DNA from: Bacteroidota bacterium
GTDB lineage: Bacteria; Bacteroidota; Ignavibacteria; Kryptoniales; JAKASW01
Length of the DNA stretch: 61,510 nt
Assembly: GCA_021789975.1 (NCBI GenBank)
Contig: JAJYIT010000026.1
Location: forward strand, 1 to 61,510
Direction: 5' to 3'
Positions 1-61,510 of this stretch are shown here, piece by piece (within the stretch, counting starts at the first letter, position 1; every line of letters begins with the position of its first letter). Position numbers and translations under genes: made by a program. A model generated the notes under the pieces. The model searched no databases. It was given only the letters and a program-made list of their open reading frames with translations, and was not told the origin of the DNA.

Positions 1-98
1 GAGACGTCCCCCTTCAACTTCATCATCAGCTCGCCGACTTCCGCTCCCCTTTTCCCATTGACCACCTGCTTCGACGAAACACTCCCGTTTTCAGCCAA
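1..98 (-). CDS. 5' end of an unidentified gene, cut by the window edge
   Basis: Read on the minus strand, a purine-rich Shine-Dalgarno run (AGGAGGGAGGAG, positions 110-99) lies directly before a TTG codon at 98-96. An open frame of 32 codons runs from it off the left edge. The visible peptide starts LAENGSVSSKQVVNGKRG and is polar, with no signal peptide or membrane segment. I do not recognise the family. The strong ribosome site is the main support; a downstream ATG-ATG pair in the same frame is an alternative start. Confidence 0.35.
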   Translation of the reverse strand, partial: MAENGSVSSKQVVNGKRGAEVGELMMKLKGDV

Positions 99-390
99 CT
101 CCTCCCTCCTATGTCGGATTTCAGGTCAAAAGTGCGTGCGACAAACTTGTAGCAAATAAGCTTCCCCTGATTTTCGAACCCATCCCTCTATGCCCGCCTT
201 TCCTTATCTCGATGACAAAAAGAGAGGGGAAATTAAAAAAGCAGGTGGGCAGTCAAATTACATTTTTATCGCACACCGTGACTCAAGCCTCTCGGGCATT
301 CCGGCCGTGCCATCTTGTGCAGGCATTTCGCTCCGAGCGACGGGGAATAACCGCGGGAGTGAGAGTCTACCGAGATGGTCACGCTTACCA

Positions 391-419
391 TTGAATGTGA
401 CAGCCGCAATGTATATACT
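391..419 (+). promoter_or_regulatory. sigma-70-like promoter before the toxin-antitoxin relic
   Basis: TTGAAT (391-396) and TATACT (414-419) are separated by exactly 17 bases, 26 bases before the ATG of the BrnT-like relic. The stretch just after it (TGTATATAC...GTACACA) is loosely palindromic. That would suit autoregulation by a BrnA-type antitoxin, but this last point is inference only. Confidence 0.4.
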
Positions 420-444
420 TATCGTACACACTTGAAGTCAGAGC

Positions 445-698
445 ATGGAACTACTCGATGATATCGAAGGATTTGGCTGGGATGATGGTAACCGTGACAA
501 GAATTGGAAGCAACATCGAGTACGCAACGCCGAGGCCGAACAAGTGTTTTTCAACGAACCTTTAGACTTCCGGAATCACTTTTGGACGACCTGAAAATAA
601 TCGCCAACAAGAAAGACGTCCCGTACTAATCATTGATGAAGAGCTTTCTATCGGAAAAAGTCGCGGAAGAGCTCAATAAGAAAGCCTTACAGAAATAA
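445..698 (+). pseudogene. relic of a BrnT toxin/BrnA-type antitoxin pair fused by an internal deletion
   Basis: The ATG at 445 opens a 49-residue frame whose GFGWDDGNRDKNWKQHRV and AEQVFFNEPLDF segments match the N-terminal half of BrnT ribonuclease toxins (FxWDxxKxxxNxxKHGV... VFxDPL). Homology stops around 565. In another frame, starting near 564, the sequence reads RLPESLLDDLKIIANKKDVPY, then TAA (627-629), then SLMKSFLSEKVAEEL. That is the C-terminal ribbon-helix-helix part of a BrnA/CopG-type antitoxin, in which the TAA stands where the family normally has Gln (CAA). The toxin C-terminus and antitoxin N-terminus are both missing, so one deletion joined the two genes and a nonsense change followed. 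Toxin-before-antitoxin order agrees with brnTA operons. Neither product should be functional. Confidence 0.75.
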
Positions 699-784
699 TA
701 CCCGTATCGAGGAGGATTCTCGGTCTTACTTGATTCCGCCTTCCCCCGTAATTATTTTTCCTGTCGAACAATAGCGAGCAGTCA

Positions 785-2263
785 TTGCCAAAGCGCACAG
801 ATATAAATTCAATCCTTATAATAGGAAGCGGCCCAATTGTGATCGGCCAGGCATGCGAGTTCGATTACTCAGGCACGCAGGCGTGTAAAGTCCTCAGAAA
901 AATGGGCTACAAAGTCATTCTCGTCAACAGCAACCCGGCGACGATAATGACCGATCCGGAACTTGCGGACGTAACTTACATCGAGCCGCTCACTGCTGAA
1001 TTCGTTAGAAAGATAATCGAGCTGGAAAAACCGGACGCAATCCTTCCAACGATGGGAGGACAAACGGCACTCAACATCGCGGTCGCACTGGCAGAATCAA
1101 AAGTTCTTGAGCAGAACGGTGTCGAGATGATAGGTGCAAACCTTTCGGCGATAAAGAAAGCCGAAGACCGGGAGATGTTCAAAGAGACTGTGACAACAAT
1201 CGGCCTCGACGTACCGAAGGGCGGATTCGTACGCACTACCGAAGAGGCGATGGAGATCGTAAAGCATGTCGGCTTCCCTGCCATTATCAGGCCTTCATTC
1301 ACGCTGGGCGGAATGGGTGGTGGGGTTGCATATAACATAGAAGAATACGCGGAGATAACGCGTCACGGACTCTCCGTCAGCCCCATCAGCGAGATACTTG
1401 TTGAGGAGTCTGTGCTCGGATGGAAGGAATTCGAGCTTGAAGTCATGCGTGATAAGAACGACAACGTTGTAATTGTCTGCTCAATTGAGAACGTCGATGC
1501 CATGGGAGTTCACACCGGCGATTCGATGACCGTTGCCCCGGCGCAGACGCTAACCGACCGTGAGTATCAGAAGATGCGTGACTGGGCCAAGAAAATAATT
1601 CGCGCAGTTGGTGTCGAAACCGGTGGATCCAATATCCAGTTTGCTGTAAACCCGGCCGACGGAAGGATGGTCGTAATAGAGATGAATCCGAGAGTCTCGC
1701 GCTCAAGCGCGCTGGCGTCGAAAGCCACCGGATTTCCCATAGCCAAGATTGCCGCAATGCTGGCAGTCGGCATGACCCTTGACGAGATACCTAACGATAT
1801 CACAAAGAAGACTCCCGCCTCATTTGAGCCATCTATAGACTACGTAGTCGTCAAGATACCTCGATGGGATTTTGAGAAGTTCAAAGGCGCAGACGACACG
1901 CTCGGAGTTCAAATGAAGTCGGTCGGCGAAGCGATGTCGATCGGAAGCACTTTCAAGGAGGCTCTCCAGAAAGCCATGAGGTCCCTCGAACAAGGCAGGT
2001 ACGGAATCGGCAGCGACGGGAAAGATCTTTACGACTTTTCAAAATTGCGGAATTCAAAGCTCACCGAGTCGCGACGGGCAATAGCAAATCGTCTCAAACA
2101 GCCGAAGCCCGACTACATTTTCAACGTTCGATACGCGATGCAAGCAGGTCTGTCAATCGATGAGATACACAGTCTTACCAGGATCGATCCGTGGTTCCTG
2201 AAGAACATCAAAGAGATAGTGGACTTCGAAAAGGAAATGCGGGATAATTATTTCGTCGAATGA
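785..2263 (+). CDS. carB1: carbamoyl-phosphate synthase large chain, N-terminal subunit
   Basis: This is the carboxyphosphate-forming half of CarB. It makes carbamoyl phosphate from bicarbonate, ammonia (delivered by CarA) and ATP for pyrimidine and arginine synthesis in the cytoplasm. The 492 residues hold the first ATP-grasp half: the N-terminal [20 protein letters not shown] motif, then [12 protein letters not shown] and the metal-binding [18 protein letters not shown] stretch near residues 298-315. They end with part of the oligomerisation domain. Start is TTG (785); no in-frame ATG lies upstream and the ribosome site is weak. The second half follows after 34 bases in another frame. The protein ends at the same junction as the separate CarB subunits of some archaea and Aquifex, so this looks like a genuine split gene rather than a broken one. 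carA is not in the window. Confidence 0.95.
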
Positions 2264-2297
2264 AGTCTCTGTACATTAAAAATCAAGAAAGTCAAAA

Positions 2298-4121
2298 TTG
2301 ACTCCGAACCATCCTAAGAAAAAGCAGCTCGACGCGACAACACTGCGCAAAGCAAAGCAGCTTGGCTATTCTGACCGGCAACTCGCGGAAATTTTCGGCA
2401 CGAACGAAACGAAGATACGCGACTTGAGAAGAAGCCTTGGGGTCATGCCTGTGTTCAAGACGGTCGACACGTGCGCCGCAGAATTTGAGGCGGAAACTCC
2501 CTACCACTTCTCCACTTATCAGGAAGAAGATGAATCCGTCAGGAGTCCAAGGAAGAAGGTGATTATTCTCGGGAGCGGACCGAACAGAATAGGCCAGGGC
2601 ATTGAGTTCGATTATTGCTGCGTCCACGGTGTAATGGCAGCACAGGAAGAAGGCTATGAGGCCATAATGGTCAACTGCAACCCAGAGACCGTCTCCACCG
2701 ACTACGATACCGCCGACAAGCTGTACTTCGAACCTTTGACTTACGAAGACGTGATGAATGTAATTGAGGCAGAAAAGCCGGAAGGGGTCATCGTCAGCTT
2801 CGGTGGTCAGACACCGCTTAGACTCGCGAAGTCTCTTGAGGAAAGCGGCGTGAAATTACTCGGCACGAGTTCTGAAGGAATCGACATAGCCGAGGACAGG
2901 AAGCGCTTCGGTGAGCTTCTGCGGAGACTCAAGATACCACATCCTGAATTCGGTACCGCGTACTCCGTGGCGGAAGCGGTTGACGTTGCCTCACTGATCG
3001 GCTACCCGGTACTTGTCCGTCCATCTTATGTACTCGGTGGGCGCGCGATGGAGATTTGCTACAACGAGGATTCGCTTAGAAAATACATGCAGACTGCGGT
3101 AGACATTTCTCCCGACAAGCCGGTTCTCATAGACCGATTTCTGGAGGATGCCTTCGAATTCGATGTCGATGCTATCGCAGATGGCACGGACGTTGTGATC
3201 GGCGCTATCATGGAACACATAGAGGAGGCAGGCATACATTCGGGCGATAGTGCAGCCGTCATTCCGCCATACATGATTACTGAGAAATGCCACCGGGAGA
3301 TAAGAGATTACACGATCATGCTTGCAAAGTCGCTGAAGGTGATTGGCTTGATGAACGTTCAGTTTGCAATGAAAGATGACGTCGTGTACGTAATTGAGGT
3401 CAACCCTCGCGCGAGCCGAACGGTCCCATTTGTGAGCAAAAGTATCGGGTTACCTCTCGCAAAGGTAGCTGCGAAAGTAATGCTCGGCAAGAGTCTCAGA
3501 GAACTTAACATCGATCCCACGAACAATCATTTCGACCACATTGCAATTAAGGAAGCGGTCTTCCCCTTCAATCGCTTCACACGGGTCAAAGTTTTCCTGG
3601 GTCCTGAAATGAGATCCACCGGTGAAGTAATGGGCATCGATACCAGCTTCGGCGCTGCTTATGCCAAGTCACAGGCAGCCGCCGGAAATCCTCTTCCGAC
3701 GACCGGATCTGTCCTCTTCAGCGTAAACGAAAATGACAAGACTCCAACGACGGTCCAAATCGCGCGCGACTTCATCAACCTCGGGTTTAAAATAATCGCT
3801 ACCGAGGGAACCTCAAGGTTCTTCACGGAAAGAGGAATTCAGAACGAAAAGATACTTAAGGTGAGTGAAGGTAGACCGCACATAGTCGATTACATAAAAA
3901 ATGGAAAGATCAATTTCATAGTGAACACGCCTCTTGGAGAGGAGGCGCGTACGGATGAGTTTGAAATCGGGTGGGCCGCGATTGAGCACAAAGTATCGTT
4001 CGCTACCACGCTATCCGCCGCCTCGGCGGCCGTAAAGGCGATACGGTCACTTCAGACCGACGACCTCGGCGTTAAGGCCATACAATCGTTCCACTCGAAC
4101 ATGGGAAAAAGGGCGTCTTAG
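2298..4121 (+). CDS. carB2: carbamoyl-phosphate synthase large chain, C-terminal subunit
   Basis: This is the carbamate-phosphorylating half of CarB. The 607 residues begin inside the oligomerisation domain (LGYSDRQLAEIFGTNETKIR), continue through VDTCAAEFEAETPYHFSTY and the second ATP-grasp domain (GSGPNRIGQGIEFDYCCVHG, RPSYVLGGRAM, EVNPRASRTVPFVSK), and finish with an MGS-like allosteric domain (about residue 475 onward, including IIATEGTSRFF and VNTPLGEEARTDEF). Start is TTG at 2298 with only a weak A-rich leader; an in-frame TAA at 2277-2279 rules out a longer protein. It must assemble with the preceding gene's product and with CarA. Both halves starting with TTG suggests matched low initiation, which is inference. 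Confidence 0.95.
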   Translation: MTPNHPKKKQLDATTLRKAKQLGYSDRQLAEIFGTNETKIRDLRRSLGVMPVFKTVDTCAAEFEAETPYHFSTYQEEDESVRSPRKKVIILGSGPNRIGQGIEFDYCCVHGVMAAQEEGYEAIMVNCNPETVSTDYDTADKLYFEPLTYEDVMNVIEAEKPEGVIVSFGGQTPLRLAKSLEESGVKLLGTSSEGIDIAEDRKRFGELLRRLKIPHPEFGTAYSVAEAVDVASLIGYPVLVRPSYVLGGRAMEICYNEDSLRKYMQTAVDISPDKPVLIDRFLEDAFEFDVDAIADGTDVVIGAIMEHIEEAGIHSGDSAAVIPPYMITEKCHREIRDYTIMLAKSLKVIGLMNVQFAMKDDVVYVIEVNPRASRTVPFVSKSIGLPLAKVAAKVMLGKSLRELNIDPTNNHFDHIAIKEAVFPFNRFTRVKVFLGPEMRSTGEVMGIDTSFGAAYAKSQAAAGNPLPTTGSVLFSVNENDKTPTTVQIARDFINLGFKIIATEGTSRFFTERGIQNEKILKVSEGRPHIVDYIKNGKINFIVNTPLGEEARTDEFEIGWAAIEHKVSFATTLSAASAAVKAIRSLQTDDLGVKAIQSFHSNMGKRAS

Positions 4122-4417
4122 GCAAGGGACGGGCGCGTTTCTCCCCTAATGGCGGCGCTCGGCTACTTGGTTGGAGGTTTGAAATTCCCGGGGTCAGATC
4201 CGCCTGGCGTACATCGAGTTATAAGTCAGTTACGATATTGACCTCTCGCAATATCGCAGTTCATACAAAGGGGAAGCGACCACCCCGCTCTTTCATTTTG
4301 CCCCTGCCCACCGGCAGGCAAGCTTTGGGGCTTTACGTGAGCCATACCTTGGCAATTACCACATCCCTTATTATTCCCTGTTTCTTCTCCCTTCAACTTC
4401 TTATCTTCAATCGCAAA

Positions 4418-6199
4418 ATGTATTTTTGTTCTGCTCGAAGAATTCTCTTAAACAAAACTCTACAGGTCATTCTTCTTATATTGTGCCCCGTTCCGCTGTT
4501 AGCTCAGTCAAAAATCACTATAGTCGAATTCAAAGGCAATTCGGCCTTGATGTCTTCCGACCTTGCAGCGGCGTTTCAGCCGCTCGGCTTTCCGGTAAAT
4601 GACACTGCACGCATTAAATCATCAATTGGTCAGATGCTGGCAATTTACTATGCCGACGGTTACCTCCTCTGCAGAGTCGATTCTTTTTCGATTTCGGTTC
4701 AAAAACACTCCAATGATGCCACGCTTACCGTCTCAGTGTCGGAAGGCCAACGACTGCTGATTGGCCGAATCGATGTTTCAGGCGCACGCTTTTATTCCCG
4801 AGCCGAACTTTCAAGCGACCTTAGCATTCAGTCGGGCGAAGTGTTCGATCAGAGCAATCTTGAAACCGGTATCAACTATCTGTTGACGAAATACAATGAC
4901 AACGGATATCCACTGGCGAAAATACTCATCGACAGTATATACGTGTATGACGGGCACGGAGCAGATTCACTCGGAATCGCTCTGACCATCCAGGAGGGGA
5001 AACGCGCCCGCATTGATGCAGTTCGAATAGAGGGAAACACGGAAACAAAAAGCTATGTCATCCTGAGGGCGTTGGGGATTTCCCGCGGTTCGTATTTCAA
5101 TGAGAGGGAAATGACGCTCGCAAAACAACGCCTTCAGAAGCTCGGTTTCTTTCAGAACGTGAGTGACCCGGAACTCTTTATGGACGGTGACACCACCGGC
5201 ATACTGGTCAGCGTAACCGAAGGTAATACGAACACCTTCGATGGGATCATCGGTTATGTTCCTCCCCAGCTTGGGCAGTCGGGATACTTCACCGGCATGA
5301 TCGACATTTCCATGCTCAACCTCTTCGGCACCGGAAGGAAGTTTAGTGCACAATGGCACCAGGAGACAACTCTCACTCAGGAATTGCAGATCGCATACGA
5401 GGAGCCTTATGTTTTCGGCTGGCCGATAAATGCCGACCTCAGCTTCGGACAAAGACAGCAGGATTCCTCATCCGTGACGAGAAATTTTGAAGTGGACGGC
5501 ATCTTCATGCTGAGTGATAACTTCAACGCAAATGCATCGTTAAGTACAGTATCAACAACTCCTCTTTTGACGGCAAACAACAACTACTCGGTCTATGAGA
5601 GCAGCGTGCTGAATTTCGGACTCGGCGTCAGATACGACACCAGAAACGACCTATACAGCCCGACACGCGGACTCCTTTATGAAACCCAAATTCAATTTGG
5701 TCAGAAGAAGATTTTCGGGCCGTCACAGCTAATAACTCCGGACACGAGGATCAACAATTACACGCAGCATATCACAATGGGACTCTCCTGGTTTGATGAA
5801 GTCTTCCAGCGACAGGTTCTGGCAATAGGATTTCACGGTGAACAAGTGACCGGGACTGAGCTTGATCAAACAGACATGTATAGGATCGGAGGAACGAACA
5901 CAATCCGCGGCTACCTTGAGAACCAGTTTATAGCATCGAAGGCAGCATGGACCAATATCGAATATCGCTTTTTGACCGGTAGCGAGTCCTTCTTCTTCGG
6001 CTTCGTCGATGCTGGTTATATTTATAGCCAAAGCGACCCCCTCGCGAATACACCTGCAACATCGTTTTCACTCTACGGGTACGGACTGGGGGCGCAAGTC
6101 GAGACAGGCATCGGAATCTTAAAGGCAAGCTTCGCGCTCGGGAGAGGAGACTCCTTTACCGAAGGGAAAATTCATTTCGGCATTGTGAATCAATTTTGA
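4418..6199 (+). CDS. Omp85-family outer-membrane protein (BamA/TamA-like)
   Basis: The ATG at 4418 starts a clear signal peptide (NKTLQVILLILCPVPLLAQS); the frame stays open to 4238 but that extension is not protein-like. The mature part has about three POTRA repeats (residues 30-260; ITIVEFKGNSALMSSDLAAA, IGRIDVSGARFYSRAEL, IDAVRIEGNTETKSYVILRA). A 16-strand-type barrel follows, with the Omp85 signature IRGY at residues 496-499 and a terminal phenylalanine (FGIVNQF). At 593 residues it is shorter than typical BamA and closer to TamA-like or YaeT-related proteins with fewer POTRA domains. The expected role is insertion or export of outer-membrane proteins or lipids. The UbiA gene starts just beyond its stop, so the two are probably co-transcribed. 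Confidence 0.9.
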   Translation: MYFCSARRILLNKTLQVILLILCPVPLLAQSKITIVEFKGNSALMSSDLAAAFQPLGFPVNDTARIKSSIGQMLAIYYADGYLLCRVDSFSISVQKHSNDATLTVSVSEGQRLLIGRIDVSGARFYSRAELSSDLSIQSGEVFDQSNLETGINYLLTKYNDNGYPLAKILIDSIYVYDGHGADSLGIALTIQEGKRARIDAVRIEGNTETKSYVILRALGISRGSYFNEREMTLAKQRLQKLGFFQNVSDPELFMDGDTTGILVSVTEGNTNTFDGIIGYVPPQLGQSGYFTGMIDISMLNLFGTGRKFSAQWHQETTLTQELQIAYEEPYVFGWPINADLSFGQRQQDSSSVTRNFEVDGIFMLSDNFNANASLSTVSTTPLLTANNNYSVYESSVLNFGLGVRYDTRNDLYSPTRGLLYETQIQFGQKKIFGPSQLITPDTRINNYTQHITMGLSWFDEVFQRQVLAIGFHGEQVTGTELDQTDMYRIGGTNTIRGYLENQFIASKAAWTNIEYRFLTGSESFFFGFVDAGYIYSQSDPLANTPATSFSLYGYGLGAQVETGIGILKASFALGRGDSFTEGKIHFGIVNQF

Positions 6200-6201
6200 A
6201 G

Positions 6202-7023
6202 ATGTTCCAGTACCTTAAGCTCGCCCGAGTCGGAAATGCATTGATCACCTTCCTCAGCGTTGAGTGCGCAGGAATTCTCAGCGGCGTAAACATCGCCAAA
6301 AACGGGGATATCCTTGCCGCCTCTATTGCCGCCGCGCTTATCACCGCCGGCGGTAATGCGGTGAACGACGTGTTCGATGTTGATATCGACAGGATCAACA
6401 GACCGCGACGACCGATTGCATCCGGTAGAATATCTTCAGCAAAAGCACAGACATTCTACTTAATCCTGACCGCCGCGGGTCTGATAATCAGCGGCTTTAT
6501 AAGCCTTCCCGTCTTCCTGATCGCGTTAGTCGCATCGCTCTTGGTTTTCCTCTACAGCTTCAAACTGAAACGAATGGTCTTCCTGGGCAATTTCGTGGTC
6601 GCATTTCTCACCGGCCTCACGTTCATTTATGGAGGGATGGCAGTCAAAGACTTCCGGGATGTCTACCCTGCCGCAATGTTTGCCTTCCTCACCAACCTGA
6701 TCAGAGAAATCATAAAGGATGCTGAGGACGTCAAGGGCGACAAAGAAATCGGCGTGCGGACAATCGCGACTCAGTACGACACAGGCATATCGTCGTTGCT
6801 ATCAATTCTACTGACTGCTTTACTTCTGGTACTCGTCTGGGGGGCTTACCAGATGCAGATTCTGCCGATCCAGTTCCTTACCGTGTGCGGGCTTACTATT
6901 TTCCCGATCGGCGTTTACATTATCTACCTTCTCATCTCGAGGAAGAGTTTTTCCGAGGCAAGTTTCGGATACAAACTGATGATGATTTTTGGACTTGTAG
7001 CTTTAATAGTGGGGAAGATATAG
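6202..7023 (+). CDS. UbiA-family prenyltransferase, (di)geranylgeranylglyceryl-phosphate-synthase-like
   Basis: An integral membrane enzyme of 273 residues with about eight hydrophobic segments and the two Asp-rich UbiA motifs: NAVNDVFDVDIDRINRPRRP (about residues 54-73) and DAEDVKGDKEIGVRTIA (about 173-190). UbiA enzymes transfer a polyprenyl group to an acceptor in the membrane. The NDVFDVDID-RINRP-RRPI form is the one I associate with the archaeal digeranylgeranylglyceryl phosphate synthase group, also found in FCB bacteria. Menaquinone or haem acceptors cannot be excluded by eye. The ATG at 6202 is preferred over TTG at 6196; that TTG overlaps the preceding stop. The secreted aminopeptidase gene follows after 35 bases. 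Confidence 0.85.
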   Translation: MFQYLKLARVGNALITFLSVECAGILSGVNIAKNGDILAASIAAALITAGGNAVNDVFDVDIDRINRPRRPIASGRISSAKAQTFYLILTAAGLIISGFISLPVFLIALVASLLVFLYSFKLKRMVFLGNFVVAFLTGLTFIYGGMAVKDFRDVYPAAMFAFLTNLIREIIKDAEDVKGDKEIGVRTIATQYDTGISSLLSILLTALLLVLVWGAYQMQILPIQFLTVCGLTIFPIGVYIIYLLISRKSFSEASFGYKLMMIFGLVALIVGKI

Positions 7024-7058
7024 GAGCTATACAACCACATACAAAGGAGATTACAGAG

Positions 7059-9479
7059 ATGAAGAAGTACATTTTGCTGGTCTTGTCCGTTCTTGCCTTT
7101 ACATCGGCGTACCCACAGCGTCTGCCGCCGATCCACCATGCGCCGAATCGAGAATTCCACACTATAAACATCAAGCTTAATCTCAAGTTTGATATGAAGA
7201 CCAGGACGCTGAACGGAATCGCGACAGAGACAATCACGCCTCTCCGCACAGACATGGATTCGCTTCACCTTAATGCAGTGGATATGAGCATTGAGAAGGT
7301 GACTATGGATCGCCGCAAGCTTGACTATCGATATGACGGGAAAATTCTCACAATAATCCTCCCCAGAACCTACGGATTGAACTCTCATTTCACTTACAGC
7401 GTTGTCTATTCCACTCAGCCGACGATAGGTATTTTCTTCATCACGCCCGACTCCGGCTACCCTAAAAGGAATCCAGAGGTATGGAGCATGAGCGAGCCGG
7501 AAGACGCCCGATACTGGTTCCCCTGTCATGATTATCCCGACGATTTTTCAAGCAGCGAAGTTGTCACGACTGTCCCGTCCAACTGGACAGTCATCTCGAA
7601 CGGCATTCTGAAGAAAGTCACTCCAATCGATGGCGGTAAGGAAAAGATATTCGACTGGGTTGAGAGGCGACCGCACGTAGATTATCTGATTTCCGTCATA
7701 GCCGGAGTCTTCGATAAGTTCGAGACTCATTACGGTAAAGTACCGATCTATTTCTACGCCGACCCAAAATACGGGAACCTCATAGCCAGGAATTTCGCAA
7801 TCGAACCGAAAGTGCTTCAGTTCTATTCCACGTTCACCGGCCAGCCTTTTCCGTGGGAAAAGCAGGCGTTGACTTGTGTAACAAATTTCACCTGGGGCGG
7901 AGAAGAAAATGTTTCCGCGATTACGCTGACCGACAGGACCATCCATGACGCCAACGCAGAGCCGCAAGTTTCCAGCGTCTCTCTCATCGCACACGAAACC
8001 GCACACCAATGGTTCGGCGATTTCCTGACAACGAGGAACTGGGCAAACGCCTGGCTCAATGAAGGATTCGCGACGTACTTCGAAGCGATGTTCCGTGAGC
8101 ACGAGTACGGCGAGCACGAATTCCAATACGAAATGTACCAGAACCACAATCAGACCATCGCTGCCGACAATCGAAGCCGCGAGTCAACGGTCAGCCGAAG
8201 CTACTACGATCCGGTTGACCGGTTCGACGCGTATATCTATCCGCGCGGCGCGTCAGTCCTCCACATGATCAGATTCGTAATCGGCAAGCCGCTTTTCCAA
8301 AAAGCCATACACTATTACATAGAACGGTACAAAGGGCTTCCGGTCGGGACCCATGATTTGCTTGAGGCAATCCGGCAATCAACCGGTTACAACCTTCGCT
8401 GGCTCTTCAAAGAATTGTTGTACGACGCGGGTCACCCTGTCTTCGACGTGAGCTACAAATATCATCCAGATGCCGGCGACATCGTCATGCACGTTGAGCA
8501 GGTACAAAAAGTTGACAGCCTGACGCCGGTCTACAAAATGCCCGTGGACATCTATGTTGTCACGCCTTCGGAGAAATTTGCGAGGAGAGTGTGGATCGAT
8601 TCGTTGACAAATACCTACACTTTCAATGTCCCTGACAAGCCTCTGATGGTGAACTTTGACGAAGGGCACTGGCTGCTGGATGAAGTCCACTTCCATAAAT
8701 CGGAAGAAGAACTTGCTTACCAGCTGAAAAGCGATTCAGATGTAGTCGGAAGGATCTGGGCGGCAAATCAGCTCAAGAAAGTTTATGATTCGCAGGCAGA
8801 GGATGCATTAATTTCTTCGCTGAAGAACGACAGCTTCTGGGCGGTTCGAAGCGATTGCGCTTCGCTGCTGAACGGCTACAAAGATAAGAATGCAGAAGAG
8901 GCGCTCATAGCAGCGACGAACGATCTCGATGCACGAGTACAACAGGCAGCGATAGTGTCGCTCGGACAGTTCAAGAATGACGATCGGGTTGAGGCACTTC
9001 TCAGCAGGATTTTCTACGGGCGGACGAATTACTTTGTCAGAGCCGCTGCCGTAACCGCGTTCAGCGACGTAGACTCGATAAAGGCGCTCCATGTCATCTA
9101 TACTGCGCTGGACCGGGATTCTTACGGCAACGTCATACGGATTGCAGCATTGAATGCATTGATGAAGGCGCGCCCCGACATGGCTTTTACGATCGCGGCA
9201 AATTATTCAAAGTACGGTGAGCCATACGAACTGCGCACCGAAGGAGTGCGAGTTCTAGCGGACCTTCACCTGCATCCCAGGCAGACGATCTCGCTTCTCT
9301 CGAAATACGTGTCTGACCCGTACATCTGGGTGAGGTTCTCTGCCCTCGCAGGTCTCGCGAGAGTGGGGAACAAATCTGTCATCCCGCTTCTCAAGGAGAG
9401 AATGAAAGTGGAATCGGACGGAAGACTTGTGCAAATGGCAAAGAGAGCGATTGAGTCGATCGACAAAAGAGACAAGTAA
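7059..9479 (+). CDS. secreted M1-family metalloaminopeptidase with C-terminal HEAT repeats
   Basis: The start is ATG 7059, with AAGGAGA eight bases upstream, followed by a signal peptide (MKKYILLVLSVLAFTSAYPQ). The 806-residue protein has the M1 N-terminal beta domain and the exopeptidase motif GGEEN (280-284). The zinc site is HETAH (H312, E313, H316) with the third ligand in WLNEGFATYFEA (E335). From about residue 570, alpha-helical repeats resemble HEAT/PBS repeats (WAVRSDCASLL, VQQAAIVSLGQF, VRAAAVTAF, IRIAALNALMKA, VRFSALAGLARVG). It should trim N-terminal residues of peptides in the periplasm or outside the cell. The HEAT tail in place of an ERAP-type domain is shared by other FCB M1 enzymes. 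Confidence 0.93.
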   Translation: MKKYILLVLSVLAFTSAYPQRLPPIHHAPNREFHTINIKLNLKFDMKTRTLNGIATETITPLRTDMDSLHLNAVDMSIEKVTMDRRKLDYRYDGKILTIILPRTYGLNSHFTYSVVYSTQPTIGIFFITPDSGYPKRNPEVWSMSEPEDARYWFPCHDYPDDFSSSEVVTTVPSNWTVISNGILKKVTPIDGGKEKIFDWVERRPHVDYLISVIAGVFDKFETHYGKVPIYFYADPKYGNLIARNFAIEPKVLQFYSTFTGQPFPWEKQALTCVTNFTWGGEENVSAITLTDRTIHDANAEPQVSSVSLIAHETAHQWFGDFLTTRNWANAWLNEGFATYFEAMFREHEYGEHEFQYEMYQNHNQTIAADNRSRESTVSRSYYDPVDRFDAYIYPRGASVLHMIRFVIGKPLFQKAIHYYIERYKGLPVGTHDLLEAIRQSTGYNLRWLFKELLYDAGHPVFDVSYKYHPDAGDIVMHVEQVQKVDSLTPVYKMPVDIYVVTPSEKFARRVWIDSLTNTYTFNVPDKPLMVNFDEGHWLLDEVHFHKSEEELAYQLKSDSDVVGRIWAANQLKKVYDSQAEDALISSLKNDSFWAVRSDCASLLNGYKDKNAEEALIAATNDLDARVQQAAIVSLGQFKNDDRVEALLSRIFYGRTNYFVRAAAVTAFSDVDSIKALHVIYTALDRDSYGNVIRIAALNALMKARPDMAFTIAANYSKYGEPYELRTEGVRVLADLHLHPRQTISLLSKYVSDPYIWVRFSALAGLARVGNKSVIPLLKERMKVESDGRLVQMAKRAIESIDKRDK

Positions 9480-9580
9480 TTCGATGGTGACGGGGGGAAA
9501 GTTTTCTCCTGCTTTCCCCTTCCACCCAGCCTTAGTATTGCGCGAGGGGCTTTTGCATTCACCTCAAAAGCAGAGTAGCA

Positions 9581-11896
9581 ATGCGAAACCAAATGGTTTC
9601 GCTCCCGTATTCTGCCGAAAAGGACGGGCGATTGAAAAATGTTATCGTGATGCTGACAGCACTTGTCGCTGCTTCTCACGCCTTACCGGCACAACCAAAG
9701 AACGACTCGACGAATGCACAACAGTTCGTCATTCCAGCCGTGAGAATCCACGGCAACATCCATCTCACCGGCAAGCTGACAGATCCGAAGTGGAAGCTTG
9801 CACCACGCGTCAGTCTCGATTATGAAATACAACCCGGCAATAACACACCGGCACCTCAGAAGACAGAGGCGTTAGTCTTATACAACTCGCAGTTTGTATA
9901 TTTCGGTTTCATCTGCCACGATACCGATCCGTCTCAGATAAGAGCACACGTAACCGACCGCGACAACATCTTCCAGGATGATTTTGCCGGCGTCATCCTT
10001 GACACGTATGACGACCATCAGAGAGCCTATGAATTTTTCGTAAACCCTTTCGGCATCCAGGCAGACTTGATGAGAAACGGTAATAACGAGGATCCGACGT
10101 GGGACGCCGTGTGGTACTCAAAAGGAAGCCTCAGCGACAGCGGCTACACAGTCGAAATGGCAATCCCGTTCAAGAGCCTGCGTCTGCCGGACAAAGCAAT
10201 CCAGAACTGGGGAATACTTATCTTCCGCAATATACCGAGGTCCAGTCGGATACAGACATCATGGGTGCACCTCGATCTGAATGACCCCTGTTCGCTTTGC
10301 CAGGAAGGGATCCTCGCCGGGATCAAGGGCATGCAATCAGGAAATTCAATCAGTGTTCTCCCCTATGCAATGGGACTCGAGAACGGAAGCGTTGCCGATG
10401 CAAGCAACGCATCTTCTGCTTTCTCTAACGGGCCTGTCACGGGAAGATTCGGAGTTGGGCTGACATATTTTCCGAATCCAAGCCTGTCGCTCGAAGGTGT
10501 CGTGAACCCGGACTTCAGCCAGGTGGAGTCGGATGTGACACAGATTAGCCTGAACTCGACGTTCGCGCTGTTCTATCCTGAGAAACGTCCATTCTTCATG
10601 GAAGGAAGCGACATCTTCAGCACGCTGATCCAGGCTTATTATTCCAGAATGATCAACAACCCGCTTGCAGCCGCAAAGCTCGTGGAAAAATCTGGCCACT
10701 GGTCGGTGGGATACCTTGCCGCGGAAGACAGGACGACTCCCTTCATAATTGCAGGTGAAGAAGGAAGCGTAACCGACAATAACGGCGACAACACTTTTCC
10801 CACACCTTACAGATCTTTCTCGAATATTGTTCGGGCAAGATACAACTTGGGCACGCAATCGTTCGTCGGCGCGCTCGGCACTTTCAGGAATTTCACGAAG
10901 GCTCACAACTATGTCGGTGGAGTCGACTGGGATTATTTCTTCGACGGGAATTATACGTTCGACGGGCAATTCCTCTTCTCAAACACGAGGGAGCTGAACG
11001 ACACTAACTTAGTTTCCGACCCGTCCTATTTCGGAAACACAAGGTTTACCAAAGCATTTGACGGACAAGAATATGATGGTACCGGTTTTCAGACCGACTT
11101 CAGGCGAGACGCCAGGCATTATACCTTCAGATTTACTTACAAGGATTTCTCACCGACATTTCAGGCGGAAGACGGTTACGTTTTCTCAAACGACCTTCGA
11201 ACAGTGGATATGGAACACACTCTTCTTTTCTATCCGAATACTTCGCTGGTGGACAACTGGGGATTCGATCTTGAGTCAGGTCTGCATTTCGACTATCAGG
11301 GATCAAGAAAAGAAAGATGGATACTGCCTTCGCTGATACTCGATCTCAAGAGCCAGACACAATTACAGGTTACATATTATCTGGTGAACGACGAACTATT
11401 CCATTCGGTAAATTTCGTCGGAGTCCATCGCTGGCAATTCAATCTTCAATCCGACCCGACAAGTTCAATCTCATTCTACCTGAACGCTTCGGTGGGAAGA
11501 TTCATAGATCGTGCATCGGATACTGCCATCGGTAAAGGACACGAAATCAGTGCCGAGCTCGTGCTCAGGCCAACGGACAGGTTGTCGCTGACCGCCGACT
11601 ATTCCAGATCGCGTCTGTCAAACCTGGTCGGTGGTCAACTATTTTATGATGGCTACATCGCAAGGCTTTCAGCTATATACCAGTTCAATGGTCAGATATT
11701 CTTGAGGCTCGTCGGTCAGTACGATCAGTTTTCCGGAAGTGTGGAGGTCGATCCGCTTTTCAGCTACAAGCTCAACCCGTTTACGATATTCTACGCAGGT
11801 TCGACAAATAGTCTGACGAAGTTTGGACAACCTTACGGACTAGTTCAGACGGGGAGGGAGTTTTTCGTCAAGGCGCAGTACCTGTTTCAGTACTGA
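9581..11896 (+). CDS. CBM9-like/DUF5916 outer-membrane protein
   Basis: A 771-residue exported protein. After the N-terminus, residues about 50-240 form a family 9 carbohydrate-binding-like beta sandwich (IHGNIHLTGKLTDPKW, ALVLYNSQFVYFGFICHD, DDFAGVILDTYDDHQRAYEFFVNPFGIQ, YTVEMAIPFKSLR). The rest matches the DUF5916 type, a long beta-rich C-terminal region ending in a barrel-like pattern with aromatic end (AQYLFQY). The conserved FYPEKRPFFMEGSDIF stretch, at about residues 332-347, is typical of the family. Substrate is unknown. Two starts are possible: ATG 9581, with a long polar leader, or TTG 9632, which puts a compact signal peptide (KNVIVMLTALVAASHALPAQ) right at the N-terminus behind a purine-rich AGGACGGG. 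The second is attractive. Confidence 0.85.
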   Translation: MRNQMVSLPYSAEKDGRLKNVIVMLTALVAASHALPAQPKNDSTNAQQFVIPAVRIHGNIHLTGKLTDPKWKLAPRVSLDYEIQPGNNTPAPQKTEALVLYNSQFVYFGFICHDTDPSQIRAHVTDRDNIFQDDFAGVILDTYDDHQRAYEFFVNPFGIQADLMRNGNNEDPTWDAVWYSKGSLSDSGYTVEMAIPFKSLRLPDKAIQNWGILIFRNIPRSSRIQTSWVHLDLNDPCSLCQEGILAGIKGMQSGNSISVLPYAMGLENGSVADASNASSAFSNGPVTGRFGVGLTYFPNPSLSLEGVVNPDFSQVESDVTQISLNSTFALFYPEKRPFFMEGSDIFSTLIQAYYSRMINNPLAAAKLVEKSGHWSVGYLAAEDRTTPFIIAGEEGSVTDNNGDNTFPTPYRSFSNIVRARYNLGTQSFVGALGTFRNFTKAHNYVGGVDWDYFFDGNYTFDGQFLFSNTRELNDTNLVSDPSYFGNTRFTKAFDGQEYDGTGFQTDFRRDARHYTFRFTYKDFSPTFQAEDGYVFSNDLRTVDMEHTLLFYPNTSLVDNWGFDLESGLHFDYQGSRKERWILPSLILDLKSQTQLQVTYYLVNDELFHSVNFVGVHRWQFNLQSDPTSSISFYLNASVGRFIDRASDTAIGKGHEISAELVLRPTDRLSLTADYSRSRLSNLVGGQLFYDGYIARLSAIYQFNGQIFLRLVGQYDQFSGSVEVDPLFSYKLNPFTIFYAGSTNSLTKFGQPYGLVQTGREFFVKAQYLFQY

Positions 11897-11915
11897 ACCC
11901 TGAATCTAGAGACTT

Positions 11916-11985
11916 ACCGCAGAGACGCAGAGGCACTGGGATTTATTGGTCGGAATTCCTCTATCCTCCTTCGCGCCTCTGCGGT
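11916..11985. repeat. imperfect inverted repeat between convergent genes
   Basis: ACCGCAGAGACGC (11916-11928) pairs with GCGCCTCTGCGGT (11973-11985) with one mismatch around a 44-base loop. It lies between two converging genes and could act as a bidirectional transcript end. Similar CGCAGAGGCGC-type strings are common intergenic repeats in many bacteria. Confidence 0.5.
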
Positions 11986-12008
11986 GAAAAGATTTTAGCG
12001 GTAGAGTG

Positions 12009-12200
12009 CTACTGCGGTTTCATCGGAACGATCCACCATGCTATAAGGTAGGTGATCAACACGGGGACCACTCCGGTGACGAAAGCTATGAAGACGACGG
12101 CAAGCCGTATTATGGTGGGGTCTGCATCAACCATTTCGGCAAACCCACCGCACAGCCCTGCCATTTTCTTTTCTGTGCGCGACCTGTAGAACTTTGTCAT
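12009..12200 (-). CDS. PspC-domain small membrane protein
   Basis: A 63-residue PspC-domain protein: a basic N-terminus with the hallmark KKMAGLCGGFAEMVDADPT, then one long hydrophobic segment (IIRLAVVFIAFVTGVVPVLITYLIAWWIVP). PspC proteins act in phage-shock-type envelope stress sensing, but the short stand-alone version has no defined partner here. Start ATG 12200 is supported by AGGAGGA eight bases upstream. It lies downstream of the cytochrome cluster on the same strand, 79 bases after the diheme cytochrome gene. Confidence 0.9.
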   Translation of the reverse strand: MTKFYRSRTEKKMAGLCGGFAEMVDADPTIIRLAVVFIAFVTGVVPVLITYLIAWWIVPMKPQ

Positions 12201-12279
12201 TGTCGGTCCTCCTGAACGGTTTTACTTGAACGTCCTAACCAAATTAACGAGGACCGACGACATTAGTTACACTTAAGCT

Positions 12280-13074
12280 TCATTGTTTCATAACACTGTT
12301 CAATTGCGCACCATCATAGAACCTGGAGTTGTGTGACAGTGCGTAAACATAGTTTGCCACATCCCACCTCTGCTTGTCGGTCAGTATCTGTTGGTATGAC
12401 GGCATCGGGGTCCCGTTCAAACCGGTGCTGAGTATCAGATATATTCTTTCCGGCGTCCTGCCGACCTTCACATCCCACGACCGTGTGAGGTTTGTAGGCC
12501 TGATCGGACGTCCGTCAGCGTCTGTAAGCGTCGGTGCAGCCGGACCGTTTCCCTCTCCGGTTATTCCATGGCAATTCCAGCAGCCCATTTGCAGGTAGTC
12601 CACCCGGCCGCGTTCTATGCTGTTGTACGTGTAGGGGACGGGCATGGTAATATTGACGGTGTCCAGCGGATATTGCGATGAGTCGCTAAACAACGGTGAA
12701 AGCGTTTTAATGTACTCGACAACGGAATATTGGTCCGCAACACTCATCTGGGCAAATGAGGGCATTGCACTGTGATAGATGCCGGAATTTATCAATCTGA
12801 GAAGATCATAGTCAGTGGGAAGCTGACCGGATGCGGTGCTTCTAAATCTGAACGTGCCGTTCCTGAAGTCACGCGGCTTTGTTCGCAAAGAGACCGAAAC
12901 CGGGCCCTGTCCATCACCATTGTCTCCGTGGCATGGAGCACATGCTTCATGGTACACGGCTTTCCCTCTTTCGACGCTCACTGCGTCAGACCCGTTGTAG
13001 CTTGTGGAGCAGGAATAGATGCCGAAACTTAGAATTGCTGCAACCACCGGTATAAACAATCTGAGGTCCTTCAT
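12280..13074 (-). CDS. diheme c-type cytochrome, exported and probably lipid-anchored
   Basis: A 264-residue protein with two c-type haem sites: C45-A-P-C48-H49 and C165-W-N-C168-H169. Possible methionine sixth ligands sit in SAMPSF (M104) and GTPMPSY. The N-terminus is a hydrophobic signal sequence ending in GIYSC (C22), close to a lipobox. Each half resembles a class I cytochrome c domain (GDNGDGQGP, GITGEGNGP). It should carry electrons in the periplasm or at a membrane face. The ATG at 13074 is chosen over GTG 13080 because GGGGAG then sits at proper distance. Only 19 bases separate it from the upstream cytochrome-porin gene, so the two are very likely one operon. Confidence 0.92.
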   Translation of the reverse strand: MKDLRLFIPVVAAILSFGIYSCSTSYNGSDAVSVERGKAVYHEACAPCHGDNGDGQGPVSVSLRTKPRDFRNGTFRFRSTASGQLPTDYDLLRLINSGIYHSAMPSFAQMSVADQYSVVEYIKTLSPLFSDSSQYPLDTVNITMPVPYTYNSIERGRVDYLQMGCWNCHGITGEGNGPAAPTLTDADGRPIRPTNLTRSWDVKVGRTPERIYLILSTGLNGTPMPSYQQILTDKQRWDVANYVYALSHNSRFYDGAQLNSVMKQ

Positions 13075-13093
13075 AATCACGTCTCCCCTTTCC

Positions 13094-14317
13094 CTAAAAC
13101 CCTACCAGCACGCCAAGCGTGGTAAGGGTCGATTTCGTGTCAGTAGAATTAGACGGATTATTATCATTCAACAAACTTAGTTCAAGATAAGCCCCTACAT
13201 TGGCGGCGAAATGATATCGGGCTCCCAGCGTGAACTGGTTCTGTTTTTCGGCCGTCTGTTTTACGTTCGTAAAATCGTATCTGCCATAAACGAAAAATTT
13301 CTCCGGGACAATGAGGACATTGAGTCCAAGGAACCCTCCTGTCATCGTTTGGATCGCTCCGCCGACATTATCGTCGAACGCAGACATATATTGGAAGGAA
13401 AGGTCGAAATGTTTTGTCCACGGGTCGTTGAATTCCAATGCGAACCCAGCGCGGCTCAGATTATTGAACGTGCTGTCAACCAGCATCTGTTTCCCTCCGT
13501 AGAAGTAGAGACCAAACCGGAACGGGGCATTGTCGATGTACTTGGTTTGCTCGACCATCAGGAAAGTTGCCTCGTTGTCGTTCAGGTTTATTCCACCGGC
13601 GGTGCCATTGCTGACGCCCACTTCGTAGCGCAAGCCGTCCATTATCTGCGGAAAGAATCCATAGGCAGACGCCGCCCATTGCGGGTCGGAGATGAGCAGA
13701 TCTCCCTGCACCGGTGTCGCGGGTTCATAATCATAAATCAGGTAATCGGCAGACTCCACCAGAGAAGTGTTGTCGGGAAATGTGTTGAAGAATCGAAACC
13801 GGCCAAACCTGAAGTTGAAGTTGCTCTGCCCGTCTGGTCCGAGAAGATTGTTGAACATTATACTCATCGTCTCGATTGTCGGCGCAAACTTGCCAGGTCC
13901 CGTTATTCCGATGGGAGCCGCAAGGAAATAGCTGAGATGCTTAGCCACCGTCCCTGCCGTGAAAAGATCAAGCCCGCTCGGTTCGAAGGCAAGCGTGTTG
14001 CTGCTTGTCTGTTTGCCGTCGAAGGTTGTTACAACATGGTCGGAAACAAACGAAGGATAGAAAACAAAGGAGAGCGAGAGCGGCTCTTGTGACCAAATGG
14101 GTTGCGCCTCATCCGTACCGGGCAGCTGGTAGCTGTTTATCTGGAACCGTCTCCCGAAATCGTTGAGTACAGGCGGCACGGTGTGACACCTGAAACAACT
14201 TACATGGTACTTCCGAGCAAATAATGGGATACCGTAGGAAGTGCCTGCAAAAAATGAGAGTGTTGTAAACAGAATCGTCTGAGATAGCAACAAAGGAAGT
14301 GTGTGACGATGGAACAT
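13094..14317 (-). CDS. fused monoheme cytochrome-outer-membrane porin, Cyc2-like
   Basis: A 407-residue protein: signal peptide to about residue 29, a short single-haem segment (PLFARKYHVSC41FRC44H45), then PVLNDFGRRFQINSYQLPG, then a long beta-barrel pattern with alternating hydrophobic strands ending LTTLGVLVGF. The order FAR-x5-CxxCH-x4-LNxFGRxFxxNxY followed by a porin is the layout of Cyc2-type fused cytochrome-porins, which pass electrons across the outer membrane (Fe(II) oxidation in known cases). Other families share this N-terminal pattern, so the electron donor is not proven. Start ATG 14317 has GGAGGT just upstream. The operon continues into the diheme cytochrome gene. Confidence 0.8.
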   Translation of the reverse strand: MFHRHTLPLLLSQTILFTTLSFFAGTSYGIPLFARKYHVSCFRCHTVPPVLNDFGRRFQINSYQLPGTDEAQPIWSQEPLSLSFVFYPSFVSDHVVTTFDGKQTSSNTLAFEPSGLDLFTAGTVAKHLSYFLAAPIGITGPGKFAPTIETMSIMFNNLLGPDGQSNFNFRFGRFRFFNTFPDNTSLVESADYLIYDYEPATPVQGDLLISDPQWAASAYGFFPQIMDGLRYEVGVSNGTAGGINLNDNEATFLMVEQTKYIDNAPFRFGLYFYGGKQMLVDSTFNNLSRAGFALEFNDPWTKHFDLSFQYMSAFDDNVGGAIQTMTGGFLGLNVLIVPEKFFVYGRYDFTNVKQTAEKQNQFTLGARYHFAANVGAYLELSLLNDNNPSNSTDTKSTLTTLGVLVGF

Positions 14318-14441
14318 GATACCTCCGATATGTTGGTGCTTGAAAGATCTGACATTGTGCTTACGAAAGGTTTTGAGTCTTCAATAGAGTTCATATTGAG
14401 CCGGAAAGGAACCTGATTAAGTTGTGATCCAATCAATCTCC

Positions 14442-14473
14442 CCTAAGAGTCCCTCGATGAAGAGACTCTTAGG
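14442..14473. other. perfect 10-bp stem-loop between cupredoxin and cytochrome-porin genes
   Basis: CCTAAGAGTC (14442-14451) and GACTCTTAGG (14464-14473) are perfect complements around a 12-base loop. There is no T-run on the minus side, where the neighbouring genes are transcribed. It may therefore be an RNA processing or attenuation element, or a weak terminator, for the cupredoxin transcript. Confidence 0.5.
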
Positions 14474-14517
14474 TGGATTTTCCTAAAAATTTCCAGAGCC
14501 GGACGAGAAAGCGGAAT

Positions 14518-15252
14518 CTATTTCAGCGTAAAGTCGGCCGTCGTGGCCTTTCCCGCTGCGACAGTGATTTCCTGAGTCTGTTCCACCGGTTTTGAGTAAT
14601 CCGGCCTTCCGCCGACAATTTTTGTGTTCCAACCCTCGTGCCACATGACTAGCTTGTATTTGCCCGGCGGGACATTGGAAAGTGTAAAAGCTCCGTCGGA
14701 GTTGGTCTCTGTCGCATAGCCGTTTCCAGCAACGTAGACATACCCATTCATCCACGGATGAACATCACACTCAAGAAGGTACATACCCGGCTTCCTAACC
14801 CTCTGGATGGCTTTCATTCCTTTGATGGGCTCGGCGATATTGAAGGCAGTGGCGTGTGTTGCTTCCACATATCCGTGAACATTGTGGAACATCATATCGG
14901 TATTCTCTACTGTGAACGCGTTGCCTTGCGCAACCACCAGGACGTGGGGATGGTATTCACAATTCTTTTGATCGATGACATATTCACCTGGCGATGTTTT
15001 ACCCGCTTTTTTCTTAAGCCCCTCGATATACACAACCGCGTTCGCTACTCCCCCTCCCTTGCCTACTATCAACCGGTCAAGCGACTTTTCTTTGCCGCAT
15101 CCGGTAAAGGAAGAAGGTACCGGAAACGGCTTCATTGTGGGAGGAGTCCCGGAAAATTTTACGGTCCCGGTTATTGTTCCATCCTGACCATAAGCAATGC
15201 CTGCAGCAACAACGAATACAAAAATAAATGAAAAAAGTTTGGACAGCTTCAT
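14518..15252 (-). CDS. exported cupredoxin-like protein with a carboxypeptidase-regulatory-like domain
   Basis: A 244-residue exported protein with signal peptide (MKLSKLFSFIFVFVVAAGIAYG). The central region has a blue-copper-like ligand pattern: MMFHNVHGY for histidine, then YLLECDVHPWM, a Cys-x2-His-x2-Met arrangement. The last 70 residues (TNSDGAFTLSNVPPGKYKLVMWHEGW) form a carboxypeptidase-regulatory-like beta sandwich. Related proteins are often labelled methylamine-utilisation-like. It may be a periplasmic electron carrier for the neighbouring cytochromes. Start ATG 15252 has AGGAGCG in front; the open frame extends 42 codons further but without signal-like character. A palindromic site lies 53 bases upstream. 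Confidence 0.8.
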   Translation of the reverse strand: MKLSKLFSFIFVFVVAAGIAYGQDGTITGTVKFSGTPPTMKPFPVPSSFTGCGKEKSLDRLIVGKGGGVANAVVYIEGLKKKAGKTSPGEYVIDQKNCEYHPHVLVVAQGNAFTVENTDMMFHNVHGYVEATHATAFNIAEPIKGMKAIQRVRKPGMYLLECDVHPWMNGYVYVAGNGYATETNSDGAFTLSNVPPGKYKLVMWHEGWNTKIVGGRPDYSKPVEQTQEITVAAGKATTADFTLK

Positions 15253-15304
15253 TTCATTCGCTCCTGTTATTTTTTCACGTTCGTATGGGACAACATAACA
15301 ACCT

Positions 15305-15330
15305 CTAATAACATCACTCTTTGTTATTAG
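15305..15330. promoter_or_regulatory. palindromic operator candidate upstream of the cupredoxin gene
   Basis: CTAATAACA (15305-15313) and TGTTATTAG (15322-15330) are exact inverted repeats of 9 bases separated by 8 bases. The centre is about 65 bases from the cupredoxin start, a usual promoter location. The binding protein is unknown. Confidence 0.5.
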
Positions 15331-15594
15331 TTCCAATATGGTAAGAGACGCCATTGCTGCAGTGCTTAAAAGGGTCATGGGCTACAGTAGAAGGAGACCC
15401 ATATGCTTCCTGCATGCCGGGCTGATTCCGCATCAGGATTCGGAATCTTGTTGGTTTGCGTGTTGTGGATCGGAGGTGTTCAATCTGAGGCAATTTTAGC
15501 TCCGAATCGGGCGTAGAGGAGTTATCCAGACCACGGCAAACGTCAGATGGAAAGGCGAGCTGGCCTAAGACAAGACAAAATCTTATTTTTCTTG

Positions 15595-18500
15595 TCAGTC
15601 GCCCTCTCTAAGCGAGCGATACTTTTTAAGTTTTCCCTCAACGACAGCTATTAGCATATCCGGATCAACCGGTTTGGTCAGGTAATCGTCGACCCCCAAC
15701 TGAATTCCTGTCCTTACGAAAAACCCTTCGTGAAGACCGCTCATCATGATGAACGGGACTTTCTTAAGGCGCGGGATTTTCTGCACCTTCTCATAAAACG
15801 AGAACCCGTCTCCTTCAGTGCCCGAGAACATGACGTCAGAAATTATCATATCCACATCGGTAGAGCTGAGCAGTTTCAGGGCATCGGTTGGGCTCTCTTT
15901 GGTAAGGACCCTGTAGCCGTAACTCTCGAGAACCGGCCTAACAGTGTCGAGAAAACTCTGCTCATCGTCCACTACAAGGATTACGGCTTTCATCAATGCG
16001 CGCTGGAACACGGACAGAATCTGCGGTTCGAGCTTAGCTGATTCTTCTGCAGAGATCTGATACCTTCGTTTGAGCTCGTCGAGTGCACCTTCCTCACTCG
16101 CCTTGATTCTTCCCTTCTTTACTTCCTTTTCGACTTCGCTCACATACACTTGAATTCTTATTTCGGCTTCGCAAATGAAATGGTCTTCAAATGTAAGCCC
16201 AAGTACGTCGCGGAGCTGCATGAGTTCGCGTGCAGCATCTGCCGTAACGGGGGGGGTCGCCCAAGCCTCTCTGAGACGCGACATATAAATCCTCATCTTG
16301 TCTTCCCTGCTGCTCGGAAGCTTGATCCCGAAGAGTCTCAATTTCTCTTCATAGCTGGCCTGAAGTGAATCGCGGGCCTCATCGATTCTGCGATCGAGTT
16401 CTCGCTGGATTTCGCTTTTCATAGCAAGCCTTGAAGTATCGAGCTTTCGCTGCTCTTCTTCAACGATTCTTCTGCGATCTTCTTCGAGCCTCCACGACTT
16501 CTCCCGCAACTCGCTCTCCGCCCGCTTTTCTAATTTCTCTCTTTCTGAAGAGAGTTGTTCCGCCATTTTTGTCTGTAATTCAGACTCCAACTTTTTCCGC
16601 ATCTCATCATACTTTGTCTCGAATTCCGTCTTCTCCTTGTTTCTAATCTCTTCGAGACGCTTATTTAGCTCTCTCTGGCTGTCGTCTTCCAGTTTCTTAT
16701 ATTTTTCTTCATAAGATTTTTCCAACTCATCCTGACGCGATTTTATCCGATCTTCTATCTTCTTTTTCTCCGTATCCAGGTTCTCCTGGAATTCCTTCTC
16801 CAGCCTTTGACGGGTCGATTCGACAAGATTATCACTCTCCTTTTGCTTTTCGGCGATGGTAGAAGCTTTCACCCGCTCGATTTCCATTGCAAGCTGCTTT
16901 TCGAATTCTGCACTCATTTGTTTCTTGCTGTCGCCGATCGCCTTTCTTTCCTCATCAAGGAGCGCTCTCTTCTCACGCACGGCAGTCTCTTTGAGGTCCA
17001 GCATGGACCTTTCGTATAAGGCGCTCATTTCAGCTCGCGTTTCTTCTTCCGCGTGCGTTCGTTCAGCCGCCAATTGCTCCCTGTAGGCAGCCTCCATCTT
17101 GGCAACCTCTGTATCTACTTTCCCCTTCGACTCCTTCTCAAGTTCGCGCCTGAATTTCTCCTTCTCCTTGTCGAGGTTGGAAATCAAGGAAGCTCGCTCA
17201 GCTTCTTGCCATTCTCTCTCTTTCTTCAGAGCGTCTGCTATACGCTGCTCAGCTTTTCGGATTTCGTCTGTGAATTTCTTGCTGTACTCGGCCTCAATCT
17301 TCTTCTCGATTTCAGCTCTAATCTTCTTTTCGTATTGAGACTCTATTTCCTTCTTAGCTTCCGAAACGCGTGCCTCAAGCTCTTTCTGGATGTCCATGTC
17401 CTGGGCGGCCGCGGCATCACTGTTCTTCCGTCGCTCTTCCTCCGCGGATTTCTTGACTCTTTCTTCCAACTTCGACTGCTGCTCATGGAGTTGTTCTTCT
17501 AATCTTTTCTCCATCTTTTCGCGCTCGGATGCAAGCTCCGAAGTCAGTTTTGACTTGTATTCGGACTCCAGTCGTCTGCGCGCTTCTTCATATTTCTTTT
17601 CTAGATCTTCTTGCCCTTTGTTCCTCGCTTCCCCAATTCGCTTTTCAAGTTCGCCCTTTGTCTCAGACTCCAGTGAATCGTACCGTTCCTGATACTTCTT
17701 TTCTAATTCCTTTTCCTGGATCTTGATTTGATCTTCAATTTTTTTTCTTTCAGCTTCAAGCTTTTGCTGAAAATCCTTCTCAAGACGGGTTCGAGTGGTT
17801 TCAATTAACTCCTTACGCTCTTTCTCTCGCTGAGCTTTTGTAGAAGCCTCGACTTTCGCAATTTCGGATGCAAGCCTCCTGTCGAACTCCTTCTGCATCT
17901 GCTTCTTGTTTTCATCGATGGCCTTTTGTTCCTTATCGAGGAGTCCGCGTTTTTCGCGAATGGCAGTTTCTTTCAACTCTTGTTTGGCTTTTTCGTAGAG
18001 AGTATCCATCTCTCTCTTTATTGCCTCTTCGGCTTTTTTCCTTTCATCCGCCAACTGGTCACGGAAAGAGGCTTCCATCTTGGCTGCCTCGTTGTCATAC
18101 TTCTCTTTCGCCTCTTTCTCGAAATTCTGCCTAAACTCTTCCTTTTCTCTCTCCAGTTTGGCAACAAGCGAAGTCCGTTCTGCCTCCCGAGCTTCGCGCT
18201 CCTTTTTCAGCGCAATCGCTACTCGCTCATCCGCTTTTCGAATTTCGTCTTCTAATTTGCGATTGTATTCGGCCTCTAGCTTCCGCTGAATCTCCGACCT
18301 GATCGACTCCTCGTCAATTGTAACCTTGTCCGCGTCGACCTCGACCGGGACATTATCTTCCTCGACACTCAGATGGACCGGATCGGGGACTTCTGCCGCT
18401 TTGGTCCGGGCTGCGTCAATCAGTGCCTGGAGACGCTCGCCCAAGGCAAGCGCATAAACATTGTTCGCTTCGATTGATCGAACGGTGTTGAGTTCTTCCC

Positions 18501-18630
18501 CGGCCTCGGGATATTTCCCCTCCCTGATGTACTTGTCGGCCATCCTGAGGTGAAAGGCGGCTTCCTGCCTGGAAGCATCTGTTGGTGATGGTGGTAAGGG
18601 CTTTACTTTTTGGCTCTTCTTGAACAACAT
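15595..18630 (-). CDS. giant coiled-coil protein with C-terminal response-regulator receiver domain
   Basis: A 1011-residue cytoplasmic protein in four parts. Residues 20-80 form a helical TPR-like segment (AAFHLRMADKYIREGKYPEA, LNTVRSIEANNVYALALGER). Residues about 110-765 are an uninterrupted charged coiled coil. Residues 770-878 are a helical linker (RLREAWATPPVTADAARELM). Residues 880-1005 are a canonical receiver domain with D888, D889, phospho-acceptor D932 (IISDVMF), S964 and K986 (LTKPVD). The coiled coil contains two copies of a 327-residue unit in perfect register (see the repeat entry). It carries no DNA-binding or enzymatic output, so phosphorylation may control filament or scaffold behaviour, which is inference. 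No kinase gene is adjacent in the operon; phoU-phoR-phoB lies upstream on the same strand. Confidence 0.85.
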   Translation of the reverse strand: MLFKKSQKVKPLPPSPTDASRQEAAFHLRMADKYIREGKYPEAGEELNTVRSIEANNVYALALGERLQALIDAARTKAAEVPDPVHLSVEEDNVPVEVDADKVTIDEESIRSEIQRKLEAEYNRKLEDEIRKADERVAIALKKEREAREAERTSLVAKLEREKEEFRQNFEKEAKEKYDNEAAKMEASFRDQLADERKKAEEAIKREMDTLYEKAKQELKETAIREKRGLLDKEQKAIDENKKQMQKEFDRRLASEIAKVEASTKAQREKERKELIETTRTRLEKDFQQKLEAERKKIEDQIKIQEKELEKKYQERYDSLESETKGELEKRIGEARNKGQEDLEKKYEEARRRLESEYKSKLTSELASEREKMEKRLEEQLHEQQSKLEERVKKSAEEERRKNSDAAAAQDMDIQKELEARVSEAKKEIESQYEKKIRAEIEKKIEAEYSKKFTDEIRKAEQRIADALKKEREWQEAERASLISNLDKEKEKFRRELEKESKGKVDTEVAKMEAAYREQLAAERTHAEEETRAEMSALYERSMLDLKETAVREKRALLDEERKAIGDSKKQMSAEFEKQLAMEIERVKASTIAEKQKESDNLVESTRQRLEKEFQENLDTEKKKIEDRIKSRQDELEKSYEEKYKKLEDDSQRELNKRLEEIRNKEKTEFETKYDEMRKKLESELQTKMAEQLSSEREKLEKRAESELREKSWRLEEDRRRIVEEEQRKLDTSRLAMKSEIQRELDRRIDEARDSLQASYEEKLRLFGIKLPSSREDKMRIYMSRLREAWATPPVTADAARELMQLRDVLGLTFEDHFICEAEIRIQVYVSEVEKEVKKGRIKASEEGALDELKRRYQISAEESAKLEPQILSVFQRALMKAVILVVDDEQSFLDTVRPVLESYGYRVLTKESPTDALKLLSSTDVDMIISDVMFSGTEGDGFSFYEKVQKIPRLKKVPFIMMSGLHEGFFVRTGIQLGVDDYLTKPVDPDMLIAVVEGKLKKYRSLREGD
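16339..18249 (-). repeat. two gapless 327-codon-spaced copies within the coiled-coil gene
   Basis: Residues about 128-437 (17320-18249) and 455-764 (16339-17268) align with a constant offset of 327 and no gaps. Matching anchors include DEIRKADERVA/DEIRKAEQRIA, LLDKEQKAIDENKKQM/LLDEERKAIGDSKKQM, SELASEREKMEKR/EQLSSEREKLEKR and IQKELEARVSEA/IQRELDRRIDEA. This is an old tandem duplication whose length has been held strictly. Confidence 0.85.
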
Positions 18631-18767
18631 GCTAAGACCCTGAAAAATGCTCAGACAAAATATGAAACCCTACAATGATTAGCAACACGCCCACGATGAC
18701 GCGGAAAATTCATCGAATTATAACGATTTCTCTCCCCCCTAAGTTCCGTGGAATCGTCTCGAATCTT

Positions 18768-19436
18768 CTACTCCCCGATGTCTGCCGCATGGTGCTTTAT
18801 TATCTTGGCATCGACCAGGAAGACCACGTCTTCTGCAATGTTCGTTGCGTGATCAGCGACCCGCTCAATATGCTTTAGCGCCACAATCAAATGTGCTCCG
18901 GGCTCTATGAGATCGGGACTCGATTTCATCTCCCCAATCACATAACGGAATTTCTGCCTGTTCATCTCATCTACCACGTCATCTTGCCTGCATATCCGCC
19001 GCGCCAGCTCCGCGTCTGCATGTATGAAGGAATCGATACTATCATGGACCATTTGTCTTGCTACATCCCCCATCTCAAGGATAGCTGTCCGGTGCACAAG
19101 CTGCGGATAGTCCCTCAGCGGCTCAACTCTCTGTGCAATATTCACAGCGACGTCCCCGATCCGTTCGAGTTCATGATTCATCTTAATTGCAGACAACACC
19201 AAGCGAAGGTCTGCTGCGACGGGTTGTTCAAGCGCCATGATTTCATCTATCTCCTTATCCAGAAGATTGTCGAAACCATTCACCTTCTGCTCCGTTTCAT
19301 AAACCCGATTAGTCGCTTCTACGTTTCCATCGTGTAGTGCGCGAAACGAGAGATCCAACTGTTCGTCGACAAGACTCCCCATCTTAATGAGATTAGCTCT
19401 CAAAGTTTCCAGCAGATCCTCGAAATGTCTATGCAT
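18768..19436 (-). CDS. phoU: phosphate signalling regulator PhoU
   Basis: A 222-residue all-helical protein with the two PhoU repeats: an N-terminal copy (LIKMGSLVDEQLDLSFRAL, LDKEIDEIMALEQPVAADLR, LSAIKMNHELERIGDVAVNIAQRV) and a C-terminal copy ending in LIVALKHIERVADHATNIAEDVVFLV. PhoU links the Pst transporter to the PhoR kinase and keeps the Pho response off when phosphate is plentiful. Start ATG 19436 has GGAGG eight bases upstream. It follows phoR after 53 bases, so phoB-phoR-phoU form one minus-strand operon. The pst transporter genes are not in the window. Confidence 0.95.
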   Translation of the reverse strand: MHRHFEDLLETLRANLIKMGSLVDEQLDLSFRALHDGNVEATNRVYETEQKVNGFDNLLDKEIDEIMALEQPVAADLRLVLSAIKMNHELERIGDVAVNIAQRVEPLRDYPQLVHRTAILEMGDVARQMVHDSIDSFIHADAELARRICRQDDVVDEMNRQKFRYVIGEMKSSPDLIEPGAHLIVALKHIERVADHATNIAEDVVFLVDAKIIKHHAADIGE

Positions 19437-19489
19437 TTGGTATCCTCCTCAAGATTCCTGAATGTTTTTACATGATGCAAATTTAGGAC

Positions 19490-20542
19490 TTATTTTTTCA
19501 AAAGAAAGCTAAATTCTGATCCTTCACCGAGCTCACTTTTCACATCGACTTTGCTTTTATGAGCATCTATTATATGTTTGACGATGGCCAAACCCAGCCC
19601 GGTTCCGCCGACACTCCGGCTCCTGTCTTTGTCTACGCGATAGAATCGCTCGAATATCCGCGCCAGATGTTCTTTTCCTATGCCGGATCCGGTGTCGCGA
19701 ACAAATACACGGACAGAATCCGGTAATTCAACGAATCCAACTTCGATTATGCCACCGGAGTCCGTATACTTGATCGCGTTATCTACCAAGTTGTACATGA
19801 CCTGCCTTAATCTCTCTTTGTCACCAAGAACCAGGACCTCCTGGGAGATGATGCGATTCTCTATTCGAAGTGACTTCTTCTCAGCCTTCGGGATCATCTC
19901 TTCAATGATTGTCCTCAGAAATTCCGTTATGTCAAAATAACGAAAACTCATCCGCATCTCTCCACTTTCAATGCGCGATATTTCTATCAGATCATTAAGG
20001 AGATTGTTGAGTCTCTCAGAATGCTCATATGCCTTCTGGAGAAATTCCCGATTTACCCCGGGATCGTCGATCGCTCCGTCAATAAGCGTTTCTATGAATC
20101 CTTGTATGCTGAAAATGGGAGTGCGTAATTCATGCGAGACATTCGCAAGAAACTCACTTCTGACCCGCTCAAGCTTCTTCAGTTTTGAAATGTCATCTTT
20201 CAAGTTGGCAACGATTTGATTGGTAAGCTTCCCAATCTTGCTGAGTTCAACGCCGCCTGCTTCGGGGAGCTGCACCGAAAGATCGCCGGCACTGATCCGG
20301 CGTAGAGCATCAATGATGGTCGCCAGTATACTTCCCTGTCGCCTTCGAAATGCAGCGTAAGTTTCTTCGAAGATGAAGAAGAAGACGGCAATTACAGCAG
20401 ATGCGATCTCAAGACCATAGTGAACCAGGGCGTTTCGTAAGGAGAGCATGTTTTCTAGTTGACCTAGAAATAGGTAAAGCAGGACACCCAGCACTATCGC
20501 GAGGACAAGTCTTTGTTTGTATGACGAGAATAAGCGGTTCAT
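19490..20542 (-). CDS. phoR: phosphate-regulon sensor histidine kinase PhoR
   Basis: A 350-residue membrane kinase: two hydrophobic segments (about 11-29 and 43-60) with almost no periplasmic domain, a HAMP-like stretch (IIDALRRISAGDLSVQLPE), the dimerisation/phospho-acceptor motif SHELRTPIFSIQGF with H137, and a complete ATP-binding domain (NLVDNAIKYT, DTGSGIGKEHL, GGTGLGLAIVKHII). The lack of a sensory periplasmic loop fits PhoR, which reads the Pst-PhoU complex. Compared with E. coli PhoR no clear PAS domain is visible. ATG 20542 is chosen because the frame upstream is not membrane- or signal-like. It is flanked by phoB and phoU. Confidence 0.93.
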   Translation of the reverse strand: MNRLFSSYKQRLVLAIVLGVLLYLFLGQLENMLSLRNALVHYGLEIASAVIAVFFFIFEETYAAFRRRQGSILATIIDALRRISAGDLSVQLPEAGGVELSKIGKLTNQIVANLKDDISKLKKLERVRSEFLANVSHELRTPIFSIQGFIETLIDGAIDDPGVNREFLQKAYEHSERLNNLLNDLIEISRIESGEMRMSFRYFDITEFLRTIIEEMIPKAEKKSLRIENRIISQEVLVLGDKERLRQVMYNLVDNAIKYTDSGGIIEVGFVELPDSVRVFVRDTGSGIGKEHLARIFERFYRVDKDRSRSVGGTGLGLAIVKHIIDAHKSKVDVKSELGEGSEFSFLLKK

Positions 20543-20585
20543 GCTACATTTTCTCCGAAGGGGTCTGCCTGCTGGCAGGTTGGGA

Positions 20586-21272
20586 TCAGCCCTCGGCCTT
20601 GAATTTGTACCCGACACCCTTTATCGTCTCAATCATCTCGGAACGCTCACCCAACTTCTCCCTGATTTTCCTGATATGAACATCAACCGTGCGATCACCT
20701 ACGTATGCATCTGCACCCCACACCCTTGACAGGAGCGTATCACGGGTCACTACTTTTCCTTCATGAGATGCTAAATAGTAAAGAACTTCAAATTCCTTTC
20801 TCGGGAAGAAGACCTCTTTCCCACCGATCTTGACAGTATACCGCTCCCTGTCGATCAAGACCTCACCGAAATCGATGTTCTTCTGCTCATCTGCTTTCAT
20901 CCCATCGACTCGTCTCAGAACCGCCCTGATCCTTGAGATTAGTTTCCGCGGACTTATAGGTTTGACGATGTAGTCATCCGCTCCCAGTTCTAATCCGAGG
21001 ACCTCATCGAATTCTGCACTCTTCGCTGTCAGGAAGATTACCGGAATGCTGTTAGTTTTGTCGCTCTGGTTAAGCGTTTTAATTACCTCATAACCATCTT
21101 TCCCGGGAAGCATGATGTCTAATAGGATGACATCAGGCCTCACTTCATTGGCTTTGAGCAACGCAGCATTACCATCGAGGGCCGATTCTACTCGGAATCC
21201 CTCCCGCTCCAGATTGTAACGAATCAGTTGTATGATATCCTTTTCGTCGTCAACGACCAGGACGGTTTTCAT
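20586..21272 (-). CDS. phoB: OmpR-family response regulator PhoB
   Basis: A 228-residue two-domain regulator: receiver with D8, D9, phospho-acceptor D52 (ILLDIMLPGKDG) and K104 (YIVKPISPRK), then an OmpR/PhoB winged helix (FPRKEFEVLYYLASHEGKVV, VGDRTVDVHIRKIREKLG). Its position first in phoB-phoR-phoU supports the phosphate assignment. Start ATG 21272 has AGGAGA at good spacing. A 43-base gap to phoR contains a CCTGCC...GGCAGG palindrome. The two upstream tRNA genes are on the same strand. Confidence 0.93.
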   Translation of the reverse strand: MKTVLVVDDEKDIIQLIRYNLEREGFRVESALDGNAALLKANEVRPDVILLDIMLPGKDGYEVIKTLNQSDKTNSIPVIFLTAKSAEFDEVLGLELGADDYIVKPISPRKLISRIRAVLRRVDGMKADEQKNIDFGEVLIDRERYTVKIGGKEVFFPRKEFEVLYYLASHEGKVVTRDTLLSRVWGADAYVGDRTVDVHIRKIREKLGERSEMIETIKGVGYKFKAEG

Positions 21273-21360
21273 AGCAATCTCCTGTTAAGTTGGGGGAAAG
21301 AGGATGGGGGGCATTGTCTACTGCATTTCGCGCAACAGATAGCACCGCTGCGAAATGGTC

Positions 21361-21418
21361 GAGGCGACGGGCGGATTCTCAGCCATGGGCTGATGCGCCT
21401 TCCGCGCAGAACCGCCGC
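21361..21418 (-). repeat. interrupted partial copy of the tRNA-Cys 3' end
   Basis: Eighteen bases at 21361-21378 are identical to 21439-21456, the 3' acceptor and T-arm of the tRNA-Cys gene. The copy then carries about 30 extra bases, starting with the palindrome TCAGCC-ATG-GGCTGA, exactly where the T-loop would be. It resumes with AACCGCCGC, matching the other half of the T-arm. Similarity ends there, so no full tRNA can form. Confidence 0.7.
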
Positions 21419-21439
21419 GTTTGTGTCACCTTTCAATTG

Positions 21440-21512
21440 AGGCGACGGGCGGATTCGAACCGCCGCATAAAGGTTTTGCAGACCTCTCCCTTAGCCACTT
21501 GGGTACGTCGCC
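21440..21512 (-). tRNA. tRNA-Cys (GCA)
   Basis: The minus strand folds as a standard cloverleaf: acceptor GGCGACG/CGTCGCC, anticodon loop TCTGCAAAA with anticodon GCA, and T-arm GGCGG-TTCGAAT-CCGCC. The discriminator is U and CCA is not encoded. It lies 89 bases downstream of tRNA-Gly on the same strand, probably in one transcript. Confidence 0.95.
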
Positions 21513-21601
21513 CAGTAACAACTCATGGCCCGCTAACAAGGAAAAGACAGTCATAACAAATCTTTACGGAGCCAAGGACTTTCAGCAATTTAGAAACTTT
21601 G

Positions 21602-21674
<73 letters not shown>

Positions 21675-21685
21675 GTTTCGTTGAA

Positions 21686-21714
21686 AATATAGCCGTGCAT
21701 CATCTCATAATCAA
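21686..21714 (-). promoter_or_regulatory. promoter of the tRNA-Gly/tRNA-Cys transcript
   Basis: Read on the minus strand, TTGATT (21714-21709) and TATATT (21691-21686) are spaced by exactly 17 bases. The second box ends 12 bases before the first base of tRNA-Gly, the usual arrangement for a tRNA promoter. Confidence 0.6.
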
Positions 21715-21760
21715 GAACACCGAGTGCGACTGCCGGGAAGAAAGACTAGTCCAGAGAAGA

Positions 21761-21789
21761 AAGTCTCCGGCGAGTGACGACGGAGACTT
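21761..21789 (-). terminator. rho-independent terminator after the T9SS propeller gene
   Basis: AAGTCTCCG (21761-21769) and CGGAGACTT (21781-21789) form a perfect 9-bp stem with an 11-base loop. On the minus strand the stem is followed by TTCTTCTCT, a pyrimidine/T-rich tail. It lies 56 bases beyond the stop of the minus-strand propeller gene. Confidence 0.7.
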
Positions 21790-21844
21790 TTGCATGGAGC
21801 CGCTGCAATACCGCAGGTCAGCCACCCTGGGTAAGGCCCCGGTC

Positions 21845-22959
21845 TTACTCTATAATCACCATCTTCTTGTCCGATTCAAAAAACTGCCCGGTCTTATCTA
21901 CGGCTATCATTTTATAAAAATAGACGCCGCTTGCCAGTCCAGTACCATTGAACCTTACTTCGTATTCTCCAGCCTTTTCTTCCTCATTCACCAATGACTT
22001 CACCTCCCTGCCGAGGATGTCGTAGATTTTCAATGCCATGCGACTGGTCACTGGCAAACGGTACTTGATCATTGTGGACGGGTTGAAGGGGTTGGGGTGA
22101 TTCTGAGAAAGTGAATACCCAGTCGGAGTGCCGCTCTTGTTTTTTTCGACTCTAGTGATCAGCTCGGAAATCGGCCGACACCAGACCCCATGTCCGTAAA
22201 CGAAATCCGAGGTTCCCGCAAAGAGATACCCATAGCTGACACGCAACGGGCTCACACTGTAACCTGAGAGTCCGGCATGTCTCCACTTCCCGCCGTTGGT
22301 CGAAGAGACGTATACACCACTGTCCGTTGTGCCGGCAATGAAGTTTGAGTCGGTCCCGGTGATTGCGTTGACACCAGCATAAGCTGGCAATCCCCGGTCG
22401 ATCCAGGTCCAGGTCACTCCATTGTTTGTTGACAGGTACACGCCTTCACCGCCGCCCGCAACAATTGCCGTCGGGCCGGTAACGGTGAACGAATAGAAAT
22501 GATGATCGCCATTCGGAAGTCCGCTATTGACTGGGGTCCAACTGCTGCCGCCATCCGATGAAATGAAGACACCATGATCGTCCGGTCCCGGCGAAGAGAT
22601 AAATGCCGGTCGTAGCAAGACAGCTGGTGGCTTCATCCGGCAGTCCAGCCTGCTTCCATGATGCGCCTCCACCCTGCAAGTACATACACCCCCCAGGAGT
22701 TCCCGCGAAAAGATCGGTTCCCATCTTAGTAATCGCCTGGATGCTGGAACAAGTAAGACCACCGTTGTCAGTGATCCAGCCTCTCCCGCCGTCGGTAGAG
22801 TAGCTATAACCCTTGTCGGTCCCTGCATAGACTGTGTTTCCGCTGGTGATTAGTGCATTGACTGTTCCACCATACGGTCCCATCTGAGCCCATTGTGCCG
22901 TTGCACCATGGTCATGAAATAGAAAGACCACCACCATGAAAAAAAAAGCATTTCTTCAT
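21845..22959 (-). pseudogene. T9SS-secreted beta-propeller protein gene with two single-base frameshifts
   Basis: The product is a BNR/sortilin-like propeller (repeats such as VYAGTDKGYSYSTDGG, VFISSDGGSSWTPVNSGL, VYLSTNNGVTWTWIDRGL, VYVSSTNGGKWRHAGL). It ends in a complete type IX sorting domain (SLSQNHPNPFNPSTMIKY, LKIYDILGREVKSLVNEE, SGVYFYKM). It is split by two +1 shifts. First, ATG 22959 (MKKCFFF...) runs into a nine-T tract; with eight Ts the signal peptide would join the mature frame. Second, an extra C near 22579 breaks FAGTG-DHGVFISSDGG. A ribosome site (AAAGGGA) precedes ATG 22959. Either the gene is decaying, the T-tract is a slippage site, or these are sequencing errors. The product would be a surface or secreted protein of unknown ligand. 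Confidence 0.8.
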
Positions 22960-23001
22960 TCAGATATCCCTTTCCATCCCATTAGCATTCATTTTGTCTC
23001 A

Positions 23002-23559
23002 TCAAAATTTATAATCCACGCCGACCGCAAGAACGTAGAATCCGAATCCGACGCGTGCCTGGGCCATCCAGTTATCGTTGAAGAAATATCTGACGCCGGC
23101 GCTGCCGCCGATTCCGAATCCGCCTGCCGTCGGGCTGAGCCATCCGTACTCGGTGCCATAACCGTTCTTCCACGACCAGCTTGCCACTTCGTAGCCAAGA
23201 ACGAGACCGACGAAAGGATCCCATTTCCTGTTTTGGAGGACAAAGTGGTACATTCCGGACACTCCGAGGTCGATATAAGTCCAGCTGCCTATGTCAGAAA
23301 GACCGTAATCATTATAACCGTAGCTGAAGTAGTCGAAGAGTCCCCCGACCCCTATGATGCCGGGCCCTACCTCACCCACTTGTGTTACTCCTCGTTCGTA
23401 ATCAAGCCCAAGGGTGAGTGCACTGCCCACTCCGCTAAGGCCTACGTGCGCACCCGCATAATTCTTTCCGTACTCGAACTGCGCTGATGCCGGCCGAGAC
23501 CCAAGGCCGATTACAAAGAACGGTACAATTAAAGCAACGATAGAGAGTTTGGTTCTCAT
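23002..23559 (-). CDS. small outer-membrane beta-barrel protein
   Basis: A 185-residue protein with signal peptide (SIVALIVPFFVIGLGSRPASA) and a regular pattern of short amphipathic strands (NYAGAHVGLSGVGSALTLGLDYERG, SWTYIDLGVSGMYHFVL, WDPFVGLVLGYEVASW, FGIGGSAGVRYFFNDNWMAQARVGFGFYVLAVGVDYKF). This is an eight-strand OmpA/OmpW-like barrel ending in the aromatic KF terminus. Function is unknown; barrels of this size are porin-like or structural. ATG 23559 has AAAGGAG upstream. It lies between two T9SS substrate genes, all on the minus strand. Confidence 0.85.
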   Translation of the reverse strand: MRTKLSIVALIVPFFVIGLGSRPASAQFEYGKNYAGAHVGLSGVGSALTLGLDYERGVTQVGEVGPGIIGVGGLFDYFSYGYNDYGLSDIGSWTYIDLGVSGMYHFVLQNRKWDPFVGLVLGYEVASWSWKNGYGTEYGWLSPTAGGFGIGGSAGVRYFFNDNWMAQARVGFGFYVLAVGVDYKF

Positions 23560-23598
23560 GATTCTCCTTTGTTATTCTGTTGGTTTGCTATTCTCATC

Positions 23599-25530
23599 CT
23601 ACTTGAGTAGCATGAATTTCTTCACTGAGATGAAGACCTTACCATCAGTCCCAATACCATCCAGCCTGTAGAAATAGACCCCGCTCGGTAGAATCCCCGC
23701 AATGAACTCTACTTCGTGGGTTCCCGCCTCTTCATCTTCATTCGCCAGTGTCCGCACTTCTCTTCCAAGGACGTCATATACCTCCAATGTCACGTGACTC
23801 TTTGTTGGCAATTGATAACTGATGATTGTTGATGGATTGAATGGATTAGGATAGTTCTGAGTCATGTAAAACTTTCCCGGGGATTTGTATGCTCTAACTG
23901 CAGTCACGCTGCTTAGGGGCTCCAGAGAGGCCGTGCACAGGTTGGTGTACACAATGGAGGAGCCGTTGGAGGAATCGTAAGACGTTGACGTTTCGTCCAC
24001 TTGGATGGCGTAACCGGTGATGATACTTCCGGTATACCGCGGAACTATAGAGAGGCCCTCCACCGGCGCGGTACCCCAGAGAGTTATCCCGCCGGAGAAA
24101 TCCAAATTCAATTTTTGGTGGTTGCTGTAACTCGAAGATCCGGTTTGGCACTGCCCGTTCTCCCAGACACCGGTTTCCTGCCAGTCGTAGCTGTAGAAAT
24201 CAACCGTGATGTAAGGGACCATTATGCTGAAAGACTGCCATCCGACAGGGTCATACTGGACGTCGGCATCCACCTGAACGTCGGAATCTGCCAATGCCTC
24301 ATAGGTCTGGGAGGTGCCTCCCATTTCCCGGTATTTCTTGGGGCAGCTGTTCCCGGTCATGTCTGTGCTGGTAAACTTGGAGAAGGAATGGGCTAAATGA
24401 GTGCCGGAGACGCTCAAGGTCGAGTCATTGAAAATGAAACTCGTATGCGAACTATTCCCGGAACTGCAAAGGATCCTGCCGTGGGCACGCTGGACGACAA
24501 ATTTGTTGCTTTGTGTCCAGGTCCTAGTGTCGGCATCGCTGGTGGTCTGATCCTGGTAGCTTGTGAGACTTCGATGCACATCGAAATCGAGAATCCACGT
24601 GCTCGTCGTATCGGGGTTGCCTATGATGACAGTCGCCTCGCCATAAGCCTTCACAGTGTCGCGCAAAGCAAAAGTCGAATCCTGAAGAGTGGCGGTCAGA
24701 AGGGCTACGCCATCTGTGTCTCCCGCATCGAAAAAGGCCGTGGCCACTCCAAACTGGTCGGTCTCGACGGTAGAAGACGGTAGAACTCCGCGCGTTGTTT
24801 TCAGGCTCAGCTGCCGGTTTGGCACCGGCAGACCGTCGCAGTCTTTGACGGTAATGGTAATGCCCGTCGATCCGCCGGTGGGCAGGACCAACCGGGTCGT
24901 GGAAACGTCAACCTGCGGATCAATAACCATCATAGGGTCTGCACTCTTCAGTGATTCCAGGTAGTCCCGTATCTTTGCGGCAAGCGGGAGTATCTGACGT
25001 GTCGCGGCATTACAGGCGGATCTTACGCTGTCGTCCGTCGCTGACCCGAAAGTTGCCGTTCCGTCGGCGACATGGGTGTACGTATGTCCATCCTCAATTG
25101 AGATGGTAAGGGTGTAAATGCCCGAAGCCCAGACGACTTTGCTTGCTATCAGGAAATCGTAGTCTACAACTGCAGGGGCCCCCGTATCGGGGAAAGGGAA
25201 GGAAGCGCCCGCCAATGTCGTATCGTTCGTGGTATCCGCAAATCCAAAGGAAAAGAGGAAAACCTGATGACTCGAACTGTCACTCACGATATCTTCGAAG
25301 ATGAATTTCGAGATGGAATTTATCGCGTTCGTTTCGCTCTCGTTGTTGGTACTCGCAAGAGTTGTATTGCAGTCATACAATGCGACTGTCGGAACGGGCC
25401 AGTTGTCCTGGGCGTGCACCGGTTTGATGAAGACAAACGCGGAGACCGAGAGGAAAGTAAGAAACGCTGCGATCCGGCGATTAGTAAATCGGCACGCCGT
25501 CACTGCAGGCAGACAGGTTGTCGTTTTCAA
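23599..25530 (-). CDS. T9SS-secreted protein with invasin-type Ig-like domain
   Basis: An exported protein of about 643 residues. Near residues 205-300 is a bacterial Ig-like (invasin/BID_1 type) domain (VDVSTTRLVLPTGGSTGITI, DGLPVPNRQLSLKTTRGVL, VETDQFGVATAFFDAGD). The middle is beta-rich and Ser/Thr-rich and I do not recognise it. The last 80 residues are an intact type IX sorting domain ([43 protein letters not shown]). The ATG at 25539 has AAGGAG directly abutting it with no spacer. TTG 25530 sits eight to nine bases after the same AAGGAG, so it is the better start. The likely location is the cell surface or medium. This is the only T9SS substrate gene in the window with no visible damage. 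Confidence 0.85.
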   Translation of the reverse strand: MKTTTCLPAVTACRFTNRRIAAFLTFLSVSAFVFIKPVHAQDNWPVPTVALYDCNTTLASTNNESETNAINSISKFIFEDIVSDSSSHQVFLFSFGFADTTNDTTLAGASFPFPDTGAPAVVDYDFLIASKVVWASGIYTLTISIEDGHTYTHVADGTATFGSATDDSVRSACNAATRQILPLAAKIRDYLESLKSADPMMVIDPQVDVSTTRLVLPTGGSTGITITVKDCDGLPVPNRQLSLKTTRGVLPSSTVETDQFGVATAFFDAGDTDGVALLTATLQDSTFALRDTVKAYGEATVIIGNPDTTSTWILDFDVHRSLTSYQDQTTSDADTRTWTQSNKFVVQRAHGRILCSSGNSSHTSFIFNDSTLSVSGTHLAHSFSKFTSTDMTGNSCPKKYREMGGTSQTYEALADSDVQVDADVQYDPVGWQSFSIMVPYITVDFYSYDWQETGVWENGQCQTGSSSYSNHQKLNLDFSGGITLWGTAPVEGLSIVPRYTGSIITGYAIQVDETSTSYDSSNGSSIVYTNLCTASLEPLSSVTAVRAYKSPGKFYMTQNYPNPFNPSTIISYQLPTKSHVTLEVYDVLGREVRTLANEDEEAGTHEVEFIAGILPSGVYFYRLDGIGTDGKVFISVKKFMLLK

Positions 25531-25539
25531 TGCTTGCAT

Positions 25540-25903
25540 CTCCTTTTGTAACGGGCTCGTTAGGTTACACGGGCTATCGAGTCGCGCTTGTGTTTTCTGA
25601 GCCGTGGCTGCTTCCGGCGATCTTCTATGAGATTACCGCCTCTTCCGCCGCGGAGTCCGAGCCATGCCCTGCAAAACAAATACGAAGCCGTGTGTCCTGC
25701 TTTGAGAGCGGCAATCTCGGACAACTGTACGCCCCCCTCTTTCGAAAATCTCAGGATCGGCTCCCCTGTGGCGCAATCACTCGAAGATGGTATTTTGCGA
25801 TTATCTCCGAAGTGCTCCATCAAAGAAGAACGACGCGGTCTTGCAATTACCTGCCGACCCGGCGGCGGCTTCACCTGAGCTCTGCCAATGGTTCTCCGTA
25901 CCT
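25540..25903. other. no gene seen in 364 bases
   Basis: I see no convincing coding frame, RNA gene or strong hairpin. Short open frames on both strands lack ribosome sites and family resemblance. The stretch separates the start of the T9SS gene from the end of the NarL-type regulator gene and probably holds the T9SS gene promoter. Confidence 0.5.
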
Positions 25904-26563
25904 TTAAATGAGCCTCTCCCTGAATGCCTTCGCAACCACCCCTCCCCTCGTGTTTACATGCAACTTCTCGTAGATATTTTTGATGTGTGTATTTACAGTC
26001 TGGAAGCTTATGCAGAGTTTGTCGGAAATCTGTTTCTTTGTCAGCCCGTCCACCAGATGGGCCAGTATTTCTTTCTCTCTACCTGTCAACCCGTAGTTCC
26101 CTTTCGGCGGATTGAACTCTTTGAACATCTCGATAACTTTTCTTGCTATCTGTCCATTCATCGGCGCCCCACCGGAGACAACTTCTCTGACTGCATCAAT
26201 TACTCTCTCCGGAGAAGTATCCTTGAGTAGATAACCGGACGCACCTTCACAGATAGCGTCGAAGACTGTTCCATTGTCTTCCAGGATAGTCAGCATGATT
26301 ATATGAGTCGACGGCGTTATTGCCTTAAATTTTCTTATGCCTTCGATTCCGTTCATCCCTTTTAAGCCGATGTCCAGCAAAATTACTTGAGGCGGCTCTT
26401 CGACTCTCAAGCCTTGCAGGGCATCTTCACAAGAATCGAACGCGTATCGGCACACAAGTCTTTCAGACCCATTTATCAGGTTGACCATGGTCTCTCGAAA
26501 GTGACGATTGTCTTCAACGATCCAGATTGAGATTCTCTCATCTGGATTTTCGGTAACATCCAT
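25904..26563 (-). CDS. NarL/FixJ-family response regulator
   Basis: A 219-residue regulator: receiver with D18, phospho-acceptor D64 (VILLDIGLKGMNG) and the lysine in GYLLKDTS, then a LuxR-type HTH (YGLTGREKEILAHLVDGLTKKQISDKLCISFQTVNTHIKNIYEKL, from about residue 152). It should bind DNA when phosphorylated by the adjacent kinase. ATG 26563 is chosen because it starts cleanly before ISIWIVEDN and has AGGAAAGG upstream; the longer frame is not receiver-like. The kinase gene lies 110 bases upstream on the same strand, so the two make a pair. Target genes are unknown. Confidence 0.92.
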   Translation of the reverse strand: MDVTENPDERISIWIVEDNRHFRETMVNLINGSERLVCRYAFDSCEDALQGLRVEEPPQVILLDIGLKGMNGIEGIRKFKAITPSTHIIMLTILEDNGTVFDAICEGASGYLLKDTSPERVIDAVREVVSGGAPMNGQIARKVIEMFKEFNPPKGNYGLTGREKEILAHLVDGLTKKQISDKLCISFQTVNTHIKNIYEKLHVNTRGGVVAKAFRERLI

Positions 26564-26673
26564 TTTATTCTGCCTTTCCTGGTCTTTCATTAGGGATAAT
26601 ATGTCCGACCTTCTATCGATGCCATACCATGTTCGTGGTATTCTTCTTACCCTTGTGCGCCCTCCTTGTGAGC

Positions 26674-28482
26674 TCATCCTTGCTTGCTCGTCAATAAGAC
26701 TGTCGTTCCTTTTCCAATTGTGCTTGATATCTTTAAGCTGCAACCGATTTCTGAAGCTCTCCGCTTGATATTCTTCATTCCGTTGCCTGCCGAGCCGCGG
26801 GCGCCTTCCTCATCAAAACCTATCCCGTTGTCCGTTATCTCAAGGCAATATTCATCGGGCTTTTCTTCAAGCTTAATACGAACGCGACTTGCCTGTGAGT
26901 GCTTTACTATATTATTCAGCGCTTCTTTGAAGATCAGGAAAATATTTCGGCGAAACTGCAGGTCCTGCCCCATTATCGTCTTGCTCTTGCTCGCTTCGAA
27001 TGTGAATTCTAATCCTTGAAGCAATCGCGCGGCAGTCTCGCGCATTTTAATCGTGAGGTCCTCCACCCTGTCATGTTCCGGGTTTGTAAACCAGATTATG
27101 TCTCTCATCGATTCGGCGGTCTCTTTTGCAGCCGCAGTGATCTCGTCGATCAGCCTTCGGTGCACTTCCTCCAAGTTTGCGCCCTGACGAACGATCTGAC
27201 TTGCAACAGAGATACTGCTGAGATTACTTCCAATTTCGTCGTGCAAATCGCTTGCAATTCTGCTACGCACCATGGCTTTCTCCTCTTCATGAGCTTGTCT
27301 CAACGCGTTTATTCTGTTCCCCAGCGCAAACGATAGAATGGTCATCTCCAGCAACACTCCCACCTGCAATGCAGACCCGTTGAACCATGATACCTGCTCA
27401 AATCCTACCATCCTTAAAGCTCTCAACGACACTCCGATAAGAAAAATCATTGTTGCAACCAGAAAGACGCGAGCGTTCGTGTCTCCTCTTCTCAACGAGT
27501 AGACTCCGGCGCCGATGTTGAGCAGCACCGGTCCCGTCCAAAGCAAAGTGCAGAGCAAGTAGTTTACCGGGCCGGGAACGAAGAATGCAATCACAAGCTC
27601 AAAGAGAAATATAGCCACGAGGATTTTGTAGAGATTGTCCAGGCGCCTTGAGTATTTCTGGATTTGAAGGAATTCTCTCACGAAGAGCATCCAGAAAATG
27701 CCCATTAGCGAAACGGCCGAGTTTATGTCGAGGTTAACGAAACCGATGGTATTCGGGAATAGGAATTCATAGCGTAGTCCGTCCATGCAAAACTGGTAGT
27801 AGCCGATAAACAAAGCATAGAGAGAATAATACAGGTAGCTCAAATCTTTGATCGAGAAAAAAAGGAATAAATTGTAGAAAGCCATGATGAGGAGCCCGCC
27901 GTAGAAGAGTCCCAAAAGGAGATCCGAGTGCGCCTGGCCTCGGGAGAACATAGGCGGCTTCCATATCTGCAGATCGACCGGAAGGTCGGAGTTAGAATGG
28001 AGTCTCAGATAAAACGATTTTCGTTCAGATGGCTTGAGATGAATTGGAAAGACAATTAGCCGTGAAGGAACAGCTCGTTCGTTCATTGGGAAAGCTATCC
28101 CTGCGTTCGCTGCGGTGAATTCTCCGCCATTCATTGGCGCGAAGAAAGTAGCTGTGTCAACAATCGAATATTCCTCTTCAAGCAGCCAGTCTGTACTTGT
28201 TGCGCTGCCATTCTCCACGACAAACCTGATCCATATTGCATCCGAAGTGAATCCGAAGTTGCTCCGGTACCTTTTGGATTTTACGAACCGTCTCGACGCG
28301 CTTCCGAATGTCACACTGTCGATTGTCAGGTTGCCGCTCGCGTCACGCAACACGTAGACAGATTTTCCAATCCAATAAAGATTCACGCTATCGTTGAGCA
28401 TGACGACCTCTTGCGCGCACAATTGCGATGAGGAGAGAAGAAGGAAAAGCACGGGAACAATTGACCGACTCCTTAGCCGCAT
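26674..28482 (-). CDS. 7TMR-DISM histidine kinase with HisKA_3 domain
   Basis: A membrane kinase of 602-604 residues: signal peptide (about 10-25), an extracellular 7TMR-DISMED2-like beta domain (30-180; WLLEEEYSIVDTATFFAP, LKPSERKSFYLRLHSNSDLPVDLQIW), seven transmembrane segments (about 188-390), then HisKA_3 with IASDLHDEIGSNLSSISVAS (H416 counted from the first ATG). An HATPase domain follows (EALNNIVKHSQASR, DNGIGFDEEGARGSAGNGMKNIKRRA). DISMED2 domains are thought to bind carbohydrate-like ligands. Start ATG 28482 is preferred to 28488 since AGGA lies two bases from the first but eight from the second. It pairs with the NarL-type regulator downstream. Confidence 0.92.
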   Translation of the reverse strand: MRLRSRSIVPVLFLLLSSSQLCAQEVVMLNDSVNLYWIGKSVYVLRDASGNLTIDSVTFGSASRRFVKSKRYRSNFGFTSDAIWIRFVVENGSATSTDWLLEEEYSIVDTATFFAPMNGGEFTAANAGIAFPMNERAVPSRLIVFPIHLKPSERKSFYLRLHSNSDLPVDLQIWKPPMFSRGQAHSDLLLGLFYGGLLIMAFYNLFLFFSIKDLSYLYYSLYALFIGYYQFCMDGLRYEFLFPNTIGFVNLDINSAVSLMGIFWMLFVREFLQIQKYSRRLDNLYKILVAIFLFELVIAFFVPGPVNYLLCTLLWTGPVLLNIGAGVYSLRRGDTNARVFLVATMIFLIGVSLRALRMVGFEQVSWFNGSALQVGVLLEMTILSFALGNRINALRQAHEEEKAMVRSRIASDLHDEIGSNLSSISVASQIVRQGANLEEVHRRLIDEITAAAKETAESMRDIIWFTNPEHDRVEDLTIKMRETAARLLQGLEFTFEASKSKTIMGQDLQFRRNIFLIFKEALNNIVKHSQASRVRIKLEEKPDEYCLEITDNGIGFDEEGARGSAGNGMKNIKRRASEIGCSLKISSTIGKGTTVLLTSKQG

Positions 28483-28488
28483 AGACAT

Positions 28489-29354
28489 GGTCCTTTAGTT
28501 TGGGAAGGATACCGGATGGCGAGCTGTAATCTGCCACAAAAACAGAAGAAAGAGTAACCCAGTTAATCGGACGACAATCGGCTTCTCCGGCTTAGGACAG
28601 GTAAAGTTCACGAGTATCTCCTATCGTGTTTACACGAAAAGTAGTTCTTTCACAGATGAATCACACAGATGCAGTCGAGATCAGTCAGGGCCACCTGCAG
28701 ACATACCTATGGACATGGAGAACATCTTCCAATGCATACCACAGCCCTCCATTTGATCGTCGAGCCGGAAGTCCAACGCTATCGACATCTCCTTCGGAAT
28801 ACCGGCCTTCGAACTACATCAAATCGCGGAGATGATAATAATATTGGACTGGAAAGTCAAGTACGGCGGCAGGAAGGTAGTGTCCTGATTTGAATCTCAC
28901 TTCAAGGAAGAAACGTAAATGAACCACAATGATCGCAAGGATCGCGAAGTTCTGTATCGCTAAAGGATCCTTAGCGTACCTTAGCGATCTCCGCGGTTTG
29001 AGCAAAAGATAAATCAGGACACCACTGGCAGGAAACGGAACGGGCATCCCGGTTTGAAGCCTGTTGTCAATTGCAATGATAGCAAATACGCGCCAATCAC
29101 AGTCATTTCTTTTGCTGTCTCAAACCCTTGCATCCTCTTGCACCGCCGGCAGTTTGTTTCCACCAACTGTGTCAGTGCAGCCCAAATAGGAAAAGCTCGT
29201 GCGGGAATACTTATGCCATAGCTTGAACTTGCCTCCTCCGGGGGTTAACTTTTCTAGCAACTTTTCAATTACACCGGAGATTCCAGAGAGCCTAACGAGG
29301 CTTACGAGCGGTAAAGAGACCCTCTCGGGAATCGGCCCGAAGGAGATTATAGCG
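28489..29354. other. 866 bases without a convincing gene
   Basis: No frame here has both a ribosome site and recognisable content. Around 28660-28870 a frame broken by stops reads protein-like (FGIPAFELHQIAEMIIILDW) but matches no family I know. An imperfect palindrome CGCTAAAGGATCCTTAGCG lies at about 28957-28975. The segment separates divergent transcription units (kinase leftward, hemN rightward), so it must include both promoters. It may also hold old gene debris. Confidence 0.5.
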
Positions 29355-30743
29355 ATGCATTCGATAGATAACATTGATCTGGCACTAATAAAGAAATATG
29401 ACAGGCCGGGTCCAAGATACACGAGCTACCCGCCGGCACCGGCGTTCGGCCCCAGCTTCACGGCACAAGACTATCTGCAATCCTTGAAAGACAACAATTC
29501 AGACCACGTCAATTCAGAGATCTCACTCTACTACCATATCCCGTTTTGTGACACACTCTGCTATTTTTGCGGCTGCAATATGTTGATCACCCACAGCCGG
29601 GAACGAATCGCCGAATACCTCGGATACCTTAAGCGCGAGATGGAATTGGCCGCCCCCTATTTTAACCGAGAGAGAAAAGTCGGACAACTCCATTGGGGTG
29701 GCGGAACGCCTTCCTATCTTGAACCTGATGAGATTAGGTCCCTTGCGAACGACATACGTCGACATTTTCCCTTTTTGCCTGATATGGAAGCGGGCGTAGA
29801 AATCGATCCGCGCGGCCTGACCTTCGAGCATATGCAGGCCTTCCGTGAGTCGGGATTCAACCGTGTTAGCATGGGGGTACAGGATTTCGAGCCGGAGGTA
29901 CAAGAGGCCGTCAACAGGGTCCAGCCGGAGAAGATAACTAGAGACGCTGTCGAATGGAGCCGCAAGCTAGGATTCAGAAGCATGAACCTGGATATGATAT
30001 ATGGCCTTCCATTTCAGACGCTGGACTCATTCGAAAAGAGCTTGCGTAAGGTCGTCGACATCTCGCCTGAAAGGATTGCCGTATTCAATTTTGCCCATGT
30101 ACCATGGCTCAAGCCTCACCAGAAATTGATTGATAAGAGCACGCTTCCGCCGCCTGAGGTCAAACTCGAAATCCTCAAGATGACAATCGAGCTCCTGACG
30201 AACTCAGGATACGTGTACATTGGAATGGATCACTTCGCGAAACCCGACGATGAACTTGCAGTTGCTCAACGCGAGAAAACGCTCTACAGAAATTTCCAGG
30301 GATACTCGACACATGCAGGGGCCGATCTATATGCATTCGGAAATTCCTCAATCAGCCAATTCAACCACGTCTATTCCCAGAACTTCAAGTCACTACAAGA
30401 CTACTACAAGGCAGTAGATGCCGGCCAGTTCCCTATAGCCCTTGGCTATCGGATGACGGAAGACGACATCATCAGGCAACAGGTAATAATGAGACTGATG
30501 TGCGACATGGAGCTGGACAAACGGGCCATCGAGAGGAAGCTGTATATAGCCTTCGACGATTACTTTGCAAATGCATACCCAAAACTTGAAGAATTTGTGC
30601 ATGACGATTTGCTTGACTTAACCGAAGATAGGATCGTCGTGAAAGGAATGGGAAGGCTGGTCATAAGAAACATAGCGATGGCTTTTGATGCCTACCTCGA
30701 AAAGATGATGAAGGAGAAACCCATCTTTTCAAGGACAGTGTGA
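29355..30743 (+). CDS. hemN: oxygen-independent coproporphyrinogen III oxidase (HemN)
   Basis: A 462-residue radical-SAM enzyme that decarboxylates coproporphyrinogen III to protoporphyrinogen IX in haem synthesis without oxygen. The cluster motif is C65-x3-C69-x2-C72-x-C74 (FCDTLCYFCGCNM). HemN hallmarks follow: LHWGGGTPSYLEP, VEIDPRGLTFEHM, NRVSMGVQDFEPEVQEAVNRVQP, DMIYGLPFQT and FAKPDDELAVAQ. The N-terminal KKYDRPGPRYTSYPP, with its tyrosine pair, is that of genuine HemN rather than HemW. ATG 29355 has AAGGAG upstream; the open frame continues 52 codons further but is not HemN-like. It leads a plus-strand run continuing with a PAS kinase 60 bases later. Haem from this enzyme could supply the c-type cytochromes at 12280-14317. 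Confidence 0.95.
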   Translation: MHSIDNIDLALIKKYDRPGPRYTSYPPAPAFGPSFTAQDYLQSLKDNNSDHVNSEISLYYHIPFCDTLCYFCGCNMLITHSRERIAEYLGYLKREMELAAPYFNRERKVGQLHWGGGTPSYLEPDEIRSLANDIRRHFPFLPDMEAGVEIDPRGLTFEHMQAFRESGFNRVSMGVQDFEPEVQEAVNRVQPEKITRDAVEWSRKLGFRSMNLDMIYGLPFQTLDSFEKSLRKVVDISPERIAVFNFAHVPWLKPHQKLIDKSTLPPPEVKLEILKMTIELLTNSGYVYIGMDHFAKPDDELAVAQREKTLYRNFQGYSTHAGADLYAFGNSSISQFNHVYSQNFKSLQDYYKAVDAGQFPIALGYRMTEDDIIRQQVIMRLMCDMELDKRAIERKLYIAFDDYFANAYPKLEEFVHDDLLDLTEDRIVVKGMGRLVIRNIAMAFDAYLEKMMKEKPIFSRTV

Positions 30744-30803
30744 ATCCCATTTGCGAAAGTCGCTCTGGCTAACTTACAAAAGGACTTCTTGATAAAGTAA
30801 CAG

Positions 30804-32576
30804 ATGACACCCAAGAGAAACCATAAAGGTGTCAAGAGCCTGTTGACCTTAATGAACTCTGAGGGGTCACGCGGCTTCGTGATAGACAGGACCGGAAAGA
30901 TCCTCGCGACGACTCCTCGGTTCACTGATCTTACCCGCAAGCGGATCGTCGGCAAATCTCTCGACGAAGTCTTCCGGAATCCTCCGCCGTTTAGCACGTT
31001 GGAACGACTCAAGAAAATCCGACTGCACTATAGAGACTCAGATGCGGCGCTTGTCGGCAAACCAATCACACTTCCCCATGATGGACGATTTGCAGGCCTG
31101 CTGTTCAGGCTGCAGCGGAAAGGTCGCACCAGCGCAGCATCGAGCCGCCCGCCAATAGTTCTCGCGGGAAACGACTTGATCTTCCAGTATGACACCGTGG
31201 GAAGAGTATATTACACGTCTGAAAACGCGGCAAGTATCACAGGGTATCATTCTGAAGAATTCTTAAGCGGAAAGCTGCACCCTCTCGACATAGTTCATCC
31301 CGACGACCGGGCCGAAGTGCAAAAAGAATTTGACTCACTCTTCAACTCCCGCGAGAGCGTGGAAAGTATTGTACACCGCATAATCAAGCGAGATGGAGAA
31401 GTCGCTTACCTATTGAAGTCGTGGTATCCTCTCTTCGATATCAACGGTCGATTCAGCGGTGTAGTGGGAATTAACAAAGACGTCACTAACGAGAAACTGC
31501 TGGAGAAGCGGCTTCAACTGTTCAAAAGCGCCTTCGAACACTCGACGGATGCGATCGTTATCACAGGGATTGACGGGAAAATCCTGGACGTAAACAATGC
31601 CTTTACCAGAATCTACGGTTACACAAGGGACGAATCAATCGAGAGGTCCACTTCGGTCATACAATCGAAGCACTCCACGAAAGAGTTTTACCAACAAATG
31701 TGGGCCGAATTGGTTGAAAGAGGTCAGTGGCACGGCGAGATCATAAACAAACGCAAAGATGGCACTGAGATTCCGGTATGGCTGAGCATTACCCCCATCT
31801 ATCTTGATGGAACAAAAATCGGCTATATGGGGATAGAGTCGGACATCAGTGATCGAAAGAATCTCGAACAGCAAATAATCCAGACAGAGAAACTCGCGAC
31901 CATCGGACAGCTGGCCGCCGGTATAGCCCACGAGATAGGTACCCCATTAAACATCATCTCCGGTAATGCAGAGTATATGCTTTTGGACATGAAGGAGTTG
32001 GACAAGGGCTATCAGGAACTATCGGTGATAATCAGCCAGACAAAGCGGATGACCCGTCTAATGAGACAGCTCCTCGATTTCGCCAGACCGAAGCTGGTCT
32101 CGCTTCAGGCCATTGACATAAACGCCGTAATCCAGGAAGTCCTGGATTTCGTCCACATTCAGTTCAACAGAGGGGAAATAAGAATCTCAAAACAGATGTC
32201 AGCGGAGCTGCCAATGGTGTATGGTGATCCGGCATTGCTGTACCAGGTCTTTCTTAATATCATAGTCAACTCATTCCACGCAATGCCAAACGGCGGAGAG
32301 CTGCGAGTCTATACGCGAAAGCAAACCAGCGACCAGGAGACAACAAAGGTGGTTGCGGAGGTCGAAGACACAGGAGAAGGGATTCTTCAGGAGCACATGG
32401 GAAAGCTGTTCACTCCTTTTTTCACGACGAAGGAACCAGGAAAAGGAACAGGGCTTGGATTGGCAGTTACGAAAAGGATAGTTGACGAGCACGGCGGTAG
32501 TATCGAAATCGAGAGCCAGGTTGGGCAGGGAACGAAAGTCTCCATCAGATTCAATGCCTTCGAGCAGAAAGAGTAG
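30804..32576 (+). CDS. soluble PAS-domain sensor histidine kinase
   Basis: A 590-residue cytoplasmic kinase with no membrane segment. There are three PAS-like regions: a degenerate one (about 20-105; GFVIDRTGKILATTPRFTDL), a second at 120-230 (DLIFQYDTVGRVYYTSENAA, GVVGINKDVTNEK) and a third at 240-355 (AIVITGIDGKILDVNNAFTRIYGY, GYMGIESDISDRK). HisKA carries GIAHEIGTPLNIISGNAEY with H376. A full HATPase domain follows (NIIVNSFHAM, DTGEGI, GTGLGLAVTKRIV). The kinase core is of the NtrB/AtoS-like type. No response regulator is adjacent, so its partner is elsewhere. The gene follows hemN and might sense redox or oxygen through PAS, but no haem or flavin ligand is assignable by eye. Confidence 0.92.
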   Translation: MTPKRNHKGVKSLLTLMNSEGSRGFVIDRTGKILATTPRFTDLTRKRIVGKSLDEVFRNPPPFSTLERLKKIRLHYRDSDAALVGKPITLPHDGRFAGLLFRLQRKGRTSAASSRPPIVLAGNDLIFQYDTVGRVYYTSENAASITGYHSEEFLSGKLHPLDIVHPDDRAEVQKEFDSLFNSRESVESIVHRIIKRDGEVAYLLKSWYPLFDINGRFSGVVGINKDVTNEKLLEKRLQLFKSAFEHSTDAIVITGIDGKILDVNNAFTRIYGYTRDESIERSTSVIQSKHSTKEFYQQMWAELVERGQWHGEIINKRKDGTEIPVWLSITPIYLDGTKIGYMGIESDISDRKNLEQQIIQTEKLATIGQLAAGIAHEIGTPLNIISGNAEYMLLDMKELDKGYQELSVIISQTKRMTRLMRQLLDFARPKLVSLQAIDINAVIQEVLDFVHIQFNRGEIRISKQMSAELPMVYGDPALLYQVFLNIIVNSFHAMPNGGELRVYTRKQTSDQETTKVVAEVEDTGEGILQEHMGKLFTPFFTTKEPGKGTGLGLAVTKRIVDEHGGSIEIESQVGQGTKVSIRFNAFEQKE

Positions 32577-32874
32577 GAACAAATTGTAGAATCGAATCAG
32601 GTTCCGCCAAGTCCCTTCTTCGTATTGTCAAACGGCAAATCTGTTTCCAGCGGCTGATAGAAGTCGATTGTTGCCCCTCCGGAAAACGAATACGCTGCTG
32701 CCCATCGCCAGACCTGTTAGCATATCCGCTTTGCGTGTGACACTATTTCCATTTCATTCTTGGGCCATGTCACGCGAGCGGCCAGGCTGTTCATAATCGT
32801 GTGGAAAACTTCTCACGTTTCCTCGTGTCACTTTGCTTGTATTTGCAGATACGAGAAAATAAATTCATAGGCAA
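32577..32874. other. 298-base spacer with possible minus-strand coding debris
   Basis: On the minus strand, 32606-32725 reads protein-like (RWAAAYSFSGGATIDFYQPL... NTKKGLGGT then stop). An overlapping frame gives ADMLTGLAMGSSVFVF, loosely reminiscent of the end of a PAP2 phosphatase. No intact frame or ribosome site is present. It may be a gene remnant, with low certainty; otherwise the stretch is the leader of the glycosylase gene. Confidence 0.3.
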
Positions 32875-33771
32875 ATGACAGGGCAGGATTCAAGGCTCGA
32901 TATTATCGGCAAGATCGAACTCTTTCTCGCACAGCAGTCCGAGCTTTACGGAGATGAAATCTGCCTGTCGGGCTATTCACATAAGTCCGAGCCGGAAGCC
33001 GAGATAGAGGCAACCGCAAGTTCGTCAAAATTGGAACCTGTACCTGAAGTCCGAATACCACAAAAAGATGCAAGACTTGAGAAAAGCCGGGAAGTGACCA
33101 CAGCGAGGAAGCTATCAGATGGCAGGCAGAAAACGGCGATCAGAGTTACTGAGAAAGAGGGCCTGTTTGAAAGTGCTGTGCTGAAGAGCGAGTGGAAGAT
33201 AGACGCGAAATGGCATGACAGCGACTCTTTGCGGGGGCTCGATGAACGCATTAGCAAATGTCAGAAATGCACGCTCGGTTCGACAAGGAAGAATTTCGTA
33301 TTCGGGGTCGGAAATCCTGAAGCAAAACTTGTACTCATCGGCGAAGCGCCTGGGGCAGACGAAGATGAGCAGGGTGAACCGTTCGTCGGGCGCGCAGGCC
33401 AACTTCTGAACAAGATTCTCGCTGCGGTTCAGTTGCGCCGGGAAGACGTCTACATCTGCAACATCCTTAAATGCAGACCTCCCAATAATCGAGATCCTCT
33501 GCCGACCGAGGTCCAGGCGTGCGAGCCGTTCCTGAAGAAGCAGCTCGAAATCATAAAGCCAAAGTTGATATTGTGCCTTGGCAGAATCGCAGGCCAGACT
33601 CTGCTAAAGACCAACGCAACTCTCACGGAGTTGAGGGGCAACATATATGAGTACCAGGGAATAAAGGTTCTTGTGACCTTCCACCCCGCTGCCCTCCTTA
33701 GAAATCCTAACTGGAAGCGCCCGGCATGGGAGGACGTTCAGAAGATGAGAAAGATGTACGATGAGATTTGA
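32875..33771 (+). CDS. family 4 uracil-DNA glycosylase with Fe-S cluster
   Basis: A 298-residue repair enzyme that removes uracil from DNA. The catalytic domain (from about residue 115) has the family 4 motif [20 protein letters not shown] (156-175), the [15 protein letters not shown] segment and the HPAALLRNP motif near the C-terminus. The four iron-sulfur ligands are visible as C129-x2-C132 and C200-x15-C216. The first 110 residues are a low-complexity, charged extension with no recognised fold, longer than in minimal enzymes but common in this family. It lies 128 bases before dnaB, which suggests a replication/repair grouping. Confidence 0.94.
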
Positions 33772-33899
33772 AATCAATTCCGAATGTGAAATTACGGATT
33801 TCAGATTGGCCTGGACCTGTGGGGCCAGTCTCAAAGAGGAGGTGGTTTTCGCCCGGTTCGTAAATCCTCTGTTCGAAATCCCAAATCAGAAATTGGAAG

Positions 33900-35345
33900 A
33901 TGGCTACTGAATTTGAACAGCGCCGTGTAAGAGGACTTGAGACGGATGCAGAAGCCGTCATCGCCGGCCGTGTGCCACCGCAGGATGTCGAAGCTGAAAA
34001 AGCAGTGCTTGGTGCAATGTTGCTTGACAAACACGCTGTTTCACCTGCAATAGAGCTGCTGCAACCGGATTATTTCTACTCAAAGTCGAATGAAAAGATC
34101 TTCGGCTCGATGGTTGCGCTCTACACGCGCAATACAGAAATCGACGTGATTACCGTAAGAGAAGAACTCCGGCGAATTGGTCAGTTGGAAAACATCGGGG
34201 GATCTGGCTATCTGAATGAACTCGTGTCATCGGTGGTCTCATCCGCGAATATCGAAGCACACGCCCAGATTGTCGCAGAGAAATACATGCTCCGCAGCCT
34301 GATAACTTCGATGTCGCAAAACATACAGAAGTGTTATGACAACAGAGAAGATGCTTTCGGTCTAATCGACGAAGTAGAAAGAGACATCTTCAAAGTTTCA
34401 GAAGCACGCTTGAAGAAATCAGTCACGCCCCTTCAACAGGCTCTTGTAAAAACCATGGAGGTTCTGGAGAAGATTCACGGTTCGAAAGGCGGCGTGACCG
34501 GAGTTCCGACTGGATTCACCGACCTGGACTCGATGACCGGTGGCTTTCAGAAATCGGACCTGATCATAATTGCCGCTAGACCCAGTGTCGGAAAGACAGC
34601 ATTTGCGCTGTCGATAGCGCGTAACGCGGCCGTCAAATTCGGCGTACCTACGGCAGTGTATAGCCTCGAGATGTCGCAACAGCAACTGCTGATCCGTCTA
34701 CTGGCAGCGGAAGCAAGAGTAGATGCGCATGCACTTCGCACCGGTACCCTACCTGATGATAAATGGGCTTACATCTCCACGAGAATCCATCGACTGGCGC
34801 CTGCGCCAATTTATATCGATGACACCCCCGCCCTATCCATTCTTGAACTGCGTGCGCGTTCGAGAAGACTAAAGACTGAGCACGACATCGGCCTTATAAT
34901 GGTCGATTACCTCCAGCTAATGCAAGGCCCACCGAAGGCTGAGAGCAGGGAAAGAGAAATATCGATGATTTCCAGGAGTCTCAAAGTTCTGGCGAAAGAA
35001 CTCGACATTCCCGTGATCGCTCTGTCCCAGCTGCGACGTTCCGTAGAGGAACGCGGAGACAAGAGACCGATACTTTCCGACTTGAGAGAGTCAGGAGCTC
35101 TTGAACAAGATGCCGATGTCGTAATATTCATACACCGACCTGAATTATACGGTATTGAAAGCTATCCCGATGGAAGTCAAACTGCAGGAGTTGCCGAAGT
35201 GATGATAAGCAAGCAGCGGAATGGCCCAACCGGAGATATAAAGCTCGCCTTCGTTAAAGAGTTTGCCAGGTTTGAAGATCTCGCCCGCTACCCAATTGAA
35301 CGCGGTGAGACTCCCACGGAATCTGATGAAAATGCTCCGTTCTGA
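33900..35345 (+). CDS. dnaB: replicative DNA helicase DnaB
   Basis: A 481-residue hexameric helicase that unwinds DNA at the fork. The N-terminal helical domain (VPPQDVEAEKAVLGAMLLD, about 26-130) binds primase. The RecA-like domain holds Walker A ARPSVGKTAFALS (K232), Walker B as IMVDYLQLM, the arginine/serine motif SRSLKVLAKELDIPVIALSQLRR and DLRESGALEQDADVVIFIHR. No intein interrupts it; the length is normal. It ends in a small acidic tail. A strong stem-loop eight bases after the stop closes the transcript. Confidence 0.97.
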   Translation: MATEFEQRRVRGLETDAEAVIAGRVPPQDVEAEKAVLGAMLLDKHAVSPAIELLQPDYFYSKSNEKIFGSMVALYTRNTEIDVITVREELRRIGQLENIGGSGYLNELVSSVVSSANIEAHAQIVAEKYMLRSLITSMSQNIQKCYDNREDAFGLIDEVERDIFKVSEARLKKSVTPLQQALVKTMEVLEKIHGSKGGVTGVPTGFTDLDSMTGGFQKSDLIIIAARPSVGKTAFALSIARNAAVKFGVPTAVYSLEMSQQQLLIRLLAAEARVDAHALRTGTLPDDKWAYISTRIHRLAPAPIYIDDTPALSILELRARSRRLKTEHDIGLIMVDYLQLMQGPPKAESREREISMISRSLKVLAKELDIPVIALSQLRRSVEERGDKRPILSDLRESGALEQDADVVIFIHRPELYGIESYPDGSQTAGVAEVMISKQRNGPTGDIKLAFVKEFARFEDLARYPIERGETPTESDENAPF

Positions 35346-35353
35346 TTTGGATG

Positions 35354-35384
35354 AGTCGGAATGTCCTGAGTCGACATTCCGACT
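35354..35384. terminator. strong stem-loop between convergent dnaB and Crp/Fnr genes
   Basis: AGTCGGAATGTC (35354-35365) and GACATTCCGACT (35373-35384) form a perfect 12-bp stem with a 7-base loop. There is no long T-run on either side. Its position between convergent genes fits a bidirectional transcription end. Confidence 0.65.
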
Positions 35385-35425
35385 GTATTCATATCCTCTG
35401 CCCTGCTAATAGAGAACCGCCGCAA

Positions 35426-36109
35426 TCACTCCTGGCCCAGATCACGGAGTCTTTTCAGATCAGTCACGAAAATCTTTTTCGCAACCTGTCTGATTACTTT
35501 TTCTCGCTTCAATTTTCCCAAAGCCCTGGAGAGAGATTCGGTGGCCATGCCAAGTTGTACTGCGATCTCTTTCTTACGAAGTGTGAGATTGAAGTGAGGC
35601 TCAGGTAGCCTCACAGATTCATTTAATTGTATCTCGTTCAGAAGATACCTCGCCACTCTTGCATCAACCGTGGCAGCAAGCAGGTCAAACTTTAGGTTCA
35701 GTTGCATCAGGTCGACGGAGAACGCTTCAGACAGTCTAATCGCAAGGGCAGGGTTGTTCCTCATTAGCGATGCGAACTCATCTATCGGGAAAAACAAGAG
35801 AGTTGAGTCGTAGAATGCTTTCGCGCAAGAGAGATAAAAATCAGAACCCGACTTAAATGACGACTCGGCAAACACACCTCCACTCTCAACTTCTTGAAGA
35901 AGCACCTCTCCGCCACTCTTGTCTACTCTGTACAGTTCGACGCCGCCACCGAGCACAGCGTAGAGACCGGCAAACGGCTCGCCTTCGAGAAATATCGTCT
36001 GCCCTTTCCTGTATCGTTTAGTCCGGGCTACTTCCGATATAAGCCTTAGCTCAGATGCAGAGAGGTTCTTAAATACCGGCAAGTCGTGAATAGACTGCTT
36101 TTGCTCCAT
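35426..36109 (-). CDS. Crp/Fnr-family transcription regulator
   Basis: A 227-residue regulator: N-terminal cyclic-nucleotide-binding-type beta barrel (about 10-125; YRKGQTIFLEGEPFAGLYAVLGGGVELYR, GEVLLQEVESGGVFAESSFKSG), dimer helix, and a Crp-type winged helix (LTLRKKEIAVQLGMATESLSRALGKLKREKVIRQ). There is no N-terminal cysteine cluster, so it is not a classic FNR oxygen sensor. The cAMP pocket residues are not conserved enough to call a ligand. It could read the nucleotide made by the CHASE2 cyclase at 44289, which is only inference. It stands alone on the minus strand, converging with dnaB. Confidence 0.92.
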   Translation of the reverse strand: MEQKQSIHDLPVFKNLSASELRLISEVARTKRYRKGQTIFLEGEPFAGLYAVLGGGVELYRVDKSGGEVLLQEVESGGVFAESSFKSGSDFYLSCAKAFYDSTLLFFPIDEFASLMRNNPALAIRLSEAFSVDLMQLNLKFDLLAATVDARVARYLLNEIQLNESVRLPEPHFNLTLRKKEIAVQLGMATESLSRALGKLKREKVIRQVAKKIFVTDLKRLRDLGQE

Positions 36110-36306
36110 CTCTCTTTATAAATGTTGGCCGTCAAAAACGCAAACGTGGAAAGGAGATATGAGATCAATATCACAACAGTGACCATTTCGCAAAAGGACC
36201 GATCTCAAACGACTCGGAATGGTGTTGCTCTTCCCTGCTTTTGAAAACACTTCTGCTGCAAAAGTTTCGTTCCGCGTCCGGTCTGCCAGCTATAAATGCA
36301 TAGAAA

Positions 36307-39117
36307 TTAGAAGTCCCAGCCGAAGAAAAATTGGGAGAAGAGCCCGTGCTCCAGCCTGTGGAAATTGTCCTCAATCCTTTTTCCCATGTCGTACCTTAGT
36401 ACCAGGATTCCGCCAAGGTTGAACCGGAGTCCCACGCCGAAATCACCGAGCGTGGAAGTGTATACATTGTCCCATGCTGCACCTGCATCGAAGTATGCCG
36501 CACCCCGAATTGCTGTAAATAGCATTCCGCCAAAAGGAAACTTTATGTTGAGCTCGTCAATCAACGGGAACCGGAGCTCTTCACTGGCAATCCACATCTT
36601 TTTTCCTCTGATGCTCCAGAGCGGCCATCCGCGCAAATCCCAGCTACCCCCCATGAAGAATCGCCTCGACTGGATTCCCTGATTAAGGAGAACAGCTTCG
36701 CGGGTTGCAAATGCCGTGGTTCGATTGATCCGGAAATAGCGCCGATAGTCCAAGATCAGAGTCAAATAGTCTACCGATCCGTATTCGACATCCGTTGTAT
36801 AGGCAAGACTCAAAATCATCCTGTGACCGTCGATCGGTCCGGTTGGACCCCAAAGCGAGTTGTCTTCAACGTACGCTACAGAGTTCGAGAATAGCATGGA
36901 CGTCTGCTCGCCTATGCCGTAATAGAGATCCTTGTAAGTATCAGAAAGGCTCGTAGTGGCCTCGATCCTGTCGAAGCGAGACAACGGATAGCTCAGCGTG
37001 AAATAACCGCCGTAAGATCTCTCGTAGAAATATATGTCAGGATCCGTCAAATCGTAATTTCTACCGGCGAAGTTGAACAGACCGTATGCATAGTTCAGTC
37101 TGTGGGTCATAGAGATTTTCGATATAGCGACATTGAAACTCTTAAGGATTTCGCTCTGAGTCTCCGCTGTGTTGAACAACAGAAAATAGTACTGGTCGTT
37201 GCCGAGCATGTCGCTAAGTGCCATGGCGGCACCTCCCGCAGTACCGAAGACAGGATCAGTAGTGATCTGGCTTTCTGCAATGTCAATGCTGTACTTGGGA
37301 ACATAAGGAGTGGCGGTTCTAATCCCCCTGGGTGCATACTCGCCCGCGTACCACGAAGTATCATAGTCGCTGATCCTGTATGTACACTTCACCTCCGAAG
37401 TATCGAGCCGCGCCTCTACACTGTCTAGCATCCTGATCTGAATGCTGTAATGTTCAAACGTGCTGAACAACAATCCCGAAGAATCAGTCCATGACGGGTT
37501 AAAGGCAGCGGTTAGGAAATTTGTCAACCGGTAAGACTCAACGGAATCAGGGATCGGCGACAGATCGAGCGGCAATACATAGATATTCTGCCCGCCCCCT
37601 TTGTTTCCCACGTATGCGATTTCCTTTCCATCCGGCGACCATATAGGTGCGAAGTCCGATTCCATACCTTCAGTAAGATGTAGTATCCTACCGTTGTCTG
37701 CTTGCAAGAGAAATAGATTGTAGTAGCCTTCTTTGCCATACTTAGCCCGGTCAGAAGCAAATACAATCCACTTACCGTCCGGAGACCACGATGGATCTCT
37801 GTCATCATAGTAGCCGTGCGTCATCTGGTGCAGCTGGCCAGACTCAAGGTCATAAGTATAGATATTATAGTAGCCCGACATCGTTGCTCCTGAGAATGCC
37901 AACTTCTTTCCGTCAGGTGAAAACGAAAGGGTACCTAAGCGATTTATACCTTTCACCTTTTTGTTGGAAATCATTTTCTTGCTTGTGACATCGTACAGGT
38001 GCAGCGCGTCGGATTCTCCACTTTTCGTGATGAACGCAAGCACACCCTCACATGATATCGCCATGCGGTCCGAAGGAAGATGGAACGCCTCAAACTCCGT
38101 CGTCCGTTCCCCCCTGATGACCACTACTGGCTGGCGAAGAGTGTCAAGCTTTTGTTCATAAACATCCGTGTAGCCGTCATGGTTTCCGATGAAATAGACG
38201 TAGTCCTTCCCCGAATTAGATTTAAAGAATACAGGAGAGTCATTGAATCCTTCTGAGCAGATATCCTTGGTAACGTGAGATGGGAAGTCTTGGGTCTTAA
38301 GCAATGGGTAATACTTTTTCTGAAGACTGTATATCCACACCTTGTCGAACTCGTGATAGTCGAGGCCGAGAGTCATCTTGAAATCGTCGTTGAACGTGGG
38401 TGCTTTCCACATATTTTCCATTAGCAGGAGCAGCTTGTCATCACCGTAGTGTTTGGATATGAACCGAAGGATATCTTCTCCCTCCTTGTACATTAGGAAG
38501 GTTCCGTAGATGCTGGTCATATCCGAAAGTGGAACCAGGTAGCCGTTGAGGACTGCGTCGCGCATTACCATTTCTGCCTGGTCATCCCAGCCCATGGACC
38601 AAAACTCAGCCAGCCCTTCGGAGAACCAAAGCGGGAAGCCTCGGTCCGTGCTTTCGCGGTGATCGTGAAGAACCCGGTAGAGCTTAGCAGCTTCAAAGAC
38701 GTGGATGAGCTCGTGGCGTATAACATGTCTCATCTGGTACAATGACCCATCGTATGGGATTACGACCCTTCCCTTCATGTATTCGAAGAATCCGCCGACA
38801 CCTGGAGGAATAAACCCAGATAGGGTGTTGGTTTGCTCGAAATAGAGGTGGGAGGAATAGAGTATCAAGGGAATGCGGTGGGTTATGTTTATGTCAAATT
38901 TATTCTCAAGATAGCGATAACCCTTTTCTGCTATTTCCGCGCTCTGGTTGGCGAGCCGGCTCATCTGCGGATAGAAATAAATGTCAAAATGCGGCGTCCG
39001 CAGGATTTCCCATTTGAAATTTGTGTACTGGACCTTGTTCTGGCCGAAGTAGTAAAACTGGGCGAACGAGGCAGACGAAAATAGAAAGATCGGGAGTATC
39101 AGAAGGAGCTTCTTCAC
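36307..39117 (-). CDS. chimeric envelope protein: peptidase-MA-like domain, TolB-type propeller, Omp85-like barrel
   Basis: A 936-residue exported protein in three blocks. After the signal peptide (LLLILPIFLFSSASFAQ), residues about 30-230 look like a gluzincin of the peptidase MA type: HELIH (H135, E136, H139) and the downstream FPLWFSEGLAEFWS with E167. Residues about 280-560 hold TolB/PD40-like propeller blades (LSFSPDGKKLAFSG, PSWSPDGKWIVFASDR, PIWSPDGKEIAYVG). Residues about 620-936 are a barrel whose SWDLRGWPL (LRGW at 828-831) equals the Omp85 (V/I)RG(F/Y) motif, and it ends in FFFGWDF. The start is GTG at 39117 with no clear ribosome site. It may be a surface or periplasmic protease tethered to its own pore. 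Single parts are familiar; the combination is unusual. It is transcribed after ptsH-ptsI on the same strand. Confidence 0.85.
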   Translation of the reverse strand: MKKLLLILPIFLFSSASFAQFYYFGQNKVQYTNFKWEILRTPHFDIYFYPQMSRLANQSAEIAEKGYRYLENKFDINITHRIPLILYSSHLYFEQTNTLSGFIPPGVGGFFEYMKGRVVIPYDGSLYQMRHVIRHELIHVFEAAKLYRVLHDHRESTDRGFPLWFSEGLAEFWSMGWDDQAEMVMRDAVLNGYLVPLSDMTSIYGTFLMYKEGEDILRFISKHYGDDKLLLLMENMWKAPTFNDDFKMTLGLDYHEFDKVWIYSLQKKYYPLLKTQDFPSHVTKDICSEGFNDSPVFFKSNSGKDYVYFIGNHDGYTDVYEQKLDTLRQPVVVIRGERTTEFEAFHLPSDRMAISCEGVLAFITKSGESDALHLYDVTSKKMISNKKVKGINRLGTLSFSPDGKKLAFSGATMSGYYNIYTYDLESGQLHQMTHGYYDDRDPSWSPDGKWIVFASDRAKYGKEGYYNLFLLQADNGRILHLTEGMESDFAPIWSPDGKEIAYVGNKGGGQNIYVLPLDLSPIPDSVESYRLTNFLTAAFNPSWTDSSGLLFSTFEHYSIQIRMLDSVEARLDTSEVKCTYRISDYDTSWYAGEYAPRGIRTATPYVPKYSIDIAESQITTDPVFGTAGGAAMALSDMLGNDQYYFLLFNTAETQSEILKSFNVAISKISMTHRLNYAYGLFNFAGRNYDLTDPDIYFYERSYGGYFTLSYPLSRFDRIEATTSLSDTYKDLYYGIGEQTSMLFSNSVAYVEDNSLWGPTGPIDGHRMILSLAYTTDVEYGSVDYLTLILDYRRYFRINRTTAFATREAVLLNQGIQSRRFFMGGSWDLRGWPLWSIRGKKMWIASEELRFPLIDELNIKFPFGGMLFTAIRGAAYFDAGAAWDNVYTSTLGDFGVGLRFNLGGILVLRYDMGKRIEDNFHRLEHGLFSQFFFGWDF

Positions 39118-39235
39118 TAGTAAACAAAAATGGAGAATTGGGAGGACTTCCGCAAGTCCCTTTAAGGAAGTGACCGCCTTGCGATCCGTCGAGGAAGAGC
39201 CGGCCCAGCTCTACGGAGGCAAGGGACCAGGCAGC

Positions 39236-41023
39236 CTACTCCACGTACTCTTCGCTTATCGTGGTATGATAAATCCTCTCGAAGTGTGTCTTTAGGTAGC
39301 CGATAAGTAATCTCTTGATATCATCAGCTGAGTCCAGCTTCAGAATCTGTCTTGCAAATCTCCGGGCACTCTTGTAATTAGTCCCCCTGATGATCTTCTT
39401 GAGCACCGGAAGCATGGAGCTGACGGCACTAAATTCATCGAGCCCCAGCCCTAAAAGCATCACAGTGGCTAGAGGGTTACCCGCCATCTCGCCACACATC
39501 GCGACTCTTATTCCTGCGCCATGGCCCGAATCAATTATGAGCTTCACCGTTCGGATCACTGAAGGATGGAATTCATCGAAGACGTTTGCGACCAGTTCAT
39601 TTGTTCTATCTACGGCAAGCAAATATTGAGTGAGATCATTTGTCCCTATGCTTAGAAACTTAACGTGCCTGGCTATCTCCTTACTCATCAACGCGGCGGA
39701 CGGAATCTCGATCATGACACCGACTTCGATATCACGGTCGAATGCGACGCCGGCGGAAGAGAGAGAAGCTTTCGCCTCTTCGAGTAACGCGTTGGCTCTG
39801 ACCACCTCTTCATCTGAGGCCACCATAGGATACATTATTCTACACTTGCCGAACACGCTCGCTCGCAGTATAGCCCGGAATTGCTCTTTTAACATATCCG
39901 GTCTGTCGAGCATCATTCTAATACCCCTCCAGCCGAGGAACGGATTTGGTTCGTCGTGGTCTCCGACAAAAAGCTTGTCACCACCTATATCGAATGTGCG
40001 AAACACCACAGGGTTCGGCGTGGCCTCGACGACAGCCTTTCTGAAAGTCTCAAACTGCATCTCTTCATCAGGAATCGATTCAGCATCGATGATAAGGGGC
40101 TCAGTTCTGAAGAGACCAATCCCGTCTGCACCGTGCGGTTTAAGAAGAGGCAGCTCCTCCAGGAGTTCGACGTTGGCCTCTACAAGGACACGTCTTCCAT
40201 CGGTGGTCCGTGCTGCTTCGCTTGCCTCCGAGAGAAGCTCGCTGTCAAGCTGCTCGCACCACTCTTTCTTCTCGGTATAATTCCGTACCGACTCTTCGGT
40301 AGGGTTAAACACGACGACTCCTCGATACCCGTCGAGGATAACCTTCATACCATCATGGACATGTTTTGTGGCGTCTTTCAATCCGACAACTGCAGGTATA
40401 CCGAGAGAACGCGACAGGATCGATGCGTGCGATCTCGCACCGCCGAAGTCGCTCACATAACCGAGCACCTCATTCCGGCTGAGGAGCACGGCATCTGCAG
40501 GCGTCAGGTCGCTCGTAACGACGATCGGTTTCCCTTCGAATTTCGACTTCAGATGTGCTTCCGTCAGGTTCCTCAATATGCGGTTCTTGACATCCTCAAT
40601 CTCGTATGCGCGCTGTCGGAACAACTCGTTATCGCTTTTTCTCAACTGCCGGACCTGCTTGGAGAACTCGTCGGACACGATGAATTCCACATTTTTCTTC
40701 TCAGCCTCTATACGTGTCTTAACACCGCTGAAAAAGATTGGATCCGACACCATGAGCAGTTGGGCCTCAAAGATCGCTGCCTTGTCTTGTCCGAGTTTAT
40801 CAACGGCAGTCCTGTAGATTTTTTCCAGCTCGTATATTGAACGATCGATGGACTTTTGCAGGCGCTCCAAGTCGTGAACCGGCTCAGCCTTTCTCTCCTC
40901 CACGACTATACCATCTTTCTTGAGAGTGACCGCGGTACCTATAGCAATCCCGGGAGAGGCAGCTACGCCTTTCAGCACAATTTCATCCGCCTCTTTCTGG
41001 GTATGGTACTGTTCAGAGCTCAT
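39236..41023 (-). CDS. ptsI: phosphoenolpyruvate-protein phosphotransferase (PTS enzyme I)
   Basis: A 595-residue enzyme that takes phosphate from PEP and passes it to HPr. The N-terminal HPr-binding and swivel domains carry the phospho-histidine motif DFGGARSHASILSRSLGIPAVVG (H199). The TIM-barrel domain follows (GIGLFRTEPLI, RTFDIGGDK, LGWRGIRMMLDRPD, MIEIPSAALMSKEIA, FLSIGTNDLTQYLLAVDRTN, VAMCGEMAGNP). ATG 41023 lies inside the end of ptsH (11-base overlap), implying translational coupling. No EII permease component is visible in the window. The PTS pair may therefore serve regulation, or EII genes may lie elsewhere. Confidence 0.95.
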   Translation of the reverse strand: MSSEQYHTQKEADEIVLKGVAASPGIAIGTAVTLKKDGIVVEERKAEPVHDLERLQKSIDRSIYELEKIYRTAVDKLGQDKAAIFEAQLLMVSDPIFFSGVKTRIEAEKKNVEFIVSDEFSKQVRQLRKSDNELFRQRAYEIEDVKNRILRNLTEAHLKSKFEGKPIVVTSDLTPADAVLLSRNEVLGYVSDFGGARSHASILSRSLGIPAVVGLKDATKHVHDGMKVILDGYRGVVVFNPTEESVRNYTEKKEWCEQLDSELLSEASEAARTTDGRRVLVEANVELLEELPLLKPHGADGIGLFRTEPLIIDAESIPDEEMQFETFRKAVVEATPNPVVFRTFDIGGDKLFVGDHDEPNPFLGWRGIRMMLDRPDMLKEQFRAILRASVFGKCRIMYPMVASDEEVVRANALLEEAKASLSSAGVAFDRDIEVGVMIEIPSAALMSKEIARHVKFLSIGTNDLTQYLLAVDRTNELVANVFDEFHPSVIRTVKLIIDSGHGAGIRVAMCGEMAGNPLATVMLLGLGLDEFSAVSSMLPVLKKIIRGTNYKSARRFARQILKLDSADDIKRLLIGYLKTHFERIYHTTISEEYVE

Positions 41024-41279
41024 CAAATCCTCTATCAAAAAAATCCACAAGTGCGGCCAGAGCTTCCTTCTCGTCTTCTCCATCGCAGATGAGCAGGATC
41101 CTGGCACCTTCCTCAGCAGCGAGGGTCATAACTCCGATTATGCTTTTGCCGTTCACCCGGTACCCATCTCGTTCAAGATAGAACTCGGATTTGAATCTCG
41201 CGGCGAGTTTCACCAGTGACGCTGCCGGGCGCGTGTGCAGTCCGAGTCGGTTCTTCACAACAACTTCTTGTTCAAGCAT
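41013..41279 (-). CDS. ptsH: phosphocarrier protein HPr
   Basis: An 88-residue HPr. Starting at the second of two adjacent ATGs (41279) puts the active histidine at H15 (NRLGLHTRPAASLV) and the regulatory serine at S46 (GKSIIGVMTLAA), the standard numbering; ATG 41282 would add one residue. The earlier frame start at 41303 is unlikely. Conservation of Ser46 suggests regulation by HPr kinase, although no such gene is in the window. Its 3' end overlaps ptsI. The prenyl synthase gene lies 130 bases upstream on the same strand. Confidence 0.94.
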   Translation of the reverse strand: MLEQEVVVKNRLGLHTRPAASLVKLAARFKSEFYLERDGYRVNGKSIIGVMTLAAEEGARILLICDGEDEKEALAALVDFFDRGFDEL

Positions 41280-41409
41280 CATAATCCATATTGAGTAATT
41301 CATCTCCGGTCGATTCTCTCATGTACGGATCGGTCCCGCTTCGCTGCTATTCCGCGGAACGCAGTTCATTTTCACTGAAGTCATGTATAAGCAAACGAGT
41401 TCCACGAGA

Positions 41410-42390
41410 TCAGAATCTCCTTTTCACAAGCGTATCCGCGAGTTCGACCAGCATCTCTTTTCCCGCTGAAGCAGTCAGCGCTTCTAAATTAGCTAGTGCA
41501 CGCTCAGTGTAATCAGCCACTTCCTTTTTACCATCTTCAAAGATGCCTGCGTTCCTGTAGGCATCGTGAACCGCAACCACATCATCGGCACTGACAGAAT
41601 TCTTCCTGTACGCAGCATCCACTACTGCAAAACTCTTCCTGTCCATTGACTGCTGGGCTTTGATGAACAGGAAATTTCGTTTCTTTTCCATGATGTCGAG
41701 ACCCCGTGGTTTCCCGAACCTCTCCATGTCACCTTCGAGGTCGAGCATATCGTCAAGGATTTGAAACGCTATGCCAATGTTGAGTCCGAATTTCCCGAGC
41801 GATCCAATTTCCTGCGTTGTTCCGCCTCCAAGAAGGGCGCCTAATTCGCCGGCGGCCATCAGCAGGGCACCAGTCTTCCTGGAAATCATGTCGATATAGT
41901 CAGTCATCGTGTACCCGACCGACTTGCTCAAATTTTCGTCGAGTGCTTGTCCATCGCATACCTGTTTCACGCCTTCATTGAAAATCCTGAGCCCTGCACG
42001 CAGATGCCGGCCGCTGCACTTTTCCAGAGCGTCATAGGCGAGCGCCATCATCTGATCGCCGACAAGTATCGCCGTATTGGTGCCGCTGGTGATATGAACG
42101 GTTGCCTTCCCGCGGCGAGTATCTGCTTTGTCCATGATATCGTCATGGACCAGGGTGAAATTGTGCAGGATCTCTATCGCGACGGCGGCTTGCATGACGT
42201 CCTGACTGAAAGCTCCAACAGCCTCCGAAGCAAATATGGTCAGAAGCGGTCGCACTCTTTTTCCGCCCATCGAGAAGACATAGCCTATGTCCCTTCTTAG
42301 CGGAGAGTCTCCCAACAATTCGAGCGACCCCTCAAGCTCGGCTTCTATCGATTGACGGTACTCTTCAGACAATGTCGTAAACTTGCTCAA
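41410..42390 (-). CDS. polyprenyl diphosphate synthase, FPP/GGPP-type
   Basis: A 326-residue all-helical synthase that condenses IPP with allylic diphosphates. The first Asp-rich motif is EILHNFTLVHDDIMDKADTRRGK (DDIMD at 83-87) and the second is FQILDDMLDLEGD. The first motif lacks the two-residue insert of typical bacterial FPP synthases, and a phenylalanine stands five positions before it (F78). Both features resemble archaeal-type short-chain GGPP/FPP synthases more than long-chain IspB. Chain length therefore is probably C15-C20, by inference. Its start overlaps the stop of the IPP isomerase gene by four bases (ATGA), so both are translated together. This supports one isoprenoid operon that could feed the UbiA enzyme at 6202. 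Confidence 0.93.
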   Translation of the reverse strand: MSKFTTLSEEYRQSIEAELEGSLELLGDSPLRRDIGYVFSMGGKRVRPLLTIFASEAVGAFSQDVMQAAVAIEILHNFTLVHDDIMDKADTRRGKATVHITSGTNTAILVGDQMMALAYDALEKCSGRHLRAGLRIFNEGVKQVCDGQALDENLSKSVGYTMTDYIDMISRKTGALLMAAGELGALLGGGTTQEIGSLGKFGLNIGIAFQILDDMLDLEGDMERFGKPRGLDIMEKKRNFLFIKAQQSMDRKSFAVVDAAYRKNSVSADDVVAVHDAYRNAGIFEDGKKEVADYTERALANLEALTASAGKEMLVELADTLVKRRF

Positions 42391-43490
42391 GAGGATATCC
42401 TCACTATTTCAGCTCGTTTTAACATCGACAGGTTCCTGCTCCCTGTCAAAAACATAGCGCCTTTTAATTCTTCGACCCAATTGTCAAACTCTTTGATCAA
42501 ACCTACAGTCCCCCCGTTGTTAAACGCTTTCAAAAAGGGCTGGGCTGCAGCACACAGATCCGCACCAAGCGCAACAGATTTTGCCACATCCAAGCCGTCC
42601 CGGACTCCGCCTGACGATATCAATTTGAACTTTCTACGCGAAGGGAGCGCATTTATTTTGATGAGAGCATCGGTCGTTGGGATTCCCCAGTTCCAGAACT
42701 TCATGCCGACTCGTCTGTCATCCCGTCTCACCGTCTCAATTGCCGCCCAGCTCGTGCCGCCCGCTCCCGAAACGTCGATCGCCGATACGCCGACGCCAAT
42801 GAGTTGTTTTGCCTCGCGCACGCCGATACCCGCACCTGTTTCCTTGACGATCACGGGTATATCCAGAACTCGAACTAGTTTGTCAATACCTTTAAGCACT
42901 CCTCTGAAATTCCTCTCGCCTTCCGGTTGGATAAACTCCTGAAGAGCATTGAGATGGATCGCAAGAGCATCCGCCTCGACCATATCCACAATATCCCGGA
43001 CTCGTTTCAAGGCAAAACCGCTCGCGACCTGTGCCGCGCCGATATTCCCCATCACGAAAATACCCTTCCCCACTTTGCGGACGACTCTGAAAGATTCGAG
43101 GTAATCATCATTGTCAAGCGCCTGTCTCTGACTCCCGACCCCCATCCCAATGTTTCTCTCCCTGCATAGCTCGGCCATGGCGGAATTGATTTTCGCAGCG
43201 CGATCGAAACCGCCGGTCATGGAGGACACAAGTATCGGCGCGGAAAATTTATGCGAATAGAACTTCACGGTCGTATCTATGTCTCCGAAGTCCACTTCAG
43301 GCAGTGCACAGTGGTTGAGCTCATACATGTCGAACCCGGCCGACTTTTTGTAATCGATATTTTCTCGGAGGACGATATCAACGTGGCTCGACTTCCGCCT
43401 GGCGATGCGATCCATCCCGGATGAGTCCGAATCTCCCGCAATTCCTCCGTCCATCGTCCTTTTTCCGCGTGGTAGTTTGGTGCTCGACAT
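42387..43490 (-). CDS. fni: type 2 isopentenyl-diphosphate delta-isomerase
   Basis: A 367-residue FMN-dependent isomerase converting IPP to DMAPP. Family marks: RKSSHVDIVLREN near the N-terminus, PILVSSMTGGFDRAAKIN, GVGSQRQAL, LAIHLNALQEFIQPEGERNF, VIVKETGAGIGVREAKQL, GAGGTSWAAIE, WGIPTTDALI and SSGGVRDGLDVAKSVALGADLC. The first 24 residues before MDRIARRK are not conserved. ATGs at codons 13 and 25 are alternative starts, and ribosome sites do not decide. Because dxr (MEP pathway) is also present, this enzyme would balance the IPP/DMAPP pool and is not strictly essential. Confidence 0.95.
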   Translation of the reverse strand: MSSTKLPRGKRTMDGGIAGDSDSSGMDRIARRKSSHVDIVLRENIDYKKSAGFDMYELNHCALPEVDFGDIDTTVKFYSHKFSAPILVSSMTGGFDRAAKINSAMAELCRERNIGMGVGSQRQALDNDDYLESFRVVRKVGKGIFVMGNIGAAQVASGFALKRVRDIVDMVEADALAIHLNALQEFIQPEGERNFRGVLKGIDKLVRVLDIPVIVKETGAGIGVREAKQLIGVGVSAIDVSGAGGTSWAAIETVRRDDRRVGMKFWNWGIPTTDALIKINALPSRRKFKLISSGGVRDGLDVAKSVALGADLCAAAQPFLKAFNNGGTVGLIKEFDNWVEELKGAMFLTGSRNLSMLKRAEIVRISS

Positions 43491-43917
43491 GTATGTAAAA
43501 AAATAGCCCCGATGGTGAAAATAAGCAAGGTTATGGGTAAAAGGGTAATGGGCTACTTTGGCTTTGAAAAGAACTTACTACCGAGCCGTTGGCTCATCAG
43601 CCTCTGGCTGAGGATCGCACGAATTCTGTTTTCCCAATCCAAACCTGCCTGCCTCGTATGTTAGAAGTTGATGGAAATGCTGTTGAATGTTTACCTTGGT
43701 AGAAGAGCATGCACATGCCTTGGGCTGCAGCAGGGAGGAATTGCAGGTATCACAGTTAAAGGAAACTTAATGATAGGAGTCGGATACCTTGGCTCCAAGG
43801 CTGTAGCATCTGCCGAGAAGAGACAAAACTAATATTCGCAGGCACTGGCCGGAACAGCCACAACCGGGAGTCATCTCGTCTCTTGCTTTCTGAATTCATA
43901 AGAATAGAGAGGATCAC
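43491..43917. other. 427 bases with no intact gene
   Basis: No complete frame with a ribosome site is seen. It lies just upstream of the T9SS sorting-domain relic and probably contains the eroded body of that gene on the plus strand. Stretches such as GIAGITVKGNLMIGVGYLGSKAVAS read as protein-like but are broken by stops. The promoter of the fni gene should lie at its left end. Confidence 0.45.
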
Positions 43918-44171
43918 TCCCTGAGCCAGAATTATCCCAATCCCTTCAACCCGACGACCAAAATAAGCTACACCGTTCCGAAAGATGGGATGGTAACTTT
44001 GAAGGTGTACGATCTACTGGAAGAGTAGTCGAGACATCGGTGAACCAGGATGAAACAATCGGGAGGTAAACCACTACCTTCAACGGTTCGAATCTTGCCA
44101 GCGGCGTCTACTTCTACAATCTCGACGCAGCTGGACACGTGCTGGTGAAGAAGATGTTGATGATCAAGTGA
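43918..44171 (+). pseudogene. relic of a T9SS sorting domain
   Basis: The plus strand encodes [18 protein letters not shown] and VTLKVYDLL. One missing base after the second leucine of LL (near 44018) throws the frame. In the restored frame [17 protein letters not shown] is followed by an in-frame TAA, then TTTFNGSNLASGVYFYNL and LVKKMLMIK with stop at 44169-44171. This is a complete type A sorting domain, so only the 3' end of a former secreted-protein gene survives, with a frameshift and a nonsense change. Its terminator is still intact 40 bases on. Confidence 0.85.
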
Positions 44172-44211
44172 CCTCGTCCGCACCGCCCAGTTTATGCAGC
44201 TATCATCCAAT

Positions 44212-44236
44212 CCTCGCCATTATCGCGGGGCTTTTT
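44212..44236 (+). terminator. rho-independent terminator kept after the T9SS relic
   Basis: CCTCGC (44212-44217) pairs with GCGGGG (44225-44230), including one T-G pair, around a 7-base loop. CTTTTTG follows. Orientation and position fit the plus-strand relic. Confidence 0.65.
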
Positions 44237-44288
44237 GCTTCCTGCATAGCGACCTGAAACATAATGAAGCAAATGCCCCGATTTCCGC

Positions 44289-46493
44289 TTATTTCGTCTC
44301 CATCACGAACACGCCATCCCAATCTGCAGGCGGCGGCTCCACCTCGCATAGTCTGCATCTTTCTAAATACATCTCGGACGGATAATCATTCGGATCGATG
44401 GCAAGAGCCTTTTCAAAAAAGCCTGCAGCTATCCCCCATTGACGCGCGCGGTATTTCGAAAGCCCGGTGCAGTAGAGTTCCACCAGTTTCTTCTTTTCTT
44501 CCGGGATGGAATCGTTGACCTCTGCAAGCAACTCGAATATCTTGACGGGTCTCGTTCTCCCTTTTACGATGATGAGGTCAAGCTCTCGTGAGAATATTTT
44601 CTCTTTTACTTGCTCATAAGTATTTTCGCTCAGAAGTATCTGAGTCCTGTACATTTTGTTCGCTCCTTCGAGACGAGACGCGAGATTGACGTTATCACCG
44701 ATCACCGTGTAATCAAATCGTTCCTTCCCCCCTACATTTCCGACAATCATTTCTCCGGAATTGATCCCGATCCTGAAGCTCAGGATAGGTCTCCCCTCCG
44801 CCGCCCATTTCTCGTTAAGCTCCTTCAATCGCCTGGTCATTTCAATGGCAGTCCTGCACGCTCTGTAAGCATGGTCACGGAGCTCAAGAGGCGCTCCCCA
44901 AAAGGCAATGACCGCATCTCCAATATACTTGTCAAGTGTACCAGCATGATCGAACACGACTTCAGTCATCGAGGTGAGATACTCATTGAGGTGTGCGACA
45001 AGATCGTCAGGCGTAAGGGTTTCACTCACACCCGTAAAATTAGCAATGTCCGAGAAGAGAACGGTTAGATTCTTTCGTTCGCCGCCGAGTCTCACGAGGC
45101 GAGGGTCTTCGACCAATCTATCCACTACCGAAGGATCAACGTATCGGCTAAATATCATCTTAATGGCCGCCTTCTGCTTACGCTCCGAAACGTACTCGTT
45201 GACGACCGATGAGACATAGCTCAGCGAGAAACCGAAAATCGGGTAGATCACATCCAGGACTAATCCGTCCTTTGCGAATAGGACAAGTGCAGCTTCATAA
45301 GAAAGAAATATGACGACGCCGGTTACCAGGAGGGGAACGAGAATCACCAGGAAGAGTCTCGATCTCTTCACAGATTTGAACAACGTAGAGCTAAAAGCGA
45401 TGAGAAGAGCACCGCCAAACATCTCCAGGAAATCTGCCAGGGGACTTGGTCGCGCGAGAAAGTCGTGATCCAGGACGGTCTCAATTGCGCTCGCATGGAT
45501 CTCGACTCCATAAGCAAGATTGCCACTTTCCCCAGATCTGTTTCCCGAAAACGGAATCGGCTTCAAGTCGGCCGATTCAGGGTAGAGTGCGCCGACAAGA
45601 ACGATCTTATTTTTGAACACGCCTGCCGATTTCAGATTGTAATAGTCGTTAATCTGCATTCCGAACCGCTTTTCATCGCGAGTCGTGAAGGACGAATCAT
45701 CGAGTACCTGCCATAAATCATACGTGGGAAAGCTCCCCATAGCTCCCGGATAATTTATCAGCATGGATGAATCATCGTATTTCGGGATCCGTATGTTTCC
45801 AAGCTGAAAATAAGAATTGTGGTCAACCGCCAGCCTGTTGCCGAGTCCGAGATACTGTGAAAGGATCGCAAAACCAAATGTAGGCACTTCCTGGTAACTG
45901 TTCTGGCCCACCTGGAATATGTTGTACGGCAAGTATCTTCGGTAAACGCCGTCGATATCATTCCTGACCAGAACTACACCGAGAAGGTTATCATCCTTTG
46001 CAAAAATATTATGATAGAAGTCGGAGCTTCTAAGAATAGTATAGCGGCCGGCAAAATCAATGTTTGGTCGTACTGCCAGGACCACCGGCTTGTACTTTCT
46101 CAGTGCGGCGCTGAACGAGCTATCGCCTCCCTCCGACCGCAGGGAATCGTCCATTGTAATATCAATTCCTACGACCTTCGCACCTGCAGCAAAGAGATTC
46201 TTTATCATCCTGGCGTAATAACTTCTCGGGAAAGGATAACTATGCGGAAGTACTTCGAAGGTTTGATCGGTTATCCCGACGATCACGACATCAGAACTCT
46301 TCCTGAAGTCAATCGGACCCCGATATTCGAATCGTTGATCGATCGTCTTAAGTTGAGCCGTTTTTAAGAACGGGATATCGAACGGGATCCCATTTGAAAG
46401 GAGGAAAGCGATGCCTGAGGAAGCAAGGGCAAACATAATCGGCAGTATTATCCGGCTTGTAGTCCACGAAAGTCTGCCGTTGAGGTTAAGCAT
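44289..46493 (-). CDS. CHASE2-domain class III adenylate/guanylate cyclase
   Basis: A 734-residue membrane cyclase. An N-terminal membrane segment (IILPIMFALASSGIAFLL) precedes a large extracytoplasmic CHASE2 domain (about 45-350; QLKTIDQRFEYRGP, VVIVGITDQTFEVLPHSYPFPRSYYARMI, GAKVVGIDITMDD, FKNKIVLVGALYPE). Two or three membrane segments follow (about 355-430). The class III catalytic domain (about 470-650) shows LTVLFSDIANFTGVSE, YIGDAVIAFWGAP, FRIGINSGEMIVGNVGG and RFDYTVIGDNVNLASRLE. The last 60 residues resemble a TPR (GIAAGFFEKALAIDPND). It would make cAMP or cGMP in response to an outside signal. It sits at the end of a minus-strand run that includes a FecR protein and a large barrel, with a decayed gene between. 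Confidence 0.94.
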   Translation of the reverse strand: MLNLNGRLSWTTSRIILPIMFALASSGIAFLLSNGIPFDIPFLKTAQLKTIDQRFEYRGPIDFRKSSDVVIVGITDQTFEVLPHSYPFPRSYYARMIKNLFAAGAKVVGIDITMDDSLRSEGGDSSFSAALRKYKPVVLAVRPNIDFAGRYTILRSSDFYHNIFAKDDNLLGVVLVRNDIDGVYRRYLPYNIFQVGQNSYQEVPTFGFAILSQYLGLGNRLAVDHNSYFQLGNIRIPKYDDSSMLINYPGAMGSFPTYDLWQVLDDSSFTTRDEKRFGMQINDYYNLKSAGVFKNKIVLVGALYPESADLKPIPFSGNRSGESGNLAYGVEIHASAIETVLDHDFLARPSPLADFLEMFGGALLIAFSSTLFKSVKRSRLFLVILVPLLVTGVVIFLSYEAALVLFAKDGLVLDVIYPIFGFSLSYVSSVVNEYVSERKQKAAIKMIFSRYVDPSVVDRLVEDPRLVRLGGERKNLTVLFSDIANFTGVSETLTPDDLVAHLNEYLTSMTEVVFDHAGTLDKYIGDAVIAFWGAPLELRDHAYRACRTAIEMTRRLKELNEKWAAEGRPILSFRIGINSGEMIVGNVGGKERFDYTVIGDNVNLASRLEGANKMYRTQILLSENTYEQVKEKIFSRELDLIIVKGRTRPVKIFELLAEVNDSIPEEKKKLVELYCTGLSKYRARQWGIAAGFFEKALAIDPNDYPSEMYLERCRLCEVEPPPADWDGVFVMETK

Positions 46494-46654
46494 CGGCTTA
46501 ATCTAACTTCAAGGGAGGATAAAATTCCACTGGGGATGAAAGGAAAATGTACCCTCCCTCTTTTTGGTTCTCGCAAAGATTCAAAAGAGGCAAAGCGCGG
46601 GCGGATCGGTCAGATCCGGGGCCGCAGGCCGATTGATACGTGACCCCTTCGATG

Positions 46655-47693
46655 TCACTTCAACAACAACAGCTTCATCGTCCGGGAGTAGCCGGGTGTC
46701 GATAGTCGGTAAAAGTGAACCCCGCTGGGAAGGCTGCTCCCATCAAACCTGATCTCTTTAATTCCTTTTCTTTGATCTCCATTCACCAGTGTCCTGACTT
46801 CCCTTCCGAGCACGTCATATACTTTCAAAGTAACGTGAGTGTTCGACGGCAGTTGATAAATGATGACAGTTGAAGGATTAATCGGGTTAGGTTAGTTCTG
46901 GGAAAGATAGAAACGCTCAGGCGCAGGACTGGGTCGTCGGACAGCTGCAGACACCACTACCTGACTCCTGAATGATCTCCCGCAACCGCTCCGTAGAGTT
47001 AATCGCTGCCCCCCATGAAAAGACTCCTCACCGGATAGCCTAGAGTTGCGATTTTGCTCCAACCTGCGCCCTGGTCGGTGGACTCGTAAATGTCTCCGCC
47101 GGAGTTTGAGCCGACAAATACGTCGCCGCTTCTATCCACGGTCGAGGTTGTCAACTCTGTGTCCGATATGCCGGTATTCATTTGTTCCCAGCGATCACCT
47201 CAGCCAGTGGACCTGAAGACCCCGTCAGGACCGGTAGCGAAGATGTTGCCTGAGTCAGTAGCCACCATCGAATTCACCAGTTCTCCGACGTAAATCTGAG
47301 ATTTCCACTCGAGCCAGTCGGCACTTGATTCATATATCTGACCGCCGGCAGTGTTCGCAACCGCATCACCGGAAGGAAGAACAGCGATTGCCCTTGCAGT
47401 ATCGTTTGCAGAATCACCGGTCGGAGCGATGTTGTAGCCACCGTCCTCGAACATATCGTAGAGTCCTCTATCGATGCCGATATGCACGAGATGTTCGTTC
47501 ACCATCTTGCTTGAATCGATTCCGCGCAAAGGAACCGTCGCGAGCTGCGGACAAATGCAGAATATCTTCCTGCCATTGATGAGTAGCGTAATTGGAGTCC
47601 ACGAGGTGCCTTCATCTGTTGAGATATACAGGCCGTCATCTGTACCAGCAAGGAGGGTACCAAGCGTTCCGAAATGGGTCAGGAGAGCTTACC
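46655..47693 (-). pseudogene. decayed T9SS-secreted propeller gene
   Basis: Pieces in order on the minus strand are: HFGTLGTLLAGTDDGLYIST; then GIDRGLYDMFEDGG and GQIYESSADWLEW (about 47200-47580) ending at an in-frame TGA after VFRSTG. GDRWEQMNTGISDTELTT and GDIYESTDQGAGWSKIATLG (46999-47199) follow in the same frame, then stops and a frame change. The sorting domain comes last: FYLSQN-stop-PNPINPSTVIIY, LKVYDVLGREVRTLVNGD, SGVHFYRL and KLLLLK with final TGA at 46655-46657. The tyrosine of the NYPNP motif has become TAA. At least three inactivating lesions are present and the 5' end is lost. It is the same architecture as the gene at 21845-22959. Confidence 0.8.
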
Positions 47694-47720
47694 CGCAATT
47701 AAATTTCAGGAGTAGTGGAT

Positions 47721-50162
47721 CTAGAAGTCTAAGGCGTAGATTAGCGAGCCCACAAAATCTTTCGACCCCGGCATCCCAAAGTAGTTCAAGTTGAGATTCA
47801 AAGACTGCGCTTGCGCAACTTGGAAGCTTCCGGTCAGTCCATACGCATTTCTGTAAAAGGCTCCGAAAGTGGGTGTGTAATTGAGACCGAGAGTGAGCCG
47901 GTTGCCGATTAGACCATAGCTCGCACCTATCGTCACAAATGTGTAATTGAAAGTCTGAACTTCCTGGCTCACTGAATTGACTGATCCGGTCACAAGTAGT
48001 TTCTGCAGCGTCTTGTTTCCATTTACGTTCAGGCCCAAAGTCGTTTTCAGAGGAGTCTCGCCGAAATCCGAATTCAACACAAACGAAACATTGTAGTCGT
48101 TTAGGTTGGTCGCAAGCAGCACTTTGTCGTTCCTGTTGCTTATGCCGAAACTGACCGCGATATAATTGCTGGCGATATACTTGAAATTGTAACTTGACTC
48201 GACGTAATACCTGATAGTTGAATTGTTGACTGCATAGATTGAATCGGCTGGTAGCGGATTCGAATTCACGTAGGAAGAGACTCCAACAGTCACGTTAGGC
48301 AGCCCGGTGAACGGGAAGTACGATATTGCCGCATCGCCGGTCGCATATTCAGTCGTTGCAAACCTGTTGTGCTGAAGATTATCGAACAAATTCTCATACG
48401 AGAGTGATACGAGCACGTGATTGGAGAAGAGTCTAGGCCTCACAAGAAAATTCATGCCGCGAATATCTGTGCGAATGTATGGCTGACCGAAGGATGTGTA
48501 ATCAGGCCCCCGGTAAACGTAACCAACTTTTGCATAAGTATTGAAGTAGTTAAGAGTCAAACTGACATTCCACGCCAGAGATGAAAGCTTGCTTGGATCC
48601 AGCGGGACAAGGAACTCGTTTATAGTAATCAGTTTGCTAAGGGTGGAGATCGGAACGATGCTATTTATCTGGGTTCCGGCATTGGAATGAGTGATCGTAT
48701 CAATCTGGTCCGCGGTTAGATTGCCCGGTGCAATATTCTCGTTGACCACGCTCATTGCCGCTTCGGCTACAAGGTTTATGCGTCGATGATCGAAATTCAT
48801 ATTGAAATCCGAACCGAACACCACATTCTGGTTCGGTGCATTTCCAATGCCGATAGAACTCATCGCGTCGGACGATTTCAGAAACGTTAGGCCGAGCTGT
48901 GCATGACTGCCGAAATCGAAATAAGGTCTCACCGCAAAGAGAGACCTGGCAAACGTGCCATAGTTGGTCTGAACGTAAGTTGAGTCGTTCAGCCTTAAGA
49001 GGCTTCCGGAGGTCACCTGAAGAATAGAATCGGGCGACACAATTATCGTATCCAGATTCCCATTGATTCCACGCACAGTTTGACCATAAGCTGCTTGGAT
49101 ATGGAAGAAACCTGCCGAGACTTCTCCTGACACGCCTCGGACTCTCATGCCGTTCATGATGAGAGGATTGAATGCAGGGTAGCTGTCCCCGAGTTTCAAA
49201 TTGATCCATGAAGTGCTTGCGGTCAGCCCGAATCTGTCCTGCGGCTGCCTGTACGATTTCTCCTCGGATGTAAGATGGAGAAGAGCGGACATATTGACAC
49301 CATATCCGTTGCCGTTCAGACTCAGATCGCCTCTATTGTACCAATTCGATACGTTGTCCAGGTTCTCGTTCCTCAATTCAATCTGGCCGCGGCCTCTGTA
49401 GGTAAAAGGACTCTGTTGTTCTTCACCGGGCGCGGTTACGAAAAAGGTCCACTCAAGACTTTTATACTCTGACCCGTCCGTCTTATAAAGAACGACCCTC
49501 GCGGTGTGAGTGCCGCGTTCAACAGGCATCGGAAATTTTTCGGGAGAATAAACTATGATATCTCCGCTTACTACTGAATTCGCGGTGACATTGATGCCAT
49601 CAAAGTATATTTGCGTTTTTTGCTTGTCAACCGACGCGGGCGCGTACAGCATGGAGGCGGACACCATGAGATTGTCGAGCGAAACCGGCTTATTGGGATC
49701 AGGGCTGATAATTAGTATATCCTTCTGTGACTCCGCTGAGCTAACCGCGATCCTCACCGGCGTTTCAGTGGGACTCTGCTCCGGATATGTCTCTACCGAA
49801 CCGTCTCGCAAAGTAACTCGGACATAGACCTCGATATACGGCTCCTCTACGTACGAGGCAGGTACGGTCCCTCTCAGCGTCTCACTTGTTTCATCGAGGG
49901 TCATCTCCGTCTGCTGGAAATCCGTGGACAGTGAATTCCGATAAAAGAGGAGTGCATCTGAGACTTGAGTCAGGCTCCTCATGCTAGCTGTGACGATCAG
50001 AGGATTGCCCTGAACCGCCTCCGATGCAGCGGTAACGTTCATGATCAAATTTTGTTGAGCATATACATTGGGTTGAACGAAAAGAAATAGGACGACCGTC
50101 GGAACAATCGTCAGGATGGTAGTTACAAGTCCCCCCCAGGCAGCCAACCTCAATATTTTCAA
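47721..50162 (-). CDS. large outer-membrane beta-barrel protein with N-terminal Ig-like segments
   Basis: A protein of about 813 residues. TTG 50162 is preferred: GGAGGGAAC lies directly before it and the signal sequence (LAAWGGLVTTILTIVPTVVLFLFVQPNVYAQ) follows; the frame extends 21 codons further to 50225. Residues about 40-260 are two beta-sandwich segments (VTAASEAVQGNPLIVTASMR, VSLDNLMVSASMLYAP, GTHTARVVLYKTDGSEYKSLEWTFFV). The rest (about 270-813) is a long series of amphipathic strands typical of a 20-plus-strand barrel. I do not recognise a named family. It is last in the run Ig-like, FecR, barrel, suggesting a shared envelope function. Confidence 0.75.
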   Translation of the reverse strand: MKILRLAAWGGLVTTILTIVPTVVLFLFVQPNVYAQQNLIMNVTAASEAVQGNPLIVTASMRSLTQVSDALLFYRNSLSTDFQQTEMTLDETSETLRGTVPASYVEEPYIEVYVRVTLRDGSVETYPEQSPTETPVRIAVSSAESQKDILIISPDPNKPVSLDNLMVSASMLYAPASVDKQKTQIYFDGINVTANSVVSGDIIVYSPEKFPMPVERGTHTARVVLYKTDGSEYKSLEWTFFVTAPGEEQQSPFTYRGRGQIELRNENLDNVSNWYNRGDLSLNGNGYGVNMSALLHLTSEEKSYRQPQDRFGLTASTSWINLKLGDSYPAFNPLIMNGMRVRGVSGEVSAGFFHIQAAYGQTVRGINGNLDTIIVSPDSILQVTSGSLLRLNDSTYVQTNYGTFARSLFAVRPYFDFGSHAQLGLTFLKSSDAMSSIGIGNAPNQNVVFGSDFNMNFDHRRINLVAEAAMSVVNENIAPGNLTADQIDTITHSNAGTQINSIVPISTLSKLITINEFLVPLDPSKLSSLAWNVSLTLNYFNTYAKVGYVYRGPDYTSFGQPYIRTDIRGMNFLVRPRLFSNHVLVSLSYENLFDNLQHNRFATTEYATGDAAISYFPFTGLPNVTVGVSSYVNSNPLPADSIYAVNNSTIRYYVESSYNFKYIASNYIAVSFGISNRNDKVLLATNLNDYNVSFVLNSDFGETPLKTTLGLNVNGNKTLQKLLVTGSVNSVSQEVQTFNYTFVTIGASYGLIGNRLTLGLNYTPTFGAFYRNAYGLTGSFQVAQAQSLNLNLNYFGMPGSKDFVGSLIYALDF

Positions 50163-50282
50163 GTTCCCTCCGACATTAGGCGGTAAGTGAGAAGGCGCCC
50201 GCAAACCACCACCGGCACGACGCACATAAGGACCCTCATCTGGATTCGGTGTGCTTGCACCTTCTCACTTGTATGGTATAGT

Positions 50283-50972
50283 CTATTGTCCAGTCTCTAT
50301 TGTAATTTTATGCAGCTTGCCGTCCGAACCAATGAACCACATCTCAAGCTTGTGTTGCTGCTGCAAGAACTCGTTGATAAGTTGATTCACCCGATCCAAA
50401 TCTTCTTGCGTTGATTTATGCATAGTGATACTTCCGTCTTTGTAGGAGATGCACGTATAGCCGGAAGTCACTGTGTCCGTGCTATTCGAAATCTTGTTGG
50501 TGAACGCAACGATACCTTCTATTATAGTCAGAAAATCAGTACCATTCGCGTCGACGCCCAGCAATCCCTGAGTGCCTCTGATAGAAGCGACGCTTGTTGA
50601 AGTAACAAATTCGAACTGACCAACTTTCCTCTTGGTCATCGTAAAATCCACATCACCATGATTGATGTTCATGCTGCTCGGATTGTTATCACCGTAGATT
50701 TGGACTTCCGCGCTCGGGCCGAGTCTGATGGTACTTGCATCGTTGAATTTGATCAGAGTGAAAGACTTTTCTTGTGTCCTGACGTAGTCTCCACCATAAA
50801 TCAAGTCGCCTTTCTTTGCTTTAATCCAATTTTGATTTGCAGGTTTTCTGTCCACATTATTCTTGATCACCCAGAACAGTGCGACGTTGTTTGGCGAGGT
50901 CGCAGCAAGGAACCCGAGTGAACCCGCAAACAGGAAGAGCGTGAAAAGCAAAGCGAAATTCTTTGTCTTCAT
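50283..50972 (-). CDS. exported FecR-domain protein
   Basis: A 229-residue protein with signal peptide (FALLFTLFLFAGSLGFLAA) and a FecR beta-helical domain (about 45-180; WIKAKKGDLIYGGDYVRTQEKSFTLIKFNDASTIRLGPSAEV, NHGDVDFTMTKRKVGQFEFVTSTSVASIRGTQGLLGV, FLTIIEGIVAFTN). A helical C-terminal tail follows. In classic systems FecR relays an outer-membrane signal to a sigma factor, but here there is no inner-membrane anti-sigma part and no sigma factor nearby, so it is the periplasmic stand-alone type. Start ATG 50972 is 11 bases after the previous stop, with the ribosome site over that stop, so it is operonic with its neighbours. Confidence 0.9.
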   Translation of the reverse strand: MKTKNFALLFTLFLFAGSLGFLAATSPNNVALFWVIKNNVDRKPANQNWIKAKKGDLIYGGDYVRTQEKSFTLIKFNDASTIRLGPSAEVQIYGDNNPSSMNINHGDVDFTMTKRKVGQFEFVTSTSVASIRGTQGLLGVDANGTDFLTIIEGIVAFTNKISNSTDTVTSGYTCISYKDGSITMHKSTQEDLDRVNQLINEFLQQQHKLEMWFIGSDGKLHKITIETGQ

Positions 50973-50983
50973 CGTCGTGTCCC

Positions 50984-52051
50984 TCAGTATATTGTTACGC
51001 TGCTGATTTTGGACTTGTCCATGTTTTCCAGGATAGTAATCAGTGAGTCGGAGCCGATCACCTTTCCGTCATAAGTTGCATTGCCGTTTAAGTGGCTAAT
51101 CTGCTCCAGGAGATTCTGGTACTGCGTGCCGGTGAGCAAATTGACAAGTGCCCTGGTCGCTTCGTCGTTAAAATCCTTAGATGTCGCACTAGTCGTGTCT
51201 GTCGTTGCCACTGTGAAACTCCAAATATCGCTGTGCAGTGACTGACCAAGTGTGGCTCCGACAGGAAGTTCCAGATACCAATAATATGTCTTTCCGTCCT
51301 GAAGCTGCCTGACGCCCGGGCCGGAAGTAGGGTACTGAAATGACGAACCGGTTACCCACTGATCCAGATATGCAGTCGATCCTGAGACTACATCCTGAGC
51401 GGTCTGCTGACCCGGGAGTTGTTCGTAGACTAATAGTTTCACGCTGTCAGTGCTGGCCGACCATTGAAAGCGGGGCCAGGTTGTTGTCACCGTACCCTGG
51501 TTCATGGGAAAGATCAAATCCACCCGGCTCGGATTAGTTACTACAATTTGTTCGGTTCTTGTTACAGGTGGATTACTCGGTAATATGCAGTTAACCGTGA
51601 CACTGTAGACACCCGCCGGAGCTTTGCTGGTGGCAAGCGCGATTCCCCGGATGACATTGAAGTTTGACTCGTTGAAATTCCAGCTCTCCAGCGGTATCGT
51701 GGGGTTCGTGCCTGACAGATCCACATTTGTAATTGTCTTGGGCTGACCAGGATTCAAGGTTATAGGCGCGGTCGTCGCGGTTGCTATGTCCATCGGTGAC
51801 TGACCGCTTAGCGTCGCATCTACCGATATTTGCAGACGCACGTCGATAGGCGAGGTGACGGCAGGAGTCGGTTGAAGAGTAATCGTGAAGATAACGCCGG
51901 TGCTTTGCACATTTTGAAAATCAAGCTCGGCGACGTAGAGCTGGTTGAATTGTGGCATAGTCAGAGTAACATTGACCAGGTCCTGCGCTTTTGCCACGCC
52001 GGCCACGCATATGACGGCAATAAGCAGCATCAATTTTGTCGCTACGCGCAT
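50984..52051 (-). CDS. exported protein with Ig/fibronectin-like domain, family unknown
   Basis: A 355-residue secreted or periplasmic protein with signal peptide (LMLLIAVICVAGVAKA). The N-terminal half is beta-rich (VNVTLTMPQFNQLYVAEL, VRLQISVDATLSGQSP). Residues about 175-280 look like a fibronectin-type segment (PRFQWSASTDSVKLLVYEQLPG, LQDGKTYYWYLELPV, SDIWSFTV). The C-terminus is helical (ATRALVNLLTGTQYQNLLEQISHLNG). I know no named family. ATG 52051 is chosen for AAAGGAG seven bases upstream. It opens the three-gene run Ig-like, FecR, barrel, 68 bases after rseP. The PxFxWS...YYW pattern resembles ligand or polymer-binding Ig modules, which is a guess. Confidence 0.75.
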   Translation of the reverse strand: MRVATKLMLLIAVICVAGVAKAQDLVNVTLTMPQFNQLYVAELDFQNVQSTGVIFTITLQPTPAVTSPIDVRLQISVDATLSGQSPMDIATATTAPITLNPGQPKTITNVDLSGTNPTIPLESWNFNESNFNVIRGIALATSKAPAGVYSVTVNCILPSNPPVTRTEQIVVTNPSRVDLIFPMNQGTVTTTWPRFQWSASTDSVKLLVYEQLPGQQTAQDVVSGSTAYLDQWVTGSSFQYPTSGPGVRQLQDGKTYYWYLELPVGATLGQSLHSDIWSFTVATTDTTSATSKDFNDEATRALVNLLTGTQYQNLLEQISHLNGNATYDGKVIGSDSLITILENMDKSKISSVTIY

Positions 52052-52119
52052 AGAATTCTCCTTTCTCTCCTCCAAAATATCTATTGCCCCCGACGATATT
52101 GGATGACAACGCTCACTAA

Positions 52120-53421
52120 TCAGAAATGGACGATATCGTTATAGATTACGAATGCCATGAACAGCAGGAGCAATGCGAATCCCACCTGCTGTGCGAAGAG
52201 CTTGATTTTCGTCGGCACTTCACGCCTGAAAATCGACTCATAGACAAGGAAAGCAAGGTGTCCTCCGTCGAGCGCGGGAATCGGAAGTATATTGAGAACG
52301 GCCAGGCTGATGCTTAAGAGTGCCATGAACCCGAGAAAACTGACAATTCCCATTTCCGCACTCTGGGTCGCCAGTTGAGCAATCTTGATAGGGCCGCCAA
52401 TCGACTTCGTCAGAGAGACTTTCCCAGTCACGATCCTGACCAGTGATTCGATAAGCAGTCCGGTCGCACCCGCGGTTTGATCGAACCCCGCCGGAATAGC
52501 GCTTACCACATTGTATTTGAAACGCTGAACCGGTCCGGTATATTGAGTACCAATCTCTATCCCTATCTTGCCGTCCGAGTTTGGCGTGATCGTGAACTGC
52601 TTCATCGAAGTGCCCCGTTTCACCACGAGCTGTACCGGTTTGCCTGCACTTTGCTTTACGAGCTGAACCACCTGAGCATTCGTACTTATCTCCTGCCCGT
52701 CAATAGATGCCACAACGTCGCCGTTCTGGAGACCCGCCACCGAGGCCGGCATACCTGAGGCCACTGACTGAATCACCGCGTGCATGTGAGCTGGATAGAT
52801 CCCGAAATCCTGATCCGGTTTGATGACACCTTTCGGTATTGCAACTTTTTGAGTAACACCATCGTGGAGCACACCGACGTTCAAAGAAGAAGCAACATTG
52901 TCCAGATAGAGATCGGATTGAATGTCTTCCCAATTATGTACAGCCTTGCCGTTTATCGAGACGATCTTGTCGCCCGCAACGAAACCGACTTGCTCCCCGG
53001 CAGATTTCGGTTGAACGTATCCTATCGAAGTAGTCGCGTGGAAAATTTTCCCGTTGGCCAGATTGATGCCGTAGAAAATCAAGAACGTCAGCAGGAAATT
53101 CATGATGACTCCGGCGGAGACGACTATCATCCTTTGATACATCGGCTTCGAGCGGAATTCATTTGGTTGCGGAGGTTTGTTCAAGAAATTGGTGTCGAAG
53201 CTCTCATCCACCATTCCTGCAATCTTGACGTACCCTCCGATCGGTATCCAGGAAATGCAATAGTCTGTTTCGCCTATCTTCTTGCCGATCGCCCTTGGCG
53301 GGAACCCAATTGAAAAGGTGTCGACTTTCATTCCGAACAATTTCGCCGCGATGAAGTGGCCGAATTCGTGAACTAATACTAGAACACCGATTGTAATTAT
53401 GAAATAAAGGACATAATTCAT
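52120..53421 (-). CDS. rseP: RIP site-2 metalloprotease RseP
   Basis: A 433-residue inner-membrane zinc protease that cuts substrates within the membrane, for example anti-sigma factors and signal-peptide remnants. The zinc motif is HEFGH (H18, E19, H22) in the first membrane segment and the second motif is LDG (384-386) before the last segments. Two PDZ-like domains lie between (IGYVQPKSAGEQVGFVAGDKIVSINGKAV and VIQSVASGMPASVAGLQNGDVVASIDGQE). Its start overlaps the dxr stop by four bases (ATGA). The dxr-rseP pairing is a common bacterial arrangement. The exported three-gene run follows, so it may share this transcript. Confidence 0.96.
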   Translation of the reverse strand: MNYVLYFIITIGVLVLVHEFGHFIAAKLFGMKVDTFSIGFPPRAIGKKIGETDYCISWIPIGGYVKIAGMVDESFDTNFLNKPPQPNEFRSKPMYQRMIVVSAGVIMNFLLTFLIFYGINLANGKIFHATTSIGYVQPKSAGEQVGFVAGDKIVSINGKAVHNWEDIQSDLYLDNVASSLNVGVLHDGVTQKVAIPKGVIKPDQDFGIYPAHMHAVIQSVASGMPASVAGLQNGDVVASIDGQEISTNAQVVQLVKQSAGKPVQLVVKRGTSMKQFTITPNSDGKIGIEIGTQYTGPVQRFKYNVVSAIPAGFDQTAGATGLLIESLVRIVTGKVSLTKSIGGPIKIAQLATQSAEMGIVSFLGFMALLSISLAVLNILPIPALDGGHLAFLVYESIFRREVPTKIKLFAQQVGFALLLLFMAFVIYNDIVHF

Positions 53422-54620
53422 TTATGTAATCTCTCCGAAACGTTCCGGTTATTGAGCGCGGCACCGGCTGACACAAAATCTCTGGCAGCGCTATCAGCTT
53501 CAAAGATTTCTTCAATACCCGGCGAGCTTGTGGACGGGATTGAATTAAGCGCCTCATCAACTATTTCTGCAATATCGGTGAACCTGATCTTCCGTTGCAG
53601 GAAAAGCTCGACCGCTTCCTCGTTGGCCGCGTTAAGAATAGCCGGCGCTGTCCCACCGGAACGCAGTGCTTCATAAGCCGACTTAATCAGGGTGAACCTG
53701 TCAAAGTCCGGCGGCATAAAAGTAAGCTGGTTCACCTTGGCGAAGTCGACTCTCTTGTACGCCGATCCGACTCTCTCAGGATACGTTAATGCATACTGGA
53801 TAGGAATCTTCATATCCGGCACTCCAAGCTGCGCCTTAATCGAGCCGTCGACAAATTCGACCATTGAGTGTATGATCGATTGTGGATGTATCACCACTTC
53901 AATCCTATCCGGCGGTAGATCAAATAGGTGGTGGGCTTCGATCACTTCAAGGCCTTTGTTCATTAGAGTTGCTGAATCTATGGTGATCTTCCGACCCATC
54001 CGCCAGTTCGGATGATTCAGAGCCTCTTCGACCGTGACATTCTCCAATTCGGATTTTTCCTTGTGAAGAAACGGTCCTCCCGAAGCGGTAAGTATCAACT
54101 TTGATATCGATTTTTTTTCTTCACCCGCAAAACATTGCAGGATCGCGCTGTGTTCGCTGTCGATCGGAAGAAGCGTTGCATGATGCTCCCTCGCAGTGCG
54201 CTTAACGATTTCACCCGCCACTACAAGAGTTTCTTTGTTCGCAAGCGCGACTGTCTTCCCAGCTTTGAGTGCTTCGAGAGTAGGACGGAGCCCTACGAAA
54301 CCGACCAGGGAGCTAATCAGAACGTCAAAGTCTCCCGCCGACATAACCTCCATCAAACCGGTTTCACCCGAATATACCTTCAACTTCTCTCCGTTCAGGT
54401 AAGACCGGAAGAGCGACGCCTTTTCTTCATCGATTATCACTACACCGGTCGGGCTGTATTTCTTCACCTGCTGGTAGAGGAGATCAACGTTCTTGTTCGT
54501 TACCAGGTAGGCAATATTGTAATCCGTGCCATGCTCGTTCATGCTGGTAACTACATCGAGACTGCTCCTACCAATCGATCCGGTGGAACCGAGTATTGCG
54601 ATCCTTCTTGATTTGGTCAT
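53418..54620 (-). CDS. dxr: 1-deoxy-D-xylulose 5-phosphate reductoisomerase
   Basis: A 400-residue NADPH enzyme making 2-C-methyl-D-erythritol 4-phosphate, the committed MEP-pathway step. Features: nucleotide motif ILGSTGSIGRSSLDVV at the N-terminus, LANKETLVVAGEIV, PIDSEHSAILQCF, LTASGGPF, NHPNWRMGRKITIDSATLMNKGLEVIEAH (metal and substrate site), VVIHPQSIIHSMVEFVDGS and ILNAANEEAVELFL. ATG 54620 starts two residues before the nucleotide motif region; the 21-codon upstream extension is not conserved. The MEP route here supplies the type 2 isomerase and prenyl synthase at 41410-43490. Confidence 0.97.
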   Translation of the reverse strand: MTKSRRIAILGSTGSIGRSSLDVVTSMNEHGTDYNIAYLVTNKNVDLLYQQVKKYSPTGVVIIDEEKASLFRSYLNGEKLKVYSGETGLMEVMSAGDFDVLISSLVGFVGLRPTLEALKAGKTVALANKETLVVAGEIVKRTAREHHATLLPIDSEHSAILQCFAGEEKKSISKLILTASGGPFLHKEKSELENVTVEEALNHPNWRMGRKITIDSATLMNKGLEVIEAHHLFDLPPDRIEVVIHPQSIIHSMVEFVDGSIKAQLGVPDMKIPIQYALTYPERVGSAYKRVDFAKVNQLTFMPPDFDRFTLIKSAYEALRSGGTAPAILNAANEEAVELFLQRKIRFTDIAEIVDEALNSIPSTSSPGIEEIFEADSAARDFVSAGAALNNRNVSERLHK

Positions 54621-54824
54621 TGAATTGCCTGGACCCAATTTAACCAAGGCATTTTCGTGAAGCAAGGACGGGACGGGCTGCAAGTAATAGGCCCGATGGA
54701 TGTCGAGGTTCGATTCACTCTGCAGGCTTCACGAAGAAACAAACTTGTCATGGAACTAGATCGAAATCACTCCGTGTTGAGCTGTGGGATTCTTCACGCC
54801 ATTAACGGAGGAAAGGCAACCACT

Positions 54825-55463
54825 ATGCATAAGATTCCACTGACTGTGACTCTGATCGTCCTTTCCACATTGCTGGCGGGCCGCGCTACTGACGGGCAGT
54901 TCCGACTCGATCCGACCGGAGGAGACAGTATTTGGTACTCTGGCACTCAGTACGAGATCAGGACAAAAAATGGGATTACCGCCTACGCGGCATTCAAGTA
55001 CAAATGGAACGGCACGCTGACATTCTACGTCGCGATTGAAAACATGGGGCCGGATACTGCACTGGTTGCACCCGAATGTTTTTACACTCGCGATACTTAC
55101 TACCGAATTAACGTGAAGCGCGAAAGTGAAGACTTCCAACCACCCTTTTGCGAGAAGGACACGACAGATGCATCTGACACGTTTTACACATCCAATCCCG
55201 ATAGATACATTGACGAGTTTTGAACTTCAAGAAATGAGACAGGTTACAGTTCAAGCATTAGCAAACCCGGCGGCGGAAGGGACTATTGGTTGAACGTGGT
55301 TCTCCGTAAGACCACGCTCCTTCCGAAAACCGCAGTCGCCGGAAAGGTCTATTTCCGGTCCGTAGAAGATCTCCACTCCATAAGGCTCGTGCTGCCGGTC
55401 GGCTCGACTAACAACACTTTTGAGTTCAAGAGAAAGGGACGGCCGCGATCTGACATCGATTAG
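54825..55463 (+). pseudogene. exported protein gene interrupted by one in-frame TGA
   Basis: ATG 54825 (GGAGGAAAGG upstream) begins a signal peptide (IPLTVTLIVLSTLLAGRATDG) and a beta-rich body (TAYAAFKYKWNGTLTFYVAIENMGPDTALV). The frame meets TGA at 55221-55223. It then continues open in the same frame for 79 more codons of good protein-like sequence (SISKPGGGRDYWLNVVLRK, GKVYFRSVEDLHSIRLVLP, NTFEFKRKGRPRSDID) to TAG at 55461. Without the TGA it would be 212 residues. The family is not recognised. A fresh nonsense mutation, a sequencing error or (less likely) recoding would explain it. It is the first gene of a plus-strand run divergent from dxr. Confidence 0.65.
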
Positions 55464-55520
55464 GCATCGATCAAACGTTCATTGAAACAATCTGAAGTTT
55501 TTTGGTAATTTGTTTGTCAG

Positions 55521-56237
55521 ATGAGCATTGAATCGAATGAGCGGTACAGTGTAGCAAAAAGGTTGGTAGCGGTCACACTTTATGCAGTTGCTATGGGCTA
55601 CGTAGAGTCGGCGGTGGTGATATATATAAGAGAAATGGCATTTCCCGATGCGAACCGGGTTTTCCCGCTTGTTTATCTTGATCCTAGGATCGGGTTGGTG
55701 GAATTAGGGAGAGAAGCAGCGACTATTATCATGCTCATCTCGGTGGGATATATTGCCGGGAAGGACAGATTCCAGAAATGGTTGTTCTTCGTTTACGCAT
55801 TTGCCATATGGGATATTTTCTACTACATAGTTTTGAAACTGGTTGTGGGATGGCCGGCGTCGATTCTAAGTTATGACGTCCTCTTTCTTATCCCTGTCAT
55901 CTGGATTGGACCTGTCCTGACTCCGGTGTTGATATCATTGCTCTTGACGATCGGTTCTGCATTTCTTCTTGTTCAGTCCGACAAATCTGACCGGGTTCAA
56001 ATAAGTCGAAACTACCTGCTGATTTTTGTCGTCGGATGTGGAATCGTTTTTTTCTCGTTTACTCAAAGTAGCTTTCATGTCTTGTTGTCGCAGGGCCCAA
56101 AAGGTCTTGATGGATATACACCCCAGTCGTTTGATTGGGTTGCTTTCTTGATCGGGTATTTTACAATGTGTTTTGCAGTGACCAGAATGATCCTGGATTC
56201 ACAACACAGGGTAAGAATGGCTTCCTTTGACTTGTAA
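55521..56237 (+). CDS. integral membrane protein of unknown function
   Basis: A 238-residue protein with about six to seven hydrophobic segments (LVAVTLYAVAMGYVESAVVIYI, EAATIIMLISVGYIAG, WLFFVYAFAIWDIFYYIVLKLVVGW, VLFLIPVIWIGPVLTPVLISLLL, YLLIFVVGCGIVFFSF, FDWVAFLIGYFTMCFAV). A conserved-looking MGYVESAVV...YIRE start and a FAIWDIFYYI core suggest a real family, but I cannot name it. It lies between a broken exported-protein gene and the mutase gene, 189 bases before the latter. No transport or enzyme motif is visible. Confidence 0.75.
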   Translation: MSIESNERYSVAKRLVAVTLYAVAMGYVESAVVIYIREMAFPDANRVFPLVYLDPRIGLVELGREAATIIMLISVGYIAGKDRFQKWLFFVYAFAIWDIFYYIVLKLVVGWPASILSYDVLFLIPVIWIGPVLTPVLISLLLTIGSAFLLVQSDKSDRVQISRNYLLIFVVGCGIVFFSFTQSSFHVLLSQGPKGLDGYTPQSFDWVAFLIGYFTMCFAVTRMILDSQHRVRMASFDL

Positions 56238-56377
56238 GAAGCTCGTCCGGAAAACGACAATCAACCTCCTGAGAGGAATAAGGATCGAATCGCAGCGTCG
56301 TTCAATATCTTCCAGGGGCGCTATTGATTTCGGTTACAATCGGATTGAAGTGGACCCGTATTTTACTCGATAAGGTT

Positions 56378-56393
56378 CCTACGGAATCGTAGG
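56378..56393 (+). other. small hairpin in the mutase leader
   Basis: CCTACG (56378-56383) and CGTAGG (56388-56393) form a perfect 6-bp stem with a GAAT loop, 33 bases before the mutase ATG and just upstream of its strong AGGAGGTGA ribosome site. The 189-base leader otherwise shows no riboswitch core that I can recognise. Confidence 0.35.
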
Positions 56394-56426
56394 CGACGAT
56401 GGGATCAGAACAAAGGAGGTGAGATA

Positions 56427-58112
56427 ATGAAAGAATTGTCTGTCAAAAGTTCAGGCGAAAGTCTCGAATCGCTCAAAAGGCAGAAGGCAGACTGGCTTAA
56501 GAGGACGGAAGCTCAAGAAGCTCGTTCCACCAAGTTTACCACGGTCAGCGGCGAGCCTATCGAGATGCTCTACACTCCAGATGACATAGAAGCTCTGAAT
56601 TACAAAGAAGACATCGGTAACCCTGGAGAATTTCCATATACGCGCGGAATTCACGAAAGCATGTATCGCGGTAAGTTATGGACCATGCGCCAGTTCGCAG
56701 GTTTTGGGACACCGGAAGATTCAAACAAACGTTTTCATTACCTTCTCGACAACGGACAGACGGGACTCAGCGTCGCGTTTGATCTTCCCACTCTGATGGG
56801 AAGAGATCCGGACGATCCGCTTTCTGAAGGTGAAGTAGGCGTGTGCGGCGTCTCGGTGAGTTCTCTGGCCGATATGGAAATACTCTTCGACAAGATTCCG
56901 CTTGACAAGGTCTCGACATCGATGACAATTAACGCTCCTGCCGCGATGTTGCTGGCATTCTATATCGTGGTTGCAGAAAAGCAAGGAGTGAAAGCCGATC
57001 AGCTCAGAGGAACAATACAAAACGATATTTTGAAGGAATACATAGCACAGAAGGAATGGATATATCCTCCGAAACCCTCCATGAGAATCATAACCGACAT
57101 GTTCGGGTACGCGGTCAAGGAAATGCCGAAATGGAATCCGATTTCAGTAAGCGGATACCACATACGCGAGGCGGGATCCACGGCGGCACAGGAGCTTGCC
57201 TTCACGCTTGCAGACGGATTCGCATACGTTGAGGCCGGAATAGCCGCCGGACTCGATATCGATGATTTTGTCCCTCAAATCTCCTTCTTCTTCAACTCTC
57301 ATGTCGATTTCTTCGAAGAGATCGCGAAGTATAGGGCAGCACGTCGTATCTGGGCAAGAAGAATGCGCGACAAATATGGCGCAAGAAATCCAAGAACCTG
57401 GAAGCTACGGTATCATACTCAAACGGCAGGATGTTCACTTACAGCCCAGCAACCTGAGAATAACATAATACGAACGACTCTTCAGGCCTTGGCGGCAGTG
57501 CTTGGCGGCACACAATCGCTGCACACCAATTCCATGGATGAAACTCTCGCGCTTCCGAGCGAGAAGGCCGTCACTATAGCGCTTCGGACACAGCAAATTT
57601 TAGCTCACGAGACGGGCGTTACGAATACCGTCGATCCTCTCGCCGGGAGTTACTTTGTGGAAAGTCTGACGAACAAGTTGGAAGAAGAAGCTGAACAATA
57701 CTTTGACAGAATTGATTCTCTTGGCGGAGTGATTCCGGCGATTGAAATCGGATTCTTCCAGCGGGAGATTGCGGATGCCGCGTATAGATATCAACGCGAA
57801 CTCGACCAGAGAGAGAAGATAATCGTGGGAGTAAATGCTTACGTTCAGGAGAATGAGAAGCTGGAAATTCCGATACTTGAGATACCCAAGGAAGTCGAAT
57901 TGAAGCAACGCAAGCGGATAGCAGAAGTCAAGGCAAACCGAAGCACTGAAGCTACGGATAGTGCCCTTTCGGAGCTACACGAGACTGCGATGAATGGGGG
58001 GAACTTGATGCCATCACTTCTGAAGGCAACAAGGGCTTATGTGACCCTTGGTGAAATGTGCGACACGCTAAAAGAAGTCTTCGGGGTTTACGACGAACCC
58101 CTCGTCTTTTGA
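56427..58112 (+). CDS. methylmalonyl-CoA mutase family protein, catalytic (alpha) subunit
   Basis: A 561-residue acyl-CoA mutase catalytic barrel: [25 protein letters not shown] near residue 70, then [159 protein letters not shown] and [13 protein letters not shown]. It converts (R)-methylmalonyl-CoA and succinyl-CoA, or a related acyl-CoA pair, using adenosylcobalamin. It stops before the roughly 130-residue B12-binding domain, so a separate small subunit, not in this window, must supply it. A very strong ribosome site (AAAGGAGGTGAGATA) precedes ATG 56427. Confidence 0.95.
58083..58110 (+). terminator. terminator overlapping the mutase stop codon
   Basis: GGGGTT (58083-58088) pairs with AACCCC (58096-58101) around a 7-base loop. 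TCGTCTTTT follows, ending at the first base of the TGA stop. The stem lies inside the last codons of the gene. Confidence 0.4.
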
Positions 58113-58333
58113 GGAGGGACGTATTGGGGAAATATCCAAATGCCCTGAGAGTCTTTACCAGTCCTGGTCTATTAGGTAATCTCGTCCGGGTTTCATCTCG
58201 CCTCGTTCTTGAGGTCTTGGCCACAGCTAACCCATCGTGATTTCGTCAGTTTTGGATGGGATTTAAACTTTTTCTTGACAAATCTTCAGGACGGGCATAT
58301 ATTGGAAGGTATTTATTAAAACAACAGAGGCTA

Positions 58334-60478
58334 ATGCACATAAGCAAAAAGTATTTACTGTTGGGCGCGGGGGCACTGGCATTTGGTTTGTTCTCATGCT
58401 CTTCGAACAGGGAGCTTGAGAAATCCTTGAGTCAGGAAGTACGAAGCGAGGGAAAGACTCAGCTTGACTCGGTGAGCTTGAAATCCTCCATCGAACAAAG
58501 TCGGCGAGCGATCGAACAGCAGACAAAGCTTTCAACTCAGTATTCGCTGGACACGCTTTTCGGAACGGATGAAGCGGTAAACACACTGATGGGACTCGCC
58601 CGTCAGTACTATTCAGATGCACTTCGCTTACAACAGCAAGGTGCACAAGATTCCTCCGCGGAGGAGTTTGAGGATGCCATCGATGTCCTGAATGATCTCA
58701 GCTACTATCCCTCCATTGAACAAGACTCTGATTTTGTTTCCTTCAGCCAGAGGATCATCAAGGATTACGAGAAGTACATTTCTACGGTCCAGAATCTTGG
58801 TCCTGGTACATCGGTCTTTGCGCTTCAGGAAAAACTTTCGCAGACTATCGACTCGATAAACGTGAGCGGCGATAGGTTCCCAAAACCGGAAGTTGTGAAA
58901 ACTACAGTGCCTCTGGTGATGAACAGATATGTCAAGCAGAATATTGAATTTTTCACCACTCGGGGCCGCTGGCATATGCAAGAGTGGATTTACAGATCAG
59001 GCTTGTACCTGCCTGAGATGAAAAGGATATTTGAAAAGGAGGGCGTACCACCGGAGGTGGCATACCTTTCCATGCCCGAAAGCGGCTTGAATCCCGAAGC
59101 ACGCTCGTGGGCAAGCGCCGTTGGGCTGTGGCAGTTTATTCGATCCACAGGAGCATTATACGGCCTACGCGCCAATTGGTGGTATGATGAAAGACGTAAT
59201 CCTATTCTGGCAACTCGCGCTGCAGCAAAGCATCTCAAAGACCTATACGGTATTTACAACAATTGGTATCTTGCCATCGCCGCCTATAATTGCGGCACTC
59301 TTTCGGTGAATAGGGCCATCAGATGGAGCCACGGTAACCGGGATTTCTGGGAGATCAAAAGATACCTTCCCCGCGAAACTCGAAACTATGTGCCCCAATA
59401 TATTGCGGTCACGTTGATCGCGATGAATCCCCAGGAGTACGGATTTGCTGACAGTGTGGCTGCACCTCCTCCTCCTTGCGACACCGTATGGATTCCTAGG
59501 AGCATCGAGCTCCGGTCATTGGCGGACGAGGCCGGCTTCAGCCTCGAGTCTCTTATGAATTTGAACCCGGAGCTGGTCCATGCCGCCACTCCACCTGATT
59601 TTCCGGGGAAGGGATATCCTCTCCTGGTACCGGTAGGCATGGGAAACGAGTTCGCAGTTGCCTACCAGAAGCTTCCAAAATCTGCAAGACTCGCGTTGGC
59701 CTTTCATAGAGTCCGAAGTGGCGAATCGTTGTATTCAATTGCAAGGATGTATCACGTTTCACTTGCTGCGCTGAGACGCTCGAACCATATATCATGGAGA
59801 GACCGGTTGATACATCCGGGCATGGTTCTGACCATACCCGTCAGCGGTTCGTTTTACGCAAGAACCAGAGGGCTAAGATATGATAGAGTGGCTTCTGACG
59901 CTCCTGCATCCCGCTCGACTTCCGGATCAATTCATGTTGTTAGAAGAGGTGAGACTCTTGGCTTGATCGCTGAAGAGTATCGAACAACCGTCCGTAGCTT
60001 GGAGCATCTGAACAACTTGCGAAGCTCGTGGATCAAGGCAGGAATGAGGCTGGTTGTTTCTTCTCGCGAGAGCAAGGCTACGCGAAACACAAGTACAAGT
60101 AAGCTACCGCCGACGACAACCAACGTAGCATTTCACCGGGTAAGACCGGGTGAGACGCTTAGCGGAATAGCTGCCAGGTACAATGTCACTGTCAGCCAGC
60201 TCAGGACTTGGAACAATCTAGCATCAAGCAGAATCAATGTTGGAGACAGGCTGAGGGTGGCTTCAGCAGCCACGGCGACCGCAGTTAGCCAGAGGGATAT
60301 CGATCCACCCGGACAGACACCCGATGCGGATTCAAGAATGATTTATCGGGTCCGCCTCGGAGATTCGCTTTGGAGCATAGCACAGAAGTTCGGCGTCACT
60401 CTTGACAAGCTCAGAGAATGGAACAATTCTGCAAGCCGTGACATCCGGCCAGGACAACGGATCGTAATCTATAATTAG
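58334..60478 (+). CDS. mltD: membrane-bound lytic murein transglycosylase, MltD-like, with LysM repeats
   Basis: A 714-residue lipoprotein: signal with lipobox LFSC (about residue 22), helical N-terminal region, then an SLT domain (about 225-390). The domain has EVAYLSMPESGLNPEARSWASAVGLWQFI with the catalytic glutamate in MPES, and AIAAYNCGTLSVNRAI. Four C-terminal LysM repeats bind peptidoglycan (FHRVRSGESLYSIARMYHVS, IHVVRRGETLGLIAEEYRTT, FHRVRPGETLSGIAARYNVT, IYRVRLGDSLWSIAQKFGVT). A weaker fifth LysM-like segment (IELRSLADEAGFSLESLMNL) precedes them. It cleaves glycan strands by lytic transglycosylation at the outer-membrane inner face. ATG 58334 gives the clean lipoprotein signal; the frame extends 26 codons upstream. 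Confidence 0.95.
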   Translation: MHISKKYLLLGAGALAFGLFSCSSNRELEKSLSQEVRSEGKTQLDSVSLKSSIEQSRRAIEQQTKLSTQYSLDTLFGTDEAVNTLMGLARQYYSDALRLQQQGAQDSSAEEFEDAIDVLNDLSYYPSIEQDSDFVSFSQRIIKDYEKYISTVQNLGPGTSVFALQEKLSQTIDSINVSGDRFPKPEVVKTTVPLVMNRYVKQNIEFFTTRGRWHMQEWIYRSGLYLPEMKRIFEKEGVPPEVAYLSMPESGLNPEARSWASAVGLWQFIRSTGALYGLRANWWYDERRNPILATRAAAKHLKDLYGIYNNWYLAIAAYNCGTLSVNRAIRWSHGNRDFWEIKRYLPRETRNYVPQYIAVTLIAMNPQEYGFADSVAAPPPPCDTVWIPRSIELRSLADEAGFSLESLMNLNPELVHAATPPDFPGKGYPLLVPVGMGNEFAVAYQKLPKSARLALAFHRVRSGESLYSIARMYHVSLAALRRSNHISWRDRLIHPGMVLTIPVSGSFYARTRGLRYDRVASDAPASRSTSGSIHVVRRGETLGLIAEEYRTTVRSLEHLNNLRSSWIKAGMRLVVSSRESKATRNTSTSKLPPTTTNVAFHRVRPGETLSGIAARYNVTVSQLRTWNNLASSRINVGDRLRVASAATATAVSQRDIDPPGQTPDADSRMIYRVRLGDSLWSIAQKFGVTLDKLREWNNSASRDIRPGQRIVIYN

Positions 60479-60613
60479 TCTGCCACAAGTTCTTGAAAAC
60501 TGATTAGCTCGGATGAAGCGGATCTATACAGTTTTCTTGGTGTCATAGTAATATCTTAGCTGTGAAATTCCGTCGTATAGGTGCAAATCTTCTGATATTA
60601 GGATCTTAACTTC

Positions 60614-61183
60614 GTGCCTGAAGTAAAGCTTACCACAGAGTCGCTTCTGGGAAAAATCGTCACTGTATTTGGAAGCAGCAAGCCAATCCCCGGGAACCCC
60701 GAATTTGCAGAAGCAGAACTTATCGGAAGGAAACTTTCAGAGGCAGGGATCTCTGTATGCACGGGGGGGTACGCCGGAATAATGGAGGCTGTCTCCAAGG
60801 GAGCTTCTCAATCGGATGTGAAGATTATCGGCGTTACCTCGGTTGCCTTCTCTCCGACTCCAAATCAATATGTCAATATTCAGGTGCACACCGAGTCACT
60901 CTACGAAAGGCTTCAGCGGCTCGTTGAGCTTGGGGACGGGTACATCGTTTTGAAAGGCGGAACCGGCACACTAGTCGAGTTTTCACTCATCTGGGAATTG
61001 ATGAACAAGACTATCATGGAAGAGAAACCGATAGTAGTGGTCGGAGATTTCTGGAAACCGGTTATTGATTTGTTGGACAAAGAGCTTGCGTTCGAAGGAC
61101 GCGAATCGTGCGCAAGATTCGTGAAGGTGGCAAAGGATACGGCTGAAGCGGCGGACATGATGATCGAGCGATTGAATAAATAG
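60614..61183 (+). CDS. LOG/SLOG-family nucleotide-processing protein
   Basis: A 189-residue Rossmann-like protein starting at GTG 60614. Features: TVFGSSKPIPGNPEFAEAELIGRKLSEAGISVCTGGYAGIMEAVSKGA, then IVLKGGTGTLVEFSLIWELM, which is the family's PGGxGTxxE motif with Lys in place of Pro. LOG proteins cleave ribose from nucleoside monophosphates (cytokinin-activating in plants); bacterial members vary and many are unassigned. The Pro-to-Lys change and the short C-terminus fit the wider SLOG/TIGR00725-like set, so the substrate is open. It stands alone, 135 bases after the transglycosylase gene. Confidence 0.85.
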   Translation: MPEVKLTTESLLGKIVTVFGSSKPIPGNPEFAEAELIGRKLSEAGISVCTGGYAGIMEAVSKGASQSDVKIIGVTSVAFSPTPNQYVNIQVHTESLYERLQRLVELGDGYIVLKGGTGTLVEFSLIWELMNKTIMEEKPIVVVGDFWKPVIDLLDKELAFEGRESCARFVKVAKDTAEAADMMIERLNK

Positions 61184-61224
61184 TGCCACGACGGACCCGG
61201 CATCTCCACGTTATTTCATGGACA

Positions 61225-61387
61225 TTATGATGTCTCCTTTTTGTATCTCTTTGACAAAGACGGTATATTTTCGCGAAGGAACTCATAAAGTTCAAGCTTC
61301 GCTTTATCATACTTACCTGTTCTCTTATTTTTATTGCGATAGAGGTTTCTTACAAGGTTGCAAGCATCTATGAGTTGTTCCGGAGGT
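61225..61387 (-). pseudogene. 3' remnant of an unidentified gene cut by an IS3-type insertion
   Basis: A minus-strand frame ends at 61225 and encodes a basic helical peptide (IDACNLVRNLYRNKNKRTGKYDKAKLELYEFL). Upstream of 61388 the frame continues only through insertion-sequence DNA, so the original 5' end appears displaced by the element. The family is not recognised. Confidence 0.4.
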
Positions 61388-61510
61388 TGTGCCCCCCGTA
61401 TCTTGGTCCATTTTGAGAGAGAAAAAGTGAGTAAATTTTCACGAACAGAATGGAGATCACGGGACATGAAGAAACGATTCACAGAGCAGCAGATCGTCTT
61501 TGCCCTCCGG
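61388..61510 (+). mobile_element. left end of an IS3-family insertion sequence
   Basis: TGTGCCCCCCGTATCTTGG at 61388 has the 5'-TG start and C-rich terminal repeat of IS3-family elements of the IS407 type. It lies 79 bases before the transposase orfA start, the usual spacing. The right end and target-site duplication lie outside the window. Confidence 0.6.
61467..61510 (+). CDS. IS3-family transposase OrfA, N-terminal fragment
   Basis: ATG 61467 begins MKKRFTEQQIVFALR and runs off the window edge. This opening matches the helix-turn-helix OrfA of IS3-family (IS407 group) elements (MKKxRFTEEQI...). GGAGATCACGGGAC precedes the start. OrfA would bind the element ends and fuse with OrfB by frameshifting. 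Confidence 0.75.

Follow-up and report, generated by a model that had tools for sequence, protein, structure and literature searches.

A 1,011-residue response-regulator-like protein with a doubled, probably right-handed coil, encoded beside Pho genes in an ignavibacterial genome

The window analyzed here is a 61,510-nt stretch of DNA (contig JAJYIT010000026.1 of assembly GCA_021789975.1) from an uncultured Bacteroidota bacterium of the class Ignavibacteria. At 15595..18630 it carries a minus-strand open reading frame (18630..15595) that starts with ATG and encodes 1,011 amino acids; the first-pass annotation had placed a gene at these coordinates and left its strand unstated. Immediately upstream lies phoU (18768..19436, minus strand; NCBIfam phoU_full, 195 bits against a cut-off of 130), followed on the same strand by genes for a PhoR-like histidine kinase (19490..20617) and a PhoB-like DNA-binding response regulator (20586..21272). 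The best NCBIfam models for the latter two are PnpS/PhoR and PhoB, respectively, both scoring below the curated cut-offs, and synteny supports all three assignments.

Read from its N terminus, the protein comprises a TPR-like helical hairpin (residues 18–77; 18400..18579, minus strand as are all that follow), a variable unstructured stretch (residues 78–106; 18313..18399), a first coil copy, rep1 (residues 107–433; 17332..18312), a second copy, rep2 (residues 434–765; 16336..17331), a helical linker domain (residues 766–879; 15994..16335), and a C-terminal receiver domain (residues 880–1005; 15616..15993). The sequence argues strongly for this anatomy of hairpin, very long coil (about 660 residues), linker, and complete receiver. 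The unstructured stretch was delimited by alignment and by low pLDDT, and its counterpart in relatives is variable in length and often rich in Pro or Gln.

The receiver is recognized both by Pfam (Response_reg, residues 884–997, E-value 7e-20, 71.6 bits against a cut-off of 30.2) and by comparison with receivers in the PDB. Its acidic pair (D888/D889), predicted phospho-acceptor (D932, codon at 15835..15837), Ser/Thr position (S964), and Lys (K986) are all present and are invariant in eight sequences from the genus, so that the domain has, as first annotated, every catalytic residue and is predicted to be competent for phosphorylation. It is also the sole confident Pfam match; the Pfam search returned no Trans_reg_C winged helix, and the chain stops after the receiver, in line with the earlier description of a rod protein that has no DNA-binding or enzymatic output. 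The hairpin matches TPR_19 below threshold (18.8 bits against a cut-off of 25), is modeled by AlphaFold2 as three confident helices, and is kept across the class-wide family. The two-part, helical linker is likewise kept throughout that family, its modeled helices mostly having a pLDDT of 82–92. It weakly resembles Tic110, a protein of the chloroplast envelope: the Pfam Tic110 match (E-value 0.028) lies below the cut-off, a family linker profile matches the Tic110 structure 4bm5 with an E-value of 2.8e-4, and the profile match spans only about 76 residues. A structure search with the modeled linker and receiver found almost only receivers and was uninformative about the linker.

The coil consists of two copies of one sequence. 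In a self-comparison the best offset is 327, aligning residues 107–438 with 434–765 without a gap (332 residues, 53% identity, score 919), whereas the runner-up offset scores 311 and the maximum over 200 shuffles of the coil is 140. The claimed constant offset of 327 without an indel thus extends further than the roughly 310 residues originally reported. Because the copies are only 58% identical in DNA sequence, and 36% at third codon positions, the duplication is old and not an echo of assembly; an artefact is further ruled out by the same doubling in an independent genome (G005). We also considered whether the length of the duplication was selected to preserve the register of the coil, but 327/3.75 gives 87.2 turns, a slip close to one-fifth of a turn that is not significant.

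Fourier analysis of large hydrophobic residues reveals a hydrophobic stripe along the coil with a period of 3.73–3.77 residues per turn. Over the whole coil the stripe power reaches 79 at about 3.755, whereas the highest value among 500 shuffles was 9.5. A heptad coil was rejected (stripe power 0.2 at 3.5), as was a hendecad coil (0.4 at 11/3); the coil instead has the 15/4 hydrophobic periodicity that characterizes pentadecads. As controls, identical code returned 3.47–3.54 for an SMC coil from the same genome and 3.34–3.53 for a second protein of the SMC_N family. A strip of about 120 degrees contains nearly all of the large hydrophobic residues, which make up 62% of the stripe center, where Ala accounts for 6%. 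Apart from slow drift, the phase of the stripe is kept within each copy, and it shifts by about 55–80 degrees around the joint between the copies (residues 402–412; 17395..17427, minus strand), a region that contains PP in the sister species G005. In published theory a 15/4 periodicity corresponds to a right-handed supercoil equal in strength to the left-handed supercoil of heptads (PMC9858780, PMC4786415), so the coil is probably a right-handed supercoil. An AlphaFold2 monomer model computed from an eight-sequence input, whose mean pLDDT of 67.5 is low, places helices at 18–77, 110–262, 269–401, 413–589, and 596–767, followed by the linker helices and the receiver. The helix breaks in this low-confidence model (263–268, 402–412, and 590–595) count against a rod; those at 263–268 and 590–595 are equivalent by the offset of 327, and the remaining one is the joint.

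The gene is present in 11 of 13 genomes of the genus, that is, in the window's own genome and as an orthologue in 10 of the 12 others. In nine of the eleven the coil is single and exactly 327 residues long, with no indel relative to rep2. Only the window's genome (G000) and G005 encode a doubled coil, and these two species are sisters (support 100/100). The four copies from the two species form one clade with moderate support (86/89 and 90/89), within which the stem of rep2 is short (0.17) and that of rep1 is long (0.47). Rep2 is the conservative copy, closest to the single coil of the genus, and rep1 the derived, faster-evolving one. There is good support from the phylogeny for an in-frame doubling of the whole coil in the stem ancestor of the two sister species, which would make it a recent, local event. 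Between G000 and G005, dN is 0.24 for rep1, 0.17 for rep2, 0.10 for the linker, and 0.05 for the receiver, whereas dS is saturated or exceeds 1; low dN against such a dS places rep1 under purifying selection. Its length is not strictly frozen, since rep1 of G005 shows an insertion of 11 residues and a deletion of one. The statement that the copies had diverged in sequence while their length had not therefore holds in the window's species and fails in its sister.

Of 391 genomes sampled from the class, 27 have a strong match to the linker profile, and every one of these belongs to one of three families (f1, f18, and f23). In a draw of 395 genomes from the phylum, all 19 matching genomes belong to this same class, so the protein family is class-restricted. 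A limited literature search found no published description of it, an absence that proves little, and this family of response regulators is apparently undescribed. Members from all three families have a hairpin-to-linker spacer of 358–367 residues, and the coil is 327 residues long in G115, from another family, as well. The spacer measures 377–385 residues in four members with a longer unstructured part, 141–159 in short forms, and, in five others, 451, 574, 659, 659, and 724; of these five, at least four have their own internal duplications (of 210 residues in G157, of 74 in G081 and G306, and of 159 in G248). Family f18 coils (L126, L127, L129, and L052) were lengthened independently, by duplications of 210, 159, and 74 residues. 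Distant relatives keep the hairpin, linker, and receiver around a disordered or charged spacer, whereas two f13 proteins of 1,135 and 1,182 residues (L133 and L134, from G109 and G031) have the hairpin, a long charged coil, further hairpins, and the linker but no receiver. Overall, both ends tend to be conserved while the middle evolves.

Across these alignments, coil length is conserved in the base form and not universally fixed. The fixed length proposed by the first-pass annotation is thus borne out by the 327 residues of the nine single-coil orthologues and of G115, and contradicted by the other lengths among relatives. Contrary to that proposal, the duplication itself is not what fixes length: its origin lies in the stem shared by two sister species, and relatives have other lengths. 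That annotation had named variable coils with no conserved register as evidence that would speak against it; coil lengths do vary, but the 15/4 register (mostly 3.7–3.76 in the coils of the three families) and the link between coil and receiver are kept.

Two conserved ends, a long, presumably multimerizing rod, and an intact receiver at one end lead us to read the protein as a class-restricted response regulator that acts as a phosphorylation-controlled scaffold or tether, a reading to which we give about an even chance. A mechanism can be sketched on circumstantial grounds. The stripe would make the helices associate as a right-handed multimer, a rod with a rise of 0.149 nm per residue that measures about 49 nm for every 327 residues and about 98 nm here, and the hairpin at its far end would hold a partner. 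A histidine kinase would phosphorylate D932 and so alter the receiver–linker end, which in turn might bind or release a second partner or alter the association of the rods. The duplication would have extended the reach by about 50 nm with neither end changed. We entertain, with considerable doubt, the further idea of a phosphorylation-switched molecular ruler in which the right-handed coil sets a distance inside the cell and its length evolves in whole in-frame steps while the ends are kept; the length steps observed are in frame, a full-coil doubling here and 210- and 74-residue steps elsewhere.

The very long coil, its conserved base length, and its sharp amphipathic stripe would also suit a phosphorylation-switched filament, with rods of fixed subunit length polymerizing end to end or laterally in the manner of a cytoskeleton, and intermediate-filament-like coil proteins with cytoskeletal function are described in bacteria (PMC2680258). 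However, two conserved globular ends around a variable middle suit a tether better, and subunit length differs two-fold inside one genus; filament formation is possible, but nothing favors it over a tether, and we consider it unlikely. The spacers of relatives, which range from about 96 to 724 residues and are disordered in some, might instead indicate a receiver of the stand-alone type, or a phosphate sink, for which the coil is a passive multimerization handle whose length drifts neutrally. The exact length of 327 residues kept without an indel in nine orthologues from the genus (identity to the window protein is 64–68% for those compared), together with the low dN and saturated dS of rep1, make this quite unlikely. 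Finally, with E, K, and R making up about 47% of its residues and with the symmetric breaks of the model at 263–268 and 590–595, the charged coil could form single alpha-helices or intramolecular hairpins rather than an intermolecular rod. Single alpha-helices need no hydrophobic stripe, whereas the stripe here lies far above chance and stays in phase across the breaks, and we regard this explanation as highly improbable.

A scaffold or tether of the kind we favor has partial parallels. FrzS and AglZ of Myxococcus xanthus similarly combine a receiver with a long coiled coil and no enzymatic or DNA-binding output, and FrzS, a polar protein, recruits a protein with TPRs (PMC1974792, PMC11580455). 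Their receivers, however, are N-terminal and have no phosphorylation site, in contrast to the C-terminal receiver with all catalytic residues found here, and the pentadecad coil, N-terminal TPR-like hairpin, and Tic110-like linker set the present protein apart from them. The DivIVA-like actinobacterial coils FilP and Scy resemble it in having a very long non-heptad coil grown by expansion (PMC9858780) and differ in their hendecads, Ala-rich cores, and DivIVA head, where this protein has a 15/4 period, an Ala-poor core, and a receiver tail. No DivIVA match was found with Pfam up to an E-value of 0.1, or with the N-terminal 120 residues up to an E-value of 5. Heptad intermediate-filament-like proteins have a periodicity of 3.5, at which this coil has almost no stripe power. 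PhoB/OmpR proteins share with it the sequence class of the receiver and the genomic neighborhood, but this protein has no DNA-binding domain and its receiver lies at the opposite end of the chain.

Long pentadecad coils are known mainly from surface adhesins, and the stalks of trimeric autotransporter adhesins include pentadecads. Those adhesins are surface proteins without signaling domains, and homology to the protein described here was neither found nor is claimed. Right-handed coiled-coil segments have been reported in such stalks (Alvarez 2010, as cited in PMC4786415). A signaling protein in which some 660 residues of pentadecad coil are joined to a complete receiver would represent a new type of two-component output, and the natural single- and double-length orthologues of the genus, along with the independently elongated forms in another family, provide a comparison set for relating coil length to function.

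As for the signal, it is probably part of the Pho (phosphate) circuit in this genus, given that the gene lies behind phoB, phoR, and phoU. The order phoR–phoU–gene is found in the window's genome and in nine other genomes of the genus, with a gap of about 130–150 nt between phoU and the gene in nine of the ten and with phoB further upstream in all but G003, whose examined stretch ends before the position of phoB; the G005 contig begins at the gene, leaving its upstream flank unreadable. Outside the genus, Pho genes are not among the neighbors, which have no clear shared function. Joint loss of the gene and phoU in G004 and G007 was considered as a sign of functional coupling and set aside, as no close phoB orthologue is found there either. 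A gap in the genome bin is equally likely in view of the missing phoB and, in G004, of the missing neighboring gene (9584–11896), which lies at a contig edge in G007. Ten aligned upstream regions reveal a promoter-like pair ahead of the gene (GTGTTG-18-CATATT; 18659..18688, minus strand), present in most of the genus in forms such as TTATTG-18-CATAAC; it suggests a transcription start of the gene's own, so that membership of an operon may not be obligate for the gene. Moreover, PhoR need not be the kinase for this receiver, whose first helix differs from that of the neighboring PhoB. The receiver closest to it in the genome (46% identity) belongs to a 365-residue REC–histidine kinase (L002; G000:C54:62424-63521), a candidate kinase or relay partner, and similar receivers occur in frames of 327–487 residues in all 12 other genomes of the genus. 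Downstream, 12280–15378 encodes cytochrome c-like, outer-membrane-like, and cupredoxin-like proteins, a trio that is kept beside the gene in part of the genus.
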